Assembly (NCBI GenBank): GCA_024743195.1
Contig: JANSXE010000010.1
Location: forward strand, 62,001 to 126,000
Direction: 5' to 3'
Source: Alphaproteobacteria bacterium
GTDB taxonomy: Bacteria > Pseudomonadota > Alphaproteobacteria > UBA8366 > Aestuariispiraceae
DNA length: 64,000 nt
The position numbers were made by a program, and so were the translations under genes. Below, piece after piece: positions 1 through 64,000 of the stretch; the stretch's first letter is position 1, and every line of letters starts with the position of its first letter. The notes under the pieces are model-generated. The model saw only the letters and a list, made by a program, of their open reading frames with translations, had not been told where the DNA came from and searched no databases.

Positions 1-674
1 ACCTGACCGCGCTGGTCGAGAGCGCGCGCCGCGCCGTCCATCTGATCGACCCGCTGGCGCGGCGCTGCGGCTCGCGCCAGGTGGTGGAGCAGCTCGCCAT
101 CTTCGGCGCGCTCAGCCCCGCCGTGACTCAGGATCAGGAGAAGGCGCAGGCCGCCGTCGACTTCATCGCCAAGGTGCTCGACCGCCTGTCGGAGGAGCAC
201 GCCCGCGGCTGGGAGGGCGCCGTGACCGAGGACGGCGGCTACCTCTTCAGCCGCATGAACCGCGGCGTGAAGGAGGCGGTCCGGCTCGACGGCGAGTTGC
301 TGCGCACGGCCGAGGCGCGCCGCCTCGACGCCATGGCCGGCGAGCTGCAGGACGCCTACGGCCCCCGCAACGGCGCCTTCCAGGTGAAGGAGCAGGAAAG
401 CCGCGTCACCGGCCCCAGCGACCTCGTCAACGCGGTGATGGCGAACGGCCGCAAGGGCCTCGCGATCCAGCGCTACAAGGGCCTGGGCGAGATGAATCCC
501 GACCAGCTCTGGGAGACGACGCTCGACCCCGAGGCCCGCACCATGCTGCAGGTCAAGATCGCCCATGGCGACGATGCGGAGACCGTCTTCTCGACCCTGA
601 TGGGCGACGTCGTCGAGCCGCGCCGCGAATTCATCCAGGAAAACGCGCTGAAGGTGGCGAACCTGGATGTCTGA
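1..674 (+). CDS. gyrB: DNA gyrase subunit B, C-terminal part (5' end outside window)
   Basis: This is the last 223 codons of an ATP-dependent type II topoisomerase B subunit; the frame is open from base 3 and the start lies before the window. GyrB with GyrA introduces negative supercoils into DNA. The visible part carries the conserved TOPRIM/tail block near the C-terminus ([15 protein letters not shown], then LMGD..VEPRR.FI..NA) and ends in the gyrase-type LDV tail. ParE is the alternative, but the [12 protein letters not shown] ending and the long insert before the QRYKGLGE motif fit GyrB better. The stop overlaps the start of the next gene (ATGTCTGA), so the two may be co-translated. Confidence 0.95.
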
Positions 675-1104
675 GGCGGCGGCCCTGACCGGCCGCTGCC
701 AGTGCGGGGCGGTCGCCTGGCGCGCGCCCGCCCCGATGCTCTGGGCCGCGTTGTGCCATTGCGGCGACTGCCGGCGCGCGGCCTCGTCGGACTATGTCAG
801 CTGGTTCGGCGTCCCGCGGGCCGAGACGCTCTGGTCCGGCCCGCGCGCCTTCTACAAATCGTCGCCGAAGGTCGTGCGCAGTTTCTGCGGCGCCTGCGGC
901 GCGCCGCTCTCGTTCGAGACGGACATCTTTCCGGACGAGACCCACCTCTACGCCGCCACGCTCGACGATGTCGGCGCCTACCGCCCGACCGCCCACATCT
1001 TCTGGTCCGAACGCCTCCCCTGGGTCCGCTTCGACGACGCCCTGCCCAAGCACCCCAAGGGCCTGCAGCACGCCGCCGCCCAGGGCGCCGCGCTCCTCAA
1101 ATAG
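667..1104 (+). CDS. GFA/CENP-V family zinc protein
   Basis: A 145-residue protein of the GFA family, named after glutathione-dependent formaldehyde-activating enzyme; most members have no proven substrate. It shows the family's zinc-binding cysteines: CQC at residues 11-13, CHCGDC at 30-35, and a later FCGACGAPL motif. The length is normal for a single-domain member. It starts 8 bases before the end of gyrB, which suggests translational coupling. A second GFA protein lies at 7547-8059. The family call is firm; the reaction is unknown. Confidence 0.85.
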
Positions 1105-1168
1105 CCCGCCCGGCGCCGCGCCCCGACCGACAGCCGCCGCCCAAGCCGCTGCGCCCGCGACGGATTTG

Positions 1169-1350
1169 GAAATAGTATTGTGTCCCCGTTATTGTCTGTC
1201 CCCGTTATTGTCGTGTCCCCGTTATTGTCCCCGTTATTCAAAAAGCGGGAATATCGGGGGCATAGTACTTTTTGAATATCGGGGACATAGTACTTTTTTA
1301 AGGAGTGTCGGAGGATATAGGAGACACAGTACTTCTCTGAATATCGGGAG
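1169..1350. repeat. Cluster of GGGGACA-type repeats in opposite orientations
   Basis: This gene-free stretch holds about seven full or partial copies of one short unit. The left half reads in reverse (GTATTGTGTCCCCGTTATT at 1175-1193, then three shorter copies to about 1238). The right half reads forward (1249-1273, 1274-1299 and a diverged copy near 1312-1337), each with the core CGGGGRCATAGTAC followed by a T-run. The forward units match the three copies at 5785-5880. The inverted arrangement would form a long imperfect hairpin. No gene is seen between 1105 and the insertion sequence at 1430. Confidence 0.8.
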
Positions 1351-1386
1351 GTTCGGAACTCGCGCCCAAAGTATTCTTCTCGGCGC

Positions 1387-1429
1387 TCCGTCGCGCGGCC
1401 GGCGCATCACGCGTCGCGCAGGCTTTGAG
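1387..1429 (-). pseudogene. C-terminal tail of a decayed cupin gene, left of the IS
   Basis: Read on the minus strand this short piece gives LKACATRDAP, which matches the end of the intact cupin protein at 6711-7445 (LKAYATADEPVA). The piece is continuous with 2865-2955 once the insertion sequence and one target copy are removed: the codons CTC AAA GC run across the target site. It is a remnant, not a working gene. Confidence 0.6.
1422..1429. repeat. Target site duplication GCTTTGAG (left copy)
   Basis: GCTTTGAG is found here and again at 2865-2872, directly abutting the two ends of the IS256-type element. An 8-bp duplication is within the 8-9 bp range usual for this family. Confidence 0.85.
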
Positions 1430-2864
1430 AGTTGTGTCCCGGGAAGTGGTGTCCGAAGGGTCCTCGGGGGCTCAGGCGCAGGGAGCGTAGCGACCGCAGC
1501 CTGAGGCCCCGAGGGCGTGACGGAAGAGAGGTGGTCATCGCGTGTCTCCGGTAGGTTGGCGTTGCAACACAGCAACCTGACCGAGGAGACGAACACGATG
1601 ACCGACGACAGCATCGCGCTGAAGAGCCTGCTTGAGAAGACCCCGGACGCAGACTTTCTGCGGGAGATGATCCAGTTCGCCGCGCAGCGGATCATGGATC
1701 TGGAGGTCGAAGCCCTTTGCGGCGCCGGATACGGCGAGCGAAGCGAGACCCGCAGCAACAAGCGCAACGGCCATCGCGAGCGCGTCTGGGAGACGCGCGC
1801 CGGGGCCGTTCCGCTGCAGATCCCGAAGCTGCGCAAGGGCAGCTACTTCCCCGGCTTCCTGGAGCCGCGCCGCACCGCCGAGAAGGCGTTGGTCTCCGTG
1901 ATCCAGGAGGCCTACATCCAGGGGATATCAACGCGCTCCGTGGACGACCTGGTCAAGGCCATGGGCATGAGCGGCGTCTCGAAGAGCGAGGTCTCGCGGC
2001 TGTGCGCCGAGATCGATGAGCGCGTCCACGCCTTCCTCGATCGCCCGCTGGAGGGCGACTGGCCCTTCGTGTGGCTCGACGCCACCTACATCAAGGTGCG
2101 CCGCGCCGGGCGCATCGTATCGGTCGCCGCGATAATCGCCGTGGGCGTGAACACCGAAGGCCGCCGCGAAGTGCTCGGCATGGCCGTCGGCGTCAGCGAA
2201 GCCGAGACCTTCTGGACCGACTTCCTGCGCTCCCTGACGCGGCGCGGCCTGCGCGGGGTGAAGCTGGTCGTCTCGGACGCCCATCAGGGCCTGAAGGCCG
2301 CCGCGGCGAAGGTGCTGGGCGCGACCTGGCAGCGCTGCCGCGTTCACTTCATGCGCAATGCGCTCGCCCATGTCGGCAAGGCCCAGCAGACCATGGTCGC
2401 CAGCTATATCCGCACCGCCTTCTCCCAGGAAACCGAAGAGGCCGCCCGCGCTCAATGGCGCAAGGTCGCCGACGGCCTCAGACCAAAGGCGCCGAAGCTC
2501 GCCGATCTCATGGACGCCGCCGAGGACGACGTCCTCGCGCACATGGCCTATCCCAAGGAGCTGCGAACTAAGTTACACAGCACGAACCCACTGGAACGCC
2601 TGAACAAGGAGATCAAGCGCCGCACCAACGTCGTGGGCATCTTCCCCAATGAAGACGCCGTCACCCGCCTCGTCGGCGCGTTGATGCTGGAGCAGAACGA
2701 CGAGTGGGCCGTAACCCGCCGCTACATGAGCATGGAGAGCGTCGCCGATCTGTGCCAACCTGACCAAATCGACCCGCTGCCGCTGGCCGCGGAGTAGACC
2801 GGCGACACCAACCGCCGGAGACAGGCGTCAGACCGCCTCAGACACCACGTCCTGGGACACTATC
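1430..2864 (+). mobile_element. IS256-family insertion sequence, complete, 1435 bp
   Basis: The element is bounded by 8-bp direct repeats and has inverted ends: gtgtcccgggaagtggtgtc at 1434-1453 pairs with 2841-2860 at 18 of 20 positions. It holds a single intact transposase of the IS256/Mutator type. The intact gene, clear target duplication and well-matched ends suggest a fairly recent insertion that could still move. It landed in an already decayed cupin gene, so it probably broke nothing essential. Confidence 0.9.
1598..2797 (+). CDS. IS256-family transposase
   Basis: A 399-residue DDE transposase that cuts and joins the element's inverted ends. The acidic triad is visible: Asp161 in WLDATY, Asp227 in VSDAHQG and Glu333 in [13 protein letters not shown]. 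The family's CRVHFMRN motif follows the second Asp. I place the start at ATG 1598 because it follows a GAGGAG ribosome site and because the protein then starts like other family members; an upstream in-frame GTG at 1517 would add 27 unlikely residues. No frameshift or internal stop is present and the length is normal for the family. Confidence 0.95.
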
Positions 2865-2872
2865 GCTTTGAG
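2865..2872. repeat. Target site duplication GCTTTGAG (right copy)
   Basis: Second copy of the 8-bp repeat that flanks the IS256-type element; the partner is at 1422-1429. Confidence 0.85.
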
Positions 2873-2955
2873 GATCGGGGCGTCGATGCGCCGACGGCAG
2901 GGGGTTCGGGACGCGCAGCAGGCGTCGCCCCGGGGGCGGCGCGCGAAGACGCCGG
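2865..2955 (-). pseudogene. Decayed cupin gene fragment, right of the IS
   Basis: On the minus strand this region reads PRGDACCASRTPCRRR then IDAPILKA, aligning with APGDAFFIAQGARCRWR then VAAPILKA near the end of the intact cupin protein at 6711-7445. The nucleotide match is strongest over GATCGGGGCG-CGA-GCGCC just inside the target duplication. No start or upstream cupin sequence is recognisable towards 3196, so only the 3' end survives. The rest of the gap to 3205 shows no gene. Confidence 0.6.
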
Positions 2956-3205
2956 CCGCGCCAGGGCCCGCGAAGCGTGCAGGGCGTCGCGGTCCGCAGC
3001 GCCTGCGGGCCGCGGCGAAGAGTTCGGGCGCACCGTATCAGGGCGCCTCGCCCCCCATTTCGTCGCAAGATCGCAGTCCGATCGCGTTTTCGATCCGTAT
3101 CCGCCCGGTTCGGCTACCCTTCGCCGCCGAAGACGCTACAGTGGGGCGGTATGGGTCTACGGCGCGCGGGCGGCGCGCCTTACGCGGTCTCGGGGGGTGG
3201 TCGGC

Positions 3206-4213
3206 GTGTCGGACGATAATCTGCTTGCCCGCATGCGCGACCTTGGGATGGCCGATCCCTCGCAGGCGCAGGACAGGTCCCTCGCAGACCTCTACGAGTT
3301 CTGGCTCGCGCGGCGCGACCAACGCGGCCATTTCCACTTCGCCCAATTCGACGTCACGGAGATGCCGCGCTCCCTGCTTCCCTTCCTGTACCTTATCAAG
3401 GTCGACCGAGAGGCTAAGCGGTTCAAGGTTCGGATTGCGGGTGAACAGGTCGTAAAACTCACCGGACTCAACGCCAGCGGCCGATACATCGACGAGATTC
3501 CCGGGGCCGAACGCAGTCAGGCCCGCATGGCGTTGTGCCTCGAGCACGACCTGCCTTACATGTCGACCGACCCGCTCACCTGGGGCAAGTTCGACTATAA
3601 GAGCTTCAGCGTCTGCGTCTTGCCGTTGCATGACGATGCGGGGAACGTCGCCTACATGCTCGCGGCGATTTGCGTGCATGGCTTGGAAAGCCCGACGACG
3701 CAGAGCGTCCAGGGACACTATCAGGCGGGCCTTCTGTCCAGCAATCTTCCGCGCATCGAGTCCGCGCTCCATGAGGAGGCGTTCACCTATTGGATGAGCA
3801 AACGGGAAGGCGGCGGCGTTCCGTTGCGCAAAAACATCGATCCAGGCGAGATCCCGGCGCTGCTCGACCATGTCATCATCCTCGACGTCCTGCGGGAGCC
3901 GCTCGATTTCCGCTATCGGTTGATCGGCGATTCGGTGCAGGCGAATGTGCGCCGCGGCCTCAAGGGCGGGACCATGCGAAACCTGCCCGGAAAGGGGCCG
4001 GACTCGGCCGTCTTCAAAGGGTTGAAAAAGGTCGTCGAGACGGGAATCCCGCGCTACGGCCGAGCGCCCTACGAGGGGCCGCTCACCGAGGTGGACGCGG
4101 TGTTCGACCTCTTGCTGCCGTTCTCCGAAGACGGCAAGTCGGTAAGCCACATCCTGGTTGTCGCCGAGTTTCACGGCAAGTCCGACGTCGGCGGCTCGTC
4201 GTCCGGGCGCTGA
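3206..4213 (+). CDS. Tandem PAS_5-family sensor-like protein
   Basis: A 335-residue cytoplasmic protein with two copies of the PAS_5-type fold (PF07310 family). The first spans roughly residues 25-155 (LLPFLYLIKVD, then FKVRIAGEQVVKLTGLN) and the second roughly 190-325 (LLDHVIILDV, then FRYRLIGDSVQANVRRGL). Neither copy is followed by an output domain, so it may sense a ligand or bind a partner. I chose GTG 3206 because a G-rich ribosome site lies 5 bases upstream; GTG 3197 is the alternative. Single-copy relatives lie at 21808-22305 and 22390-22857. The role is unknown. Confidence 0.7.
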   Translation: MSDDNLLARMRDLGMADPSQAQDRSLADLYEFWLARRDQRGHFHFAQFDVTEMPRSLLPFLYLIKVDREAKRFKVRIAGEQVVKLTGLNASGRYIDEIPGAERSQARMALCLEHDLPYMSTDPLTWGKFDYKSFSVCVLPLHDDAGNVAYMLAAICVHGLESPTTQSVQGHYQAGLLSSNLPRIESALHEEAFTYWMSKREGGGVPLRKNIDPGEIPALLDHVIILDVLREPLDFRYRLIGDSVQANVRRGLKGGTMRNLPGKGPDSAVFKGLKKVVETGIPRYGRAPYEGPLTEVDAVFDLLLPFSEDGKSVSHILVVAEFHGKSDVGGSSSGR

Positions 4214-4541
4214 GGGATTCCAAAGCCCTGCCGTGTGCGGAGTTTCCCGCGCCCTGACGAAAGTCGGGACTCATGCCTGCGCGCAGGCGGCGGGAAAGCG
4301 GGCGGCGGGACGCGCCGTTCCCGCCCCCTCGGCCCCAAGGGCTTCGCCGCCGCCGCGCGGGCATGGGCCCCGATTGTCATCCGGGCGAGCGGGCGCCTCC
4401 CGGATCGGGCGGCCCTCCCTCTCCCCTGGGGATGGGGCCGCGGCGAGCGATCGGCCGCGACCGACTTGGCGGCGCGATCCTGGATCAGGGAACAGCCTGA
4501 GTCAGCCGCCGACCCGTTCAAGCAGGCGGGATCGCCTCGGT
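4214..4541. other. Gene-free interval
   Basis: A 328-bp gap between convergent genes. It is very GC-rich with many short inverted repeats, but I see no credible reading frame, RNA gene or clear terminator in it. Confidence 0.5.
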
Positions 4542-5021
4542 TCAGCCGGACGTTCCGTAGAAGGCGTTCAGCCGCTCGACATCGGCCGGTTCGACGGGAC
4601 GGTGTGAAATCGTCTCGGAGAAGCGGAGGAGATAGCCGTCGGGATCGAGGACCATGAACTGCTTGCGCGCGTCCATGCGATCGGTGCGCCAGATCGTCGA
4701 GATGTACAGATCCCGAAAGGGCTCGACGCCCCGACTGACGATCCGGTCGTGGACGCCTTGCACGTCGTCGACCATGAATTGGAGGTTGACGCCGCGTCCG
4801 AACGGCCGCTCCATCTCGTCGGGGGACCAGGGTTCGAAGCTGCCGTCGAAGGTCCAGTGCGCCACCATGATCTGGGCGCCCTGAAACGCCAGATAGGCGT
4901 GCGGGTCGGCGCCGCGCTGCTGTGCGATCTCGAACCCCAGCTTTTCGGTATAGAAGGCCAGGCTCGCCTGAAAATCCGAGCACCAGAGTTCCGGGACGAG
5001 GCGATTGATGTCGAAGGTCAT
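4542..5021 (-). CDS. VOC-superfamily (glyoxalase/bleomycin-resistance-like) protein
   Basis: A 159-residue protein of the vicinal oxygen chelate fold: an N-terminal half (VPELWCSDFQASLAFYTEKL) and a C-terminal half (NLQFMVDDVQGVHDRI, then FMVLDPDGYLLRF) form the usual paired beta-alpha-beta modules. Members bind a metal and act in glyoxal metabolism, dioxygenation or antibiotic sequestration; no substrate can be assigned here. It is transcribed divergently from soxR, and a SoxR-type operator lies between them, so it is a likely SoxR target that responds to redox-cycling compounds. That regulatory role is inference. Confidence 0.85.
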   Translation of the reverse strand: MTFDINRLVPELWCSDFQASLAFYTEKLGFEIAQQRGADPHAYLAFQGAQIMVAHWTFDGSFEPWSPDEMERPFGRGVNLQFMVDDVQGVHDRIVSRGVEPFRDLYISTIWRTDRMDARKQFMVLDPDGYLLRFSETISHRPVEPADVERLNAFYGTSG

Positions 5022-5186
5022 CGGCAGGACCTCCCGCCCGCGATCCGCGCCAAGGTCGGGTCGCCCGGGGCCTCCGACTCCCCCCTCACACCGGCCAATC
5101 GAGAAGTCTCCGCATCACCCATCGGGCGCCTCCTTTTCTGCATCATGCGCATCCTGCATTGATCCGAGATGGGGGGCACGCTACAA

Positions 5187-5204
5187 CCTCAACCTAACTT
5201 GAGA
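5187..5204 (-). promoter_or_regulatory. SoxR box within a promoter reading toward the VOC gene
   Basis: CCTCAACCTAACTTGAGA matches the known SoxR operator CCTCAAGTTAACTTGAGG at 15 of 18 positions. On the minus strand it lies between a TTGATC -35-like hexamer and a weak -10 (TAGCGT) with 19-bp spacing, the over-long spacing typical of SoxR/MerR-controlled promoters. It sits between soxR and the divergent VOC gene. Confidence 0.75.
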
Positions 5205-5241
5205 TCAAGGATTTTCTTTCCTGTGTCCTGGGAGGCGGGCC

Positions 5242-5742
5242 ATGCGGGCGAGCGATTGGCTCTCGATCGGACAGCTGGCCGAGCGGACGGGGCTCTCCGT
5301 CTCGGCGATCCGCTTCTACGAAACGAAGGGCCTCGTGACGCCGCGGCGCAGCCCGGGCGGCAATCGGCGCTTCCCGCGATCCGACATCCGAAGACTGTCG
5401 TTCATCATCATGGCCCAGCAGTTCGGATACGCGATTTCCGACATCGCCGCGATGCTGGACTCGCTCCCCGCGGGCCGGACGCCGACCAAGCGCGACTGGA
5501 CGCGCATCAGTCGGGGTTTTCGCGAGGCCCTCGACGCCCGCATAGACGCCCTCTCGGCGATGCGGGATCGGCTCGACGGCTGCATCGGATGCGGCTGCCT
5601 GTCCCTGACGAGTTGCGCGCTCTACAACCCGAAGGACAGAGCGGCGCTGCTCGGCCCGGGACCGCGTTACGTCATGGGGGACACGCCTGCGCCCCCCTCG
5701 GACTCGGGCTCCGAGCCCGAAAGCCCATCGGCTGCAGAGTGA
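5242..5742 (+). CDS. soxR: Redox-sensitive transcriptional activator SoxR
   Basis: A 166-residue MerR-family regulator. Residues 7-75 form the winged-helix DNA-binding region (LSIGQLAERTGLSVSAIRFY), followed by a dimerisation helix. The iron-sulfur motif CIGCGCLSLTSC gives Cys114, 117, 119 and 125, the CX2CXCX5C arrangement that holds the [2Fe-2S] cluster whose oxidation by redox-cycling drugs or superoxide switches transcription on. Start ATG 5242 follows a GGAGGCGG ribosome site. No soxS is near, as is usual outside enterics; the divergent VOC gene is the probable target. Confidence 0.95.
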   Translation: MRASDWLSIGQLAERTGLSVSAIRFYETKGLVTPRRSPGGNRRFPRSDIRRLSFIIMAQQFGYAISDIAAMLDSLPAGRTPTKRDWTRISRGFREALDARIDALSAMRDRLDGCIGCGCLSLTSCALYNPKDRAALLGPGPRYVMGDTPAPPSDSGSEPESPSAAE

Positions 5743-5784
5743 CCCGCCGCGCCACGCCCATGAAATCCGGCAAATTCGGGGCAC

Positions 5785-5880
5785 AAATTCGGGGACACAA
5801 TACTTTTTTCAAATTCGGCACAAAATTCGGGGACACAATACTTTTTTCACGCCGAAATTCGGGGACAGAATATTTTTTTC
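5785..5880 (+). repeat. Three direct copies of a 26-bp GGGGACA repeat
   Basis: Copies at 5785-5810, 5823-5848 and 5855-5880 each read AAATTCGGGGACANAATA followed by C or T and a T-run ending in C. A truncated copy precedes them near 5771. Spacing is 12 and 6 bp. The same unit occurs in the inverted cluster at 1169-1350. The A/T-run content stands out from the GC-rich surroundings. No transposase gene is adjacent. Confidence 0.85.
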
Positions 5881-6025
5881 ACGCCGGCTCTTACCCGATC
5901 GGCCCGTCGAGCGTCGCGTGCGCCTTGCAGAACGCGGCGGCGGCGCTCCGGCGCCGTCCCGCCTCTGCCTCGGCCCCGGCCCCGGCCCCGACCCCGACCG
6001 CGCGGGCGTCTGCGATGGCCGAGAC

Positions 6026-6496
6026 CTACCGGTATCTGGCGGCGGTGATGAACTCGCCGAACGCCTCGCACCAGACCAGGACCGTCGAAAAGGCGGCGAC
6101 GTCGACGCCCGCCGGCACCGGGACGAGGAAGCCGTCGAAGGTTTTCACGTCGCCGATCAGCTGGGCCTGGTCCTTGACGCGCAGGAACTGCGCCTCGTCC
6201 TCGACGAATTCGTTCAGGAGGTAGAGTTTGTAATCCGGCCCAGGAGACAACGCCCCCACGTGAACGATCCTGTCCGCGCCGACGCCAACGGCGCCCTCGC
6301 CCCAATGCAGGAAGTCGCTGCCTTTCAGGTCGCGTGTGAAGCTCGCCTGGAACAAGGCGGTCTGCGCCGTCTCCTGCAGCATCGCCTGGTCCAGGCTCTC
6401 GGGCGCGGTCAGGATCGGCAGAAGATAAACGCCGAGCGCGACCCCGAACGCGAGCGTTACGGCGTGCGTTCCGGACAGAATGAGCCAACGCAGCAT
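6026..6496 (-). CDS. DM13-domain protein with N-terminal membrane anchor
   Basis: A 156-residue protein with one hydrophobic N-terminal segment (about residues 10-28, reading VTLAFGVALGVYLLPIL) followed by a DM13 domain. The domain is recognisable by DLKGSDFLHWGEG, PGPDYKLYL, IGDVKTFDGF and the conserved VLVWCEAFGEFI, which includes the single Cys of the family. DM13 domains are proposed to take part in electron transfer or redox reactions in animals; bacterial roles are not settled. It is probably membrane-anchored and faces the periplasm. It stands alone between the repeat cluster and the cupin gene. Confidence 0.85.
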   Translation of the reverse strand: MLRWLILSGTHAVTLAFGVALGVYLLPILTAPESLDQAMLQETAQTALFQASFTRDLKGSDFLHWGEGAVGVGADRIVHVGALSPGPDYKLYLLNEFVEDEAQFLRVKDQAQLIGDVKTFDGFLVPVPAGVDVAAFSTVLVWCEAFGEFITAARYR

Positions 6497-6710
6497 GGAG
6501 ACCTCTCAAGGGTTCGGGTGGCGGTGCGATCGGCCGCTTCCTTCGGTCTCGGACCCCCCGTCGATCCGCCAGGCGATCGGCGCCGGATCGTGACGACGCC
6601 GACCGTGCAGCCCCTCTATAATCGCAACATGTGTCGGAATGGTCTCGAACTGTCTTTGCAAAGAGTGGGGACAAGAAGCGGGGGCGCCGCGTTCTTGGCC
6701 GGGCGGCGCC

Positions 6711-7445
6711 TCATGCGACCGGCTCGTCCGCCGTCGCGTAGGCCTTGAGGATCGGGGCGGCGACGCGCCAGCGGCAGCGCGCGCCCTGGGCGATGAAGAA
6801 GGCGTCGCCCGGGGCGAAGCGCCACGGCGGGGCGTCGGGCGTTTCGATCACGGCCGTCCCGTCCAGCACCAGGGCCAGCTCGTGATAGGAGAAGGGTTTG
6901 AGCGCGGTCTCGAAGGGTGCGCTCTCCCACAGACCGGCGGCGACGGCGTCCCCCTGCGCGCCGAAGAGGCCGTGATCGCGGTCCGACGGGGCGTCGGGCG
7001 CGGCGGCGCTCTTGAGCGCGCCCGTCCGCAACTGCGCGCGGCCGATCGCGGCGGCGTCGATCACGGCGCAGGCCGCGGCCTCGGGCGCGGGCCCGGCCCG
7101 GTGCAGGAAGACCCCGCGCGCATCCGCCGTCGCCCAGAGGCCGGGCGGCCCGGCCCCGTCCCAGGCGACGCCGGCGCCGGCCGCGAGCCGCCGCCCGGAC
7201 CCGTCCCGGAGTTCCGCCGCGCCGTCGCCGAGCAGCAGGCAGCCGGCTCCCGGCCCAAGCGCCTTGAGCGCAGTCAGCGCGCCCTCCACAGCGCGCGCCT
7301 CGACCGCACGCGCCTCGACCGCACGCGCGTCGACCGCCCAGAGGCCCACCGTCAGCCCGAAGGCCGAGTCGGCGTAGCGGATCGTCGCGCCCGCCGGGGC
7401 GCGCCGCCAGTCGAGCGCCCGCACCGTTCTCTCCGGCTTCGCCAT
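6711..7445 (-). CDS. Cupin_3 (DUF861) domain protein
   Basis: A 244-residue protein with two cupin-like halves. The C-terminal half is a clear DUF861-type cupin: GLWESAPFETALKPFSYHEL, then LDGTAVIETPD, then FAPGDAFFIAQGARCRW. The N-terminal half is diverged. Residues 40-53 contain a fivefold-residue repeat (RAVEA three times) coded by 15-bp tandem repeats at about 7288-7335. The substrate is unknown; relatives include ureidoglycine aminohydrolase-like and EutQ-like cupins. A decayed paralogue of its 3' end is split by the IS at 1430-2864. It is divergent from the GFA gene at 7547. Confidence 0.75.
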   Translation of the reverse strand: MAKPERTVRALDWRRAPAGATIRYADSAFGLTVGLWAVDARAVEARAVEARAVEGALTALKALGPGAGCLLLGDGAAELRDGSGRRLAAGAGVAWDGAGPPGLWATADARGVFLHRAGPAPEAAACAVIDAAAIGRAQLRTGALKSAAAPDAPSDRDHGLFGAQGDAVAAGLWESAPFETALKPFSYHELALVLDGTAVIETPDAPPWRFAPGDAFFIAQGARCRWRVAAPILKAYATADEPVA

Positions 7446-7546
7446 CCACGCCTCCCTGTCCCCGGACGCGGCCGCGCGTCTTTCGCGCCGGCTGCGCCTT
7501 GTGCCAAGCTGAAGCCTAGTGAGCGAACCGATCAGGGGAAAGCGCG

Positions 7547-8059
7547 ATGGGCGAGGACAGCGAGACGGTTGGCGCGACAGGCGCCGAGGCCGCCGGAGAC
7601 GGGACCGCCGGCGCGGAGCGCGCGACGGGCGGCTGCCTGTGCGGGGCGGTGCGCTACGAGGCGCACGGCCCGCCGCTCGCCACCCTCTACTGCCACTGCA
7701 CGAGCTGCCGCAAGCACACGGGCGCGGCCGCCGTCGCGCTGGTCGGCTATCGCCGGGACCGGGTGCGCTACACCAAGGGCGCGCCGGCGGTCTACGCCTC
7801 CTCGCCCGGCGTGGGGCGGGCCTTCTGCGCCGACTGCGGCACGCCGCTCACCTGGGAGGGGGACGGCGAGGATGAGGGCCCGCTGATCGAATTCCTGGTG
7901 GGGACGATGGACGCGCCCGAGCGCTTCGCGCCCGCCCGCCACATCCATTACGGCGAGCGCCTGGCCTGGTTCGACACCACCGACCGCCTGCCGCGCCACG
8001 CGGTCTGGGAGGACGAGCCGCCCGTCGCGCACGCCCCCGCAGCCCGGCCTGAGGACTGA
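7547..8059 (+). CDS. GFA/CENP-V family zinc protein (second copy)
   Basis: A 170-residue GFA-family protein with the zinc motifs GGCLCGAVRY, YCHCTSCRKHTG and FCADCGTPL. Compared with the copy at 667-1104 it has about 25 extra N-terminal residues rich in Ala, Gly and Glu. The start ATG 7547 follows GGGGAAAG. The histidine and tryptophan-rich tail (HIHYGERLAWFDTTDRLPRH) is usual for the family. Formaldehyde-glutathione chemistry is known for one branch only, so no reaction is claimed. Confidence 0.85.
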   Translation: MGEDSETVGATGAEAAGDGTAGAERATGGCLCGAVRYEAHGPPLATLYCHCTSCRKHTGAAAVALVGYRRDRVRYTKGAPAVYASSPGVGRAFCADCGTPLTWEGDGEDEGPLIEFLVGTMDAPERFAPARHIHYGERLAWFDTTDRLPRHAVWEDEPPVAHAPAARPED

Positions 8060-8663
8060 AAGCCCGGCGCGCGCCCCGTCCAGGCGGCGTGGGGTCACCG
8101 GCGACCCTCCCCGGGCTCCCGGCGCCGGGCGCTTTCCTTCGGCCCTCCGGGGCCCTCTCGAGCCGACGCGGTGCGCTGCAGTGCAGCCGCTGCAGTGCGA
8201 GACGACCCCGTTGACCGCGACGCCCGATCGGAGTCACGATTTCCTCACGCGGTCGGCGATCCCGGCGGCGCTTTATCTTCCGCAGATCCGATGCGGGGGA
8301 GCGAGGCGGCTTCATTACGGCCGGTGGGGCCAGGCCTCAGACAGACTGGAACACGGGCGGCGCGGAAGGCGCGCCCGGGCGAACGGGGGCTCTGGAGAGG
8401 GGCCCCCGTTTCGCATGCGCGACGTGTCGCGCACGCGATCGGCCGGCGGGCCATCCCCGCCTTGCTTTCGCCCAGAATCGGGGGCATTCCCTGAGAGGAC
8501 GCCCGCGCAGAGGACCGAGGAGAGCGTCTTCAGGGCGATCCGGAACGAACGCAGCAGGGGCCGGCTATGCGCGGGTCCTCCGCGACGGCGTCTCGGCGTA
8601 ACCGGCGCCGGTCGGGGCCTCGTTCCGAGACGCCTGCATTCCGGGAATCCCAAGGAGGGCCCC
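8060..8663. other. Long gene-free interval
   Basis: About 600 bp with no credible reading frame in either direction. It holds a 10-bp direct repeat GCTGCAGTGC near 8173-8197 and one perfect hairpin: AACGGGGGC (8382-8390) pairs with GCCCCCGTT (8402-8410) around an 11-base loop. No T-run follows the hairpin, so it is not a classic terminator. Promoter elements for the downstream Ysc84 gene presumably lie near its right end but I could not pick them out. Confidence 0.5.
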
Positions 8664-9398
8664 ATGACCGCTGTTCCCACGTTCCGTCCGGCGCTCGGCG
8701 CGCCGCTTCGAGCGCTGCTCGCCGCCGCCGCCCTCACGCTTGCGCTCGCGCTCCTCCTCGCCGCCGCCCGCCCGGCCCACGCCGATGCGGTCGACGCGGA
8801 GGAGCTTGTGAGCGAAGCCCAGTTCACGCTGAAGAAGCTTCAGGCGCACCCCGATCTCGGCCCCTACGTGGCCCGCTATCTCAAGCAGGCCAAGGCGGTG
8901 CTGATCGTCCCGCAGCTTCTGAAGGGCGGCTTCATCGTCGGCGGCGAGGGGGGCACCGGCGTGCTGCTGGCCCGCGGCGACGGCGGTCAGTGGAGCTATC
9001 CGGCCTTCTACTCCATGGGCGCGGCCTCGTTCGGCCTGCAGATCGGCGGCCAGGCCTCCGAGGTTCTGCTGCTGATCATGACCGGCCAGGGACTGCAGGC
9101 GGTGATCGACGACATGGTGAAGATCGGCGGCGAGTTGGACGCCGCCGCGGGTCCCTACGGGGCCGGCGTGGACGCGGCGACGACGACCAATCTCAATGCG
9201 GACATTCTGTCCTACTCCGTCGCGAAAGGCGCCTATATCGGCGCCAACCTGGAGGGCTCGGTCATCGTCCCGCGCGAGAGCCTGAACGAGGCCTATTACG
9301 GCCGGCGCCTCGCTCCCGAAGCGATCGTGCTGCGCGGCGAAGCGGCGAACGCCCAGGCGGACGCCTTGCGCCAGGCGCTCAGCGAAGCGGTTCGCTGA
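8664..9398 (+). CDS. Ysc84/SYLF lipid-binding domain protein, exported
   Basis: A 244-residue protein with an N-terminal signal peptide (hydrophobic core at about residues 16-30, ending ARPAHA) and a SYLF/Ysc84 domain covering most of the rest: [50 protein letters not shown] and the closing [11 protein letters not shown]. The fold binds phosphoinositides in eukaryotes; bacterial members are periplasmic or outer-membrane-associated lipid-binding proteins of unclear role. ATG 8664 has a strong AAGGAGG site 7 bases upstream. Confidence 0.85.
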
Positions 9399-9442
9399 GC
9401 GCGCCGCCGGATCGCCGCCGCGCAGGGCGGGAACAGGCGATC

Positions 9443-10933
9443 ATGACGCGGCCCGCCTTGATGCTGCAGGGCACGGGCTCGGACGTCGGCAAGAGCCTGC
9501 TGACGGCGGGGCTCGCCCGGGCGCTCGTCCGGCGGGGCTTCAAGGTCGCGCCCTTCAAGCCGCAGACCCTGTCCACCAACGCCGCCGTCGCCGCCGACGG
9601 CGGCGAGATCGGCCGCGCCCAGGCGCTGCAGGCGCGCGCCGCGCGCCGTCCCCCCAGCCGGCACATGAATCCGGTGCTGCTGAAGCCGCAATCCGAGTGC
9701 GGCGCGCAGCTCGTGGTGCAGGGCCGGGTCTTCGGCGCCGTCGGAGCGCGCGACGCCATCGACCTGAAGACCGAGCTGCTGCCCAAGGTTCTCGAGAGCT
9801 TCGAGCGGCTGTCCGCCGACGCCGACATCGTTCTGGTCGAAGGCGCGGGCAGTCCGGCCGAGGTCAATCTGCGCGCCGGCGACATCGCCAATATGGGCTT
9901 CGCGGAAGCCGCCGACCTGCCGGTCGTGCTGATCGCGGACATCGAGCGCGGCGGGGCGATCGCCAGCCTTGTCGGCGTGCAGGCTGTGCTGGAGCCGGCC
10001 GAGCGCGTGCGGCTCAAGGGCTACATCGTCAACAAGTTCCACGGCGACGTCTCGCTGTTCCAAGGCGGGCTGGAGATCATTACCGCGCGCACCGGGCTGG
10101 AGAGCCTGGGCGTTGCGCCCTACTTCGCGGCGGCCGGCCGTCTGCCGGCGGAGGACGCCGCGGCTCCGGATCGGGGCGTCATCGGAACCGACGGGCCGGC
10201 GCGGCCGGTTCATATCGCCGTCCCGCGCCTGCCGCTGATCGCCAATTTCGACGATCTCGATCCGTTGCGCGCGGAGCCGTCGGTGCGGCTGACCGTCGTG
10301 CGCGAGGGCGAGGCGCTGCCGGGCGACGCGGATCTGGTGCTGTTGCCCGGCTCCAAGGCGACGCTGGCCGATCTGGCGACGCTGCGGGCCGCCGGCTGGG
10401 ACGTCGACATCGCAGCCCATCGCCGGCGCGGCGGGCGGGTCCTGGGGCTGTGCGGCGGCTATCAGATGCTGGGCCGGCGCATCGCCGATCCGGAGGGACT
10501 TGAAGGCCCGCCCGGCGAGGCGGCGGGGCTCGGCCTGCTCGACGTCGAGACCGTGCTTCGGGGGCCCAAGACGGTGGCGGCGCGCCGCGCGGTTGAGCGC
10601 GCCACCCGGGAGCCGGTCGCGGGCTACGAGATCCACATGGGCGCCACCGAGGGGCCGGACCGCGCGCGGCCGTTCCTGCGTTACGCCGACGGGCCGCAGG
10701 CCGGCGCCGGCGACGGCGCGGTCAGCGCCGACGGGCGCGTTGCGGGGGCCTATCTGCACGGGCTGTTCGCCGCCGACGGCTTCCGGCGCGCCTATCTGGC
10801 CGGCCTGTCCCCGCAGTTCGAGGCCGGCCCGGCCTTCGAATGCCTGATCGAAGAAACCCTCGACGCGCTCGCCGATCATCTGGAGGCGCATCTCGCCGTC
10901 AACCGGATGATCGAGATCGCGCAGGCCCGGTAG
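9443..10933 (+). CDS. cobQ: Cobyric acid synthase
   Basis: A 496-residue enzyme that amidates adenosylcobyrinic acid a,c-diamide at positions b, d, e and g with glutamine and ATP in cobalamin synthesis. The N-terminal dethiobiotin-synthetase-like half has the P-loop GTGSDVGKS at about residues 8-16; the C-terminal class I glutamine amidotransferase half has the nucleophile motif [11 protein letters not shown] and the later YEIHMG and AYLHGLF motifs. Start ATG 9443 gives the family's usual beginning. It converges on cobD; both belong to the late cobalamin pathway, but no other cob genes are in the window. Confidence 0.95.
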
Positions 10934-10964
10934 GGCGCGCGCCCCGACGACGCCCGCCTTGACC

Positions 10965-11975
10965 TCAGAGGACCGTCAGCGCGACCCCCGCTGCGGCGAG
11001 CCAGCACAGCAGCCAGGCGATCAGATAGAGCCGCAGGGCCGCCCGGATGTCGCGCCCGACGAGGCGCGCGCGGCCGACGCCGATCCAGGCGACCTCGCTG
11101 ACGCCGCCGGGATAGCGCCGCGGACCGCCGAGCGCGAGGTCGAGCGCGCCCGCCATGGCCGCTTCCGGCCAGCCGGCGTTGGGCGAGGCGTGGGCGCCCG
11201 AATGCTTCACCATGATGTTGAGCGCGCGGCCCGCCCGCGCGCCCGGCGCGAAGGCGGCGGCGAGGCCGATCAGCAGCCCCGACAGGCGCGCCGGCAGATA
11301 GTTGGCCGCATCGTCGAGCCGCGCCGCGACCAGCCCGTACGCCTTGTAGCGCGCGGACCTGTGGCCGATCATGCTGTCGGCCGTGTTGATCGCCTTGTAG
11401 GCGAAGAGGCCCGGCAGCCCGAGCAGCAGGTACCAGAAGGCCGGCGCGACCAGCCCGTCGGCGAAATTCTCCGCCAGCGATTCGACCGCGGCGCGGGCGA
11501 CCCCGTGCCGGTCCAGGCCGTCCGGATCGCGGCCCACGATGTGGCGGACCGCGTCGCGGCCGCCCTCCAGCCCCTGCGTCTCGAGGGCGCGCGCCACCGC
11601 GCGGACATGGCCGTAGAGGCTGCGCCCGGCCAGCAGCACCGCGACGATCAGCGCCTCGCCCGCCATGCCGTAGGATAGATCCGCCAACAGCCCGTGCAGG
11701 CCCCAGCCGACCGCCGCGGCGGCCCCGACGATCGCGGCGGTCGCCAGCGCCCCGCGGATGGTGCGGTTGATCGCGCTGCGCCCGGCCCGGTTCAGCTTGC
11801 GCTCGAGCCAGCCGATCGGCGCGCCGATCAGCGCCACCGGATGCGGCAGGACCCGCCACAGCCAGGGCGGATCGCCGATCAGCGCGTCGAGCGCGAGCGC
11901 GACCAGCAGCAGGAGCGCCGGGTCGAGCGCGCCGGGGACGCCGTTCAGGATGGAGACCAGATCGCTTGGGGGCAT
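10965..11975 (-). CDS. cobD: Adenosylcobinamide-phosphate synthase (CobD/CbiB)
   Basis: A 336-residue inner-membrane protein that attaches aminopropanol (or its phosphate) to adenosylcobyric acid in cobalamin assembly. Family marks are the early ALIGDPPWLWRVLPHPVALIG block, NFADGLVAPAFWYLLLGLPG, INTADSMIGHRSARY and AGALDLALGGPRRYPG near the end. Several hydrophobic segments are visible, with the last closing the C-terminus. It converges with cobQ across about 30 bp that contain a short GC palindrome. Confidence 0.95.
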   Translation of the reverse strand: MPPSDLVSILNGVPGALDPALLLLVALALDALIGDPPWLWRVLPHPVALIGAPIGWLERKLNRAGRSAINRTIRGALATAAIVGAAAAVGWGLHGLLADLSYGMAGEALIVAVLLAGRSLYGHVRAVARALETQGLEGGRDAVRHIVGRDPDGLDRHGVARAAVESLAENFADGLVAPAFWYLLLGLPGLFAYKAINTADSMIGHRSARYKAYGLVAARLDDAANYLPARLSGLLIGLAAAFAPGARAGRALNIMVKHSGAHASPNAGWPEAAMAGALDLALGGPRRYPGGVSEVAWIGVGRARLVGRDIRAALRLYLIAWLLCWLAAAGVALTVL

Positions 11976-12018
11976 GCGCGGTCCGAGCGGTGCGGAGATC
12001 GAAAGCGCGCGCGCCGAT

Positions 12019-13290
12019 TCAGCGCCGGGCGCGCTGCACCTTCGGCGGCGGCGGGTTGCGGCTGCGCGAGAGTTGCTGCAGCACCGCGTCCAGGAAGCGC
12101 CCCTGGAACATGGTGACGCCCATCGACTGGCCGGTGCGCACCATCGCCTCGTTGTCGCAGCGGGCCAGGATCACCCGTCCCTTGCCGCAGCGCTCGATCT
12201 GGCGGGCTGCGTCCTCGCGCCGGTCGGGATCGCCGCCTTCGTCGAACATCGGGCTGGCGTTCAGCTTCACCAGATCGACCCCCATGCGCTGGCGGTCCAC
12301 GAAAGGCAGCAGGTCGGGCGAGACGCCGTCGAGGCAGATGCGGTAGCCCTTCTCGCGCACGAAGTCGCGGGCGAAGACGAAGGCCTGATAGTCGGCGAGG
12401 ATGTCGAGCATCTGCAGCTCGACCACCAGCGTGCCGCGGCTGCCCATGCGCAGGCTGTTGTCGAAGTCCAGGAACTCCGGCGCCAGCAGCGTCGCCACAT
12501 TGACGTTGATCGAGAAGGAGCTGTGCAGCGTCGTGTCGTCGGCGCGCGTCAGCATCTTCAGGACCCGCCGGTCCAGGGTCTGGGTCAGGTGCTGGAACAG
12601 CCACCGGTTGGCCGCCAGATTGACTTCCGGCAGCACCGTCGTCGCCAGGTCGATGATGGAGATGAACAGCTCGTTGAAGATCGGTTTCGGCGGCGCCTTC
12701 TCGGCCACCGCGCAGACCGCCTGGCGGCGGAAGACCGACGAGAGGTCGGCGCGCTGCAGGAACTCCTCCAGCTTGGCGAGCTGCTGCGGGCTGAGCGGCT
12801 TGCGGCTGTCCTCGAAGGTGTCGCCGGTCTGCTCCGCCATCTTCTGCAGGCGCTTCTGGCGCTGGCGCTCCTCCTCGAAGACGCTTTCCGCCAGCTCCTG
12901 AAAGCGGTGGAATTGACCTTCGATGTTGTAGAGCGTGGCGAAGCGGCCGTGTCCGGCGTCGTCGTCCGGGTCGTGCATGGTGAGCGGGTCTTCGCTGAAC
13001 AGGTATTTGAGGCGCATGACCGCCTCGTCGAGCTGCGGCAGCGTCGCCCCCTTGGTCACGAAGACCATGTCTGCGTTGCCGAGCAGGAAGATCTGCCCTT
13101 CATAGGTGTTGACGAACTCCTCGATCGTATTGATCGCGATGCGGATATGATGATCGCGCCGGTTCTGCGGCTTCAGGCGCGAGAGATGGACGTGCACGCC
13201 GCGCCGCCCCTCGCGGTGCCGCTCGAGCCGTTGGACATAGTCCAGCAGCAGGTATTCCTGACTGGGTAGCGTCGATGCGTCGCGCGCCAT
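12019..13290 (-). CDS. Degenerate EAL-domain protein, cytoplasmic
   Basis: A 423-residue soluble protein whose C-terminal half (about residues 190-410) aligns with the EAL phosphodiesterase fold but lacks its key residues: the EAL signature reads NEL, the catalytic DD of the DDFGTG loop reads DGVSPD, and the LEITE strand reads VELQM. The N-terminal half is alpha-helical with an FEEERQRQKRLQ segment. It is expected not to hydrolyse c-di-GMP but could bind it or act as a scaffold. ATG 13290 is chosen because upstream codons look like non-coding GC-rich sequence. It lies downstream of, and in line with, the LapG-like gene. Confidence 0.65.
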   Translation of the reverse strand: MARDASTLPSQEYLLLDYVQRLERHREGRRGVHVHLSRLKPQNRRDHHIRIAINTIEEFVNTYEGQIFLLGNADMVFVTKGATLPQLDEAVMRLKYLFSEDPLTMHDPDDDAGHGRFATLYNIEGQFHRFQELAESVFEEERQRQKRLQKMAEQTGDTFEDSRKPLSPQQLAKLEEFLQRADLSSVFRRQAVCAVAEKAPPKPIFNELFISIIDLATTVLPEVNLAANRWLFQHLTQTLDRRVLKMLTRADDTTLHSSFSINVNVATLLAPEFLDFDNSLRMGSRGTLVVELQMLDILADYQAFVFARDFVREKGYRICLDGVSPDLLPFVDRQRMGVDLVKLNASPMFDEGGDPDRREDAARQIERCGKGRVILARCDNEAMVRTGQSMGVTMFQGRFLDAVLQQLSRSRNPPPPKVQRARR

Positions 13291-13452
13291 GTCCGTTCGT
13301 CGCCTTTGGTGTGCTCGATCCGACGCGCCGCGGCGCGCCGCTCCCCCTCCCGACCGGGCGTTGTCGAGCCTACCCGGTAACCGCGCGCAGGGAAAGGCGC
13401 TCGCCGCCAAGCCCCGGCGCCGACCGTTCGGACGTCGCTTGGCGGTGCGCGC

Positions 13453-14154
13453 TCAGCCGCGATGCAGCCACCAGGCCTGTTCGTTGATCGAAAAGATCGG
13501 CTTGTAGTGCTGCACGCGATTGGCCTCGATCACCTGGCCGATCTGATTGTCGAGCAGCCAGCCCACGCCCTCGACATAGACGACGAGCACGGCGTGCGGG
13601 ATCTGCAGATTGAGGTCCTGCAGCACGACGAGCCGCATCTGCTCCTTCGGGAATCCCAGATGGACCAGCGAGACGTACTTGGCGAAGGCGTAGTCCTCGC
13701 AATCGCCGTTGCGGTACATGAACTCCCGCGGCGTCGCCCAGTAGTCCTTCTGGTTGTAGTTCACCGGGTCGAGCACATAGAGCCAGTCGTTCACATACTG
13801 GTTCACGCGCTGCAACTGCTCCATCGGGGGCAGGGCCGCGATCTGCTTCAGGAAGATCCGCCAGCGGGCGATGTGACACTTCTCGGCGGCGGTCGGCTGG
13901 CAGACGTTCAACTCGTTCGGCGCCTCGCCGTCGTAGCGGGTCAGAAGCTCCGTCCATTTGGTGAACTTGTCGAGCGTCTTGGATTGGATCTCGTTGGTGC
14001 CGAAGAGCTTGTAGCCCGCCGCCTGCGCCGGACCGGGCGCCCCTGCGGCGACAGCGGCCGCGATCAGCGCGGCGGCCAGCGCAAGCAGCGCGGCGCGCGC
14101 CGCGGGGGCGCGGCGCGTCGGTCGCTTGGCGGGCGTCGTCGCGGGCGTCCTCAT
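13453..14154 (-). CDS. LapG-like transglutaminase-type cysteine protease (PF06035)
   Basis: A 233-residue exported protein of the bacterial transglutaminase-like cysteine proteinase family. A signal peptide covers about residues 1-46 (basic start, Ala/Leu-rich core, ending AQAA). The catalytic triad is visible as Cys152 in NGDCEDYA, His187 in IPHAVL and Asp202 in WLLDNQ. LapG, the studied member, is a periplasmic calcium-dependent protease that releases a surface adhesin under c-di-GMP control through LapD. No adhesin or LapD is present here, but both neighbours carry c-di-GMP-type domains. Start ATG 14154 is chosen over an upstream ATG because it begins the signal peptide. Confidence 0.85.
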   Translation of the reverse strand: MRTPATTPAKRPTRRAPAARAALLALAAALIAAAVAAGAPGPAQAAGYKLFGTNEIQSKTLDKFTKWTELLTRYDGEAPNELNVCQPTAAEKCHIARWRIFLKQIAALPPMEQLQRVNQYVNDWLYVLDPVNYNQKDYWATPREFMYRNGDCEDYAFAKYVSLVHLGFPKEQMRLVVLQDLNLQIPHAVLVVYVEGVGWLLDNQIGQVIEANRVQHYKPIFSINEQAWWLHRG

Positions 14155-14312
14155 GGCGGCTCTGTCGCTCCCTCTCGTCAGGCCGCGCCAGTCAATCACG
14201 CGGCGGACCGGTTGACTATAGTTTGCCGCGCGGGCTTGCGTTAGGCTGTGCCCGCCGTCACAGCCGGCCGGCGGATCGGGCCCGGCGCCATATCGGGGGA
14301 GGGTGAGAGCCC

Positions 14313-16475
14313 GTGAGCAGCAGCGACGCCGCGGTCGCCAAGGCGGCCGGAGCCGACCAGGGGGGCAGGAGCGCCGCCGTGCGCATGATCGCGACCGGCG
14401 CGGCGCTGGCCGCGGCGGCCGCCGTCGGCTTCTATCTCGTCTATCAGTTCACCCAGGCCGAGCGCGCGCGCGAGCTGCGCGACTGGCAGTCGCGCATGGC
14501 GATCGTCGCGGACAGCCGTTTCGCCGATGTGGACCGCTGGCTCGACGCGCAGTTCGACGAGTTGCGCGGCGTCGCCGACAACCAATCGGTCCAGCTCTAC
14601 ATGACGCTCCTGCACAGCGACGGCGCGACCGCCCAGGACGAGGATGCGCCCGCCGAACTCGGCTATCTGCAGAACCTGCTGACGGTGGTCGCCGACCGCG
14701 CCGGCTTCGAAGGCGAGATTTCCGGCCCGGCCGTCAACGCCAACGTCCAGCGGGTCGGCGTCGCGGGGTTGGCGCTGGTCGCCTCCGACGGGCTGATCGT
14801 GGCCGCGAGCCCGGGCTTTCCGCCGCTGCAGGGCCGGTTGCAGGCTTTCCTGGCGGGGCTCGAACCGGGGTCCGCCGGGGTCTCGGATCTTTATCTCAAC
14901 GCCTCGGGCAACCCCGCCATGGCCTTCGCGACGCCCGTCTTCGCGCTGCAGGCGGAGGAGAGCGCGGCGAGCCAGATCGCCACCGTCATCGGCGTCAAGG
15001 AGGTGGCGGACGAGCTCTATCCGCTGCTCGAGCAGCCGGGCGCGACCGAGGAGACGGCCGAGACGCTGATCGTCCGCCAGAGCGGCCAGACGGTGGAGTA
15101 TCTCTCGCCGCTGGCCGACGGCTCGGAGCCCTTGAAGACCAAGCTCGCCCTCGACACGCCCGACCTCGCCGCCGTCTGGGCGATCCGCACGCCGGGGGGC
15201 TTCGCGCTCAGGACCGACTATGACGGGACCGAGGTGCTGGCGATCAGCCGCGCCTTCGAGCCGGTCCCCTGGACGCTGATCTACAAGATCGACCGGGCCG
15301 AGGCGCTCTCCGAGAGCGAGGAGCGGCTGAACGCGTTGATGATCGTCTTCGGGCTGATCATCCTCCTGGTTCTCGGCGGCATGGTGGCGCTCTGGTACTA
15401 CGGCACCTCGAAGCGCGCGAACGAGGCCGCGACCCGCTTCGAGACCCTGGCCAAGCGCTTCCAGGGCCAGCGCAACTTCATGCATCTGGTGACCGACAGC
15501 CAGCCGAACGTCATCGTCATCATGGACGAGACCGGGCATTTCCGCTGGTTCAACCAGAAGGCCCTCAAACTCGCCCGGATGGAGCGCGGCGACATGTTCG
15601 ACAAGCATGTCTCCGCCGTGCTCGGCCCGGTCGAGGGCAAGCGCATCGCCGGCTGGGTGAAGGAAACCCTGGCCGAAGGCGAACCGACCAGCCACACCCA
15701 CGAGATGACGTTGGGCGAGGCCGGGGCCAAGGTCTACCGCTCCGACTTCATCCCGCTGCCGGCGCGCGAGGATTTCCCGCCCGGCGTCCTGATGGTCGCC
15801 CAGGACATCACCGAAAGCGTCAAGGAGCGCGAGCGGCGCGAGCTCGCCATGCGCCAACTGGTCGAGACGCTGGTCTCCGTCGTCGATCAGCGCGACCCCT
15901 ATTCGGCGCATCATTCGGCGCGCGTCGGGCGCGTCGCCCGCGCGGTCGCGGAGGAGATGGAGCTCGACCGCAGCCTGATCGAATCCGCGGCCATCGCCGG
16001 CAATCTGATGAATCTCGGCAAGATCGCCGTGCCCTCGGAGGTGCTGACCAAGCAGGGCCAGCTCACCGACGAGGAGATCCGGATGATCCAGCAGTCGGTG
16101 CTGACCAGCGCCGAGATGGTCAAGCGCATCGATTTCGACGGCCCGGTCTACGAGACGCTGGCGCAGCTGCAGGAGAATTTCGACGGCAGCGGCCAGCCCC
16201 AGGGCCTGAAGGGCGACGAGATCGAGGTGACCGCGCGCATCGCGGCCGCCGCCAACGCCTTCGTCGGTATGGTCTCGGCGCGCGCCTGGCGCTCGGGCAT
16301 GGATTTCGACAAGGCGGTCGACATCCTCCTGCAGGAGGCGAACAAGAAGTTCGACCGCGCGGTCGTCGTGGCGCTGGCCAACGTGCTCGACAACCGCGGC
16401 GGCCGCGAGCACTGGGCCGATTTCGGCGAACCGCCCGACGAGAAGCCCGCCGACACGCCCGCCGGCGCGGAGTGA
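14313..16475 (+). CDS. Membrane sensor with PAS and degenerate HD-GYP domain
   Basis: A 720-residue protein: one membrane segment at about 25-45, a periplasmic sensing region to about 340, a second membrane segment near 345-367, a PAS domain at about 395-510 and an HD-GYP-like domain from about 515 to the end. HD-GYP enzymes cut c-di-GMP, but here the HD dyad region reads GNLMNLGKI instead of LLHDIGKI, and the HHE..DGSGYP region reads QENFDGSGQP, so metal ligands are lost and activity is unlikely. It is divergent from the LapG-like gene 158 bp away. The start is GTG 14313 behind GGGGGAGGG. Confidence 0.8.
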   Translation: MSSSDAAVAKAAGADQGGRSAAVRMIATGAALAAAAAVGFYLVYQFTQAERARELRDWQSRMAIVADSRFADVDRWLDAQFDELRGVADNQSVQLYMTLLHSDGATAQDEDAPAELGYLQNLLTVVADRAGFEGEISGPAVNANVQRVGVAGLALVASDGLIVAASPGFPPLQGRLQAFLAGLEPGSAGVSDLYLNASGNPAMAFATPVFALQAEESAASQIATVIGVKEVADELYPLLEQPGATEETAETLIVRQSGQTVEYLSPLADGSEPLKTKLALDTPDLAAVWAIRTPGGFALRTDYDGTEVLAISRAFEPVPWTLIYKIDRAEALSESEERLNALMIVFGLIILLVLGGMVALWYYGTSKRANEAATRFETLAKRFQGQRNFMHLVTDSQPNVIVIMDETGHFRWFNQKALKLARMERGDMFDKHVSAVLGPVEGKRIAGWVKETLAEGEPTSHTHEMTLGEAGAKVYRSDFIPLPAREDFPPGVLMVAQDITESVKERERRELAMRQLVETLVSVVDQRDPYSAHHSARVGRVARAVAEEMELDRSLIESAAIAGNLMNLGKIAVPSEVLTKQGQLTDEEIRMIQQSVLTSAEMVKRIDFDGPVYETLAQLQENFDGSGQPQGLKGDEIEVTARIAAAANAFVGMVSARAWRSGMDFDKAVDILLQEANKKFDRAVVVALANVLDNRGGREHWADFGEPPDEKPADTPAGAE

Positions 16476-16536
16476 GCGGCGGGGGGCGTACGGGGCCGGG
16501 CTTTACCCGTGTCGCCTGCGCGGCCACATAGGGCCC

Positions 16537-17313
16537 ATGACGGATCGACCCGCGAGCCTCCCGCTCCCCGGCGCGGCCCCGCCCGGCCTGCGGCTTTACG
16601 CCGTCGGCGACGTGCATGGCTGCCGGGCGCATCTGCGCCGGCTGCTGGCGCGCATCGCGGAGGATGCGGCGTGCGCCGGCGGGGCGCGGGTGCGGCTGAT
16701 TTTTCTGGGCGATTATGTCGACCGCGGCCCGGATTCGGCCGGCGTTCTCGACGACGTTCTGCGGCTGGCGCAGGACGGTCTGCCCGGCGTCGGGCCGGTC
16801 GAATTGGTGACGCTCAAGGGCAATCACGAGGACTTCATGCTGCGCTTCCTGGCCGGCGACGAGGCGGTCACGGCGAGTTGGCTCTTCAACGGCGGCGGGG
16901 CGCAGACCCTGGAGAGCTACGACGTCGAGCCGCCGGGGCTCGATCTGGACCCCGCGGACGCGGCGCGGGCGCGGGCGGCGCTCAACGCCGCCCTGCCGGA
17001 CGCGCACCGGCGTTTCCTGGAGGGGTTGACGGTCAGCCATCGCGCCGGCGGCTATTTCTTCGCCCATGCGGGCGTGCGGCCCGGGGTTCCGCTCGACCGC
17101 CAGGAGGCGGAAGATCTGATGTGGATCCGCAAACCGTTCCTGGAGAGCGCGGCGGACTTCGGCGCCGTCGTGGTGCACGGCCACACGCCGGTGGAACGGG
17201 TCGAAGAGCGCGCCAACCGCATCGGTCTCGACACCGGGGCGGTCTATGGCGGGCGTTTGACGGCCGCCTGCTTCTGGGGTACCGAGCGCCGCTATCTGGA
17301 CGTAAGCTTCTGA
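16537..17313 (+). CDS. Calcineurin-like serine/threonine phosphatase family protein
   Basis: A 258-residue metallophosphoesterase of the PPP-like bacterial group. All metal-site motifs are present: GDVHGC, FLGDYVDRGPDS, LKGNHEDF, a late AHAGVRPG and VVHGHTP. Relatives act as protein phosphatases or as diadenosine tetraphosphate hydrolases, and sequence alone does not decide between them. It has no signal peptide and should be cytoplasmic. It lies 61 bp upstream of hldE in the same direction and may share its transcript. Confidence 0.9.
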   Translation: MTDRPASLPLPGAAPPGLRLYAVGDVHGCRAHLRRLLARIAEDAACAGGARVRLIFLGDYVDRGPDSAGVLDDVLRLAQDGLPGVGPVELVTLKGNHEDFMLRFLAGDEAVTASWLFNGGGAQTLESYDVEPPGLDLDPADAARARAALNAALPDAHRRFLEGLTVSHRAGGYFFAHAGVRPGVPLDRQEAEDLMWIRKPFLESAADFGAVVVHGHTPVERVEERANRIGLDTGAVYGGRLTAACFWGTERRYLDVSF

Positions 17314-17374
17314 CGCGGCCGGCGGCTCGGCCGGCGCGGACGAAGCGCACGAGGCCGAAAGGGGCGGCGCAGGC

Positions 17375-18835
17375 ATGGGCGGCGCGGACATCGCGGGCGT
17401 GATCGACCGGCTGACCGACGCGGTGGTGGTCTGCGTCGGAGATCTGATGCTCGACCGTTTCGTCGAGGGCAAGGTCTCCCGCATCTCGCCCGAGGCCCCG
17501 ATCCCCATCCTGCAGATCGCGCGCCGGCGGACCGATCTCGGCGGCGTCGGCAATGTGGCGCGCAACCTGGCGGCGCTGGGCGCGACGACGCGCCTGTTCG
17601 GCGCCGTCGGGCGCGACGCGGAAGCCGACGAGGTCCGCGGCGTGCTGCGCGGTCTGCCGCGCCTGAGTGCGGAGCTCACGGTCCTGGAGGGCCGGCCGAC
17701 CACGGTGAAGACCCGCTTCATGGCCGGGACGCAGCAGCTTCTGCGCACCGACGACGAGGGCGTCGGCCCGCTCGACGCCGAGGCGCGCGACCGCTTGGTC
17801 GAGGCGGCGTCCGCGGCGCTGGACGGCGCCGGCGCGCTGGTCCTGTCCGATTACGGCAAGGGCGTGGTGTGCGAGGACGTCGCGGCCCGCCTGATCGCCG
17901 CGGCCCGCGCGGCCGGCGTTCCCGTGGTCTGCGACCCCAAGGGTCGCGATTTCACGAAGTACCGCGGCGCGCAGTGGCTGACGCCGAACCGGGCTGAACT
18001 GGCGCTCGCCAGCGGCCTTCCGGTCGCGGACGGCGATCAGGTCGTCGCCGCCTGCGCCCACATCGTCCGCACGGCCGGCGTCGACGGCCTGCTCGCCACC
18101 CGCTCGGAACAGGGCATGACGCTGTTCGGGCCGGGGGGCGCGAGCCATCTGCCGACCCGGGCGCGGGCCGTGTTCGACGTCGCCGGCGCCGGCGACACGG
18201 TGGTGGCGGCGCTGGCGGCGGGGCTCGCCGGCGGGGCGGCGCCGGATGCGGCGGCCCAGCTCGCCAACCAGGCCGCCGGCGTGGTCGTCGGCAAGGTCGG
18301 CACCGCCGTCGCCTATCCCGAGGAGATCCTGGCCGCCGCGCATGAGGCCGCCTGGATCGGCGACGAGGCCAAGGTCGCGCCGCTGGCCGCCGCCTGCGAC
18401 CGGGTGGCGGCCTGGCGCCGGCAGGGTCAGCGCGTCGGCTTCACCAATGGCTGCTTCGACCTCCTGCATCCGGGCCACCTGGCGCTGATCCGTCAGGCGC
18501 GGGCGGCGTGCGACCGGCTGGTGGTGGGGTTGAACAGCGACGCCTCGGTCCGACGCCTCAAGGGGCCGGAGCGGCCGGTGCAGTCCGAGGCGGCGCGCGC
18601 CGCCGTCCTGGCGTCGCTGGCGGCGGTCGATCTGGTGGTGATCTTCGCGGACGATACGCCGCTCGAGGTGATCCGCGCGCTGACCCCGGACCTGCTGGTC
18701 AAGGGCGCGGACTACGCGAAGGACGCTGTCGTCGGGGCCCGGGAGGTCGAGAGCTGGGGCGGGCGCGTGCTGCTGGCCGATCTGCTCGACGGCCATTCGA
18801 CGAGCGCCACCCTGAAGCGCCTGAACGGCCGGTAG
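17375..18835 (+). CDS. hldE: Bifunctional heptose-7-phosphate kinase / heptose-1-phosphate adenylyltransferase
   Basis: A 486-residue two-domain enzyme that makes the ADP-heptose precursor of the lipopolysaccharide inner core. The N-terminal half is a PfkB-type sugar kinase (GDLMLDRFVEGKVSRISPEAP, and the closing DVAGAGDTVVAALAAG). The C-terminal half, from about residue 345, is a nucleotidyltransferase (GFTNGCFDLLHPGHLALI, then KGADY and a HSTSATLKRL end). Both active sites look intact. It implies the cell makes heptose-containing LPS. Confidence 0.95.
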   Translation: MGGADIAGVIDRLTDAVVVCVGDLMLDRFVEGKVSRISPEAPIPILQIARRRTDLGGVGNVARNLAALGATTRLFGAVGRDAEADEVRGVLRGLPRLSAELTVLEGRPTTVKTRFMAGTQQLLRTDDEGVGPLDAEARDRLVEAASAALDGAGALVLSDYGKGVVCEDVAARLIAAARAAGVPVVCDPKGRDFTKYRGAQWLTPNRAELALASGLPVADGDQVVAACAHIVRTAGVDGLLATRSEQGMTLFGPGGASHLPTRARAVFDVAGAGDTVVAALAAGLAGGAAPDAAAQLANQAAGVVVGKVGTAVAYPEEILAAAHEAAWIGDEAKVAPLAAACDRVAAWRRQGQRVGFTNGCFDLLHPGHLALIRQARAACDRLVVGLNSDASVRRLKGPERPVQSEAARAAVLASLAAVDLVVIFADDTPLEVIRALTPDLLVKGADYAKDAVVGAREVESWGGRVLLADLLDGHSTSATLKRLNGR

Positions 18836-18845
18836 GTCCGCGCGT

Positions 18846-19313
18846 TCAAACGCCGGGATCGAGGCCGCGCATCAGCCGCTCCGCCGCCTGGCGGGCGTAG
18901 CGCAGGGTGAGCGCCTTGCGCCGGCTGGCGTTCATGGCGCCTTGGGCGGCGGGCCGCTCGATCGCGGCGCCGTAGGCGTCCGCCACCACCAGCCCGACCG
19001 CGTCGGGCAGAATCTCCACCGGAAAATCGACCGGCACCGCGAAATAGAAGCGGTCGCAGAAGGGCAGGTACTCCTCCCATTTGGCGTCGGTTCGGAAATC
19101 CTCGACCGAGGATTTCACCTCCAGGATCGTGATCGCGCCGTCCCGGTCGAGGGCCATGACGTCGGCCCGCCGCCCGGTCTTCAGCGTGACCTCCAGAAGG
19201 CAGGCCGCCCCCATTTCGCGGAACAGCCGCACGGCGCCGCGGGTCACCGCCCCGGTCGCGGCGGGCCGGCCGTCGAACGGCGGCGGGTCGGGCGGGGCGG
19301 CGTTCCGCTTCAT
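18846..19313 (-). CDS. mmcB: MmcB-family DNA repair protein
   Basis: A 155-residue protein of the MmcB family, reported in Caulobacter as part of the SOS-type response to mitomycin C damage. The family has a PD-(D/E)XK nuclease-like core, seen here as RADVMALDRDG followed by ITILEVKSSVEDFRTD and WEEYLPFCDRFYFAVP. The C-terminus ends in the Arg/Lys-rich RRKALTLRYARQAAERL block. ATG 19313 is chosen since the upstream open frame is low-complexity GC-rich sequence. It converges with hldE and is divergent from the AsmA-like gene. Confidence 0.85.
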   Translation of the reverse strand: MKRNAAPPDPPPFDGRPAATGAVTRGAVRLFREMGAACLLEVTLKTGRRADVMALDRDGAITILEVKSSVEDFRTDAKWEEYLPFCDRFYFAVPVDFPVEILPDAVGLVVADAYGAAIERPAAQGAMNASRRKALTLRYARQAAERLMRGLDPGV

Positions 19314-19453
19314 CGGGGACTCCAGGCGGTCGATCGGCGGTTTCGCCGCGATGGGATCTTGTCTTAAGCTAACCGCGGAGGGAGCGCCTGTCAGGCCGCC
19401 CGTCGCAGGTCGCGCAGCGGTCGGCGGGCCGAACGGAAGAGGGGCCGAGAGCC

Positions 19454-20287
19454 GTGAAGAAAATCCTGATTGGCGTCGGCGCATTGGTCGTCGTCGCAGC
19501 CGTCGCCGTGTTCCTGCTGGTGTCGAACCTGGATTCGGTGGTCAAGGAGGCGATCGAGCGCGTCGGGCCGCGCGTCACCCAGACCGACGTCACGGTCGAC
19601 GGCGTCAGCCTCGAGATTGCGGACGGCGCGGCGGCGATCCGCGGCCTGCATGTCGGCAATCCGGCGGGCTTCCAGACGCCGCGCGCGATGGATCTGGGGC
19701 TCGTCAGCGTCCGTCTGGATACGAACAGCGTGACCGGCGACGTGATCCGCATCCATGAGGTGGTGATCGACGCGCCGCAGATGACCTATGAATTGCGCGA
19801 CGGCCTGAGCAACTTCCAGCGGATTCAGAAGAACGCGGAGGATTTCGCGGCGCGCGCGGGCGGCGGCCAAGCGGGCGCCGCCTCCGGGGATGCGTCGGCG
19901 GAGGAGGCCGGCGGCAAGCAGTTGATCGTCGAGAACCTCTATGTCCGCAACGCGCAGGTCGGCGTCAGCGCGCCCTTCCTGCAGGGCAAGGAAGTGTCGA
20001 CCGCGATCCCCGAAATCCATCTGACCGGAATCGGCGAGCGGTCCGGCGGGACCAGCCCGGCGCAGGTCGCCGCGGTGACGCTCGACGCGATCGCCGAGCG
20101 GGTGATCGGCGCCGTCGGACAGCTCGATCTGCGCGGCATGGCCGAGGGGGCGGCCGGCGCGGTTCGCGAGGAGGCGCAGAAGGCCCTGGAGCAGGGCGGC
20201 GCGGAGGCCGGCAAGGCCGCCGAGGACGCCGGAAAGGCCCTGCAGGAGGGGATCGGCGGCGCCCTGAAGGGCCTTACGGGCGACTGA
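19454..20287 (+). CDS. AsmA-like/DUF748-type membrane-anchored protein
   Basis: A 277-residue protein with an N-terminal membrane anchor (residues 4-23, ILIGVGALVVVAAVAVFLLV) and a periplasmic region that begins like AsmA/DUF748 proteins (VVKEAIERVGPRVTQTDVTV, IRGLHVGNPAGF). AsmA-type proteins are linked to envelope lipid transport, but this one is much shorter than the bridge-forming members. The last 60 residues are a charged Ala/Glu/Lys helix typical of coiled coils. Its end overlaps the convergent gene at 20274 by 14 bases. Confidence 0.7.
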   Translation: MKKILIGVGALVVVAAVAVFLLVSNLDSVVKEAIERVGPRVTQTDVTVDGVSLEIADGAAAIRGLHVGNPAGFQTPRAMDLGLVSVRLDTNSVTGDVIRIHEVVIDAPQMTYELRDGLSNFQRIQKNAEDFAARAGGGQAGAASGDASAEEAGGKQLIVENLYVRNAQVGVSAPFLQGKEVSTAIPEIHLTGIGERSGGTSPAQVAAVTLDAIAERVIGAVGQLDLRGMAEGAAGAVREEAQKALEQGGAEAGKAAEDAGKALQEGIGGALKGLTGD

Positions 20288-20903
20288 GTTGACCGGCGCC
20301 GCGGCACCGATAGTGCGTGCGGCCGGCCGACGCCGCGTCCGCGCGCGCGGCCGGGACGATGCGCGCGGCCTCGATCTCGGGCCGGGCGAGGGCCGCCGCC
20401 AGCGCCGGGCCGAGCGCCGTCGCGCCGTCGCGGCCCGCGTCCGCCGCCTCGTGCAGATACAGGTGGATGCGGTCGGCCAACCGCGGATAATCGTCGCACA
20501 AGGCGTTGGCGGCGGCGCCGTCCGACAGCTCGATCGCGATCACGACCGCCCGGGGGCCGAGGCCCGGCGGCGCCTGGAAGACCGGGGTCGTCAGGGTGGC
20601 TGGGCCCTCCGCGGGCGGCGCCTCCTGGCGCGCGCCGGGCGCCGGGCCGGCGTCTCCGAGGGCGACAAACAAAGCGGCGGGCAACGCGACGCCCGCGCCC
20701 ATCATGCTGGCGGCAAGCCAGTACTCGGCCCGCAACAAGGGCGTTCTCCTGTCCTTCGGCGGCGCCGCCGCCTTGGCCGCCGGGTCCGACGCCGAAGCGT
20801 CGAGACCGGGCGGCTTTAGGCCGGTCGCTTTGCGTCCCGCCGTTTCCGGCGGTTTGCCTTTGTCGGGTCGGGAGACTGCCCGCAGCCCAACGCGTTCCCC
20901 CAT
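20274..20903 (-). CDS. Hypothetical protein with one membrane segment
   Basis: I do not recognise this 209-residue protein. Residues 1-55 are polar and Lys/Pro/Ala-rich; one hydrophobic segment at about 64-82 follows; the rest is likely periplasmic, with one paired region containing Cys residues (LCDDYPRL and YRCRGAG). The frame is long, ends in overlap with a convergent gene and has codon use like its neighbours, so it is probably real. A role cannot be assigned. Confidence 0.5.
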   Translation of the reverse strand: MGERVGLRAVSRPDKGKPPETAGRKATGLKPPGLDASASDPAAKAAAPPKDRRTPLLRAEYWLAASMMGAGVALPAALFVALGDAGPAPGARQEAPPAEGPATLTTPVFQAPPGLGPRAVVIAIELSDGAAANALCDDYPRLADRIHLYLHEAADAGRDGATALGPALAAALARPEIEAARIVPAARADAASAGRTHYRCRGAGQLSRP

Positions 20904-21045
20904 CTGATCCCGATACCGCGGCCTGCGCAGTGACGCCGGTCACATCGGCGGGCGCGTCGGCCGCCTTGACGCGGCGGGTCATGTGGTATTCTAGGGACCC
21001 CATGGGACGGGGCGTCTTGTCGGGAGACGCGCCTTGGGAAGAGTG

Positions 21046-21768
21046 ATGCGAGACACGCGTTGGAAAGCGCGGCTGCGCGCGAGCGCCGTCGCCAGCGCCT
21101 TGGCCGCGTTGGTTGCCGGCGCCGTCGGCGCCGTCGGCACCGGCGGGTTCGGCGCGCCGGCGGCGGCGCAGGATGGGACGCACACTGCGGCCGTCGAGCC
21201 GCTGCGCGGCGAGCGGGCCGGCGCGGCGCGGCGGGTGCACCGCGCGCTCACGGCCGAGACCTTGACGGCGCGGCGCAGCGTGTCGGCGGCGGAGCCGGTC
21301 TTCGCCCGGGAAATCCTGAAGACGGGGGCGGACGGCAGGGCGGTCATCGAACTGGACGACGGCGCCGTGCTGACATTGGGCGAAGACGCCGTGGTGGCGA
21401 TCGACCGGATGGTCTGGGACCCGTCGGCGCGCGACGGCCTCGCCGCGCTGACGGTGCTGCACGGCGCGTTCCGCATGGTCAGCGGCGAACTCGGCGCCAA
21501 GGGCCGCGTGCGGGTCGAGACCCCGATCGCGACGATCGGGGTGCGCGGCACCGATTTCTGGGGCTATCAGGAGGGCGGATCGCTCTCCGTCGTGCTGCTG
21601 GACGACGGACGGGTGGAGATCGAGACCGCGGGCGGACGCATCGTGCTGGACGAGCCGCGCGACGGCGTCACGATCACCGATCCGGCGGCGCCCCTGCCCG
21701 CGACGCCCCAGCGATGGGGCGAGCGGCGGATCGCCGCGGCGGTCGAGACGATCGCCTTTCCGCAATAG
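21046..21768 (+). CDS. FecR-domain exported protein
   Basis: A 240-residue protein with a signal peptide (about residues 1-38, ending APAAAQ) and a FecR-type domain: LKTGADGRAVIELDDGAVLTLG, then LTVLHGAFRMVSGELG, then ETPIATIGVRGTDFWG. The FecR fold in iron signalling passes a signal to an ECF sigma factor, but no sigma factor or TonB receptor is nearby, and many proteins with this domain are simply periplasmic. ATG 21046 is favoured over an upstream TTG. PAS_5 genes follow in the same direction. Confidence 0.8.
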   Translation: MRDTRWKARLRASAVASALAALVAGAVGAVGTGGFGAPAAAQDGTHTAAVEPLRGERAGAARRVHRALTAETLTARRSVSAAEPVFAREILKTGADGRAVIELDDGAVLTLGEDAVVAIDRMVWDPSARDGLAALTVLHGAFRMVSGELGAKGRVRVETPIATIGVRGTDFWGYQEGGSLSVVLLDDGRVEIETAGGRIVLDEPRDGVTITDPAAPLPATPQRWGERRIAAAVETIAFPQ

Positions 21769-21807
21769 GCGCCGCGATCGGCGAACCCAAGATGGTTGGG
21801 ACTGTGC

Positions 21808-22305
21808 ATGACCTGGATTGAGGGTCCGGAAGCGGCGGCGGCGCATCTCGCCGAGGCTCCCCGCCACCGGCGGCTGTACGACTATTGGGACCAGCGGCGG
21901 GGCGGCCGGCGCACGCCCGCGCGGGCGGATATCGACCCGCTGGACCTGCCTGAGCTGTTGGCGAATCTCTGGCTGATCGACGTCGAGACGGAGCCGATGG
22001 ATTTCCGCATCCGGCTCGCCGGCACCGCCATCTCCCGGATCGTCGGCCGGGACATCACCGGGGCGCGGTTCCGCGAGCTGTTTCTCGGACCCGAAGGCGC
22101 GGCCATCTTCGAGGAGTATTGCGGGGTGGTCGCCCGCTGGACGCCGCACTACACGGTGCATACGGTCCATTGGGCCAATCGGGAGCATGTGCGCTATCGC
22201 CGCCTGGCGCTTCCCTTGTCGTCGGACGGCGCGCGGGTCGATATGCTGCTCGGTCTCGCCGAAGAAGCGCCTCTCGGGACGGGCGACGGGGCGCCCGCGC
22301 CGTGA
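21808..22305 (+). CDS. PAS_5-family protein (copy 2)
   Basis: A 165-residue single-domain PAS_5 protein: YDYWDQRRGGRRTPARADIDP, LLANLWLIDVE, FRIRLAGTAISRIVGRDITG and a closing LPLSSDGARVDMLLGLAEE. No output domain, membrane segment or signal peptide is seen. Start ATG 21808 is preferred to TTG 21796. It is followed by a paralogue 84 bp on that shares the same motif order, a clear local duplication. PAS_5 proteins are often expanded in alphaproteobacteria; roles are unproven. Confidence 0.8.
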   Translation: MTWIEGPEAAAAHLAEAPRHRRLYDYWDQRRGGRRTPARADIDPLDLPELLANLWLIDVETEPMDFRIRLAGTAISRIVGRDITGARFRELFLGPEGAAIFEEYCGVVARWTPHYTVHTVHWANREHVRYRRLALPLSSDGARVDMLLGLAEEAPLGTGDGAPAP

Positions 22306-22389
22306 CGCCGGGAAGCGCGCCACGGTTGCCCGTCAGGCCGGGGCGGATTTGATCCGCCAAACCGAGCGGCGCTTCAGGAAGGGACAGGG

Positions 22390-22857
22390 ATGGGCTGGAT
22401 CCAGGATCCGGCGGAGGCCGAGGAGGCGCTCGGCGCCGCGCCGCGGCTGTTGCGGCTCTATCGCTACTGGCGGGCGCGCTGCGACGGCCGGCGCGCGCCG
22501 GCGCGCGCCGACATCGACCCGCTGGACCTGCCGGACCTGCTGCCCAATCTCTGGCTGATGGACGTCGAAGCCGATCCGCTCGACTTCCGCAACCGCCTCG
22601 CCGGCACGGCGACGGCCCAGCTGATCGGCCGCGACGTCACCGGCAAGCGCTTCGCCGAAATCTTCACCGGGCCGGACAGCGCCGAGATCTTCGCGGAGTA
22701 TCGCGGCGTGGTCGAAAGCTGGCGGCCGCACGCCGCCGCGCGCACGGTGTTCTGGGCCGACCGCTCCTTTATCCGCTATCGGCGGTTGGTGACCCCGCTG
22801 TCGGCCGACGGGCGGCGCGTCGACATGCTGTTCGGCCTGACCGAGGAGACGGTTTGA
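22390..22857 (+). CDS. PAS_5-family protein (copy 3)
   Basis: A 155-residue paralogue of the preceding gene, with matching blocks RLYRYWRARCDGRRAPARAD, LLPNLWLMDVE, FRNRLAGTATAQLIGRDVTG and LSADGRRVDMLFGLTEE. The start ATG 22390 has GGAAGGGACAGGG upstream. Copies 2 and 3 agree strongly at both ends and differ most in the centre (FLGPEGAAIF against FTGPDSAEIF region onward), as expected if the pocket has diverged. Likely cytoplasmic ligand-binding protein. Confidence 0.8.
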   Translation: MGWIQDPAEAEEALGAAPRLLRLYRYWRARCDGRRAPARADIDPLDLPDLLPNLWLMDVEADPLDFRNRLAGTATAQLIGRDVTGKRFAEIFTGPDSAEIFAEYRGVVESWRPHAAARTVFWADRSFIRYRRLVTPLSADGRRVDMLFGLTEETV

Positions 22858-22908
22858 GGCGCGGCCCCCCTTCCTTTGCGGCCGCCGGCGGGCCCGCCCC
22901 GACGCCGG

Positions 22909-24174
22909 TCAGGATTGCTGGTCGCCCTCGCGATCCGCGTCGGCCTGGTCGGCGGCCCAGGCGCCCGCCGCCTCGACCGCTATGGGCGACGCGGTGGGCA
23001 AGACGCCCAGATAGCTCTCGGTCTCGTCGACCGGCGTGACCGCGCGCTGGGTCATGCGATAGAGCGCATAGAGCGCGATAGCGGCGAAGGTCGCGCCGAG
23101 CGCCAGCCAGAAGGCGAACGGTCCAAGCTGCTGCATCGCCCAGCCCGTGAGCAGAGGGCCGGCGATGGCCCCCAGCCCGAAGGTGAAGACGAGCCCGCCC
23201 GACGCGGCCGGCATGTCTTCGGCCGACAGGTAGTCGTTGGTGTAGGCCAGAAACAGCGCGTAGAGCGGCGTCGTCACCCCGCCGGCGAAGAAGGCGGCCG
23301 CCATCAGCGGCGCCAGACCGCCGTCCGTCAGCCAGCCCACGGCGCAGGAGGCCGCGCCGAGCGCGGCCGCCCCGAAGATGAGCTTCCGCCGGTCCATCCG
23401 GTCCGACAGCCAGCCGATGGGGTATTGGAGCAAGAGGGCGCCGGCGAACAGCATCGCGACGAACAGCGCGATCTGGGACGCCGTCAGGCCGATCTGCGTG
23501 CCGAAGACCGCGCCCATGCCCGATTGCGTCGCATAGACGGCGCCCAACAGGAAGATCCCGACGGTGCCCAGCGGCGACCCCGTAAACAGTGCGCGCAGCG
23601 ACATCGGCCGTGCGACCTCGACCGCGGGGACGGAGGCGACGGACAGAAGGATCGGCGCGAAGGAGACCGATACGAGGATCGAGGCGCCGATGAAAAGCGC
23701 GGCGGTCCCCGCATCGCCGAGCGTCAGCAGCCCCTGCGCCCCGATGACGCCCAATGTCTGGGCGATCATGTAGGCGGAGAGCACGGATCCGCGCGTCTCG
23801 TTGGTGGAGGCGTCGTTCAGCCAGCTCTCGGCGGTGACGTAGACGCCCGACATGCAGAACCCAACGAGCACCCGCAGCACGGTCCACGCCCAGGGCTCCG
23901 CCAGCAGCGGAAAGGCGACGAGGCCCGCGGACATGAAACTGCCCAGGGCGGCGAAGACCCGCACATGACCGACCCGCCGGATCAGCGCCGGCGTCAGCCG
24001 CGCGCCGGACAGGAACCCGATGAAATAGCCCGAGGTGACGACGGCCAGCGCCCAGGCCGAAAAACCCTCGATCCCGCCGCGCAGGCCGATCAGGGTGAAA
24101 TGCATGCCGTTGCCGAGCATGATCAGCACGATGCCGAGGAGGAGCGCCCAAACGCCCGACAAAACCTTGATCAT
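22909..24174 (-). CDS. MFS transporter, YcaD-like
   Basis: A 421-residue inner-membrane carrier with about twelve hydrophobic segments. The N-terminus (VWALLLGIVLIMLGNGMHFTL) and the loop motif GYFIGFLSGARLTPALIRRVGHVR match the YcaD-like branch of the major facilitator superfamily. The central loop carries the usual WLSDRMDRRKLI motif. The cytoplasmic C-terminal tail is acidic. The substrate is unknown. It stands alone; 24175-24540 upstream has no gene. Confidence 0.85.
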   Translation of the reverse strand: MIKVLSGVWALLLGIVLIMLGNGMHFTLIGLRGGIEGFSAWALAVVTSGYFIGFLSGARLTPALIRRVGHVRVFAALGSFMSAGLVAFPLLAEPWAWTVLRVLVGFCMSGVYVTAESWLNDASTNETRGSVLSAYMIAQTLGVIGAQGLLTLGDAGTAALFIGASILVSVSFAPILLSVASVPAVEVARPMSLRALFTGSPLGTVGIFLLGAVYATQSGMGAVFGTQIGLTASQIALFVAMLFAGALLLQYPIGWLSDRMDRRKLIFGAAALGAASCAVGWLTDGGLAPLMAAAFFAGGVTTPLYALFLAYTNDYLSAEDMPAASGGLVFTFGLGAIAGPLLTGWAMQQLGPFAFWLALGATFAAIALYALYRMTQRAVTPVDETESYLGVLPTASPIAVEAAGAWAADQADADREGDQQS

Positions 24175-24540
24175 GAGACGCCCTCCCTCGAAACACCGCC
24201 GCGCCGCGCCTTCTAAAGGGCGCAGGCGAACCCGCCGTCGTCTCAGCGCCGCCTGCGCGACGGTTTACGACACAAGGGTCCGCTTGCAGGGCGAGTCCTA
24301 GGGCGTTCGGCGGCGCCGACAAGCCGCCTGCAGCGCTCTGCGCCCCGGACCCGTGAGGGAGCGCCCCCCCCCCGCCGTCTCAAGGAGATTGACCGGACAC
24401 CGGCCCGCCGCGCCTCCGCGCGCGGCATCCGACATCAATGAGAGAGGGGGACCTGTTCGACCGAAGGACGCCCGCCGCGCCCCGCTGCAGGACGCCCGAC
24501 CCCACTCACAGCCGGCGGCGATGTTCAATCAAGGAAAAGA
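24175..24540. other. Gene-free interval at the edge of an AT-richer islet
   Basis: A 366-bp gap upstream of the MFS gene. It includes a C-run near 24366-24374 but no reading frame, RNA or clear terminator that I can support. Base composition becomes more AT-rich from about 24540. Confidence 0.45.
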
Positions 24541-24684
24541 ATGGCGCGCCTAGACGAAGTTTGTTCGAAAAATTTCTTCAACGCTTTGGCTGATTGGGGC
24601 GAGATCTTGCGGGATATCGAACCCGGCGATCTACCGCCTGAAACTAATGCGACGACAGCGCCTGCGGACGCTCTGGACCCGTGA
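24541..24684 (+). CDS. Possible small protein, 47 residues
   Basis: A short open frame from ATG 24541 with AAGGAAAAG just upstream, a reasonable ribosome site. The product begins MARLDEVCSKNFFNALADWG and is acidic overall. I recognise no family. Codon use is AT-richer than in neighbouring genes. It could be a real accessory gene or chance; there is no homology evidence. Confidence 0.3.
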   Translation: MARLDEVCSKNFFNALADWGEILRDIEPGDLPPETNATTAPADALDP

Positions 24685-24770
24685 TTGCTATACAGGGGGC
24701 GCGCTCGTCAGATTGTGGCCGGTTTGCTATTGTCGCCGGACTATTCGAGTTTCGTTGAAAGGGTCCCAAA

Positions 24771-25217
24771 TTGGATTTTGATAATCCACCGCCGGAAATC
24801 GGCCCGCACGAAGACCGCGAACTGGAGCTGATGCTATCCGGCGTCAAACCGCTCGCCTACTTCTCTGAACTGACCCGCGCCGACTTCGACTGGCCGGACG
24901 GGGAATTCGAGCCGCACGTGCAAAGCGGCCGGATACTTAAAAGGGAGGTTCTTCATACCGAGACTATTCTCGGTGTCGATGAGGAGATCCGCTTGCTCTT
25001 TTACGCGTTGCCGGGGGAGGAATGGCGGATCGAGAAGGCCTATGCGAACCGAATGCGCGGCAATGAGAATGGTCAGGAAACAGAGTTCGATTCGAGGGAA
25101 ATGGGCGCTTTGCTCGGCTACGCCGATCATGAAATTGACGTTTACATTGCATGGCGCGCGGCCATCAAGAAGGCGATGCGCGACGGGGATTGGCCCCCGC
25201 CGCACACGCAAGCCTGA
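24771..25217 (+). CDS. Hypothetical acidic protein
   Basis: A 148-residue cytoplasmic protein, unusually acidic at the N-terminus (IGPHEDRELELMLSGVKPLA) and with no signal or membrane segment. It begins at a TTG, with GAAAGGG nearby, since no ATG is in frame upstream without a stop. Codon and base use are AT-richer than the core genes around it, suggesting transfer. I do not recognise a defined domain. It converges with the small zinc-ribbon protein at 25223, with only 5 bp between the stops. Confidence 0.6.
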   Translation: MDFDNPPPEIGPHEDRELELMLSGVKPLAYFSELTRADFDWPDGEFEPHVQSGRILKREVLHTETILGVDEEIRLLFYALPGEEWRIEKAYANRMRGNENGQETEFDSREMGALLGYADHEIDVYIAWRAAIKKAMRDGDWPPPHTQA

Positions 25218-25222
25218 CCCGA

Positions 25223-25555
25223 CTACTTCAGATAGCAGTCGGCGCAAACTCTTGGCGAATAGACGCCGCCATGCTTCGCACCGCATATCGTGCACGTGTA
25301 GCGCGGCGATTTCGCTGCAAGTTGGGACTCCGTCGGTCCTCTCGGACGCATCAAACCGTCGACACGGAGACCGTTGTCCTTCTGGAACCGTTTGATTCCC
25401 TCGAACATCGGCGTGTCGGGGTATTCGGTGATCCCGTATTCGGGCTCGTCGTAGTAGCCCTGCGACTGCAAACGGCGTTTGGTGTTCAAAACGTCGCTGG
25501 GGTCTGCCGGATAGCTCGAGCCTAGCGTTTTCTTCAGCCAATAGCGGGTAGCCAT
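25223..25555 (-). CDS. Small PG-binding-like protein with C-terminal zinc ribbon
   Basis: A 110-residue protein. Residues 18-70 resemble a peptidoglycan-binding type 1 repeat (DVLNTKRRLQSQGYY, then MFEGIKRFQKDNGLRVDGLM), including the P.GPTE ending seen in relatives. The C-terminus has two CXXC pairs (CTICGAKHGG and CADCYLK), a small zinc ribbon. No signal peptide is seen, which is odd for a protein that would bind cell wall. Base composition is lower in GC than its surroundings. The fusion of a wall-binding fold with a zinc ribbon is unusual and its job is unknown. Confidence 0.6.
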   Translation of the reverse strand: MATRYWLKKTLGSSYPADPSDVLNTKRRLQSQGYYDEPEYGITEYPDTPMFEGIKRFQKDNGLRVDGLMRPRGPTESQLAAKSPRYTCTICGAKHGGVYSPRVCADCYLK

Positions 25556-25993
25556 AGCTCACTCCATATCGAACGCGCGCCGTCGACTATTGAATTCGAC
25601 AGACGTGCCGAAAGTCCGTGCCCGCTTGCCCTGAATACACAGTGAAACGGACGCTCGATTTGCGCTGGAGTGACGTGTTGTCCGTCAGGTTATCGGGGCG
25701 TTGAGGTGAGGCCCCGGCCTATCGGGCACATCTTAACGATCCGCGTGACGGCGCGGTCATCGGATCGGGGGTATCCCATCGGGACCCAAACCCACCTGAA
25801 CGAAGAATCCCATTTTGTCAATCAGAAAGAACAAAAATGCAATACATACAGCGTTGGAACCTTGTTGAAGGGGAGCCAAGCGACCGAATTCGCCGAACCA
25901 AAAGCGCAGAGAATTGCGACCGATTGCGCAATTTGCCCCTCGGCAATCCATTCCTTGCCGAAAAATCTACATCCAAAAGCTGTGTGGAAAGCG
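25556..25993. other. AT-richer gene-free stretch downstream of tRNA-Arg
   Basis: About 440 bp between the zinc-ribbon gene and the 3' end of tRNA-Arg. It is visibly richer in A and T (for instance 25790-25860) than the window average. Open frames here are short and unconvincing. The position next to a tRNA 3' end fits a decayed integrated element, but no integrase gene or clear attachment repeat is seen. Confidence 0.4.
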
Positions 25994-26070
25994 TGGCGCG
26001 CCCGGGAAGATTCGAACTCCCAACCTCCTGATCCGTAGTCAGACGCTCTATCCAGTTGAGCTACGGGCGC
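25994..26070 (-). tRNA. tRNA-Arg (anticodon ACG)
   Basis: The minus strand folds as a full cloverleaf of 77 bases: acceptor GCGCCCG pairs with CGGGCGC, the D arm is GCTCAACTGGATAGAGC, the anticodon arm is CTGACTACGGATCAG with ACG at 26034-26036, and the T arm is GGGAGTTCGAATCTTCC. The 3' CCA is encoded (TGG at 25994-25996 on the plus strand). ACG is read as ICG after A34 deamination and decodes CGU, CGC and CGA. Confidence 0.97.
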
Positions 26071-26456
26071 TTGCCTTGGTGCGGGCGGGTTCGTACTTGA
26101 TGGCGTCCGGCTTGGCAAGCGGGAAATGCCCGGGGCCTGGGAGGGGCCGTCGCAGGCGACCTGGCGGCGCGCGCGGCAGGCCGGAAAGCGGCGGATTATC
26201 AAGCCTTTCCCGGGGCATTATCCGGGTTGTCGCCGTGACGGGGGTCAAGTAGTATCCGATCTCGTCTGGTCGAACCGGAGCGTTGCGTCTGCGCCGGCCG
26301 TGCGGGGGCGCGGATCACGGCGGAGCGCAGAGCACGGGCGGGGGACGGGCAGAGGACGGGCAGAGGACGGCGTGGGGATTTCGGGGGCGAGGGGGCCCGT
26401 CGCCGGCAGTGGCGACGTCCTTCCGTCCGGTCTGAGGCACAGCGGAAAGTTCGGGT
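26071..26456. other. Gene-free interval with a short tandem repeat
   Basis: A 386-bp gap between the tRNA and the lipoprotein gene, spanning both promoters. A 12-bp unit containing GGGCAGAGGAC is tandemly repeated at about 26344-26370. No gene is recognised. Confidence 0.4.
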
Positions 26457-27722
26457 ATGGCTTCCTTCTTTTCTGGCAATCGCAGCGTTCGTCCGGCGGG
26501 CGACGACTTCGGCGGCGCGGCCCGCATGGCCGGCAGGACGGCCCTGGGGACGGCCCTGGGGACGGCCCTGGGGACGGCCCGGGGGACGGCCCGGGGGGTC
26601 GCGCTCGCGGCCCTGGGCCTCGCGCTTGCGGCCTGCGCCGACGCCTGGCCGTCGCTCGAGGCCGGCGACCCGGCCGCGCCCGCGGCGCAGCCGGTCCAGG
26701 TGAGCGAAGCGCCGGCCCCGGCCGCCTCCTCCTCCGCCGGTTCCTCCGCCGCCGCGACGGGCGCGGCGGTCAGCCGGCCGACCGCGGTCGAATCCGCCGC
26801 CGCCGTGCGCGAGACCTTCGTCGGCAACAAGGTCAGCCAGATGGAGGGCGATCTGAACCGGCTGGGCGGCGCCGTCTCCGAGCTGCGTCAGCGCCAGACC
26901 GCCCTGTTGCAGGAGACGGCGGCGAGCGCGGATCAGTATCACGCCCTGCTGGCCGAAATCACGTCTCGCCTGCAGCGCGGCACGACGCCGGGCAACCCGG
27001 TGCTGGTCGATTATTGGAACCGCGCGCAGGGCGAGCTCGAGCAGGTCGCCGAGACCGTGCCCCAGATGACGACGCTGTCGCGCGACGCGGCCGACGAGGC
27101 CGCCTTCGGCCAGTATCTGCTGAACGCCGTGCAGGCGACCTACGGGTTGTCCGGCGCGGTGGATGCGGACCATATCCGCCTGCGCCGGCTTGAGGACAGC
27201 GTGCACCAGCAGGTGGTCGAGATCGATCGGCTGCTGACCGACCTCAGCCAGGACGTGAACCGCCAGAACACCTACGTCAACAACGAGCGGCAGAACATGA
27301 CCACCCTGTCGCTCGCCATCAAGAACGGCGATCTCTACGGCGCCAGCCTCGCCACGCGCTCCTTTCAGCAGACGGAGAATCTGGCCCGCCAGGCCTCGCG
27401 TCAGGCGCAGCCGCAGCCGGGCGAGCGGCCGCTGGTCATCATCAAGTTCGACCGCCCGAACGTGACCTATCAGCAGGCGCTCTACACCGCCGTCAGCCAG
27501 GCGCTGGAGCGCAAGCCGACCGCGACCTTCGATCTCGTCGCGGTCAGCCCGCAGGCGGGCAGCGCCGCCCAGGTCGCGCTGAACAGCGCGGCCGCGCGAC
27601 GCAACGCCGAAGGCGTGCTGCGCACGCTCACCGACATGGGCGTGCCGGCCAGCCGGGTGCAGTTGCTGGCCCAGACCGCCGCGGAGGCGGTCAACAACGA
27701 GGTCCATCTCTACGTCCGCTGA
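26457..27722 (+). CDS. Probable lipoprotein with coiled-coil region
   Basis: A 421-residue protein whose hydrophobic segment ends in a lipobox, LALAAC, giving Cys60 as the likely lipidated residue. The stretch before it contains ALGT/ARGT repeats coded by a 12-bp DNA repeat (about 26544-26603). ATG 26526 may be the true start, since it would give a normal 37-residue signal. After a Pro/Ala/Ser linker (to about 115) comes a helical, coiled-coil-like region (about 120-300) and a C-terminal module (VIIKFDRPNVTYQQALYTAV to the end) that resembles OmpA-like/SPOR-type alpha-beta folds only loosely. It is probably tethered in the periplasm; its role is unknown. Confidence 0.65.
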   Translation: MASFFSGNRSVRPAGDDFGGAARMAGRTALGTALGTALGTARGTARGVALAALGLALAACADAWPSLEAGDPAAPAAQPVQVSEAPAPAASSSAGSSAAATGAAVSRPTAVESAAAVRETFVGNKVSQMEGDLNRLGGAVSELRQRQTALLQETAASADQYHALLAEITSRLQRGTTPGNPVLVDYWNRAQGELEQVAETVPQMTTLSRDAADEAAFGQYLLNAVQATYGLSGAVDADHIRLRRLEDSVHQQVVEIDRLLTDLSQDVNRQNTYVNNERQNMTTLSLAIKNGDLYGASLATRSFQQTENLARQASRQAQPQPGERPLVIIKFDRPNVTYQQALYTAVSQALERKPTATFDLVAVSPQAGSAAQVALNSAAARRNAEGVLRTLTDMGVPASRVQLLAQTAAEAVNNEVHLYVR

Positions 27723-27816
27723 CCCGCGGCGCCCGGGCGGCCTTATCCCCTCCGCCTGATCCTTTTCGGGCGCGCGGCCGTATAGCCTCACGACGCGACA
27801 GTCGGGAGGCTTCCCT

Positions 27817-28254
27817 ATGCGACAGATTTTCGCCGCCTTTCTCCTCGCCGCCCTGGCGGCCGGTGCGGCCGTCGCCGCGCCCGCCCCGGCCGCCGCCGAA
27901 GGGTCGGCCGATCCGGCGCTCACCGCCGTGATCGACCGCCAGCTCGCCGCCTTCGCCGCCGGCGACCGGCAGGCCGCCTTCGCCCAGGCGGCCCCCGCGA
28001 TCCAGGCGCGATTCCCCGATCCGGACATCTTCATGCGGATGGTCACGACCGGCTACGGCGCGCTGATCGGGCCGAAGGCGACGACCTTCCTCGCCCCCGA
28101 GGCCTTGTCGGGCGGGCGGGTGCTGCAGCCGATGGCGCTGATCGACGCCGAGGGGCAGGGCTGGACCGCCTTCTACACCATGGAGCCGCAGGCCGACGGC
28201 GGCTGGAAGATCGCGGGCTGCCGTCTGGCGCGCAATCCGGACGCGGGCGTCTAG
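27817..28254 (+). CDS. DUF4864 exported protein
   Basis: A 145-residue protein with a signal peptide (about residues 1-27, ending APAAAE or similar) and a DUF4864 domain: VIDRQLAAFAAGDRQAAFAQ, IQARFPDPDIFMRMVTTGY and the closing W.I.GC motif at GGWKIAGCRL. The fold resembles SnoaL/NTF2-like pockets. It is expected in the periplasm. It lies 94 bp after the lipoprotein gene and upstream of gpt; no function is known. Confidence 0.75.
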   Translation: MRQIFAAFLLAALAAGAAVAAPAPAAAEGSADPALTAVIDRQLAAFAAGDRQAAFAQAAPAIQARFPDPDIFMRMVTTGYGALIGPKATTFLAPEALSGGRVLQPMALIDAEGQGWTAFYTMEPQADGGWKIAGCRLARNPDAGV

Positions 28255-28362
28255 CCTCCGGCCCGACGCCGGGCGCTTGCCCGGCCGGCCGCGCATCGGC
28301 TAAAGGAAGGGCTTCCGAAGGAGGCGGGCTTCCGCTTCGACACCGCGCGACGAGGCCCGCCG

Positions 28363-28872
28363 ATGCCCGACGAGACCCAACCCGCCGCCGGCCCGCCCGC
28401 CGGGCTGGACTTCCCCGTTTCCTGGGACGAATTGCATCGCACCGCGCGCGCGCTCGCGTGGCGGCTCTATGCGCTCGGCCCGTTCCAGGGCGTCGTCGCG
28501 GTGACCCGCGGCGGCCTCGTGCCGGCGGCGATCGTCGCGCGCGAGCTGGACGTGCGGCTGGTCGACACCGTGTGCGTCGCCTCCTACGACCACAAGAACC
28601 AGGGCGAGGCCAAGATCCTCAAGGGGGTGGAGGGCGACGGCGCCGGCTGGCTGATCGTCGACGATCTGGTCGACACCGGCAAGACGGCGAAGATCGTGCG
28701 CGAGATGCTGCCCAAGGCCCATTTCGCCACCGTCTACGCCAAGCCCGCCGGCCGCCCTCTGGTCGACAGCTTCGTCACCGAGGTCAGCCAGGACACCTGG
28801 ATCCTGTTCCCCTGGGACGTGGAGCTCGCCTACGCCCGCCCGATCAAGGAGCGCAGCGGCGAGCGCCGCTGA
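28363..28872 (+). CDS. gpt: Xanthine phosphoribosyltransferase
   Basis: A 169-residue purine salvage enzyme that joins xanthine or guanine to PRPP. The family start [19 protein letters not shown], the [19 protein letters not shown] block and the PRPP-binding motif [14 protein letters not shown] at about residues 101-114 are intact, as is the closing WILFPWD. Length and motifs match bacterial Gpt rather than Hpt. It is cytoplasmic or loosely membrane-attached. Confidence 0.95.
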
Positions 28873-29048
28873 GTCCCCGCCGCCGCAGCCGCCGCGGCCG
28901 ACCGGCGCCAGGGTTCCGGTGGGTGGATGATTGATCTTCGTCAAGGGCGCCTGCAGACTGTTCGCCTAGGGGGGCGCCTGCGCCGCGCGCGCGTGGACGG
29001 CGCCGATGCAGGAGAACCGATCCGGTGCGAACGGGCGGGACAGTCCCG

Positions 29049-29378
29049 ATGACTAGGACGCTCTGGGCGCTGCTTGTCGCCCTGACCCTGCTCGCCTCGG
29101 CCGGCCCGGCCGAGGCGCACGGCTCCGTTCCCGTCGCCGGCCCCGTCTTCGGAGCTGTCGTCGACACTCCCGCCGACGATCCGGCGGACGATCAAGGCGG
29201 CGGCGCCCATCATGCGGGCGGTCCGGCGTGCCACGTCTCGGCCGCCTGCGCGTCCTTCGCGACGGTCGAGGGGCTTGGCCCGCTTGCGCCCCATGCGGCT
29301 TGGCGGCCGGGCGCCGACGGGCCGGACGCTCCGGCCGGCTGGCTGGGGCCGCCCAACGATCGCCCTCCCGTTCTCTGA
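29049..29378 (+). CDS. Small exported His/Asp-rich protein
   Basis: A 109-residue protein with a clear signal peptide (MTRTLWALLVALTLLASAG, cut near AEA-HG). The mature part has an acidic patch (DTPADDPADDQ) followed by HH and two Cys (CHVSAAC), then a Pro/Gly-rich tail. Such features suggest metal contact, but no family is certain. GTG 29025 is an alternative start. It heads a run of genes (DUF2933, ICMT-like, CDF, EamA) that overlap one another from 29499 on, which suggests a metal-related role by context only. Confidence 0.55.
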   Translation: MTRTLWALLVALTLLASAGPAEAHGSVPVAGPVFGAVVDTPADDPADDQGGGAHHAGGPACHVSAACASFATVEGLGPLAPHAAWRPGADGPDAPAGWLGPPNDRPPVL

Positions 29379-29498
29379 CGCCTTGCGGCGCGCGGCCGCG
29401 GATCTTCGGGTCCCGCCGGCGCCGACCTCTCATCTCGACCGAAACGATCGGGCGCGCGCGGCCGTCGGCCGTCGCCGTCCTGCTACGGAGGCGTCTCC

Positions 29499-29771
29499 AT
29501 GCGGTTTCTGCTCTCGAAGACGGGCCTTGCGCTCGTCGCTTTCCTGGCGCTCGCCGGCTATCTGCTCTGGACCGAGCATCGCGCGCATCTGGCCGCCGTC
29601 GGCCCGGCGCTCCCCTGGCTGCTGCTGGCGCTCTGCCCGCTGATCCATCTCTTCCTGCATCGCGGCCACGGCGCCGACCCCGGCCGCGAAGGCGGCGCGG
29701 ATGCGACCGCCGACGCCGTGCGGCCCCCCGACCCGGCCGGACGATCCGGCGAGGAGGCGCGCGATGCCTGA
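29499..29771 (+). CDS. DUF2933 small membrane protein
   Basis: A 90-residue protein with two hydrophobic segments (about residues 6-24 and 37-52) and the DUF2933 pattern: LALVAFLALAGYLLWTEHRAH, then a membrane span ending LCPLIHLFLHRGHG, where Cys and several His lie together. DUF2933 genes are commonly found beside metal carriers and ICMT-like proteins, as here. Its stop overlaps the start of the next gene (ATGCCTGA). Confidence 0.8.
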   Translation: MRFLLSKTGLALVAFLALAGYLLWTEHRAHLAAVGPALPWLLLALCPLIHLFLHRGHGADPGREGGADATADAVRPPDPAGRSGEEARDA

Positions 29772-30465
29772 AGCATCCTCGGATTACGGCCTCTGGCCGC
29801 TCGTCGCGGTCAACTCGCTGCTGTTCATCGCGTTCGCCTTCAGCTTCTTCAAGCCGCGAACGCGCCGCGACTGGCGCACGCTGGGGGCGTTCAGCGCCTT
29901 CCTGGTCGCGCTCTTCACGGAGATGTACGGCTTTCCGCTGACGCTCTATCTTCTGTCCGGTTGGCTGCAAACCCGATTCCCGGAGGTCGCCTGGTTCTCG
30001 CATGAATCCGGCCATCTGTTGGAGATGACGCTCGGCCTCTCCGCGGCGCCTCATATCGGACCGTTCCATCTGGCGAGCTTCGTGCTGATCGGCGGCGGCT
30101 TCATGCTGCTGGCCGCGGCCTGGCCGGTGCTGCACGCGGCCCAGCGCGAGGGTCGGCTGGCGACGACCGGTCCCTACGCGCATGTCCGCCATCCGCAATA
30201 CGCCGGCTTCATGCTGATCCTGAGCGGCTTTCTGCTGCAATGGCCGACGCTGCTGACGGTCGCGATGTATCCGGTGCTGATCGTGATGTACCGGCGCCTC
30301 GCGCTCGCGGAGGAGCGCACGGCGACGGAAGCCTTCGGACCAGACTACGAAGCCTACGCGCGGCGAACCCCGCGGTTCACGCCGCGGCTCGTCTCGATCG
30401 CCGCGCCGCGCAAGCGGCCGGCGGCGCCGCCGGCCTCAGACCCCGCATCGGGAGAGCGGCCATGA
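29764..30465 (+). CDS. Isoprenylcysteine carboxyl methyltransferase-like membrane protein
   Basis: A 233-residue inner-membrane protein of the ICMT/PEMT methyltransferase group. After four or so membrane spans, the SAM-binding C-terminal motif is present: LATTGPYAHVRHPQYAGFML, then an EERTATEAFGPDYEAYARR block. Bacteria lack prenylated CaaX proteins, so the substrate must differ and is unknown. The start ATG 29764 overlaps the end of the DUF2933 gene, and its stop overlaps the CDF start (ATGA), a strong sign of coupled translation. Confidence 0.85.
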   Translation: MPEASSDYGLWPLVAVNSLLFIAFAFSFFKPRTRRDWRTLGAFSAFLVALFTEMYGFPLTLYLLSGWLQTRFPEVAWFSHESGHLLEMTLGLSAAPHIGPFHLASFVLIGGGFMLLAAAWPVLHAAQREGRLATTGPYAHVRHPQYAGFMLILSGFLLQWPTLLTVAMYPVLIVMYRRLALAEERTATEAFGPDYEAYARRTPRFTPRLVSIAAPRKRPAAPPASDPASGERP

Positions 30466-31484
30466 CCCCGTCGCCCAAGGACCCGGGCCCCGGGCATGGC
30501 GGTCTCGGGCGCGGGGGCGGGCGCGGGGGCGGTCACGGGGGCGGTCACGGGGGACACGCCGGCCACATGCCGTCCAGCGGCCGCGGCATGGTGATCTCCG
30601 CCTGGCTGACCGGGGTCTATTTCGTGATCGAGATGGCGATCGGGCTCTGGACAGGCTCGATCGCGGTGATCTCCGACGCGTTCCACACCTTCTCAGCCGT
30701 CGGCGGCGTCCTGGTCGCGCTGATCGCGGCGCGGCTGGCGCGTCGGCCGGCGGATCCCGCGCGCAGCTTCGGCTGGGCCCGGGCCGAGATCATCGGCGCG
30801 CTGGTCAATGGCGGGTTCCTGCTCGCCATGGCGCTGGTGGTGATCGTGATGGGCGCGCGCCGCCTCGGCGCGCCGATCGATCTGCCGACCGGGCCGATGC
30901 TGGCCGCCGCCTTCGGCGGGCTGGTGACGGAGGTCATCTCGCTCGGCCTGATCTGGAAACAGAGCCGCAGCGATCTGAACGTGCGCGGCGCGCTCTGGCA
31001 CATCATCCAGACCTTCGTCGGCAGTCTCCTGATCATCGTCACGGCGGTGGTGATCGAGTTCACCGGCTTTCTGCTGATCGATCCGATCCTGGGGATCGCC
31101 TTCGGCTTCGTCCTGCTCTGGGCGAGCTGGGGAATCCTGCGCGATGCGGCGCATCTGCTGATGGAGGGCGCGCCCGCGGAGCTGGATCTGGAGGAGATCG
31201 CCGCGGCGCTGGAGGGGCTCGACGGCGCGGCCGGCGCGCATCACGTCCACGCCTGGGCGCTGACCAGCGGGCGCAACGTCTTCTCCGGCCATCTGCGCGT
31301 CGAGGACGGGGCGGACCCGCAGGACCTTCTGGAGCGCGCGACCTCGCTCCTCAAACAGCGCTTCGGCTTCTACTTCACCACGGTGCAGATCGAGCGCCGC
31401 CGCCCGGACGAGGCGGGGGCCGAGGCGATCGACGTCACTCGGGACCGGAACCGCGGCGGCGCGGAGGAGGGCGGCGGGCGATGA
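30462..31484 (+). CDS. Cation diffusion facilitator family protein with altered metal site
   Basis: A 340-residue CDF-type membrane carrier. Residues 8-37 are a Gly/His-rich tail; about six spans follow; the C-terminal cytoplasmic domain carries the HHVHAWALTSG motif. In ZitB-type carriers the zinc site is HXXXD in span 2 and HXXXD in span 5. Here these read H75-TFS-A79 and H180-IIQ-T184: both His remain and both Asp are gone. Either the cargo differs from zinc or the protein works differently. It overlaps its neighbours on both sides by 4 bases (ATGA). Confidence 0.85.
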   Translation: MTPSPKDPGPGHGGLGRGGGRGGGHGGGHGGHAGHMPSSGRGMVISAWLTGVYFVIEMAIGLWTGSIAVISDAFHTFSAVGGVLVALIAARLARRPADPARSFGWARAEIIGALVNGGFLLAMALVVIVMGARRLGAPIDLPTGPMLAAAFGGLVTEVISLGLIWKQSRSDLNVRGALWHIIQTFVGSLLIIVTAVVIEFTGFLLIDPILGIAFGFVLLWASWGILRDAAHLLMEGAPAELDLEEIAAALEGLDGAAGAHHVHAWALTSGRNVFSGHLRVEDGADPQDLLERATSLLKQRFGFYFTTVQIERRRPDEAGAEAIDVTRDRNRGGAEEGGGR

Positions 31485-32401
31485 GAACCCTCCTCCTGTT
31501 GGCCCTGATCACGGTCTCGGAAGCCACGATCGGCGTGTTCGTCAAGCTGACCGACGGGCGCATCCCGGTCCAGACGCTGAGCTTCTACGCGCTCGCCTTC
31601 GCCGCCCTCTTCCTGCTGGCCGTCATGCCGGCGGCGACGGGGCGGCGGCTCGCCTGGCCGCGCGGGAACCTGCGGGATACGCTCCTGATCGGCGCTCTGA
31701 TCGCGACCCAGATCAGCGTCTTCAACCTCGCCATGACGCTCACGCCGATCGCCAACGCGGTGATCTTCTGGAGCGTCGCGCCCTTCTTCACCTTCATCTT
31801 CTCCGCCCTGTTCCTGGGCGAACGGGCAAAGCGGAGCTATGTCTGGATCTTCGGGCTTGCGCTCGTCGGACTAGCCGTCGCCAACCCGCTTGAAGGCGGC
31901 TACATGGTCGGCAATCTGGTCGCCCTCGGCGACGGCGCGATCTATGCGGCGATGATCACCTACATGCGCCATGAGGGGAAAACGGAGCCGGGCAACGACA
32001 TTGCCTGGTCGATGCTGGCGGCGGCGCTGTTCGCGGCGCCGGCCCTGCTGCTGGCCGGCCCCGGCGCGCCGTTGGCGCGGATCGCCTATCCGGCCTTGGG
32101 GCTGGAACTGCCGGTGCTGCTGTGGGCCGCGGGGTTGGGGATCGTCTCGACCGGCTTCGCCTATTTCGGAATCTCAATCGTGCTGAAGCGGCTCAGCGCC
32201 AACCTCTACGCCTTGGTGGACATCATCGTCTCGCCGGTGGTCGCCTCGCTGCTGGGCTTCCTGATCCTGTCGGAGACGCCGTCGACGCGGCTGCTCTTCG
32301 GCGGGGCGCTGCTCCTCGGCGCGGGTTTCTGGCTCAGTCGCGCCACGGCGGCCGCCACCCCGGCTCCCCTGGCGGTGCACCCGTGCCAGCAGCAGGCCTG
32401 A
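31481..32401 (+). CDS. EamA/DMT-family transporter
   Basis: A 306-residue inner-membrane protein with ten hydrophobic segments in two EamA repeats, each about 140 residues (the second begins near GNDIAWSMLAAALF). Family signatures include LAMTLTPIANAVIFWSVAPFF and the closing LSETPSTRLLFGGALLLGAGF. Drug/metabolite exporters of this family carry amino acids, amines and other small solutes; the cargo is unknown here. Its start overlaps the CDF stop, so it is the last gene of that operon. Confidence 0.85.
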   Translation: MRTLLLLALITVSEATIGVFVKLTDGRIPVQTLSFYALAFAALFLLAVMPAATGRRLAWPRGNLRDTLLIGALIATQISVFNLAMTLTPIANAVIFWSVAPFFTFIFSALFLGERAKRSYVWIFGLALVGLAVANPLEGGYMVGNLVALGDGAIYAAMITYMRHEGKTEPGNDIAWSMLAAALFAAPALLLAGPGAPLARIAYPALGLELPVLLWAAGLGIVSTGFAYFGISIVLKRLSANLYALVDIIVSPVVASLLGFLILSETPSTRLLFGGALLLGAGFWLSRATAAATPAPLAVHPCQQQA

Positions 32402-32420
32402 GTGGGGAGGGCGCGGCCGG

Positions 32421-33290
32421 TCAACCCAGCCGCAGGGTCTTCAGCCGCGGGTCCAGCGCGTCGCGCAGCCCGTCGCCGAACAGGTTCAGCCCGAGGACGG
32501 CGAGCATGATCGCGAGGCCCGGAAAGACCGCCTGCAGCGGGTGCGAGAACATGTAGGTCTGGGCGTCGGCCAGCATCTTGCCCCAGCTCGGCTGCGGCGG
32601 CTGCACGCCCAGGCCGAGATAGCTCAATCCCGCCTCCGCCAGGATCGCAACCGCGAACTGGATCGTCGCCTGTACGATCAGCACGCCGGCGATGTTGGGG
32701 GCGACATGGATCACGGCGATCTGGGCCCGCGTGCGACCGATCGCGGCCGCCGCCGCGACGAAGGGCCGCGCGGCGACGCCGATCGCCGCGCCGCGGGCGA
32801 CGCGGGCGAAGACCGCGATATTGAAGATTCCGATGGCGACGATGGCGTTGATCGCGCCCGGCCCGTAGACCGCGGCGATCAGCACCGCCGTCAGCACCGC
32901 CGGAAAGGCGAAGATCAGGTCCGTCGTGCGCCCGATCGCGGCGTCGAGCGGCCGGCCGCGGCGCATGGCGGCGGCGAGACCGAGCGGCGCCCCCACGCCC
33001 AGCCCGAGCCCGACCGCGATCAGCCCGACGGTCACGGAAGTCTGCGCGCCCGCGAGGATCAGGCTGAGCACGTCGCGTCCGAAATGGTCCGCCCCCAACG
33101 GATGGGCGAGCGAGGGCGCCGCCAGGCGGGCCAGCGGATCGACCCCGTCGATCGGATGCGGCGTCCAGACGGCGGCCAAGGCCGCCGCGCCGAGCATGAG
33201 GATCGTCAGCGCGCCGCCGATCGCGAAGCTCGGATGGCGCCGGCCGCGGGCGAGGCGGGCGCGGGTCGGCGGGCGCAGCAGGGGACGCAT
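32421..33290 (-). CDS. Peptide-type ABC transporter permease (DppC-like)
   Basis: A 289-residue inner-membrane permease of the oligopeptide/dipeptide importer group. It has the family's N-terminal span, the periplasmic HPLGADHFGRDVLS motif, and the cytoplasmic EAA loop near ARPFVAAAAAIGRTRAQIAVIHVAPN. The C-terminal FPGLAIMLAVLGLNLFGDGLRDALDP is typical of DppC. ATG 33290 is used; the longer upstream frame overlaps dppB-like coding sequence. It follows the DppB-like gene by 17 bp. Confidence 0.9.
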   Translation of the reverse strand: MRPLLRPPTRARLARGRRHPSFAIGGALTILMLGAAALAAVWTPHPIDGVDPLARLAAPSLAHPLGADHFGRDVLSLILAGAQTSVTVGLIAVGLGLGVGAPLGLAAAMRRGRPLDAAIGRTTDLIFAFPAVLTAVLIAAVYGPGAINAIVAIGIFNIAVFARVARGAAIGVAARPFVAAAAAIGRTRAQIAVIHVAPNIAGVLIVQATIQFAVAILAEAGLSYLGLGVQPPQPSWGKMLADAQTYMFSHPLQAVFPGLAIMLAVLGLNLFGDGLRDALDPRLKTLRLG

Positions 33291-33307
33291 CGCCTTCCTC
33301 CGCGCGC

Positions 33308-34255
33308 TCAGGCCGCCGGCCGCGGCCGCGGGTCGATCGCCCCATAGGCGAGATCGACCAGCAGATTGACCAGGATGACGAAGCCGGACAGCAGCAGCAC
33401 CAGATCGCGCACCACCACCAGATCGCGCTGGAAGATCGCCTGCAGCAGAAGCCGCCCGACCCCCGGCAGATAGAAGACGTTCTCGACGATCACCGCGCCC
33501 ATCACCAGAAAGGCGAACTGCAGGCCCAGGATGGTCGCGACCGGGATCATCGCGTTGCGCAGCGCGTGGCCGAACAGAACGCGGCGTCCCGACAGGCCTT
33601 TCGCACGGGCGGTGCGGATGTAGTCCTCCCCCAAGGTCTCCAGCATGGCGGAGCGCACCACGCGGGCCAGGATGGCGGCCTCCGACAGCGCCAGCGCCAA
33701 CGCCGGCAGCAGAAGCGCCTGCAGCGCCGGCCAAAACCCCGCCTCCCACCCCGGGAAGCCGCCGGAGGCGAACCAGCCGAGGGTCACCGCAAAGATCAGG
33801 ATCAAGAGCACGCCGAACCAGAAGTTCGGCGCCGCGAGGCCGATCTGCGCGAAGCCGATCACCAGCCAGTCGCCCAGCCGCCCGCGGCGCGTCGCCGCGA
33901 AGACGCCGAGCGGCAGCGCGATCGCGGTGGAGATCGCGAAGGCGAGCGCGGCCAGCGGCAGGGAGATCGCCAGCCGGTCGCCCAGCATCTCCGCGATCGG
34001 GGTTCCATAGATGTGGCTGGTTCCGAGCTCGCCGGTCGCCAGGCCCGCGATCCAGGCGACGTAGCGGCTCATCGCCGGCTCGTCGAGGCCGAGCTGGCGG
34101 CGCAGCGCCGCCAGGGTCTCCTCCGTCGCCTCGACGCCGAGCAGGATTTGGGCGGCGTCGCCCGGCAACACCTCCAGCGCCAGGAAGACCACCAGCGAGG
34201 CCGCGATCAGCGTGGCCAGGAATTGCCCCAGCCGTCGGACGGTGAAGGCCAGCAT
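33308..34255 (-). CDS. Peptide-type ABC transporter permease (DppB-like)
   Basis: A 315-residue inner-membrane permease that would pair with the DppC-like protein. Its start (RRLGQFLATLIAASLVVFLALEVLPGDAA) and the EAA-loop block GEDYIRTARAKGLSGRRVLFGHALRNAMIP are classic DppB features. The operon order is substrate-binding protein, DppB, DppC; the two ATPase genes usually present downstream are missing here. Confidence 0.9.
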   Translation of the reverse strand: MLAFTVRRLGQFLATLIAASLVVFLALEVLPGDAAQILLGVEATEETLAALRRQLGLDEPAMSRYVAWIAGLATGELGTSHIYGTPIAEMLGDRLAISLPLAALAFAISTAIALPLGVFAATRRGRLGDWLVIGFAQIGLAAPNFWFGVLLILIFAVTLGWFASGGFPGWEAGFWPALQALLLPALALALSEAAILARVVRSAMLETLGEDYIRTARAKGLSGRRVLFGHALRNAMIPVATILGLQFAFLVMGAVIVENVFYLPGVGRLLLQAIFQRDLVVVRDLVLLLSGFVILVNLLVDLAYGAIDPRPRPAA

Positions 34256-34289
34256 CGGCTGCGCTCCGCGCCGCGGCGGCGGCGTCCGG

Positions 34290-35795
34290 TCACTCCCAGC
34301 GCACCGCCGTCAGATCGTTCGCCTGGATCGGCGCGTTGCGCCACAGCCCCTCGAGTCCGGCCGCCTGCACGCCGACCTTGGCGAGCTGGAACAGGAAGCC
34401 GTTGACTTGGGAGTCGGCGATCATCTCCTGCGCCTCGACCAGCAGTTCCTGGCGGCGCTCGGGCTCGGCTTCGACCTCCAGCTCCGCGATATGCGCCTGA
34501 AAGTCCGGATCGTCATAGCCGAAATAATAGTCGGCCCGGGCGTAGATCCCGATGTCCAGCGGCTCGGTGTGGGAGACGATGGTGAAGTCGAAGTCCCAGG
34601 GGTCCCGAAACACCTCCGCCAGCCACTGGCCCCATTCGACCGGGACCAGCTCCAGTTCGATCCCGACGGCCTTCAGTTGGGCCGCGAGCACCTCGCCGCC
34701 GCGCCGGGCGTAGGTCGGCGGCGGCAGCTTGATGACCGCCTTGATCGGCGTTTCGACGCCGGCCGCGGCCAACAGCTCGCGCGCCTTCTCCGGGTCATAG
34801 GGCGCGGTGTCGGTCAGGTCGATATAGGCCGGGTGATGCGGCGCGAAATGGCTGCCGATCGGGGTTCCGAACCCGATCATGGCGAGGTCGATCAAGGCCC
34901 GCCGGTCGATCGCGTGCTGGATCGCGCGGCGCACCCGCACGTCGTTCCACGGCGCGCGGCGATGGTTCATCGACAGGATGGTCTCGCCCTCGGTCGTTCC
35001 GACCGCGACCTCGAAGCGCGGATCGGCCTCGAAGCGGGCGACCGTCTCCGGCGCGCCGATGTTCGGGAAGGCGTCGATGTCGCCGGCCAGCAGCGCGGCC
35101 ACCTGGGCGGCGGCGTCGGGAATGAAGCGAAAGGTCGCCCGCTCCAGCGCCGCCGGCTCGCCCCAATAGTCCTCGAAGCGTGTGAGCCGGATCAGGTCGC
35201 CCTGCACCCGGCCGTCGAAGGCGAAGGGGCCGGTGCCGACCGGGTCGGTCTTGTTGGTCTCCGCGCTGGCGGGATCGACGATCACCGCATCGCCCCAGCC
35301 CAACCGCCAAAGCAAATCGCCCTGCGGCTGGGACAGCTCGACCACCACGGTGCGCGCGTCCTCGGCCTCCACCGATTCGATCGCCGCGTAGAGATCCTTC
35401 TGCGCGTTCTCCGTTCCCTCGGCTCGGATGCGCTCCAGGCTGAAGACGACGTCCTCCGCCTCGAAGCTGGCGCCGTCGTGGAAGGTCACGCCCTCGCGCA
35501 GCGTGAAGCGGTAGGTGGTTCCGTCCTCGCTGATCTCCCAGCTCTCCGCCAGCGCGGGCCGGACCGCGCCGCTTTCGTCGATGCGGGTCAGCCCCTCGAA
35601 CAGGTTGGCGTAGACCACCTCGTCGATCGCGGCGGCGGCCCCGGCCGTCGGGTCGAGATGCGGCGGCTCCAGCGTCATGCCGATCACGACGGACGTTTTG
35701 GCCTGCGCGGCCGCGTCGGTCGCGGCGAGGCCGCCGACCAAGGGGACGGCGGCGCAGAGCGCGGCGGCCAGCAGGGCGCCGGGGCGATTCATCAT
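34290..35795 (-). CDS. Peptide-type ABC transporter substrate-binding protein
   Basis: A 501-residue periplasmic solute-binding protein of the SBP_bac_5 family. The signal peptide (about residues 1-32, ending DAAAQA) is followed by the family pattern PPHLDPTAGAAAAIDEVVYANLFEGLTRI, a YRFTLREGVTFHDG motif and a late YDPEKARELLAAAG block. Ligands of the family are peptides, sugars, nickel or opines. The start is at the ATG pair 35795/35792. The neighbouring peptidases suggest a peptide-like ligand; this is inference. Confidence 0.9.
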   Translation of the reverse strand: MMNRPGALLAAALCAAVPLVGGLAATDAAAQAKTSVVIGMTLEPPHLDPTAGAAAAIDEVVYANLFEGLTRIDESGAVRPALAESWEISEDGTTYRFTLREGVTFHDGASFEAEDVVFSLERIRAEGTENAQKDLYAAIESVEAEDARTVVVELSQPQGDLLWRLGWGDAVIVDPASAETNKTDPVGTGPFAFDGRVQGDLIRLTRFEDYWGEPAALERATFRFIPDAAAQVAALLAGDIDAFPNIGAPETVARFEADPRFEVAVGTTEGETILSMNHRRAPWNDVRVRRAIQHAIDRRALIDLAMIGFGTPIGSHFAPHHPAYIDLTDTAPYDPEKARELLAAAGVETPIKAVIKLPPPTYARRGGEVLAAQLKAVGIELELVPVEWGQWLAEVFRDPWDFDFTIVSHTEPLDIGIYARADYYFGYDDPDFQAHIAELEVEAEPERRQELLVEAQEMIADSQVNGFLFQLAKVGVQAAGLEGLWRNAPIQANDLTAVRWE

Positions 35796-35864
35796 GGCGG
35801 TTCGTCCCTCCAGGACGGCCGGGCCGACGGGCGTCGGGCGACGCCGGGGCGGGGCCCGCACCGG

Positions 35865-36857
35865 TTACGTATCGCGTGAGCTTAACAAGTCGCGCGACGC
35901 TTCGTAAACGCCGCGGGCGATGGCGCGCGCCGCACAGTCGGCGGCGATCGCCCCCAGACGCGCCAGCCCCATCGCGTCCACAGGCCCGGCGCGCCCGGTC
36001 GCCAGCCCATAGACCAGATCGCCGTCGAACGGCGTGTGGGCGGGTCGGATGGCGCGCGCCAGCCCGTCCTGCGCCATGATCGCGAGCCGCAGCGCCTGCG
36101 CCCGGTCGAGCGCGGCGTCGGTCGCCACCGCGACCAGCGTCGTGTTGCGCCGCGCCTTCGGACGCTTGGGGAAGATCGGGTCGGCCGGATCGGGCGCGCC
36201 GCTCGGGCGCGCGCCGCCGAACTCCCCGTCGACCTCCTGCGCCCAGGCGAGGAAGCAGCCGTCCGCCATGCGCACCGAGCCGAAACTGTTGACGGCGGCG
36301 AGCGCGCCGACGGTCGCGCCGGTCTCCGGATCGCAGGCCGAGGCGGAGCCGATCCCGCCCGCCTCCGCGCCCGCGCGCGCGCCGTAGCCCGCCCCGGCGC
36401 GGCCGAGCGCGAACGCCTCGCCCGCCGCCTCGCAGGCTGCCCGGGCGAGGATGCGATAGGGCGGCTCCCCGCCGGCCCCGTTGGCCCAGCCCTTGTCGCC
36501 GCCATTCGCCAGATCGTAGAGGATCGCGGCCGGCACGATCGGCACCCGCGCCGCGCCGGCGTCGAAGCCGCGCCGGCGGCCGGCCAGCCAATGCATCGCC
36601 CCGTCCGCCGCCGCCAGCCCGAAAGCCGAGCCGCCGGAGAAGACCAGCGCGTCGATATGCTGCACCAGATTGCCCGGCTGCAGCGCGTCGGTCTCACGCG
36701 TGCCGGGGCCGCCGCCGCGCACGTCGACGGCCGCGATGCAGGCGGGCTCCGCCAGCAGGACCGTGACGCCGCTCTGCGCGGCCTCGTCCACCGCCTGGCC
36801 GACGCGCAGGCCGGCGACGTCGGTGATGAGGTTCCGCGGGCCCGGTCGGACGGTCAT
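35865..36857 (-). CDS. P1/S58 (DmpA-type) peptidase family protein
   Basis: A 330-residue member of the DmpA/aminopeptidase S58 family, self-cleaving enzymes of the Ntn-hydrolase-like group. The start reads NLITDVAGLRVGQ, as usual; FSGGSAFGLAAADG and the self-cleavage/nucleophile region RRNTTLVAVATDAALDRAQ are present. DmpA releases N-terminal L- and D-residues from small peptides. It lies directly upstream of the peptide-type importer in the same direction, fitting uptake and breakdown of small peptides. Confidence 0.85.
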   Translation of the reverse strand: MTVRPGPRNLITDVAGLRVGQAVDEAAQSGVTVLLAEPACIAAVDVRGGGPGTRETDALQPGNLVQHIDALVFSGGSAFGLAAADGAMHWLAGRRRGFDAGAARVPIVPAAILYDLANGGDKGWANGAGGEPPYRILARAACEAAGEAFALGRAGAGYGARAGAEAGGIGSASACDPETGATVGALAAVNSFGSVRMADGCFLAWAQEVDGEFGGARPSGAPDPADPIFPKRPKARRNTTLVAVATDAALDRAQALRLAIMAQDGLARAIRPAHTPFDGDLVYGLATGRAGPVDAMGLARLGAIAADCAARAIARGVYEASRDLLSSRDT

Positions 36858-36884
36858 GGGTCGGCCCTCCGCCGTCCCGTCGGC

Positions 36885-36990
36885 GTCATCCCGGACGGCC
36901 GAACGGCCGGTCCGGGATCCGGGGCGAAACGCGTCGCCCGGCGCAAAGGCTCTGGATCCCGGCTCTCCGCTCCGCGTCGGCCGGGATGAC
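36885..36990. repeat. 106-bp intergenic repeat with 10-bp inverted ends
   Basis: The element is bounded by GTCATCCCGG and CCGGGATGAC, a perfect 10-bp inverted pair. Inside are nested palindromes: CGGACGGCC/GGCCGGTCCG on the left and GGATCC on both sides. Its right third (36951-36990, CTGGATCCCGGCTC onward) recurs with changes at about 44424-44464. It fills the gap between the M81 and P1 genes. It is of the GTCATCCCGG type seen in many alphaproteobacterial intergenic regions. Confidence 0.7.
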
Positions 36991-37008
36991 GGTTGGCGGC
37001 GCGGTCCT

Positions 37009-38520
37009 TCATGCCCCGCCCCGTGACTCGTCGTAGGCGGCCTCCGGGTCGAGCGGGTAGATCGGCCGCCTCAGCGTCTCATAGGTCAGCAGGCTGTTGT
37101 CGGAGGTCGTCACCCCCTCCCCGTCGAGCGTCAGGGTATGGCGCGCCAGATCGCCGAAGCCGGCGCGATAGTGGATGCGCGACTTCAGCATCAGATAGCG
37201 CATCCGCTCCGGCTCCAGCCCCAGCATGCGGAAGACGCCGAGATCCCACGGCTCGTGATGGTGCGAGGTGACGATGATCCGCACCCCGCCGACCCGCAGC
37301 AGCGCGGACGGCCCGCACGCCACGGTGACGCCGGTGTACATCGGCCCTTCGACCGTGAAGGTCCCGGCGGCCAGCTTCTCCACCACGCCCTCGACACGCA
37401 GCGGCCGGCCCTGCAGCCCGATCGCGGGCATGTCGGTGCGCCCGCCGAGGTCGAGCGTCACCTGCGCGCCCTCGCCCGCCGCCTGCATGTCGGCCACGGC
37501 CGCGGGGTCCCAGACGGTCGCGACCGCAACATCCTCGAGCCCCGCCCGGAGGACGGCGTCGATCGCGGTCATCACGTCCTGCGTCGCGCCGGAGCCGCAA
37601 TTGTCCGCATGGTCGAGCAGCAGGATCGGCCCGTGATTGAGCCGGGCCGCCGCCGCGACCGCCTCGCCCAGCGGCCGGCCGCGATAGACGAACTCGGCCC
37701 GCGCGTCCCAGGCGCGTTGGGCGAGGTCCTCCGCCCCGCGCGCCGCCGCCTCGACCGCGCCGTCGGTCCTGGCGTCGGCCACCAGGATCGCAGACGTTCC
37801 GGCGTCGGCGACATCCGCCAGCGGGAAGCCGCCGAAGACGGTGGCGGCCAGGACGCCGGGCGCCTCGGCCTCCAGCCGGCGCGCCTCGGCGATCAGATCC
37901 TTCATCGGCGCGTCGTCCGTCCCCTGCCGCAGCGTCTGCGACAGCAGCGGCGGCCGCGCCCAGCGCATCACCGGATCGACCGCGCCGTCCAGGCTGTCGA
38001 GCACGACGCGCCCGATCTGCTCCGCCACCTCGTACATGTCGACATGGGGATAGGTCTTGTAGCCGATCAGCGCCGTGCAGTTGTCGACCATGCGCTGGGT
38101 CAGGTTGCAGTGCAGGTCGAGGCTGACGGCGATCGGCAGCTCCGGTTGGGCCGCCCGCAGCCGCGCCAGCAACTCCCCCTCGCCGTCGTCGGCCATCTCG
38201 CTCACCATCGCGCCGTGCAGGTCGAGCAGCGCGGCGTCGCAGCCCTCCGCCGCCTCCTGGATGGAATCCGCCAGGCGTTCGTAAGCGTCGGCCGTCACCG
38301 GGCCGGCCGGCATCGCCTCGGCCGCAAGGGGGGTGACGAGCTCCGCGCCGCGCGCTTCCGCCAGCGCCATGAAGGCCGCCTGCGGCATGCGCGTGCCCGC
38401 CATGGCGCGCCGCGCGTCCTCGCCGAAATGCAGACCCCACTCCTCGAACCGCTTCAGGTCGGTGACGATGGGCGAGAAAGTGTTGGTCTCGTGCTTGAAG
38501 GTGGCGCAGAGGATCCGCAT
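37009..38520 (-). CDS. M81-family metallopeptidase (MlrC-like)
   Basis: A 503-residue enzyme of peptidase family M81. The start (RILCATFKHETNTFSP), the LLDLHGAMVSE and VSLDLHCNLTQRMV metal-site blocks, and the C-terminal VTSHHHEPWDLGVFRMLGLEP region all fit. MlrC of microcystin degraders breaks the last linear peptide, but most family members have unknown peptide substrates and often sit beside Dpp-like importers, as here. It is probably cytoplasmic, as no signal peptide is seen. It likely heads an operon with the P1 peptidase and the importer. Confidence 0.9.
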   Translation of the reverse strand: MRILCATFKHETNTFSPIVTDLKRFEEWGLHFGEDARRAMAGTRMPQAAFMALAEARGAELVTPLAAEAMPAGPVTADAYERLADSIQEAAEGCDAALLDLHGAMVSEMADDGEGELLARLRAAQPELPIAVSLDLHCNLTQRMVDNCTALIGYKTYPHVDMYEVAEQIGRVVLDSLDGAVDPVMRWARPPLLSQTLRQGTDDAPMKDLIAEARRLEAEAPGVLAATVFGGFPLADVADAGTSAILVADARTDGAVEAAARGAEDLAQRAWDARAEFVYRGRPLGEAVAAAARLNHGPILLLDHADNCGSGATQDVMTAIDAVLRAGLEDVAVATVWDPAAVADMQAAGEGAQVTLDLGGRTDMPAIGLQGRPLRVEGVVEKLAAGTFTVEGPMYTGVTVACGPSALLRVGGVRIIVTSHHHEPWDLGVFRMLGLEPERMRYLMLKSRIHYRAGFGDLARHTLTLDGEGVTTSDNSLLTYETLRRPIYPLDPEAAYDESRGGA

Positions 38521-38614
38521 GGGCGGCGGGGTCTCCCGATCAGTGGGGCGGCGATGCAGGGTCCGGCCAGTCTAGAGGGCGCGCGCCCGCGCTCAAGCCC
38601 GGAAAGCGCGATTG

Positions 38615-39973
38615 CTAGGCGGTCTCCGGCCGGCGCGGCAGGGCGAGCCGGAAGGCGGTTCCCTCCGCCCCCGTCGAGACCAGGGTCAGATCGCCGCCGT
38701 TGCTGCGCGCGAGCTCCCGCGCGATGGCGAGGCCGAGCCCGGTTCCGCCGGCCCGGGCCGAGCCTTCGAAGGGCTGGAACAGCTTTTCCTGCGCCCTCGG
38801 CGGCAGGCCGGGCCCGTCGTCGCGCACCTCCAGGATCGTCGCGTCGCCCTCAGCGCCGGCCGCGGCGGTCACGGTCTCGGCGCCGGCCTGGGCGGCGTTG
38901 CGGAACAGGTTGGTCAGGATGCGGTAGAGCTGGTCGCGGTCCGCGAAGACCGCGACGTCGGGCCCGACCTCGGCCGCCACCGCCGTCCCGTTCGGCAGAC
39001 CCTGCGCCGCCTCGGCGATCAGCTCGGCGAGCGCGATCCGCTCCGGCGCGCGCGGCGGCTGGTCGCGGCCGACATAGTGCAGCGTCTCGCCGCACAGCTT
39101 CGCCGCCCGCTCGATCGAGGAGACCAGGGTGGGCGTCACCCGGCGCACCTCCGGATCGGCCGAGCTTTCCAGCCGGTCCGAGACGACCAGCGCGCTGGAC
39201 AGCACGCCGCGCAGATCGTGCTGGATCTTGGCGACCGCCGCGCCGAGGGCGGCGAGGTGCCGGCGTTGGGTCAGCGCGTCGTGCACCGCCTGTTGCATCA
39301 CCGCCAGCTCGCGCTCCGCCACGCCCAATTCGTCCGCGCGGGCGGAGGGGGTGACGATCCGGCTGGCGTCGTCCGGGGCCTCGCGGAAGCGGATCATGCG
39401 GCCGGTCAGCCGGCGCATCGGGCGCACGAACTGCCAGCGCAGCACCAGGAAGACCAGCCCGGCCGTCACGACGGAGATCACGAGACTGAGAAGCGCGATC
39501 CGCCCGGCGAAGGCGATGATGGCCGCGCACAGCGGCTGCTCGTCCATCACCAGCTCCAACTCGACGCTCGGGTCCTTGGGCGAGCGTCCGGTGACGCGCA
39601 TCACGCCCTCGCCGTCGCTCCACAGCGCGGCCAGCGCATGCCCGATCATGTCGAGCGGGCCCTCCCGGGTCAGGTCGTAGCTGACGTCGACCGCCGGCGG
39701 CATGTCGTTCAGGAAGGCGATGCGGACGCGGTCCCGCTTCAGCGCGATGGCGCGGACCCCGACGAAATCGAGCAGCTGGTCCTGCAGGGTCTCGGAGACC
39801 ATCGCCTCCGGCGCCGCCTCCAGCGCCAGGATGGCGACATGGGCGGCGCCCAGCTTCTCCGCGAACCAGGTCTCGCGGAAGCGTGCGACCGACGGCAGGA
39901 AGATCAGCACTTCCGCCACCAGTACGAAGACGATGGTGAGGACCAGCAATCTGGCCGACAGGCTGCGCCGCAC
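38615..39973 (-). CDS. Sensor histidine kinase (orphan)
   Basis: A 452-residue inner-membrane kinase. Two membrane segments (about residues 9-27 and 160-180) enclose a periplasmic sensing region; a HAMP domain follows (WQFVRPMRRLTGRMIRF), then the phospho-acceptor helix with the His of KIQHDLRGVLSS, and the ATPase with the N box LFRNAAQAG and G boxes EVRDDGPGLP and GGTGLGLAIARELARSNGG. No response regulator lies within the window. The stimulus is unknown. Confidence 0.9.
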   Translation of the reverse strand: MRRSLSARLLVLTIVFVLVAEVLIFLPSVARFRETWFAEKLGAAHVAILALEAAPEAMVSETLQDQLLDFVGVRAIALKRDRVRIAFLNDMPPAVDVSYDLTREGPLDMIGHALAALWSDGEGVMRVTGRSPKDPSVELELVMDEQPLCAAIIAFAGRIALLSLVISVVTAGLVFLVLRWQFVRPMRRLTGRMIRFREAPDDASRIVTPSARADELGVAERELAVMQQAVHDALTQRRHLAALGAAVAKIQHDLRGVLSSALVVSDRLESSADPEVRRVTPTLVSSIERAAKLCGETLHYVGRDQPPRAPERIALAELIAEAAQGLPNGTAVAAEVGPDVAVFADRDQLYRILTNLFRNAAQAGAETVTAAAGAEGDATILEVRDDGPGLPPRAQEKLFQPFEGSARAGGTGLGLAIARELARSNGGDLTLVSTGAEGTAFRLALPRRPETA

Positions 39974-40033
39974 GGAAGCTCCGGTCTTTGCTCGTGAACG
40001 GGACGCCAGTCTAGGCCGGATCGGCGCCCGCGG

Positions 40034-40846
40034 TCACGGGGCCAGCGACTTGCCGCCCTTCAGCTTCTTGTAGAGCACCGGCAGCAGCGCAATGACGCCG
40101 AGACCGACCAGCGCGGTGACGATCTCTGGCGTCAGGATCGAGCCGACGGAGAAGCTCTCGCCGCGATCGAAGATCGCGCCGACGCCCGCCCCGAAGCTGG
40201 CGAAGACGAAGGTGCCGGGGACGATGCCGACCGCCGTGCCGACGACATAGGGCTTGAGGCCGACGCCCAGGAAGGCCGGCGCCAGATTGACCACGAAGAA
40301 GGGGAAGGCGGGGATCAGGCGCAGGAACAGCATGTAGCTGAGCGCATTCGCGTTGAAGCCCGCGCGCATCTTGGCGAGCCACGGGCCGGCGCGCGCGGCG
40401 AGTTGGTCGCCGAGCGAGCTCTTGGCCGCCAGGAAGACCAGCGTCGCCCCGATCGTTGCGGCGACCACGACATAGGCCGTCGCCAGAATCTGGCCGAAGA
40501 GAAACCCGCCCGCGATCGTCATCACCGCCCCGCCGGGCAGCGAGAAGGCGACCACCGCGATATAGACGAGGCAGAAGGCCAGCACGGCGCCGATCCCGTA
40601 GCGCTCGACCCAGCCCAGCAGGGCCTCGCGGTTGTCCTGCAGCTGGTCGAAGCTGAGATAGGCGTCGAGGCCGACCAGCTTGGCGGCCGCCAGCCCGGCG
40701 AGCAGCAGCGCGATCGGCCAGAGCCGGCGCCATTGGAAGCGGCGCGGCGCGCCGTCTTCTCCGACCCCGCCGGCGCGTCCCCGCTCCGCCGGATCGTCCG
40801 TCTCGCGCCGCGGCGCCGGTTCGTCCTTCATCCGCACTCGCCCCAT
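40034..40846 (-). CDS. TVP38/TMEM64 (SNARE-associated/VTT) family membrane protein
   Basis: A 270-residue inner-membrane protein with a polar N-terminus and about six hydrophobic segments. The VTT-domain motif lies at about residues 100-135: SLPGGAVMTIAGGFLFGQIL, followed by GATLVFLAAKSSLGD, and later FLRLIPAFPFFVVNLAPAFLGV. DedA/VTT relatives act in undecaprenyl-phosphate or phospholipid scrambling, but the TVP38 branch is not assigned. ATG 40831 is an alternative start. Confidence 0.85.
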   Translation of the reverse strand: MGRVRMKDEPAPRRETDDPAERGRAGGVGEDGAPRRFQWRRLWPIALLLAGLAAAKLVGLDAYLSFDQLQDNREALLGWVERYGIGAVLAFCLVYIAVVAFSLPGGAVMTIAGGFLFGQILATAYVVVAATIGATLVFLAAKSSLGDQLAARAGPWLAKMRAGFNANALSYMLFLRLIPAFPFFVVNLAPAFLGVGLKPYVVGTAVGIVPGTFVFASFGAGVGAIFDRGESFSVGSILTPEIVTALVGLGVIALLPVLYKKLKGGKSLAP

Positions 40847-41056
40847 GCCGTCCGCCGCAGCCGCGCGCGGCGCGGCTCCCTATGCTGCACAGTTGGCGCG
40901 CCGGCTGTCGAGCGGGCCGTTTGCGCACCCGATCCCCACGTGCATCCAGCGCCTCTTCGCGAGATAGGCCGGGGCCGCGCGGCGCGCCAATCAAGCCTGC
41001 GTGAAGGGGGCGCGAGCGGCCTTGGGAACGGCGGCTTTCGGGCGGGCCGGGATTCG

Positions 41057-41085
41057 TTGACTTGGGCGCCGCCAGCCCCTATACA
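41057..41085 (+). promoter_or_regulatory. Sigma-70-type promoter of rpmH
   Basis: TTGACT (41057-41062) and TATACA (41080-41085) are separated by exactly 17 bp, an almost ideal vegetative promoter about 40 bp before the rpmH start. It should drive the rpmH-rnpA-yidC block. Confidence 0.75.
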
Positions 41086-41126
41086 GCGCCGGCGAAATTT
41101 CGGGCATTTCCCGCAGGAGACGACAC

Positions 41127-41261
41127 GTGAAACGCACTTTCCAGCCGAGCCGTCTGGTTCGCAAGCGCCGCCACGGCTTCCGCGCGCGCATGGCGACCAA
41201 GGCGGGCCGTCAGGTCATCAACCGCCGCCGCGCCAAGGGCCGCAAGTCCCTGTCCGCATAA
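41127..41261 (+). CDS. rpmH: 50S ribosomal protein L34
   Basis: A 44-residue, strongly basic ribosomal protein. The full family pattern is present: [20 protein letters not shown], then [19 protein letters not shown] and the closing LSA. The start is a GTG with GCAGGAG 8 bases upstream. It is the first gene of the conserved rpmH-rnpA-yidC-engB block, and a strong promoter lies just upstream. Confidence 0.98.
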
Positions 41262-41332
41262 GGACGGGCCGGACGCCGTCGGCGAGAGGGCGGCCGGGTC
41301 GCTTGGGCGACGGCGAAAGGGCGGGCGTTGCG

Positions 41333-41833
41333 ATGACCCCCGGTTCGGCCCCTTCCGGAGCGCCGCCGCGGCTCGAACGCCTGAAACGTCGCGCGGACTT
41401 TCTGAAGGCGACGCGGGCGCGCAACAGCGCCGCGGCGCCGGGACTGGTCCTGCAGGCGCGCGTCCATGACGCCGCCGATCGCGCCGCGGCCGACCGGCGG
41501 GCCGCCGGACGGACGGCCGATGACGAGATCATCCGGGTCGGCTTCACGGCCAGCCGAAAGGTCGGCGGGGCGGTGGACCGGAACCGGGCGAAACGCAGAC
41601 TGCGCGCGCTGGCCGAGGAGGTCCTGCGCGCGCGGGCGCTTCCGGGGGCCGACTACGTGCTGATCGCCCGTGCGGCGACGGCCGAGCGGGCCTTCGACAA
41701 ACTGAGGCGGGATCTGATCTCCGCCTTGAAGCGGCTGGGCCGGCTGCGCGCTTCCGGGACGATGGAGGGCGCGCCGACGGCGCGGCGTGAGGACGAAGGG
41801 CGAGGCGCGAAGGACCCCGATGCAACAGGATAA
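41333..41833 (+). CDS. rnpA: Ribonuclease P protein component
   Basis: A 166-residue basic protein that assists the RNase P RNA in maturing tRNA 5' ends. The core RLKRRADFLKATRARN, VGFTASRKVGGAVDRNRAKRRLR and the late GADYVLIAR block (with the RNR motif as DRNRAKRRL) are intact. It has an extra Ala/Asp-rich loop near residues 42-65 and a polar C-terminal extension beyond about 145 that overlaps the yidC start by 14 bases. A separate yidD, often found here, is absent. Confidence 0.95.
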   Translation: MTPGSAPSGAPPRLERLKRRADFLKATRARNSAAAPGLVLQARVHDAADRAAADRRAAGRTADDEIIRVGFTASRKVGGAVDRNRAKRRLRALAEEVLRARALPGADYVLIARAATAERAFDKLRRDLISALKRLGRLRASGTMEGAPTARREDEGRGAKDPDATG

Positions 41834-43592
41834 CCGGAACCTCTGGCTCGCGATCGTCCTGTCGGTCGCCATCCTGATCGGCTGGCAGTTCGTCTTTCCG
41901 GACTCCGGGTTCATCCCGCCCCCGCCGGAGGAGACCCAGCAGGCGCAGCAGCCCGCGCCGGGCGCCGACGGCGCCGCGGCGCCCAGCGCGGACGGCGCGG
42001 CGATCGCGCCGCCGGGCGGCGCCGTGATTCCCGGCGCGGCGGGCGTCAGCCGCGAGGCGGCGCTGGAGGCGGCCCCGCGTGTGGCGATCGAGACGCCGGC
42101 GCTCACCGGCTCGATCAATCTGCGCGGCGCGCGCTTCGACGATCTGACGCTGAAGAACTACCGCGAGACGGTGGAGGAGGATTCGGCGCTGATCGACCTG
42201 CTGCATCCGGCCAATGGGGCCAAGCCGTACTATGCGGAGTTCGGCTGGGCCGCCGGCGCCGGGATCGAGGCGCCGACGCCGCAGACCGTGTGGGAGGCCG
42301 ACCGCAGCCGGCTGACGCCCGAGACGCCGGTGACGCTGAGCTGGACCAATTCCACCGGCCAGACCTTCGAGCAGGTGCTGCAGATCGACCGCAACTACCT
42401 GATCACCGTCACCCAGCGGGTCGTCAACCGGTCGGACGCGCCGGTCAGCGTCTCCCCCTACGGGTTGATCTCGCGCACCGGCACGCCGGACGTGCTCGGC
42501 TTCTACATCCTGCACGAGGGGCTGATCGGCGTGCTGCAGGAGGGGTTGGAGGAGATCGATTATGACGATCTCCGCGACGCCCCGAACCGCCGCGAGACCT
42601 TCGAGACCACCGGCGGCTGGATGGGCATCACCGACAAGTACTGGCTCGTCACCCTGGTGCCGGATCAGTCGCTGCCGGTCGACGCCCGCTACATCGCGGC
42701 CAAGCGCGGCGACGAGGATCTCTATCAGGTCGATTTCCTGACCGGCGCCCAGGCCGTGCCCGCGGGCGCGTCCGTGGAGCGCACCAGCCGCCTGTTCGCC
42801 GGGGCCAAGGAGACGACCCTGCTGGATCGCTACAGCGCGGAGCACGGCATCGTCAATTTCGACCTGGCGGTCGATTTCGGCTGGTTCTACTTCCTGACCA
42901 AGCCGATCTTCCTGGCGATCCACTGGCTGAACGGAATCCTGGGCAATTTCGGGCTGGCGATCCTGGCGCTGACGCTGGCCATCAAGATCCTGTTCTTCCC
43001 GCTCGCCAACAAATCCTACAAGTCGATGAGCAAGATGAAGCTCCTGCAGCCCAAGATGATGGAGCTGAAGGAGCGCCACGGCGACGACCGGGTGAAGATG
43101 AACCAGGAGCTCATGGAGCTCTACAAGAAGGAGAAGGTGAACCCTCTCTCCGGCTGCCTGCCGATCCTGGTTCAGATTCCGGTCTTCTTCGCGCTCTACA
43201 AGGTGCTGTTCGTCACCATCGAAATGCGCCATGCGCCATTCTTCGGCTGGATTCACGACCTGTCCGCGCCCGACCCGCTGGGCGTCTTGACCCTGTTCGG
43301 GCTGGTCGACTGGCAGGTGCCCGCGCTGCTGGCGGTGGTCAATATCGGGCTCTGGCCGATCATCATGGGCCTCAGCATGTATCTGCAGCAGAAGCTGAAC
43401 CCGGCGCCGACCGATCCGATCCAGCAGAAGGTCTTCATGCTGATGCCGATCATGTTCACCTTCCTGCTGGCGCAGTTCCCGGCGGGTCTGGTGATCTACT
43501 GGGCCTGGAACAACTCGCTGTCCATCGCTCAGCAATATGTGATCATGCGCCGCATGGGCGTGGCGATCGGCGGCGGCAAAGCCGCGACGTGA
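41820..43592 (+). CDS. yidC: Membrane protein insertase YidC
   Basis: A 590-residue inner-membrane insertase that places proteins such as ATP synthase subunit c in the membrane, alone or with Sec. The N-terminal span (NLWLAIVLSVAILIGWQFVF) is followed by a Pro/Ala linker and a large periplasmic domain to about residue 355. The conserved core has FPLANKSYKSMSKMK, LPILVQIPVFFALYKVLF and the closing FPAGLVIYWAWNNSLSIAQQYVIM. ATG 41820 is chosen because it gives the standard start MQQDNRNLW. Confidence 0.97.
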   Translation: MQQDNRNLWLAIVLSVAILIGWQFVFPDSGFIPPPPEETQQAQQPAPGADGAAAPSADGAAIAPPGGAVIPGAAGVSREAALEAAPRVAIETPALTGSINLRGARFDDLTLKNYRETVEEDSALIDLLHPANGAKPYYAEFGWAAGAGIEAPTPQTVWEADRSRLTPETPVTLSWTNSTGQTFEQVLQIDRNYLITVTQRVVNRSDAPVSVSPYGLISRTGTPDVLGFYILHEGLIGVLQEGLEEIDYDDLRDAPNRRETFETTGGWMGITDKYWLVTLVPDQSLPVDARYIAAKRGDEDLYQVDFLTGAQAVPAGASVERTSRLFAGAKETTLLDRYSAEHGIVNFDLAVDFGWFYFLTKPIFLAIHWLNGILGNFGLAILALTLAIKILFFPLANKSYKSMSKMKLLQPKMMELKERHGDDRVKMNQELMELYKKEKVNPLSGCLPILVQIPVFFALYKVLFVTIEMRHAPFFGWIHDLSAPDPLGVLTLFGLVDWQVPALLAVVNIGLWPIIMGLSMYLQQKLNPAPTDPIQQKVFMLMPIMFTFLLAQFPAGLVIYWAWNNSLSIAQQYVIMRRMGVAIGGGKAAT

Positions 43593-43599
43593 CCCGATC

Positions 43600-44292
43600 A
43601 TGACCGCCGACGGCTCCGGCTCCTCCACCCGCCCGCCCGGCGCCCTGCCGGGCGCCTACGAGCCGGACGCCGAGGCGCTCGAGGCCGGCCGCCTGCTGTT
43701 CGCCAAGGAGGCGCGCTTCATGCTGGGCTGCGTCTCCGTCGCCCAGCTGCCCGAGCCGGTGGTTCCCGAAGTCGCCTTCGCCGGCCGCTCCAACGTCGGC
43801 AAGTCGAGCCTCGTCAATGCGCTCACGGGGCGCAAGACGCTGGCGCGCACCTCCAACACGCCGGGCCGCACGCGCGAGATCAACTTCTTCGATCTCGACG
43901 ACCGGCTCCGGCTCGTCGACATGCCGGGCTACGGCTTCGCCAAGGCGCCGAAGACGGCCGTCGAGGGCTGGACCGAGCTGGTCCGCGACTATATCCGCGG
44001 GCGCACGGTGCTGCGGCTCGTCTGCGTCTTGATCGACGCGCGCCACGGCCTGAAGCCCTCCGACGAGGCGCTGATGGCGCTGATGGACAAGGCGGGCGTC
44101 GCCTATCAGTGCGTGCTCACCAAGTGCGACAAGCCGAAGACCGCGGAGGTCGACAAGATCGACGCGGCCCTGACCCGCGCCGTCGCCAAGCGCCCGGCCG
44201 CCGCCCCGCGTCCGATCCGCACCAGCGCGCTCAAGGGCGCCGGGATCGCGGACCTGCGCGCCCGCCTGGCCGAGCTCGCCCTGCCCGCCTGA
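43600..44292 (+). CDS. engB: Ribosome-biogenesis GTPase YihA/EngB
   Basis: A 230-residue GTPase needed for 50S subunit assembly. G motifs are clear: G1 GRSNVGKSSL at about residue 61, G2 TPGRT, G3 DMPGYG and G4 TKCDK. About 25 extra N-terminal residues (Ser/Pro/Gly-rich) precede the core. It begins 7 bp after yidC, so it is co-transcribed. Confidence 0.95.
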   Translation: MTADGSGSSTRPPGALPGAYEPDAEALEAGRLLFAKEARFMLGCVSVAQLPEPVVPEVAFAGRSNVGKSSLVNALTGRKTLARTSNTPGRTREINFFDLDDRLRLVDMPGYGFAKAPKTAVEGWTELVRDYIRGRTVLRLVCVLIDARHGLKPSDEALMALMDKAGVAYQCVLTKCDKPKTAEVDKIDAALTRAVAKRPAAAPRPIRTSALKGAGIADLRARLAELALPA

Positions 44293-44327
44293 TCCGCCCG
44301 CCCGCGCGCTTCGCTTTTTCCCTCCTC

Positions 44328-44357
44328 CTAGAGCCTGATGATATCATCAGGCTCTAG
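44328..44357. repeat. Perfect 30-bp palindrome
   Basis: CTAGAGCCTGATGAT is followed at once by its exact reverse complement, with no loop and no mismatch. It begins 35 bp after engB, just past a CTTTTTCCCTCC run, and lies between convergent genes, so it might serve as a terminator or cruciform. It could also be the end of a small repeat element continuing to about 44464. Confidence 0.85.
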
Positions 44358-44423
44358 ATGGTCAGCGCGATCGCGTGGGGTCCGGACCGTCGAACGCCGT
44401 CGGCGCCGTGCGGCGCACGTCGC

Positions 44424-44464
44424 TCTGGACCCCGGCTCGTCGCTGTCGCGCCGGCCGGGGTGAC
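44424..44464. repeat. Partial copy of the GTCATCCCGG-type intergenic repeat
   Basis: TCTGGACCCCGGCTC followed by a GC-rich spacer and GCCGGCCGGGGTGACG matches the right third of the element at 36885-36990 at most positions. It lies in the 333-bp gap between engB and yjbQ; the rest of that gap to 44625 shows no gene. Confidence 0.55.
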
Positions 44465-44625
44465 GTCGATGGGAAAGCCGAGAAACGGCGGGTAGTCTTT
44501 CGAACCGCCCGCTCCGCCTTGAGCGCCCGCCGAAAAGTTCCGGCGCCCGGCGCAGGGGCGGTCCTTCCAGAACCGCCGACCCGCATCCAACCGTCTCCCA
44601 TCGCCGGGACGGCGTTTTCCGACCC

Positions 44626-45045
44626 TCACGCGCCGATCAGATGCAGCGCGATGCGGCGCGCGTGCGGGCGGTCGCGATGCTCGAACAGATAGATCCCCTG
44701 CCAGGTCCCGAGCCGCATCCGCCCGTCCGCGACCGGGATCGAGAGCTGGGTCTGGGTCAGTGCGCTGCGGATGTGGGCCGGCATGTCGTCCGGCCCCTCG
44801 GCGCCGTGGCGGTAGAGCGCGGGATCGCGGCTCACCAGCCGCCGGAAGAAATCCTCCAGATCGCGCTGCACGTCCGGGTCCGCGTTCTCCTGCACGGTCA
44901 GCGAGGCGGAGGTGTGGCGGCAGAACAGCGTCAGCAGCCCGTCCCGCACGCCCGCGCCCTCCACGAAGCCCGCGACGGGCCGGGTGATCTCCCGCAGGCC
45001 CGGTCCGCGCGTCTCGACGCGGAGCTCATCCGTCGCCTGACGCAT
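44626..45045 (-). CDS. YjbQ/UPF0047 family protein
   Basis: A 139-residue protein of the YjbQ family, annotated elsewhere as secondary thiamine-phosphate synthase on limited evidence. Conserved blocks are GLLTLFCRHTSASLTVQENAD, the His/Asp-rich MPAHIRSALTQTQLSIPV and the closing GTWQGIYLFEHRDR. It overlaps the GNAT gene upstream by 20 bases, so the two are coupled. It is cytoplasmic. Confidence 0.9.
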   Translation of the reverse strand: MRQATDELRVETRGPGLREITRPVAGFVEGAGVRDGLLTLFCRHTSASLTVQENADPDVQRDLEDFFRRLVSRDPALYRHGAEGPDDMPAHIRSALTQTQLSIPVADGRMRLGTWQGIYLFEHRDRPHARRIALHLIGA

Positions 45046-45550
45046 CCCCGGCCCCGTTCCGCTCCGCCGCCTCCGGCAGGTCCTTCTCGAAATAGATCCG
45101 CTCGAACCCGTCCTCGCGGACGCGCCCGGCGACGCGATAGCCGAGCGCCTCGTAGAAGGGGATGTTTTCCGTCATCGCGACATTGGTGTAGAGCCGGACG
45201 CGGGTGCGGCCGGCGGCGCGGGCGGCGCGCTCCGCCTCCGCCATCAGGCGGCGCCCAAGGCCGCCGCCCTGCAGGGCGGGGTCGACGGCCACATTTTCCA
45301 CGAACCAGTCCTCGGCGCGCGGGAACTGGATCAGGAAGCCCACCGCCCGATCGTCGGCGTCGGCCAGCACGGCGGCGTGGCCGGCCGCGATCGCGCCGGC
45401 GTAGTCGGCGTCCATCGGGGCGGGACGGCGGTCCATGCGCGCGAGATAGCGGGCGTAGGCGGCCTCGGCGATCGCGGCGAGGCGCGTCGCCTCCTCCGGC
45501 CGCGCGGGGCGAAGCGCCAAGGCGCCCGCCGCGGGCCCGTCAGATGACAT
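45026..45550 (-). CDS. GNAT-family N-acetyltransferase
   Basis: A 174-residue acetyltransferase of the GNAT fold. The acetyl-CoA-binding motif A is clear at about residues 88-108 (ENVAVDPALQGGGLGRRLM), followed by LYTNVAMTENIPFYEALGYR. The substrate is unknown; the sequence resembles the common cytoplasmic single-domain enzymes acting on small amines. It overlaps the downstream yjbQ and the upstream small gene, forming a three-gene operon. Confidence 0.88.
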   Translation of the reverse strand: MSSDGPAAGALALRPARPEEATRLAAIAEAAYARYLARMDRRPAPMDADYAGAIAAGHAAVLADADDRAVGFLIQFPRAEDWFVENVAVDPALQGGGLGRRLMAEAERAARAAGRTRVRLYTNVAMTENIPFYEALGYRVAGRVREDGFERIYFEKDLPEAAERNGAGDASGDG

Positions 45551-45875
45551 CGTCTTCGTCCGTGACGAGGTTGGTCAGCGCCGTCAGATTGCGGCGCAGC
45601 CGCTGGCGCGCCATCAGCTTGCGCTGCGCCTCGATCGGCAGGTCGGTGAAGTTCAGCATGTTGCGGCCGATCAGCACGTCGATCAGATCCTCCGTGATGC
45701 GCGCCATCTCCAGATCGCTCTCGGAGAGCGTGTCGCGCATCGCCTGGGGGCTGGCGCCGCGCAGATAGCGGACGACCTCGGGATGGTCGCGCGGCAGGAA
45801 CTCCCGCGCATGCGGGGCGCTCTTGTCGGCGATCCCGGTGATCTGGCCTTTCTCGTCGCGCGACACATAGGGCAT
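45540..45875 (-). CDS. Small conserved protein (tryptophan-synthase-beta-like group)
   Basis: A 111-residue cytoplasmic protein that begins MPYVSRDEKGQITGI and carries the block ESDLEMARITEDLIDVLIGRNMLNFTDLPIEAQRKLM. This matches small proteins often labelled tryptophan synthase subunit beta-like, a name with no known enzyme activity behind it. Start ATG 45875 is chosen because it begins the conserved sequence. It overlaps the GNAT gene by 11 bases. The role is unknown. Confidence 0.7.
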   Translation of the reverse strand: MPYVSRDEKGQITGIADKSAPHAREFLPRDHPEVVRYLRGASPQAMRDTLSESDLEMARITEDLIDVLIGRNMLNFTDLPIEAQRKLMARQRLRRNLTALTNLVTDEDDVI

Positions 45876-45991
45876 GGGCCGGAGTCTGCGGGAGTTCGCG
45901 GCCGCGCGCAATGGGGGCGCGTCTCGCGCCGATCGGTTAAGCTTGCGGCTCTTGGCCGCCGCGCGATGGGGGCTGCAGGAGGAGAAAGAGC

Positions 45992-46393
45992 ATGAGCGAG
46001 CCCGCCGCGTCGGACCCGGATAAGGGCGCCGTCGTCTTCCACCGGACGATCCCGATCCTGCGGATCTTCGACGAGGAGAAGGCGCGGGCCTTCTATCTCG
46101 ACTTCCTCGGCTTCACGCTCGATTGGGAGCATCGATTCGAGGAGGATGCGCCGCTCTACTGTCAGGTCAGCCGGGACGGCCTGACGCTGCATCTGAGCGA
46201 GCATCACGGCGACGCCTGTCCCGGCTCGACCGTCTTCGTGGCGATGAGGGGCGTTGACGCCCTGCACCGGGAGGCGTCAAGCCGCGGCTATCGCTATCTC
46301 CGGCCTGGAATAGAGGATCTGCCGTGGGGCCGCGTGATGACGGCGACCGATCCCTTCGGCAACCGCCTCCGCTTCTGCGAGCCGAGCGGCTGA
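45992..46393 (+). CDS. Glyoxalase-superfamily (bleomycin-resistance-like) protein
   Basis: A 133-residue VOC-fold protein of the bleomycin-binding type: TIPILRIFDEEKARAFYLDF, LDWEHRFEEDAPLY, LHLSEHHGD and the closing MTATDPFGNRLRFCEP. The BRP group binds and sequesters bleomycin-like drugs as dimers, but many homologues have no shown drug link. It has no signal peptide. It converges with the ATP synthase genes. Confidence 0.85.
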   Translation: MSEPAASDPDKGAVVFHRTIPILRIFDEEKARAFYLDFLGFTLDWEHRFEEDAPLYCQVSRDGLTLHLSEHHGDACPGSTVFVAMRGVDALHREASSRGYRYLRPGIEDLPWGRVMTATDPFGNRLRFCEPSG

Positions 46394-46473
46394 CCGTCGG
46401 CGTCGCGGCAAGATAAAGGCCGGCGCGCCCCTGAGGCGGCCGGCCTTGCGCGTCTCCCCTCGGGAGAGACGGA

Positions 46474-46971
46474 TCAGTTGAGCCGGCTCGAAACCGACTG
46501 CACCGCCTCGTCCATCGCCTTGGCCCCGGCCGGGCCCTTCATGTGCTCGGCGATCACGCCGCGGGCCGCCTCGACCGCCAGATCGACGGCCTTGGCGCGC
46601 ACCTCGCGGATGGCGTTGCCCTCGGCCTGGGCGATCTTGTCCTCGGCCTGCTGCTCGCGGCGCTTGATCTGCTCCTTCAAGCGGCTCTGAGCCTCCTTCT
46701 TCATCGCGTCCGCCTCTTTCTTGGCGTTCTCGACGATCTGCTCGGCCTGCTCCTGGGCGTCGCGCTGCAGCTTTTTGGCGTCGGCGAGGCGCTTGTTGGC
46801 CTCGTCCTTCAACTCCTCGGCCTGTTCGATCTCGGAGCGGATCCGCTCGATGCGCCCGTAGACCGCGCCGCGGATCGCCGGCCGGCCCTTCCAATAGACC
46901 AGGGCGACGAAGCCGACGAAGGAGACGGCGACCCAGAAGGTCGTATTCAAAAGCAGGGACTGCTCTTCCAT
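46474..46971 (-). CDS. atpF: F0F1 ATP synthase subunit b
   Basis: A 165-residue stalk subunit: one N-terminal membrane span (about residues 8-24, NTTFWVAVSFVGFVALVYW) and a long charged alpha-helix that dimerises with b' and links F0 to F1. It follows b' after 4 bp. The split into b and b' is typical of alphaproteobacteria and cyanobacteria. The F1 genes are not in the window. Confidence 0.93.
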   Translation of the reverse strand: MEEQSLLLNTTFWVAVSFVGFVALVYWKGRPAIRGAVYGRIERIRSEIEQAEELKDEANKRLADAKKLQRDAQEQAEQIVENAKKEADAMKKEAQSRLKEQIKRREQQAEDKIAQAEGNAIREVRAKAVDLAVEAARGVIAEHMKGPAGAKAMDEAVQSVSSRLN

Positions 46972-46975
46972 CGCG

Positions 46976-47578
<603 letters not shown>

Positions 47579-47679
47579 GAAGCCGTTCCTAACTCGGTTG
47601 GTCCCTAACTGGGTCGATCCGTCGGCGCGGGCGCGCGGGCCGGGGACGCCGCGCGTCCGCCGGCCCGCGCGCGTCCGGG

Positions 47680-47904
47680 TCACGCGAACAGGATCAGGAA
47701 CGCGATCAGCAGCGCGAAGAGGCCGATGGCCTCGACCAGCGCGAAGCCCAGGATCGAGAGACCGAAGACCTGGTTGCGCGAGGCCGGGTTGCGGGCGACC
47801 GCCGAAATCAGCGAGGAGAAGATGTTGCCGATGCCGATGCCGACACCGAACAGGGCGATCACGGCGAGACCGGCGCCGATCATCTTTGCAGCTTCAACGT
47901 CCAT
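47680..47904 (-). CDS. atpE: F0F1 ATP synthase subunit c
   Basis: A 74-residue hairpin of two membrane helices forming the proton-driven ring. The first helix carries the Gly-rich run [20 protein letters not shown] and the polar loop reads [11 protein letters not shown]. The second has the proton-carrying acidic residue as Glu in [14 protein letters not shown], at about residue 58. Length and motifs are normal. Confidence 0.96.
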
Positions 47905-48026
47905 CTGACTTTTCCTTCCTTCCTGGGTTTGATCCGGCGGCCAAGGGGAGTCTGTTTATGGCCTCGGCCGTCGGATGGGTGGAACGGGTGCGCGCTCGCC
48001 GGCGCCGCCTCCCGCGCGCGTCCGCC

Positions 48027-48755
48027 TCAGTGCAGATGCAGCGCGTCGTTGAGATAGAGGCAGGTCAGGAGCGTGAAGACGTACGCCTGGATGAAGGCGA
48101 TCATGAATTCGAAGCCGATCAGCAGCACGTTCAGGATGATCGGCGCGATGCCGCCGATCCCGAAGGTGACCGCGCCCAGGCTGATCACGAAGCCGGCGAA
48201 GACCTTCAGCATGGTGTGGCCCGCGACCATGTTCGCGAACAGACGCACCGACAGGCTGACCGGCCGCGAGAGGTAGCTGATGACCTCGATCGGGATGATC
48301 AGCGGATAGAGCGCCTTGGGCGCGCCCTCCGGCACGAAGAAGCTGAAGAAGTGCAGGCCGTGCTTGACCAGCCCGACCAGCGTCACGAACAGGAAGACGA
48401 AGATCGCCAGCACGCCGGTGACGACGATGTGGCTGGTGAAGGTGAAGGAGCCCGGGATCATGCCCAGCGCGTTGCCCAGCAGCACGAACATGAAGATCGT
48501 GAAGACGAGCGGGAAGAACTTCCGGCCCTGGGCGCCGACATTGTCGCGGATCATGTCGCCGATGAAGACGTAGACCGACTCGGCCATCGACTGCCAGGGA
48601 CCCGGCACCATCTCGCGCTTGCGCATGCCGCCGACCAGGAAGATCGTCGCGGTCGCCACCGCGAGGGTCATCCACAGCGAGGAGTTGGTGAAGTCGAAGC
48701 CGCCGGGAACCTCGGCGATGGTCTTGATCGTGAACTGCTCAAGCGGACTGGCCAC
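48027..48755 (-). CDS. atpB: F0F1 ATP synthase subunit a
   Basis: A 242-residue membrane subunit that forms the proton half-channels against the c-ring. The essential Arg lies in the fourth helix region at LSVRLFANMVAGHTML, and the last two helices include IAFIQAYVFTLLTCLYLNDALH, with the conserved Gln near the end. The N-terminus faces the periplasm side as usual. It is followed by atpE after about 120 bp. Confidence 0.95.
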   Translation of the reverse strand: MASPLEQFTIKTIAEVPGGFDFTNSSLWMTLAVATATIFLVGGMRKREMVPGPWQSMAESVYVFIGDMIRDNVGAQGRKFFPLVFTIFMFVLLGNALGMIPGSFTFTSHIVVTGVLAIFVFLFVTLVGLVKHGLHFFSFFVPEGAPKALYPLIIPIEVISYLSRPVSLSVRLFANMVAGHTMLKVFAGFVISLGAVTFGIGGIAPIILNVLLIGFEFMIAFIQAYVFTLLTCLYLNDALHLH

Positions 48756-48844
48756 TGCTCACCCCATCTGTCTGGCGCTTCGGGCGGCGGATCAAACCCC
48801 GTCCCGAAGCCGTTAACCCGTCGGCCGCGGCCTCGGCCGCGCTC

Positions 48845-49288
48845 TCAACCCCTGTCGGACGGCCCGTCGTCGCCTTCGCGATCCCGTCCGCCGTCCGCCG
48901 CGTCCTTCGGGCCGCCGCGCAACCGGTCCTGACCGGGGCGCTTCCAGCCGATTCCGGCGTCCTTCCCCTCGATCAGGCGGTAGACGTTCATCACGCCCGC
49001 CCCGGCCCCGAGGAAGAGGAACAGGGCCATCAGCCAAGGCCCGGTTCCCAGCCAGCGATCCAGCAGCCACCCGACGCCGACGCCGACGATCAGCGAGGCG
49101 ACGAGCTCGCTGCCGATCCGCATGGCGTAGGCCGCGCCCTGCCAGGCGCTGCGCGGGGAGTCCGGCCCGTCCGGACCCTCGCCGCGCGCCGCGTCATGTT
49201 GCTGGCGCGCCGCCTTGAGCCGTCGGTCGAAATCGTCGCCGGAACCGGTCTTGTCCGCGCCGCTCTCGTCGCCCTTCCGGTCGCGCAT
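48845..49288 (-). CDS. atpI: AtpI-type ATP synthase assembly protein
   Basis: A 147-residue protein with two membrane spans (about residues 56-76 and 85-105) reading AYAMRIGSELVASLIVGVGV and LMALFLFLGAGAGVMNVYRL. Polar, charged tails flank them. AtpI helps c-ring assembly and is usually first in the F0 operon, as here: atpI, atpB, atpE, b', b. It lies 107 bp after smc in the same direction. Confidence 0.85.
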   Translation of the reverse strand: MRDRKGDESGADKTGSGDDFDRRLKAARQQHDAARGEGPDGPDSPRSAWQGAAYAMRIGSELVASLIVGVGVGWLLDRWLGTGPWLMALFLFLGAGAGVMNVYRLIEGKDAGIGWKRPGQDRLRGGPKDAADGGRDREGDDGPSDRG

Positions 49289-49395
49289 GGCGGCCCATTT
49301 TCACCCTTCAATGCGCCTGGAGAAGCACCCCCTCCCGAGCGCGGCGGCACAATAGGCAGGCCGCCCCCGCCCGTCAAGGCGCGAACCGCCCGAAA

Positions 49396-52300
49396 TCAGG
49401 CGCTTTCGCGCAGTCGGACGGCCTGGGTCAGATCGACGGAAACGAGCTGCGAGACGCCGCGTTCGCCCATGGTCACGCCGAACAGCCGATCGACCCGCGC
49501 CATGGTCAGCCGGTGGTGGGTCACGATCAGGAAGCGCGTCGTTCCGCTGTGGGCGATCTCGTCCAGAAGCGTGCAGAACCGATCGACGTTGGAATCGTCC
49601 AACGGCGCGTCCACCTCGTCCAGCACGCAGATCGGCGCCGGGTTGGTCAGGAACACCCCGAACAGCAACGCCAGCGCCGTCAGCGCCTGCTCTCCGCCCG
49701 ACAGAAGCGAGAGGATCTGCATCTTCTTGCCCGGCGGGCTCGCCATGATCTCCAGACCCGCCTCCAGCGGATCGTCGGATTCGGTCAGCGTCAGCTTCGC
49801 CTCGCCGCCGCCGAACAGCCGCACGAACAGCTCCTGGAAATGCGCGTCCACCTTCTCGAAGGCGGCCAGCAGACGTTCGCGCCCCTCGCGGTTCAGCGCG
49901 TTGATGCCCTGGCGCAGGCGGGCGATGGCGGCGAGCAGGTCCTCCCGCTCGGTCGTCATGCTCTCGATCTGTTGGGCGAGCTCCTCGGCCTCCTGCTCGG
50001 CGCGCAGATTGACCGGGCCGATAGTGTCGCGCTCGCGCTTGAGCCGTTCGATCTTCGCCTCGACCTGATCGAGCGGCGGCAGCTCGCGCGCATCCTCCAC
50101 CTCGGCCAGCGCCAGCGCCCCGTCGGGCGGAACCTCCAGCTTCTCCGCGATCTGCTCGGCGACCGCGGCGGCGGCCTGCTGCGCGCCCTCGATCTCCGCC
50201 TCGCGGCGCACGCGACGCTCGCGCGCCTCGGCGAGCGCGGCTTCGGCCGTGCGCAGCGCGCGGTCGGCCTCGACCTGCTCGGCCTCCGCCTTGGCCAACG
50301 CCTCGGCGGCGGCGCTGCGGCGGGTCTCGCTCTCGGCGATCTGGGTCAGGAGCCCGTCGCGCTGGGCGGCGATCGCCTCGGGCCTCGCCTCAATGGCGGC
50401 GAGCTCCTCCTCGGCCTGCGTCTTGCGCTGGGCGAGGTCGGCGATCCGCCGCTCCGCGCCGCCGGCGCGCTCGCGCCAGGAGGCCTCTTCCTCGTCGATC
50501 GCCTGCAGGCGCCGGCCGCGCGCCTCCGCCTCCCGGCGCAGGCTCTCATAGGCGCCGCGCTTCTCCACCTGATCGGCGCGCAGTTCGGCGAGGCGCGCGC
50601 GCAGGCCCGCGATCCGCTCGCGTGCGGCGAGCGGGTCCTCGAGGACGGAAAGCGCGCTCTCCGCCGCCTGGATCGCCTCCTCCTGCTCCGCGCGCTCGGC
50701 GGTCAGGCGCTCCGTCTCCTCGGCGATCGAGGCGAGGCGCGAGCGCGCGGCCGCCGACCGGTTCTCCAGCGCCGCGACGCGCTGACGGGCGTCGTTGACC
50801 GCCTGGAAGGCCTGGCTGTAGGCGCTGCGGGCGGCGCGCGCGGCCTCCAGCGCCTCGGATTCCGCCGCGATCGCGGCGTCGCGGGCGTCGAGGGTCTCGC
50901 GGACGGCGCGCTCGGCGGCGTCGCGGGCCGTCTGGGTCGCCTGCTCGGCGTCCGCGCGCGCGGCCGCGCTCTCGGCTTCGGCGTCGGCGCGCGCCGTCTC
51001 CAACGCGCGCTCGGCCTTCGCCTTGCGTTCGCGCAGGCCGGTCAGGCGATTGCGCTGCTCCAGCCGCTTGGCGGCCGGCGTTTCGGTTCCCGGCCGGACG
51101 GTCAGCCCGTCCCAGCGCCAGAAGCCGCCGTCGCGGCTGACCAGCCGCTGACCGGGCGCGAGGTCGGCGTGCAGCCGCGCGCCGTCTTCCGCGCTTTCCA
51201 CCACGCCGATCTGCGAGAGCCGCCGCGCCAGCGCGCCGGGCGCGCGCACATGCGCCGACAGCGGCGTCGCGCCCGGCGGCAGCGCCGGCGCGCCGGAAAG
51301 CGGCGGCAGGTCGCGCCAATGACTCGCCGCCGCATCGTCCAGCGCGGCGTCCAGATCCTCGCCCAAGGCCGCGCCCAGCGCGGCCTCGAAGCCTTCCGAC
51401 ACCGAGACGCTGTCGATCGCGGGGGGATAGAGGTCGTCCTCCGCCCGCTCGACCAGCCGGGCCAGCGTCGCCTCCTCCGTCGCCAGGGCGCTGAAGGCCT
51501 TGTCGGCGGCCTGCACCTGCTCGCGGGCCTGCGCCTCCGTCTGCTCCAGCGTGCGGCGGGCCGCGGCCACGGCCGCCTCGATGCGCGCGCGGCTTTCGCG
51601 TTCGGCCTCGGCGGCGCTGTCGCGCAGCCGGCTCGCGGCCTCGGCGCGCTCGGCGCTTTCCAGATCGGCGCGTTCGCTCGCCGCCTGCGCGTCGGCGAGG
51701 AGAGCTTCCGCCGCCTCGGCCTCGGCGCGCGCGCCCACCAGATCGCCGGCTTCCGCCAACGCGGCCTCGAGCCCGCTGCGCTCGGCGTCGAGGGCGCTCG
51801 CCCGGTCGGCGATCCGCTCGAGCCGCGCGCGCGCCTCCTCGATGCGACGGATCAGGCCGGCGCGTTGCGCCTCCACGCCAGCGGCGTGCTCGGTCAACTC
51901 CTGCAGCTCCGCCTCGGCCTCGGCGACGGCGGCGTCGGCGACGTCGCGGGCCTCGCGGGCGGCGGCGGCGGTCTCCTCCTCGCCGGCGCGGGCGGCCTCG
52001 ATCTCGCCGCGCTCGCGTCCGAGCCGCTCCAGCGCGGCCGCCGCGTCGGCGCCGAGCGCGCCCTCGCGCTCGATGTCCGCGGCCAGCTGCTCGAGCCGGG
52101 TCTTCAGCGCCGCCTGCTGGGCCAGCAGGCGGTCCTCCTCCTGGTCGAGCTCGCGTTCGGCCAGCTTCAGGCGCTGCAGCTCCGCGGACGCCTCCGCCTC
52201 GCGCTTGCGCAATTCGGGCAGCGCGGTCTGGGCGTCCGCCTGACGCTTCGCCTCGGCGGCGGCGGCCTCGGTGCGCTCGTAGACGGCGGCTTCGGCCTCC

Positions 52301-53055
52301 TGCAGGCGCTGCTTGGCGGCCTCGACGGCGCTTTCGGCCGCGCTCCAGCGCAGATGAAGCTGGATCGCCTCCTGCGCGCGCAACTGTTCGGAGATGCGGC
52401 GATAGCGGTTGGCCTGACGGGCCTGGCGCTGCAGGCCGGTGCTCTGGCTCTCCAGCGCCTGGATCACATCCTCCAGCCGCTCCAGATTGCTCTCCGCGGC
52501 GCGCAGGCGCAGCTCCGCCTCGTGCCGGCGGGAATGCAGGCCGCGGATGCCGGCCGCCTCCTCCAAGAGCGTGCGCCGCTCGGTCGGCTTGGCGCCGATC
52601 AGGGCGCCGACGCGGCCCTGGCTGACGATGGCGGTGGAGTTGGCGCCGCTGGCCAGATCGGCGAACAGGAGCTGCACGTCGCGCGCGCGCACCTCCTTGC
52701 CGTTGATCCGGTAGGTCGAGCCCTGGCCGCGGTCGATGCGCCGGGTGATCTCGATCTCGTCGCCGTCGTTGAAGGCGGCCGGCGCGGCGCGCGAGGCGTT
52801 GTCCAGCACCACCGAGACTTCGGCCGAGTTGCGCTGGGCGCGGCTCGAGGAGCCGCCGAAGATGACGTCGTCCATCTCGCCGCCGCGCATGCGCTTGGCC
52901 GAGGTCTCGCCCATCACCCAGCGCAAGCTTTCGATGACGTTGGACTTGCCGCAGCCGTTGGGGCCGACGACTCCGGTCACGCCGGGCTCGATCAGGAGCT
53001 CGGTCTGGTCCACGAAGGACTTGAAGCCATGCAGTCTGAGCTTCTTGAAATCCAC
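49396..53055 (-). CDS. smc: Chromosome partition protein SMC
   Basis: A 1219-residue SMC ATPase that, with ScpA and ScpB, compacts and helps separate chromosomes. Walker A is at residues 30-38 (GPNGCGKSN); the long coiled-coil arms flank a hinge domain at about residues 510-640 (DDLYPPAIDSVSVSEGFEAA); the C-terminal head has the signature LLSGGEQALTALALLFGVFL and Walker B PICVLDEVDAPLDD. The start is GTG 53055, giving the usual DFKKLRLHGFKSF; an upstream in-frame ATG at 53088 adds 11 residues. ScpA/B are elsewhere. Confidence 0.95.
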   Translation of the reverse strand: MDFKKLRLHGFKSFVDQTELLIEPGVTGVVGPNGCGKSNVIESLRWVMGETSAKRMRGGEMDDVIFGGSSSRAQRNSAEVSVVLDNASRAAPAAFNDGDEIEITRRIDRGQGSTYRINGKEVRARDVQLLFADLASGANSTAIVSQGRVGALIGAKPTERRTLLEEAAGIRGLHSRRHEAELRLRAAESNLERLEDVIQALESQSTGLQRQARQANRYRRISEQLRAQEAIQLHLRWSAAESAVEAAKQRLQEAEAAVYERTEAAAAEAKRQADAQTALPELRKREAEASAELQRLKLAERELDQEEDRLLAQQAALKTRLEQLAADIEREGALGADAAAALERLGRERGEIEAARAGEEETAAAAREARDVADAAVAEAEAELQELTEHAAGVEAQRAGLIRRIEEARARLERIADRASALDAERSGLEAALAEAGDLVGARAEAEAAEALLADAQAASERADLESAERAEAASRLRDSAAEAERESRARIEAAVAAARRTLEQTEAQAREQVQAADKAFSALATEEATLARLVERAEDDLYPPAIDSVSVSEGFEAALGAALGEDLDAALDDAAASHWRDLPPLSGAPALPPGATPLSAHVRAPGALARRLSQIGVVESAEDGARLHADLAPGQRLVSRDGGFWRWDGLTVRPGTETPAAKRLEQRNRLTGLRERKAKAERALETARADAEAESAAARADAEQATQTARDAAERAVRETLDARDAAIAAESEALEAARAARSAYSQAFQAVNDARQRVAALENRSAAARSRLASIAEETERLTAERAEQEEAIQAAESALSVLEDPLAARERIAGLRARLAELRADQVEKRGAYESLRREAEARGRRLQAIDEEEASWRERAGGAERRIADLAQRKTQAEEELAAIEARPEAIAAQRDGLLTQIAESETRRSAAAEALAKAEAEQVEADRALRTAEAALAEARERRVRREAEIEGAQQAAAAVAEQIAEKLEVPPDGALALAEVEDARELPPLDQVEAKIERLKRERDTIGPVNLRAEQEAEELAQQIESMTTEREDLLAAIARLRQGINALNREGRERLLAAFEKVDAHFQELFVRLFGGGEAKLTLTESDDPLEAGLEIMASPPGKKMQILSLLSGGEQALTALALLFGVFLTNPAPICVLDEVDAPLDDSNVDRFCTLLDEIAHSGTTRFLIVTHHRLTMARVDRLFGVTMGERGVSQLVSVDLTQAVRLRESA

Positions 53056-53198
53056 CCGACGCCCAACCCCTTGCGCCAAACCCCTCAAGCCGGCCGCGAC
53101 ACCGCGCGGCGGGCCGGAATCCCCCCGATTCCGTCATGCTTACGCGGGAGTCAGGCCCGATTCTCCCCGGCTCGCAACCCGCGCCGCCGGCGAAGCGA

Positions 53199-53855
53199 TC
53201 AACTCGACTGCCCGTCGATCGCCTGCACGAAGGTCTCGAAGGGCTGGGCGCCCGAAATCCGCTCGTCGCCGATGATGAAGGTCGGCGTGGAGCGGATCTC
53301 GAACTCCTCGGAATACTGCGTGCGGGCGTCGCGGATCGCGTTGAACAACGCCTCGTCGGCGAAGCAGGCGTTGATCGTCTCCGCGCTCATCCCCGCGAAG
53401 CGCCCGATCTGGGTCAGGGCCCCCAGCACGTCGTCGGCCCGGCTCCACTCGTTCTGCTGGGCGAACAGCGCCTCGAGCAGCGGATAGAAGCGGGCCTCCG
53501 GCGCGCAGCGCACCATCATCGAGGCCGCCGCCGCCGCGCCGTCCAGCGGGAAGTCGCGATAGATCAGCTTGGCCTTGCCGGTGTCGATATACTCCGCCTT
53601 CAATTGCGGCAGCGTGTCCTGGTGGAAGCTGCGGCAATGCGGGCAGGTGAGCGAGGAATACTCGTAGATCGTCACCGGCGCGTCCGGATCGCCCAGCACG
53701 CGGTCCTGCATCATGGCCGCGACGTCGGCGTCCTGCGCAAAGGCCGGCGCGGCGCCGAGCCAGGAGGCGGCCGAGGCGCCCGCTGCGGCCGCCGCCGCGC
53801 CCGCGAGCGCGAGGCGGTGGAACCGGCGGCGGGTCAGGGCGGTCGGTGCGGTCAT
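53199..53855 (-). CDS. DsbA-family thiol:disulfide protein, exported
   Basis: A 218-residue thioredoxin-fold protein. The N-terminal signal (RRRFHRLALAGAAAAAAG) has the twin-Arg look of a Tat signal. The mature part shows the active-site CPHC in SSLTCPHCRSFH, and a cis-Pro loop as IRSTPTFIIG. It likely acts as a periplasmic disulfide oxidant or isomerase. The start ATG 53855 is used because upstream codons are low-complexity. In many alphaproteobacteria this gene sits between smc and a DUF721 gene, as it does here. Confidence 0.9.
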   Translation of the reverse strand: MTAPTALTRRRFHRLALAGAAAAAAGASAASWLGAAPAFAQDADVAAMMQDRVLGDPDAPVTIYEYSSLTCPHCRSFHQDTLPQLKAEYIDTGKAKLIYRDFPLDGAAAAASMMVRCAPEARFYPLLEALFAQQNEWSRADDVLGALTQIGRFAGMSAETINACFADEALFNAIRDARTQYSEEFEIRSTPTFIIGDERISGAQPFETFVQAIDGQSS

Positions 53856-53992
53856 GGCGGCTCCTCTCTTAAGATCTCGGCGTCGCGCTCGGCCTCCCGG
53901 GCGCGCGCGGCGGCGCGGAGTATATGGGCCCCCGAAGCCCGGAACAACCGGATGGGCGGCCCCGCGCGGGCGCATGCGGCGCCCGTCCGGCC

Positions 53993-54586
53993 TCACCCTT
54001 CTTCGTCAGGCTTTGTGGCGAGAGTGCGGCCGAGGACCGTGCGGCCAAGCCGCCGCAGGCTTTCGCGCAGGGCCGGGTCCTCGATCGCGGCCAGTCGGGC
54101 CTCCAGCGCGTCCGCCTCGCCGCGCGCGATCGCGCGCGGGGCGGGGCGGGGCGGGGCGGGTTGGGCCGAGGCGGCGCGCTTGGCGCCCGCCGGCGACCGG
54201 CGCACCGGCGCCTGGACCAGCTTCAGGCGCGCCACCGCCTTGTAGCCGAAATGGCCGTTGATCCGCTCCACCACCAGCGGCTCCAGATGCATCAGTTCGG
54301 TCGCCAGCGGGCCGTCGACGCGCACGGTCAGCACCCCCTGGTCGCGCTGGCCGCGCGGGAAGCGCAGGCTGTCCGGCTGCGATTGGCGGGCGAGGTCTTC
54401 GCCGACGATCAGCGCCCAGTCGGTGACGATCTTGGCGCCGGTGAAGCCGCGCTTGCCGAGCGCCTTGCGCGTCAGTTCCGGGGTCAGGGCCCCGATCGCG
54501 CGCACGCCGCCCTTGCGGGCGTCCTTGCGGGCGTCCTTGCGGCGCGACGCAGCGGCGGATTTTCTGGGAGGGCGGGCGTCGTTCAT
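53993..54586 (-). CDS. DUF721/DciA-family protein
   Basis: A 197-residue cytoplasmic protein of the DUF721 family. The core reads ALGKRGFTGAKIVTDWALIVGEDLA, then VLTVRVDGPLATELMHLEPLVVERIN. DciA, the studied member, loads the replicative helicase DnaB in bacteria that lack DnaC. The N-terminus has KDARKDARK coded by a 12-bp tandem repeat near 54516-54540. ATG 54586 gives the family's length. It is divergent from mutY. Confidence 0.8.
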   Translation of the reverse strand: MNDARPPRKSAAASRRKDARKDARKGGVRAIGALTPELTRKALGKRGFTGAKIVTDWALIVGEDLARQSQPDSLRFPRGQRDQGVLTVRVDGPLATELMHLEPLVVERINGHFGYKAVARLKLVQAPVRRSPAGAKRAASAQPAPPRPAPRAIARGEADALEARLAAIEDPALRESLRRLGRTVLGRTLATKPDEEG

Positions 54587-54722
54587 ACTCTCGCCATGCT
54601 CTCGCTCGGATTGACGGCGGCAGCGCCCTCTCGCCAAGCGGGGGTGCGGCGCTATAGTCTCGACAGCATCTCACGCCCGAGCGCTCCCCGAAAGCAGCGA
54701 AGCGACCGCAGCCACGCCGCCC

Positions 54723-55883
54723 ATGCCCAGCAAACCGACCAAGGCCGAGCGCGCCGCCGAGCAGGCGGCGGCGCTCCCGCTCAAGGACGGCGCGGAGCCC
54801 GCGGCCGTCGGGCCGTCTCTGCTCGCCTGGTACGACCGGCACCGCCGCCGCCTGCCCTGGCGCGCCGCGCCGGGGGAGGCGGCCGACCCCTACCGCGTCT
54901 GGCTTTCCGAGATCATGCTGCAGCAGACCACGGTCGCCACGGTGGCGGACTATTTCCAGCGCTTCCTGGCGCGCTGGCCCACGGTGGCGGATCTGGCGGC
55001 GGCGGATCTCGACGCGGTGCTGACCGAATGGGCCGGCCTCGGCTACTACGCCCGCGCGCGCAATCTGCACGCCTGCGCCCGCGCGGTGGTCGAGACGCAG
55101 GGCGGGCGCTTCCCGGCCGACGAGGCGGCGCTGCGCGCCCTGCCGGGGGTCGGCGCCTATACGGCCGCCGCGATCGCCGCGATCGCCTTCGACCGCCGGG
55201 CCGTCGTCCTGGACGGCAATATCGAGCGCGTGACGGCCCGCCTCTTCGCGGTGGAGACGCCGCTGCCCGAAGCGAAGGCGCTGCTCTATGCGCTGACCGA
55301 CAGGATCACGCCGGCCGCGCGGGCGGGCGATTTCGCGCAGGCCGCGATGGATCTGGGCGCCGGCGTCTGCACGCCGCGCAAGCCGCGCTGCATGCTGTGC
55401 CCTTTGGTCGATCTGTGCGCCGGCCGGGCGGTCGCGGAGCGGCTGCCGGCGAAGGCGCCGAAAAAGCGGAAGCCCACCCGCCGCGGCGCCGCCTTCTGGA
55501 TCGAGCGGCCGGACGGCGCGGTCCTTCTGCGCCGCCGGCCGGAGTCCGGGCTGCTCGGCGGGATGATGGAGGCGCCCTCCACCGACTGGCGCGAAGGGCC
55601 GCCGCCCGCGGGGCCCGCCGACCTGGCCGCCGAGCTGGCCGCCGCGCTGGCCGACGCGCCGGTGCGGCTCGACCGTGCGGTCGAGGTCGGGCTGGTGCGC
55701 CACACCTTCACGCATTTCCACCTCGAACTGACGGTGCTGCGCGCCCAGATAGGGGCGGAGCACGAAGCCGCCGACGCGCCGCCGGACGCCTGCCGCTGGG
55801 TGGCGCCGGACCGGCTGGACGGCGTCGCGCTGCCCACCGTGATGCGCAAGGTGGCGGAGCGCGCGTTGGGCGCGTTCGATTAG
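54723..55883 (+). CDS. mutY: A/G-specific adenine glycosylase
   Basis: A 386-residue repair enzyme that removes adenine mispaired with 8-oxoguanine. The N-terminal catalytic domain has WLSEIMLQQTTVATV with the catalytic Glu, the helix-hairpin-helix LPGVGAYTAAAIAAIAF and Asp in VVLDGNIERV. The iron-sulfur loop Cys-X6-Cys-X2-Cys-X5-Cys is seen at about residues 216-232. The C-terminal NUDIX-like domain (RRPESGLLGGMMEAPST) reads the oxidised guanine. All key residues are intact. Confidence 0.95.
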   Translation: MPSKPTKAERAAEQAAALPLKDGAEPAAVGPSLLAWYDRHRRRLPWRAAPGEAADPYRVWLSEIMLQQTTVATVADYFQRFLARWPTVADLAAADLDAVLTEWAGLGYYARARNLHACARAVVETQGGRFPADEAALRALPGVGAYTAAAIAAIAFDRRAVVLDGNIERVTARLFAVETPLPEAKALLYALTDRITPAARAGDFAQAAMDLGAGVCTPRKPRCMLCPLVDLCAGRAVAERLPAKAPKKRKPTRRGAAFWIERPDGAVLLRRRPESGLLGGMMEAPSTDWREGPPPAGPADLAAELAAALADAPVRLDRAVEVGLVRHTFTHFHLELTVLRAQIGAEHEAADAPPDACRWVAPDRLDGVALPTVMRKVAERALGAFD

Positions 55884-55914
55884 GCCGCACGCTGCGAAGG
55901 CGAAGGACGCCGAT

Positions 55915-57123
55915 ATGGAACAGAACGACGAGACCGTGACGCAGCCGCTCGAGCGCCTGGACGAGGTGGGGTCCTTCGCCGACTTCCTGGCGCTGGTCGT
56001 CGACGTCTGGAACCACGGGCTCTTCGGGATCGATCTCGGCCGCATCCTGATCGCGGTCGGGATCTTTTTCCTGTTCCTGCTGCTGCGGCGGCTCTTCACC
56101 TGGGCGGTCCTGGGCCGGCTCGAGCGCTACGCGGCGCGCAGCGACACGCGGCTCGACGACAAGACGGTGCAGGCGCTGCGGCCGCCGGTGCGTTTCGTGC
56201 CGGTGGTCATGGGCGCCTTCTTCGCGCTCGGCTATCTGAACCTGACCGGCGGGGCGGCGGCCTTTGCGGACAATCTGGTCCGCTCGCTGGTCATCTTCAC
56301 GCTGTTCTGGAGCTTCTTCCGGCTTGTCGATCCGCTGTCCTTCCTGCTGGGACGGCTGGAGCGCATCTTCACCAGCGCCATGGTCGACTGGCTGGTGAAG
56401 GCGATCAAGGCGCTGATCGCCTTCCTCGGCGCCGCCACCGTGCTGGAGGTCTGGGGCATCGAGATCGGGCCGATCCTGGCCGGTCTCGGCCTGTTCGGCG
56501 TGGCGGTCGCGCTCGGCGCGCAGGATCTGTTCAAGAATCTGATCGCCGGCATCCTGATCCTGGTGGAGCGGCGCTTCGCCATCGGCGACTGGATCCGGGT
56601 CGACGGGGTGGTCGAGGGGACGGTCGAATCGATCGGCTTCCGCTCGACCTTCATCCGGCGGTTCGACAAGGCCCCGGTCTTCGTGCCGAACGCCCAGCTC
56701 TCCGACAGCGCGATCACCAATTTCAGCCGCATGACCTATCGGCGGATCTATTGGATGATCGGGGTCGAATACCGCACCAGCATCGAGCAGCTGCGCCGCA
56801 TCCGCGACCGGATCGAAGCCTATATCCGCGAGAACGACGAGTACGTCGATCCGGCGCTGGCCGCCACCTTCGTGCGCATCGACAAGTTCTCCGACAGCTC
56901 GATCGACATCATGCTCTACTGCTTCACCAAGACCACCAACTGGGGCGAGTGGCTGGCGATCAAGGAGCGCCTCGCGCTCGCCGTGAAGGAGATCGTCGAA
57001 GGCGAGGGCGCCGGCTTCGCCTTCCCCTCGACCTCGCTCTATGTCGAAAGCCTGCCGGAGGATCGTCCGGAGCCCTTCACGCCGCCGGCTGAACCGGGCA
57101 AGCCGGAGCCCAGGGAGGGCTGA
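55915..57123 (+). CDS. MscS-family mechanosensitive ion channel
   Basis: A 402-residue inner-membrane channel with about five hydrophobic segments followed by the pore helix and cytoplasmic vestibule. The TM3/pore block reads LAGLGLFGVAVALGAQDLFKNLIAGILIL, the beta domain ERRFAIGDWIRVDGVVEGTV follows, and the conserved FVPNAQLSDSAITNFSRM is present. Such channels open under membrane tension and protect cells from osmotic downshock. It lies 31 bp after mutY in the same direction. Confidence 0.92.
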   Translation: MEQNDETVTQPLERLDEVGSFADFLALVVDVWNHGLFGIDLGRILIAVGIFFLFLLLRRLFTWAVLGRLERYAARSDTRLDDKTVQALRPPVRFVPVVMGAFFALGYLNLTGGAAAFADNLVRSLVIFTLFWSFFRLVDPLSFLLGRLERIFTSAMVDWLVKAIKALIAFLGAATVLEVWGIEIGPILAGLGLFGVAVALGAQDLFKNLIAGILILVERRFAIGDWIRVDGVVEGTVESIGFRSTFIRRFDKAPVFVPNAQLSDSAITNFSRMTYRRIYWMIGVEYRTSIEQLRRIRDRIEAYIRENDEYVDPALAATFVRIDKFSDSSIDIMLYCFTKTTNWGEWLAIKERLALAVKEIVEGEGAGFAFPSTSLYVESLPEDRPEPFTPPAEPGKPEPREG

Positions 57124-57154
57124 GGCGGCGCGCCGCGGCGCGCCGCGGCCGCGT

Positions 57155-57194
57155 CCTTCGAGACGCCGCCTGACGGCGGCTCCTCAGGACGAGG
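57155..57194 (+). repeat. 40-bp hairpin repeat, copy 1
   Basis: Reads CCTTCGAGACG, then stem CCGCC, loop TGAC, stem GGCGG, then CTCCTCA and GGACGAGG. A second copy in opposite orientation is at 57240-57279. This belongs to the CCTTCGAGAC type of intergenic repeats common in alphaproteobacteria. Confidence 0.85.
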
Positions 57195-57239
57195 GCTCCG
57201 TGCTTTCGTCTGTTCTGCACGTTCGTCTACACCGTGAGG

Positions 57240-57279
57240 CCTCGCCGTGAGGAGGGCGCGTCAGCGCCCGTCTCGAAGG
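57240..57279 (-). repeat. 40-bp hairpin repeat, copy 2 (inverted)
   Basis: On the minus strand this reads CCTTCGAGACG, then stem GGCGC, loop TGAC, stem GCGCC, then CTCCTCA and CGGCGAGG. Flanks and loop equal copy 1, while both stem arms differ together so that pairing is kept. The pair lies between convergent mscS and DUF3726 genes. Confidence 0.85.
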
Positions 57280-57290
57280 GCGGGGCCGCC

Positions 57291-57959
57291 TCAGTCGTTG
57301 TCGCTGAGGCCCGCGCCGGCGCCGGCGAGGCGCGATTCGTCGCTGGCCGGCACATAGGTGCGATGCGCGAAACGGGCGAGCGTCTCCCACGCGTCGTCCG
57401 GCGCCTCGAAGCCCGCGGCGCCCGGCGCCGCACGCGCCGCCGCGACAGGCCGGTCGAGCGGACGGAGGCGCGCGCTCGCCTCCGCCGGCGCCGCGGCGAG
57501 CGCGGCCGCGTCGTCCGGGCCGTCGGGCCCGACCCGGATTTCCCAGCCGTCCAGCGAGAGCGCGATCGCGCCGCTCCGCTGGTCGGCCGCGCGCGCCAGG
57601 AAGGGAAGCAGGAGCAGCGGCTGGGCGACCCGCTCCAGCGTCAGGGAGAGCCCGGCCGCCGGATCGCCGGCGCGATCGGCCAACGCGGCGCCGCAGGCGA
57701 TGGGGCACAGCCGTTCGCCCGCCGCGCGCCAGCGCAGCGCGCCGTCCGCCGCCGTCTCCTCCTGCGGGCGCACAACCTGATAGGGAAGGCCGTCCTGGGC
57801 GTCGAGCAGCGCGGCCAGGGACGGCAGGGCCGGCAGGCCGCGCGCGGCGAGCCAGCGGGCGGCCTTGCCCGCCTCCTCCGCCAACCCCCAGCTCATCCCG
57901 GCGCCGCGCGCCGCCATGCGCGCCAGCGCCTCGATCTCGTTCAGCGATGCGGTCGGCAT
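57291..57959 (-). CDS. DUF3726-family protein
   Basis: A 222-residue cytoplasmic protein recognised as DUF3726 by its start: ASLNEIEALARMAARGAGMS followed by WGLAEEAGKAARWLAARGLP. The remainder is Ala-rich with few conserved motifs. It is the last gene of an operon that runs aldehyde dehydrogenase, M19-like protein, BCCT carrier, the 570-residue protein and this one; the gap to the preceding gene is only 13 bp. The family has no established function; context suggests a role in betaine or amino-acid-derivative use. Confidence 0.75.
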   Translation of the reverse strand: MPTASLNEIEALARMAARGAGMSWGLAEEAGKAARWLAARGLPALPSLAALLDAQDGLPYQVVRPQEETAADGALRWRAAGERLCPIACGAALADRAGDPAAGLSLTLERVAQPLLLLPFLARAADQRSGAIALSLDGWEIRVGPDGPDDAAALAAAPAEASARLRPLDRPVAAARAAPGAAGFEAPDDAWETLARFAHRTYVPASDESRLAGAGAGLSDND

Positions 57960-57972
57960 CGGCGGCGCTCCC

Positions 57973-59685
57973 TCACCCGAGCAGCGGATAGGCCCAGTCG
58001 TCGGCCGGCGCCGCCGTCAGCTCGTGCGGATAGGGCGCGTCCTGGAACATGGTGATGCGCACCCAGCGGTCGGAGCGCGGGTCGAAGCGCGTCGCGCCGA
58101 AGAAGCTCAGCTTGCAGCGCAGGAGGTCGATCGGCAGCAGCGCCGCGCCGATCAGATTGTCCCGGATCTCGGCGTAGGCGTGCGCGGCCGTCAGCTGCGC
58201 CCGGCGCACCGCGTGGCGATGCTCCGGCCGCTCCAACAGGAAGCGGGCGACCGGCTCGTCCTCGGGCCGGTCGGCCAGCGCGGCGTGCAGCGCGGCGACG
58301 TCGCGGCCGACGGCGAGCGGCTGCTCCAGCTCCGCCCCCGGCTCCTCCGCCCGCCGGCCGAGGCGCGGCTCCAGCTTCTCCTCCGAGACGTACCAGAAAT
58401 GGGCCGAGCCTTCTGGCGCATCGTAATCGGCCTTGAGCGCCCAGGCGTAGCGCGCCGCCAGATCGGCGCGCAGCGCGCCGCAGGATTGCGCGCCGTCGAT
58501 CCGGAAGACCGCCTCTTCATCGGCCGCCATCTCTCGGGTCAGGTCGTCGACCAGCGACCCATGCGGCTCGATCGCAAGGCTGACCAGAAGCTCCTGGCCC
58601 TCGAGCGTCAGGGCGTCCTCGCTCCAGCGGATCAGCGCGTCCCAGGGCGCGTCGGCGTCGAGCGCGCCGTCGTCGATCCGCGCGCTCAGCCGGTCCAGAT
58701 CGGCGCGCAGCGCCTCGATCCGCGCCTGCTGGCGGGCGTCGACGGTGCGCCATTCCTGCGCGCCGCGCCGGGCGCGCGCCAGCATCGTGCGGAACAGCGC
58801 CTGCGCCGCCGGCTCGGCCGTCGGCAGCGCGCGCACGCGGGCGAGCGCCGTCTCCCGCGCCGCGATCCAGCGATGCAGCAACAATGGGTGCGTCACCAGA
58901 AAAGGCGCCATGCCGAGCCCGGTCGAATTGCCGACGCCCAGGCGCCGGCGCAGCACGGGGTCGAGGTCGACCGCGGTCTCCGGCGCCCGGGCGCGGGCCA
59001 GATGCTCGGCCAGATCGGCGGTGAAGGCGCGGATCAGCCAGACCGCCAGCATCTCCGCCCGGAAGGGCCCGGACAGCTCGTCCCGGTCCGCCACCCGCTC
59101 CCGGTCGGCCAGGCCGAACTTGCCGTTGCCGTAGACGGCCGTGGTGCGCATCAGATAGCCGACCGACTCGATCTCAGCCGCGTCCGGTTGGCGGCCCTCG
59201 GCGAGACGCCCGACCACATGCTCGAACAATCGGACCGAACGGTTGGCGCGGCTCAGCACCAGCTCCCGGGCGCTGACGCGGCCGGCCTCCTGCTTGGGCA
59301 CGTTGGCGGCGAGGCGGGCGACGTCCGCCTCCGTCGGCTCTCCGTCGACCAGCGCGAACGTGGCGTCCCAGGCTTCCGCGATCACCCGGTCGGAGCGCGC
59401 CTCCGCCGGCAGATCGTGCGCGAAGCAGACAAGGCTGTAGGCGCGACCCTCGGGCGCGCGGGCGCGGTAGACCGCGACGCCGACCCCCTTGGCGTCGATC
59501 CGCCAGACCGGCCGGTCGAAGCGCCAGGCGTCGCGCTTCAGCCGGCGCAGCAGCGCGCGCATGAAGCTGAGCCGCGTCTGATGGAAGGCGCCCAGCCGGG
59601 CGAGCCGCATCACCTGATCCGGAGACCTGAGCGCAACGGGTCCGGCGCTCGCGTCGCGTGGCGGTAGATCCCTATCCGTTCTCAT
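57973..59685 (-). CDS. Large protein of unknown family in a betaine-type operon
   Basis: I do not recognise this 570-residue protein. It is soluble, without signal or membrane segments. It has notable conserved-looking blocks: LGAFHQTRLSFMRALLRRLK at about 31-50, WRFDRPVWRIDAKGVGVAVY, SLVCFAHDLPAEARSDRVIAE, a central VGNSTGLGMAPFLVTHPLLLHRW near 268-290, and a C-terminal LLRCKLSFFGATRFDPRSDRWVRI. The frame is intact and codon use matches neighbours. It lies 86 bp after the BCCT gene and 13 bp before DUF3726, so it is part of that operon. It could be an enzyme or an assembly factor. Confidence 0.75.
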   Translation of the reverse strand: MRTDRDLPPRDASAGPVALRSPDQVMRLARLGAFHQTRLSFMRALLRRLKRDAWRFDRPVWRIDAKGVGVAVYRARAPEGRAYSLVCFAHDLPAEARSDRVIAEAWDATFALVDGEPTEADVARLAANVPKQEAGRVSARELVLSRANRSVRLFEHVVGRLAEGRQPDAAEIESVGYLMRTTAVYGNGKFGLADRERVADRDELSGPFRAEMLAVWLIRAFTADLAEHLARARAPETAVDLDPVLRRRLGVGNSTGLGMAPFLVTHPLLLHRWIAARETALARVRALPTAEPAAQALFRTMLARARRGAQEWRTVDARQQARIEALRADLDRLSARIDDGALDADAPWDALIRWSEDALTLEGQELLVSLAIEPHGSLVDDLTREMAADEEAVFRIDGAQSCGALRADLAARYAWALKADYDAPEGSAHFWYVSEEKLEPRLGRRAEEPGAELEQPLAVGRDVAALHAALADRPEDEPVARFLLERPEHRHAVRRAQLTAAHAYAEIRDNLIGAALLPIDLLRCKLSFFGATRFDPRSDRWVRITMFQDAPYPHELTAAPADDWAYPLLG

Positions 59686-59771
59686 GCCCTCATCCTCCCC
59701 GATGGCGGGGGCTCCCAGAGCCCGATGGTGGCCCGACGCGCGCGCCCCTGGCAACCGCAGAAACCGTGCGG

Positions 59772-61340
59772 CTACTCCGCCGCCTCGGCCGCCAGGCGCC
59801 GCTCGCGGCCGAGCGCCAGGACGATCCGGGCGGCGTCCCAGAGGCTGGGAAGCAGCACCAGCGAGACCGGAACGGCCGTCACCACGATAAAGCTCTGCAG
59901 CTTGGAGATCCCGCCCGCGCCGAGCGATATCAGGATCAGCGCCATGGCGCCCATCGCCACGCCCCAGAAGACGCGCACCGGGGTGGAACTGCGATCCTCC
60001 TCCGACATGGCGACCGAGATGACGTAGGTCATCGAATCGCCGGTCGTGGCGACGAAGATCGTCGTCAGGATCAGGAACAGCACCGAGACCAGGAAGCCGA
60101 GCGGCAGGTTCTGGGTGATCGCCAGCAGCGCCGCCGGCAGGTTGAAGCCCTCGAAAGCGGTCGAGACCGCGCCGGGGGCCGCCAGTTCGAAGGAGACGCC
60201 GGTCCCGCCGACGATGCTGAACCAGAAATTGGTGACCAGCGGCGCGACGATCGAGAGCATGATGATGATGGCCCGCACCGAGCGTCCGCGGGACACCCGG
60301 GCGATGAACATCGCCATCAGCGGCCCGTAGCCCAGGAACCAGCCCCAGAAGAATACGGTCCACCAGCCGAGCCAGCCCGGATCGCCGAACAGCCCCGCCT
60401 CGCCGCGGAACAGCGCCATCGGGAAGAAGTTCGCGACATAGGTGGCGAGCCCGCCGAAGAAGGCCTCCAGGATGAAGAGGGTCGGCCCCGCGATCAGCAT
60501 GAAGGCCAGCAGCAGGAAGGCCAGAACGACGTTGACGCGGCTCAGGAACTGGATGCCGCGCGAGATTCCGGTGACGGCCGAGATCGTGTAGAGCGCGACC
60601 AGTCCCGCAATCACCGCGGCCTGCGTCGCGAAGCCGTTCGGGATTCCGAACAGCGCGTCCAGCCCGTAGGCGACCTGCAGCCCCAGGAAGCCGATCGGCC
60701 CCACCGTGCCGGCGACGACCGCGACGATGCAGGCGGCGTCGGCGATCCAGCCGATCGGCCCCTCGATCGCATGGCGGCCGAAGATCGGATAGAGCAGCGT
60801 GCGCGGCGCGAGCGGCAGACCCTTGTCGTAGTGGTAGTGCATCAGCATCACCGCCGTCAGCGACCCGAGGATCGCCCAGGCCAGGAAGCCCCAATGCATG
60901 AAGCTCTGCGCCATCGCGGGGAAGGCGGCGGCCGGCGTCTTGCCTTCGACCCCGTAGAGCGGCGGCGGCGAGAGGAAATGCGCCATCGGCTCCCCGGCCG
61001 CCCAGAACACGCCGCCGCCTGCGAGCAGCGTGCACATGATCATCGAGCCCCACTGGAAATGCGTGAATTCGGGCGTCTCCCGCCCGCCGAGGCGCGCCTT
61101 GGCGCCGGGCAGCACGCAGATCGCGATCCCGATCAGGAAGGTCGCCAGCAGCAGCGCCTGCCAATAGAGGCCGAAGTAGCGCGCCGCCCAGCCGAAGGCC
61201 GCGTCGACCAGGCCGCTCAGCAACTCCAGATCGATCAGCGCGGTCGTGCAGAAGGCCAGGATGAAGCCGCCGGTCAGGATGAACAGCGGCGCATTGATGT
61301 GGCCGACATCGAGGCCTTTGCCGGTGGATTTCTCGGACAT
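59772..61340 (-). CDS. BCCT-family transporter
   Basis: A 522-residue inner-membrane carrier of the betaine/carnitine/choline group, with about twelve hydrophobic segments. The family core is seen in FQWGSMIMCTLLAGGGVFWAAGEP, where TLLAGGGVFWAAGEP resembles the usual glycine-rich stretch, and in the eighth-helix block WWTVFFWGWFLGYGPLMAMF followed by IARVSRGRSVR. In BetP the substrate box has Trp at three places in WAWWISW; here two of these are Phe and Tyr. ATG 61340 is used. It probably imports a betaine or related quaternary or zwitterionic amine. Confidence 0.9.
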   Translation of the reverse strand: MSEKSTGKGLDVGHINAPLFILTGGFILAFCTTALIDLELLSGLVDAAFGWAARYFGLYWQALLLATFLIGIAICVLPGAKARLGGRETPEFTHFQWGSMIMCTLLAGGGVFWAAGEPMAHFLSPPPLYGVEGKTPAAAFPAMAQSFMHWGFLAWAILGSLTAVMLMHYHYDKGLPLAPRTLLYPIFGRHAIEGPIGWIADAACIVAVVAGTVGPIGFLGLQVAYGLDALFGIPNGFATQAAVIAGLVALYTISAVTGISRGIQFLSRVNVVLAFLLLAFMLIAGPTLFILEAFFGGLATYVANFFPMALFRGEAGLFGDPGWLGWWTVFFWGWFLGYGPLMAMFIARVSRGRSVRAIIIMLSIVAPLVTNFWFSIVGGTGVSFELAAPGAVSTAFEGFNLPAALLAITQNLPLGFLVSVLFLILTTIFVATTGDSMTYVISVAMSEEDRSSTPVRVFWGVAMGAMALILISLGAGGISKLQSFIVVTAVPVSLVLLPSLWDAARIVLALGRERRLAAEAAE

Positions 61341-61468
61341 GATGGGTCCTCTCCCCGCGTCGGGACGCCGCGCCGTCGCGTCGGCCGTCCCGGATTCCGA
61401 AGGCCCCGCCGATCTTTCGGTTCGGGGCGGCGTGTCTTTTGGCCCGGCCGGTCCGTGCGGGACGCGCC

Positions 61469-62482
61469 CTAGCGGCTGGCGCCTAACGGGGGGACGGGCG
61501 GGAAGCTGTTCTCGAAGAAGGCGAGCCAGTTGCCGCCGATCACGCCGGCCACGTCCTCGGCCGAGAAGCCGGCGACGCGCAGGCCCTTCTCGAGGGTCGG
61601 GAAATCGCGGTTGTCGCGGAACCAGTCCGGCTGTTTGGGGAAGCCCGGGTTCGCCTTCGAGCCTTCGCCGTAGTCCACGCCCTTGGTCCAGCGGCCGGAG
61701 CGCATCCACTCCACCACGCTGTCCGGCTGGTCCTGGACCAGGTCGCTGCCGATCCCGATATGCTTCGGCCCCATCAGGTCGGCCGTCCGGGCCGCCATGT
61801 CGCAGAAGCTCTGCAGCGTGCAGCCGCTTCCGTCCTGCAGATGATGCGGATAGAGCGAGAAGCCGAGCATCCCGCCGGACCGGCCCAGCTCGCGCAGCAC
61901 GTCGTCCGACTTGTTGCGCAGCGCCGGGCGCCAGAAGGCCGGGTTGGCGTGGGTGATCGCGATCGGCCGCTCGGACAGCTCGATCGCCTCCAGCGTCGAC
62001 CGCTCGGCCGAATGCGACATGTCGATCACCAGCCCGACCCGGTTCATCTCGCGGATCACCTCGCGGCCCATGCGCGTGATCCCCGGATCTTCCGCCTCGT
62101 AGCAGCCGGTCGCCAGCAGCGACTGGTTGTTGTAGCTGAGCTGCATGAAGCGCGCGCCCAGCCGATGCAGGATTTCGACCAGCCCGATGTCGTCCTCGAT
62201 CGGGCTGCAGTTCTGGAACCCGAAGAAGATCGCGGTGCGGTCGGTCCTATAGGCCTCGCGCACATCCTCGGCCCAATAGCCGGGCATGATCAGGTCGGCG
62301 TGCCGCTCGAAGCGGCGGTTCCATTCCTCGAAGCGCGCGACGGTCTCGCGGAACAGCTCGTGATAGGCGATGGTGACGTGCACCGCGTCGACGCCGCCCT
62401 TGCGCATCTGGCGGAAGATCTTCTCCGACCAGTTGGCGTATTGCAGGCCGTCGATGCGGATCGGGCGTTGCATCGCGCTCAC
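61469..62482 (-). CDS. M19 membrane-dipeptidase family protein with altered metal site
   Basis: A 337-residue protein of the renal/membrane dipeptidase (M19) family, recognised by GREVIREMNRVGLVIDMSHSA, RPIAITHANP and KHIGIGSDLVQ. The N-terminal HXD zinc motif of active enzymes (DGHND) reads D11-GLQY here, and the bridging Glu region reads FQN near residue 90. His157 and His178 are kept. It resembles the dipeptidase-like protein beside the dimethylglycine dehydrogenase genes of Pseudomonas (PA5396 group). It overlaps the aldehyde dehydrogenase by 4 bases. It probably does not cut peptides. Confidence 0.85.
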   Translation of the reverse strand: MSAMQRPIRIDGLQYANWSEKIFRQMRKGGVDAVHVTIAYHELFRETVARFEEWNRRFERHADLIMPGYWAEDVREAYRTDRTAIFFGFQNCSPIEDDIGLVEILHRLGARFMQLSYNNQSLLATGCYEAEDPGITRMGREVIREMNRVGLVIDMSHSAERSTLEAIELSERPIAITHANPAFWRPALRNKSDDVLRELGRSGGMLGFSLYPHHLQDGSGCTLQSFCDMAARTADLMGPKHIGIGSDLVQDQPDSVVEWMRSGRWTKGVDYGEGSKANPGFPKQPDWFRDNRDFPTLEKGLRVAGFSAEDVAGVIGGNWLAFFENSFPPVPPLGASR

Positions 62483-63933
62483 GCCGGCGTTCCGGCCGCG
62501 ATATAGGCCGTCTTGACGCTGGTGTAGAACTCTTGCGCGTAGCGGCCCTGCTCGCGCGGACCGAAGGAGCTGTCGCCGCGCCCGCCGAAGGGCACGTGAT
62601 AGTCGGTGCCGGCCGTGGGCAGGTTCACCATCACGCAGCCGGTCCTGGCGTTGCGCCGGAAGTGCGTCGCGCGGGCGAGCGAGCGGGTCACGATCCCCGC
62701 GGTCAGACCGAAGCGGGTGTCGTTCGCGGCCGCCAGCGCCTCCTCGTAGGAGCCGATCTTGATCACGCAGGCGATGGGGCCGAACATCTCCTCGCGGTTG
62801 ACGCGCATGGCGTTGGTGGTGTTCGCGAACAGCGCCGGCGCCTGATAGTAACCCTCCTGGGCGAGGGCGAGCCGCTCGCCGCCGCAGATGTGCTCGGCGC
62901 CCTCCTGCTTCGCCAGCTCGATATAGGCGAGGTTGGAGGCCAGTTGCCCCTCGCTCACGACCGGGCCCATCTGAACCCCCTCCGCCAGCGCGGGACCGAC
63001 CTTGAGCGCCTGCGCGGCCGCCGCGGTCTTCTCGACGAAGGCGTCATGCACCGCCTCATGCACGATCAGGCGCGACGAGGCCGTGCATTTCTGCCCGGTC
63101 CCGCCATAGGCCCCGCCGACGGCGAGGCTGACGGCCAGATCCAGATCCGCGTCGTCCATCACCACGAGCGGGTTCTTGGAGCCCATCTCCATCTGCAGCT
63201 TGGTGCGGTTGACCGCCGCGGCGGCCGCAATCGTCCGCCCCACCTCGACCGAGCCGGTGAAGCTGACGGCGTCGACGCCCTCGCTCTCGATCAGGGTCTG
63301 GCCGACGGAGCCGCCGGGCCCCATCACCAGATTGAACAACCCCGCCGGGATTTGCGGCTGGCGCGAGACGATCTCGGCCAGCGACCAGGCGCTGGCCGGC
63401 GTCAGGTTCGCCGGCTTCCAGACCACCGCGTTGCCGAAGGCCAGCGCCGGCGCGATCTTCCAGACCGCCGTCGCCATCGGGAAGTTCCAGGGGCTGATCA
63501 CCGCGACGACGCCCACCGGCTCGCGCCGCACGTCGATCTCCACGCCCGGGCGCACGCTGTCGGCCGTATCGCCGATCTGGCGCAGAACCTCGGCGGCGTA
63601 ATAGGTGAAGAACTGGCCGGCCCGGTAGACCTCGCCCTTGCCTTCGGCGAAGGGTTTGCCCTCTTCGCGCGAGAGCTGGCGGCCCAGCTCCTCGGCCCGC
63701 GCCTTCAATTCCTCGCCGATCGCCATCAGCGCCGTGTAGCGATCCTCCAACCCGGTCGCGGCCCATTTGATCTGGGCGGCGCGGGCCGCCTCCACGGCGC
63801 GCGCGGTCTGCGCCGCATCCGCCTGGGCGAAGAGGCCCAGGCTGTCGCTCAGGTCGGAGGGATTGCGGTTCTCGACCGCGTCCGCGCCCGCGACCCACGC
63901 GCCGGCGATGTAGTTCTTGAAGAGGTCGGCCAT
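62479..63933 (-). CDS. Aldehyde dehydrogenase family protein
   Basis: A 484-residue NAD(P)-dependent enzyme that oxidises an aldehyde to an acid. The catalytic Cys lies in GGTGQKCTASSRLIVHE and the general base Glu in LQMEMGSKNPLVVMDDADL; the cofactor motif SFTGSVEVGRTI and the PWNFP motif are intact. The sequence is closest in style to ketoglutarate-semialdehyde and related dehydrogenases rather than BetB. ATG 63933 is chosen because it begins the family's LFKNYIAGAWV. It is the first gene of the operon in the window, and its promoter is just at or beyond the right edge. Confidence 0.93.
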   Translation of the reverse strand: MADLFKNYIAGAWVAGADAVENRNPSDLSDSLGLFAQADAAQTARAVEAARAAQIKWAATGLEDRYTALMAIGEELKARAEELGRQLSREEGKPFAEGKGEVYRAGQFFTYYAAEVLRQIGDTADSVRPGVEIDVRREPVGVVAVISPWNFPMATAVWKIAPALAFGNAVVWKPANLTPASAWSLAEIVSRQPQIPAGLFNLVMGPGGSVGQTLIESEGVDAVSFTGSVEVGRTIAAAAAVNRTKLQMEMGSKNPLVVMDDADLDLAVSLAVGGAYGGTGQKCTASSRLIVHEAVHDAFVEKTAAAAQALKVGPALAEGVQMGPVVSEGQLASNLAYIELAKQEGAEHICGGERLALAQEGYYQAPALFANTTNAMRVNREEMFGPIACVIKIGSYEEALAAANDTRFGLTAGIVTRSLARATHFRRNARTGCVMVNLPTAGTDYHVPFGGRGDSSFGPREQGRYAQEFYTSVKTAYIAAGTPA

Positions 63934-64000
63934 GCCGCGCTCGGCTCCCGGTTGTCGCATGTCGCGAAGGATCTGCGAAGGCGGTGAGCCTGCAAGGCGT

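Follow-up and report, generated by a model that had tools for sequence, protein, structure and literature searches.

Gene content of the operon

What is broken down by the products of a compact five-gene operon that pairs a betaine-class carrier with an aldehyde dehydrogenase and a large protein of no known family, and which of these proteins takes the first chemical step? The operon lies close to the end of the window, the 64,000-nucleotide stretch of DNA that we analyzed; the source genome measures 4.17 Mb. We consider that the operon very probably serves the catabolism of a cyclic or aromatic N-methylated betaine, with homarine (N-methylpicolinate) the best candidate. The earlier note on this DNA had described five tightly linked genes, and Pfam confirms their families, all on the minus strand between 57291 and 63960:

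55915-57123, plus strand: mechanosensitive channel gene, convergent with the operon on its far side
57291-57959, minus strand: DUF3726 protein, 222 aa (PF12525, E 8e-21)
57973-59685, minus strand: large protein without a Pfam family, here LARGE, 570 aa
59772-61340, minus strand: BCCT-family carrier, 522 aa (PF02028, E 1e-149)
61469-62482, minus strand: M19 amidohydrolase-fold homolog, 337 aa, GTG start (PF01244 Peptidase_M19)
62479-63960, minus strand: aldehyde dehydrogenase (ALDH), 493 aa (PF00171 Aldedh, E 7e-152)
63961-64000, no strand: first part of the intergenic region between the operon and a divergent LysR gene that lies beyond the window end
64064-65026 (L003:10064-11026), plus strand: LysR gene, divergent, just past the window end (Pfam HTH and substrate domains)

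An in-frame ATG at 63933, the limit of the range given in the earlier note, fits the starts of ALDH homologs and is likely the true start of this gene. The ALDH and M19 genes share 4 bp, the stop of the former overlapping the start of the latter, and gaps of 128, 86 and 13 bp precede the BCCT, LARGE and DUF3726 genes, respectively. At E≤0.01, neither Pfam nor NCBIfam places any of the five proteins in a demethylase family (for the ALDH, among the top 25 of its 45 NCBIfam rows), in agreement with the earlier statement that the cluster contains no known demethylase. Its extent had been drawn too narrowly at five genes: LysR, an Ldh_2 reductase and sometimes mgd genes also belong to the wider module, and the divergent LysR gene had been missed.

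A conserved core of M19, LARGE and DUF3726

Genome contigs were scanned with LARGE alone, and the best 80 of 265 relatives, together with the window, make up the 81 loci compared here; gene clusters were defined at 40% identity and 55% length by single linkage. Conserved linkage, named beforehand as the point on which the proposal could fail, is found. DUF3726 accompanies LARGE in 74 of the 81 loci by gene clustering and in 80 by BLAST (the exception, L022, ends too early), M19 in 66, ALDH in 48, Ldh_2 (type 2 malate/lactate dehydrogenase) in 39 and LysR in 35. These counts are lower bounds, because contig ends truncate several of the loci. The strand is that of LARGE for 74/74 DUF3726, 66/66 M19, 46/49 ALDH and 15/15 operon-type BCCT genes, and LysR is on the strand opposite to the LARGE operon in 34 of 35 genes. 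Close orthologs and a divergent group near 40% together form the Ldh_2 cluster; at ≥59% identity, Ldh_2 occurs in 15 of 49 LARGE-holding genomes. Among relatives of the source genome, an M19 ortholog (at least 67%) was present in 6 of 14 LARGE-positive and in 0 of 45 LARGE-negative genomes.

On a tree of 104 LARGE rows, the ALDH context changes 16 times and the M19 context 18 times (shuffled means, 35.0 and 25.5), i.e., both contexts are clustered on the tree, yet were repeatedly gained or lost. These many changes indicate that the core consists of LARGE and DUF3726 with M19 and that the remaining genes are modular; transporters, LysR and the Ldh_2 reductase are variable additions. The ALDH was sought in 23 genomes picked because most had no neighbouring ALDH: it is present at ≥70% in only two, and 14 have none at E≤1e-110. 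Since it is mostly missing from these genomes, the ALDH is either dispensable or replaced. We regard the cluster as a real, widely conserved module whose predicted function is catabolic.

Transporters

The earlier expectation of a betaine-class transporter is borne out by the PF02028 match, and the BCCT carrier is predicted to take up a betaine-like zwitterion. The motif MCTLLAGGGVFWAAGEP is identical in the operon-type BCCT of all 15 loci that have it. A second BCCT type occurs in 12 of the 81 loci, and an OpuAC-ProW-ProV type ABC system adjoins M19-LARGE in L136 and L139. Judged by family assignment, the transporter is thus swapped among betaine-class systems, of two BCCT types or of the ProXWV-type ABC kind.

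Association with N-methylglutamate dehydrogenase genes

Some loci also carry genes of the N-methylglutamate dehydrogenase (mgd) type. An MgdC-type gene is found within about 10 kb of LARGE in seven of the 81 loci (L019, L020, L051, L064, L067, L079 and L089) and likewise near LARGE in L141 and L142. In L019, L020, L051, L064, L079, L089, L141 and L142, mgd and the operon are separated by an AraC-type gene; L141 has mgdABC, the AraC gene, LysR and ALDH-M19-BCCT-LARGE-DUF3726-Ldh_2 in a row. A similar juxtaposition is known from Ruegeria pomeroyi, where the AraC gene tmaR (SPO1584) is placed upstream of mgdABCD (SPO1585-1588) (PMC13390433).

NCBIfam labels the mgd-type proteins as sarcosine-oxidase-like (the delta and gamma subunits score under the cut-offs), and the start of the B subunit separates two sets. 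Where MgdC is at ≥59%, it reads HPxLGPRD or close to it in all 16 loci in which it could be read; where MgdC is below 58%, the 20 legible starts read CPxCG or PHCG (it is unreadable in L051, L079, L129, L130 and L131). The HP-type set would correspond to MgdABCD, by analogy with its AraC neighbour and the published R. pomeroyi gene order rather than by direct sequence comparison.

The association extends to whole genomes. MgdC is present at ≥60% in 22 of 49 LARGE-holding genomes (the genomes behind 50 of the 80 loci). Among 337 alphaproteobacterial genomes, 47 have LARGE (including G168, whose match has 14 stops, and G148, with a remote 35% match), 16 have MgdB at ≥70% and nine have both, where far fewer would be expected (9/47 LARGE-positive vs. 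7/290 LARGE-negative genomes; Fisher p = 5e-5, uncorrected for kinship). Neither gene strictly predicts the other: MgdB at ≥70% is missing from 38 of the 47 LARGE-positive genomes, and seven others have MgdB but no LARGE. The genome that holds the window departs from the pattern, with no MgdC at ≥60% (best, 49%) and no Ldh_2 ortholog (best Ldh_2, only 35%). We considered that mgd might be kept elsewhere in this genome and rejected the idea, as the two sarcosine-oxidase-like clusters found there, at 49% to MgdC, carry CPWCG (CPxCG, as in delta subunits of sarcosine-oxidase type). Proximity and co-occurrence with mgd point to a pathway in which an N-methylated cyclic betaine may be degraded to N-methylglutamate.

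The aldehyde dehydrogenase and the M19 homolog

Among the best 25 of its 45 NCBIfam rows, the ALDH is closest to 2,5-dioxovalerate dehydrogenase and alpha-ketoglutaric semialdehyde (KGSA) dehydrogenase (484 and 475 bits). Both scores fall under the curated equivalog cut-offs (750 and 770 bits, respectively), which leaves the ALDH without an exact substrate assignment; a step from an omega-semialdehyde to a carboxylate is predicted.

The search of this genome for PF01244 proteins found one, the M19 homolog (E 1.8e-72, 244.7 bits, cut-off 26), whose match begins at profile position 31. The closest solved chain is 2i5g, an ‘amidohydrolase’ (E 3.5e-56) of the same M19 subfamily, with which it has in common IDGL..., GFQN and both histidine motifs; H157 and H178 are invariant in 66 homologs. 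For the comparison with true dipeptidases we took as reference the renal-dipeptidase-type list of metal ligands and the DGH-D start motif. Measured against this list, the M19 homolog does not have the full ligand set: Gln90 (in GFQN) aligns with the Glu of GIEG in the dipeptidase GliJ, and the start motif reads IDGLQYANW. Both departures, Gln in place of the GIEG Glu and the lack of the DGH-D start, are shared with 2i5g. As read from these alignments, part of the dipeptidase metal site has been lost, and the change of the Glu ligand to Gln and the altered start motif suggest that the M19 homolog is probably not an ordinary dipeptidase. The description of this protein as dimethylglycine-locus-type is not supported: a more distant M19 group (34-37% identity; three relatives, inspected by eye) adjoins an aldolase-like gene, with no visible dimethylglycine locus.

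LARGE and DUF3726

LARGE matches no Pfam family at E≤0.01 (the scanned copy began five residues after the ATG), no NCBIfam family and no PDB sequence at E≤1. Its AlphaFold2 model is confident (pLDDT 88, pTM 0.90); searched as a whole protein, it drew only Foldseek matches of E 0.34 or higher and VIA rows of Z 4.8 or lower, and hhalign found nothing against the Ldh_2 or DUF3726 profiles (probabilities 0.2). Across 50 rows, no Cys and only four His (35, 90, 228 and 266) are conserved at ≥90%, and many Arg, Asp, Glu and Trp are invariant. We also considered a TDO/IDO-like heme enzyme; the idea is unsupported, as no such chain is among the Foldseek or VIA rows, although absence there is not proof.

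A literature search for DUF3726 returned no paper, and in the Pfam scan the protein matches PF12525 alone, with no PF02615 (Ldh_2) match. Its predicted model (pLDDT 91.6, pTM 0.86) is nevertheless Ldh_2-like. In Foldseek the first 27 rows are all of the Ldh_2 family (best E 2.9e-4, probability 1.00), and VIA gives Z 10.6-13.5 for 15 Ldh_2 entries, the next, unrelated entry being at 4.6; the top match (Z 13.5) aligns 193 residues at an rmsd of 3.7. Alignments span 172-198 residues of family members, which include ureidoglycolate dehydrogenase, YiaK and delta1-piperideine-2-carboxylate reductase (1wtj). At the profile level, hhalign aligns 52 N-terminal columns with a probability of only 24.6 (E 8e-4 for one comparison). 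The DUF3726 protein, with 222 residues vs. 313-361 in the listed PDB chains (some 90-140 shorter), is thus predicted to be a shortened relative with the Ldh_2 fold.

The His of the SHG motif is catalytic in Ldh_2 enzymes. S47, H48 and G49 of Ldh_2 are invariant in 22 rows and align, across a gap in this weak alignment, with ARG in DUF3726, where the catalytic motif is apparently missing. Because about half of the loci have a gene for a genuine Ldh_2 enzyme close by, DUF3726 may descend from Ldh_2 and have become a partner of LARGE, a role that we consider probable.

The idea, raised in the earlier note, that an unassigned protein could catalyze the first step gains support from the fact that LARGE with DUF3726, usually together with M19, is the invariant core. 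LARGE is predicted to perform or share this step, together with DUF3726. More tentatively, and with less confidence than we place in the substrate, the two might form an undescribed two-part enzyme that uses no flavin, Rieske or known metal-oxygenase component to dearomatize or open an N-methylpyridinium ring, LARGE having an unrecognized fold and DUF3726 being a dehydrogenase fold recycled as a non-catalytic partner.

Homarine as the likely substrate

A ring-opened N-methyl heterocycle fits several features of the module: the three kinds of betaine-class transporter, the lack of demethylases, a product close to N-methylglutamate, a protein of amidohydrolase fold and an ALDH near C5 semialdehyde enzymes. 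Two reports state that Mgd participates in homarine catabolism (PMC13390433, citing Ferrer-Gonzalez et al. 2026) and that R. pomeroyi draws homarine down rapidly (PMC12817926). On these two grounds, homarine fits best.

We infer the following route, in which the substrate and the assignment and order of steps 2-5 are proposals. Homarine would be imported by the BCCT carrier (step 1), and its N-methylpyridinium ring would be attacked and opened by LARGE with DUF3726 (step 2). The M19 homolog could then hydrolyze an amide-like C-N bond in the product of ring opening (step 3). Were this bond that of an N-formyl group, for instance, one ring carbon would leave as formate, as is required to get from the six backbone carbons of homarine to the five of N-methylglutamate. 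The remaining C5 semialdehyde would be oxidized to the dicarboxylate by the ALDH (step 4). Where Ldh_2 is present, it may reduce a C=N or 2-oxo form to N-methylglutamate (step 5), and MgdABCD, where present, would convert this to glutamate (step 6). In the window's genome, steps 5 and 6 would proceed otherwise, e.g., by hydrolysis to 2-oxoglutarate and methylamine or through one of the two sarcosine-oxidase-like systems. LysR would control the operon genes.

A homarine operon, homABCDER, with five structural genes and a regulator, was reportedly described by Ferrer-Gonzalez et al. in 2026, with members in Rhodobacterales and SAR116. The operon studied here is probably an instance of that system. 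Both occur in marine Alphaproteobacteria, including Rhodobacterales and SAR116, and the 2026 pathway reportedly ends in N-methylglutamate and Mgd, the end proposed here for genomes that carry mgd. Five genes plus a regulator would agree, in number, with ALDH-M19-LARGE-DUF3726-Ldh_2 plus LysR in Ruegeria-type loci. The window differs in that its operon includes a BCCT gene but lacks Ldh_2, and mgd is missing from its genome. In the Acinetobacter Tgn pathway, an N-methylpyridinium carboxylate, trigonelline, is converted to an N-formyl type intermediate, followed by aldehyde dehydrogenase and hydrolase steps. The route proposed here would likewise include aldehyde dehydrogenase and hydrolase steps after ring opening; however, Tgn uses a flavin monooxygenase and reductase, and neither is among the five genes.

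Alternative explanations

The same architecture might serve another cyclic or N-methyl betaine (trigonelline, proline betaine, hydroxyproline betaine or an unrecognized N-methyl heterocycle), and family members may differ in this respect. We consider this the less likely reading, although it accommodates several observations: the transporters are known only as betaine-class, the architecture varies across the LARGE tree, this genome lacks mgd, and the 2,5-dioxovalerate/KGSA dehydrogenases, nearest to the ALDH among the matches listed, also serve hydroxyproline breakdown. However, the routes for proline betaine and trigonelline use Rieske or flavin demethylases or monooxygenases, none of which is among the five genes, and the mgd neighbourhood in seven of 81 loci points to N-methylglutamate.

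Alternatively, released methylamine, rather than N-methylglutamate itself, could explain the mgd link through the gmaS-mgs-mgd methylamine pathway, since methylamine use, too, ends with mgd (PMC13390433). Some genomes do have mgd without an Ldh_2 ortholog (e.g., SAR116 G083, G084, G089, G096 and G099), but no gmaS or mgs was recognized beside the operon in loci read by eye, and we regard this explanation as improbable.

The glycine-betaine or dimethylglycine route first proposed is now very improbable: the BCCT carrier and the M19 resemblance to 2i5g are compatible with it, but the cluster has no gbcAB, dgcAB or sarcosine-oxidase genes, and the neighbouring system in other genomes is of the mgdABCD type, without CPxCG, rather than betaine or dimethylglycine demethylases. 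Chance juxtaposition of separate genes, to which the two larger gaps flanking the BCCT gene and its absence from many loci might speak, can be dismissed almost entirely and is refuted for M19-LARGE-DUF3726, whose order and strand are kept in dozens of loci.

Distribution and significance

Homarine is among the common phytoplankton osmolytes in the ocean. If the operon is a homarine module, LARGE and DUF3726, families without a function so far, would gain a testable part in the cycling of carbon and nitrogen in the ocean, possibly with new chemistry. LARGE hosts include Roseobacter-group genera, SAR116, Kiloniella, Rhizobiaceae, Leucothrix and other gammaproteobacterial records. LARGE-DUF3726 is a gene marker that spans Roseobacter, SAR116, alphaproteobacterial genomes of small, streamlined size and some gammaproteobacteria. 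In four of these small genomes (1.2-1.4 Mb) LARGE is 45-46% identical, and M19-LARGE-DUF3726 is present in all three that were read, one of which also has the ALDH and an OpuAC-ProW-ProV type ABC system.

Genes around the operon and elsewhere in the host genome

Two sarcosine-oxidase-like gene sets share one contig of the window's own genome (G000), and one of them may stand in for N-methylglutamate dehydrogenase (Mgd) in the host genus; a CoA-transferase-like gene precedes the first set. The same genome encodes a second BCCT (PF02028), which outscores the operon BCCT for that family, and the operon is flanked by a convergent channel gene.

G000:C11:33000-49000, first sarcosine-oxidase-like set (L111)
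G000:C11:93000-109000, second sarcosine-oxidase-like set (L112)
G000:C19:98012-99487, second BCCT gene (L001)
Window 55915-57123, mechanosensitive channel gene

Divergent relatives of LARGE and additional ALDH genes

Two remote LARGE relatives (30-34% identity) form very long branches in the LARGE tree and have no M19 neighbour beside LARGE. At L144, an M19 relative (37%) adjoins transporter genes ~5 kb from LARGE.

L144:8050-10656, remote LARGE relative
L148:7977-9773, remote LARGE relative
G168:C43:1067-2302, LARGE-like match containing 14 stop codons

At L138 (G251), M19 (42%) is divergent from LARGE-DUF3726 rather than co-directional. SAR116-type loci (L046, L047, L052, L061, L065, L066, L071, L082 and L093) carry an additional ALDH gene (34-36% identical), located directly after DUF3726 on the opposite strand.
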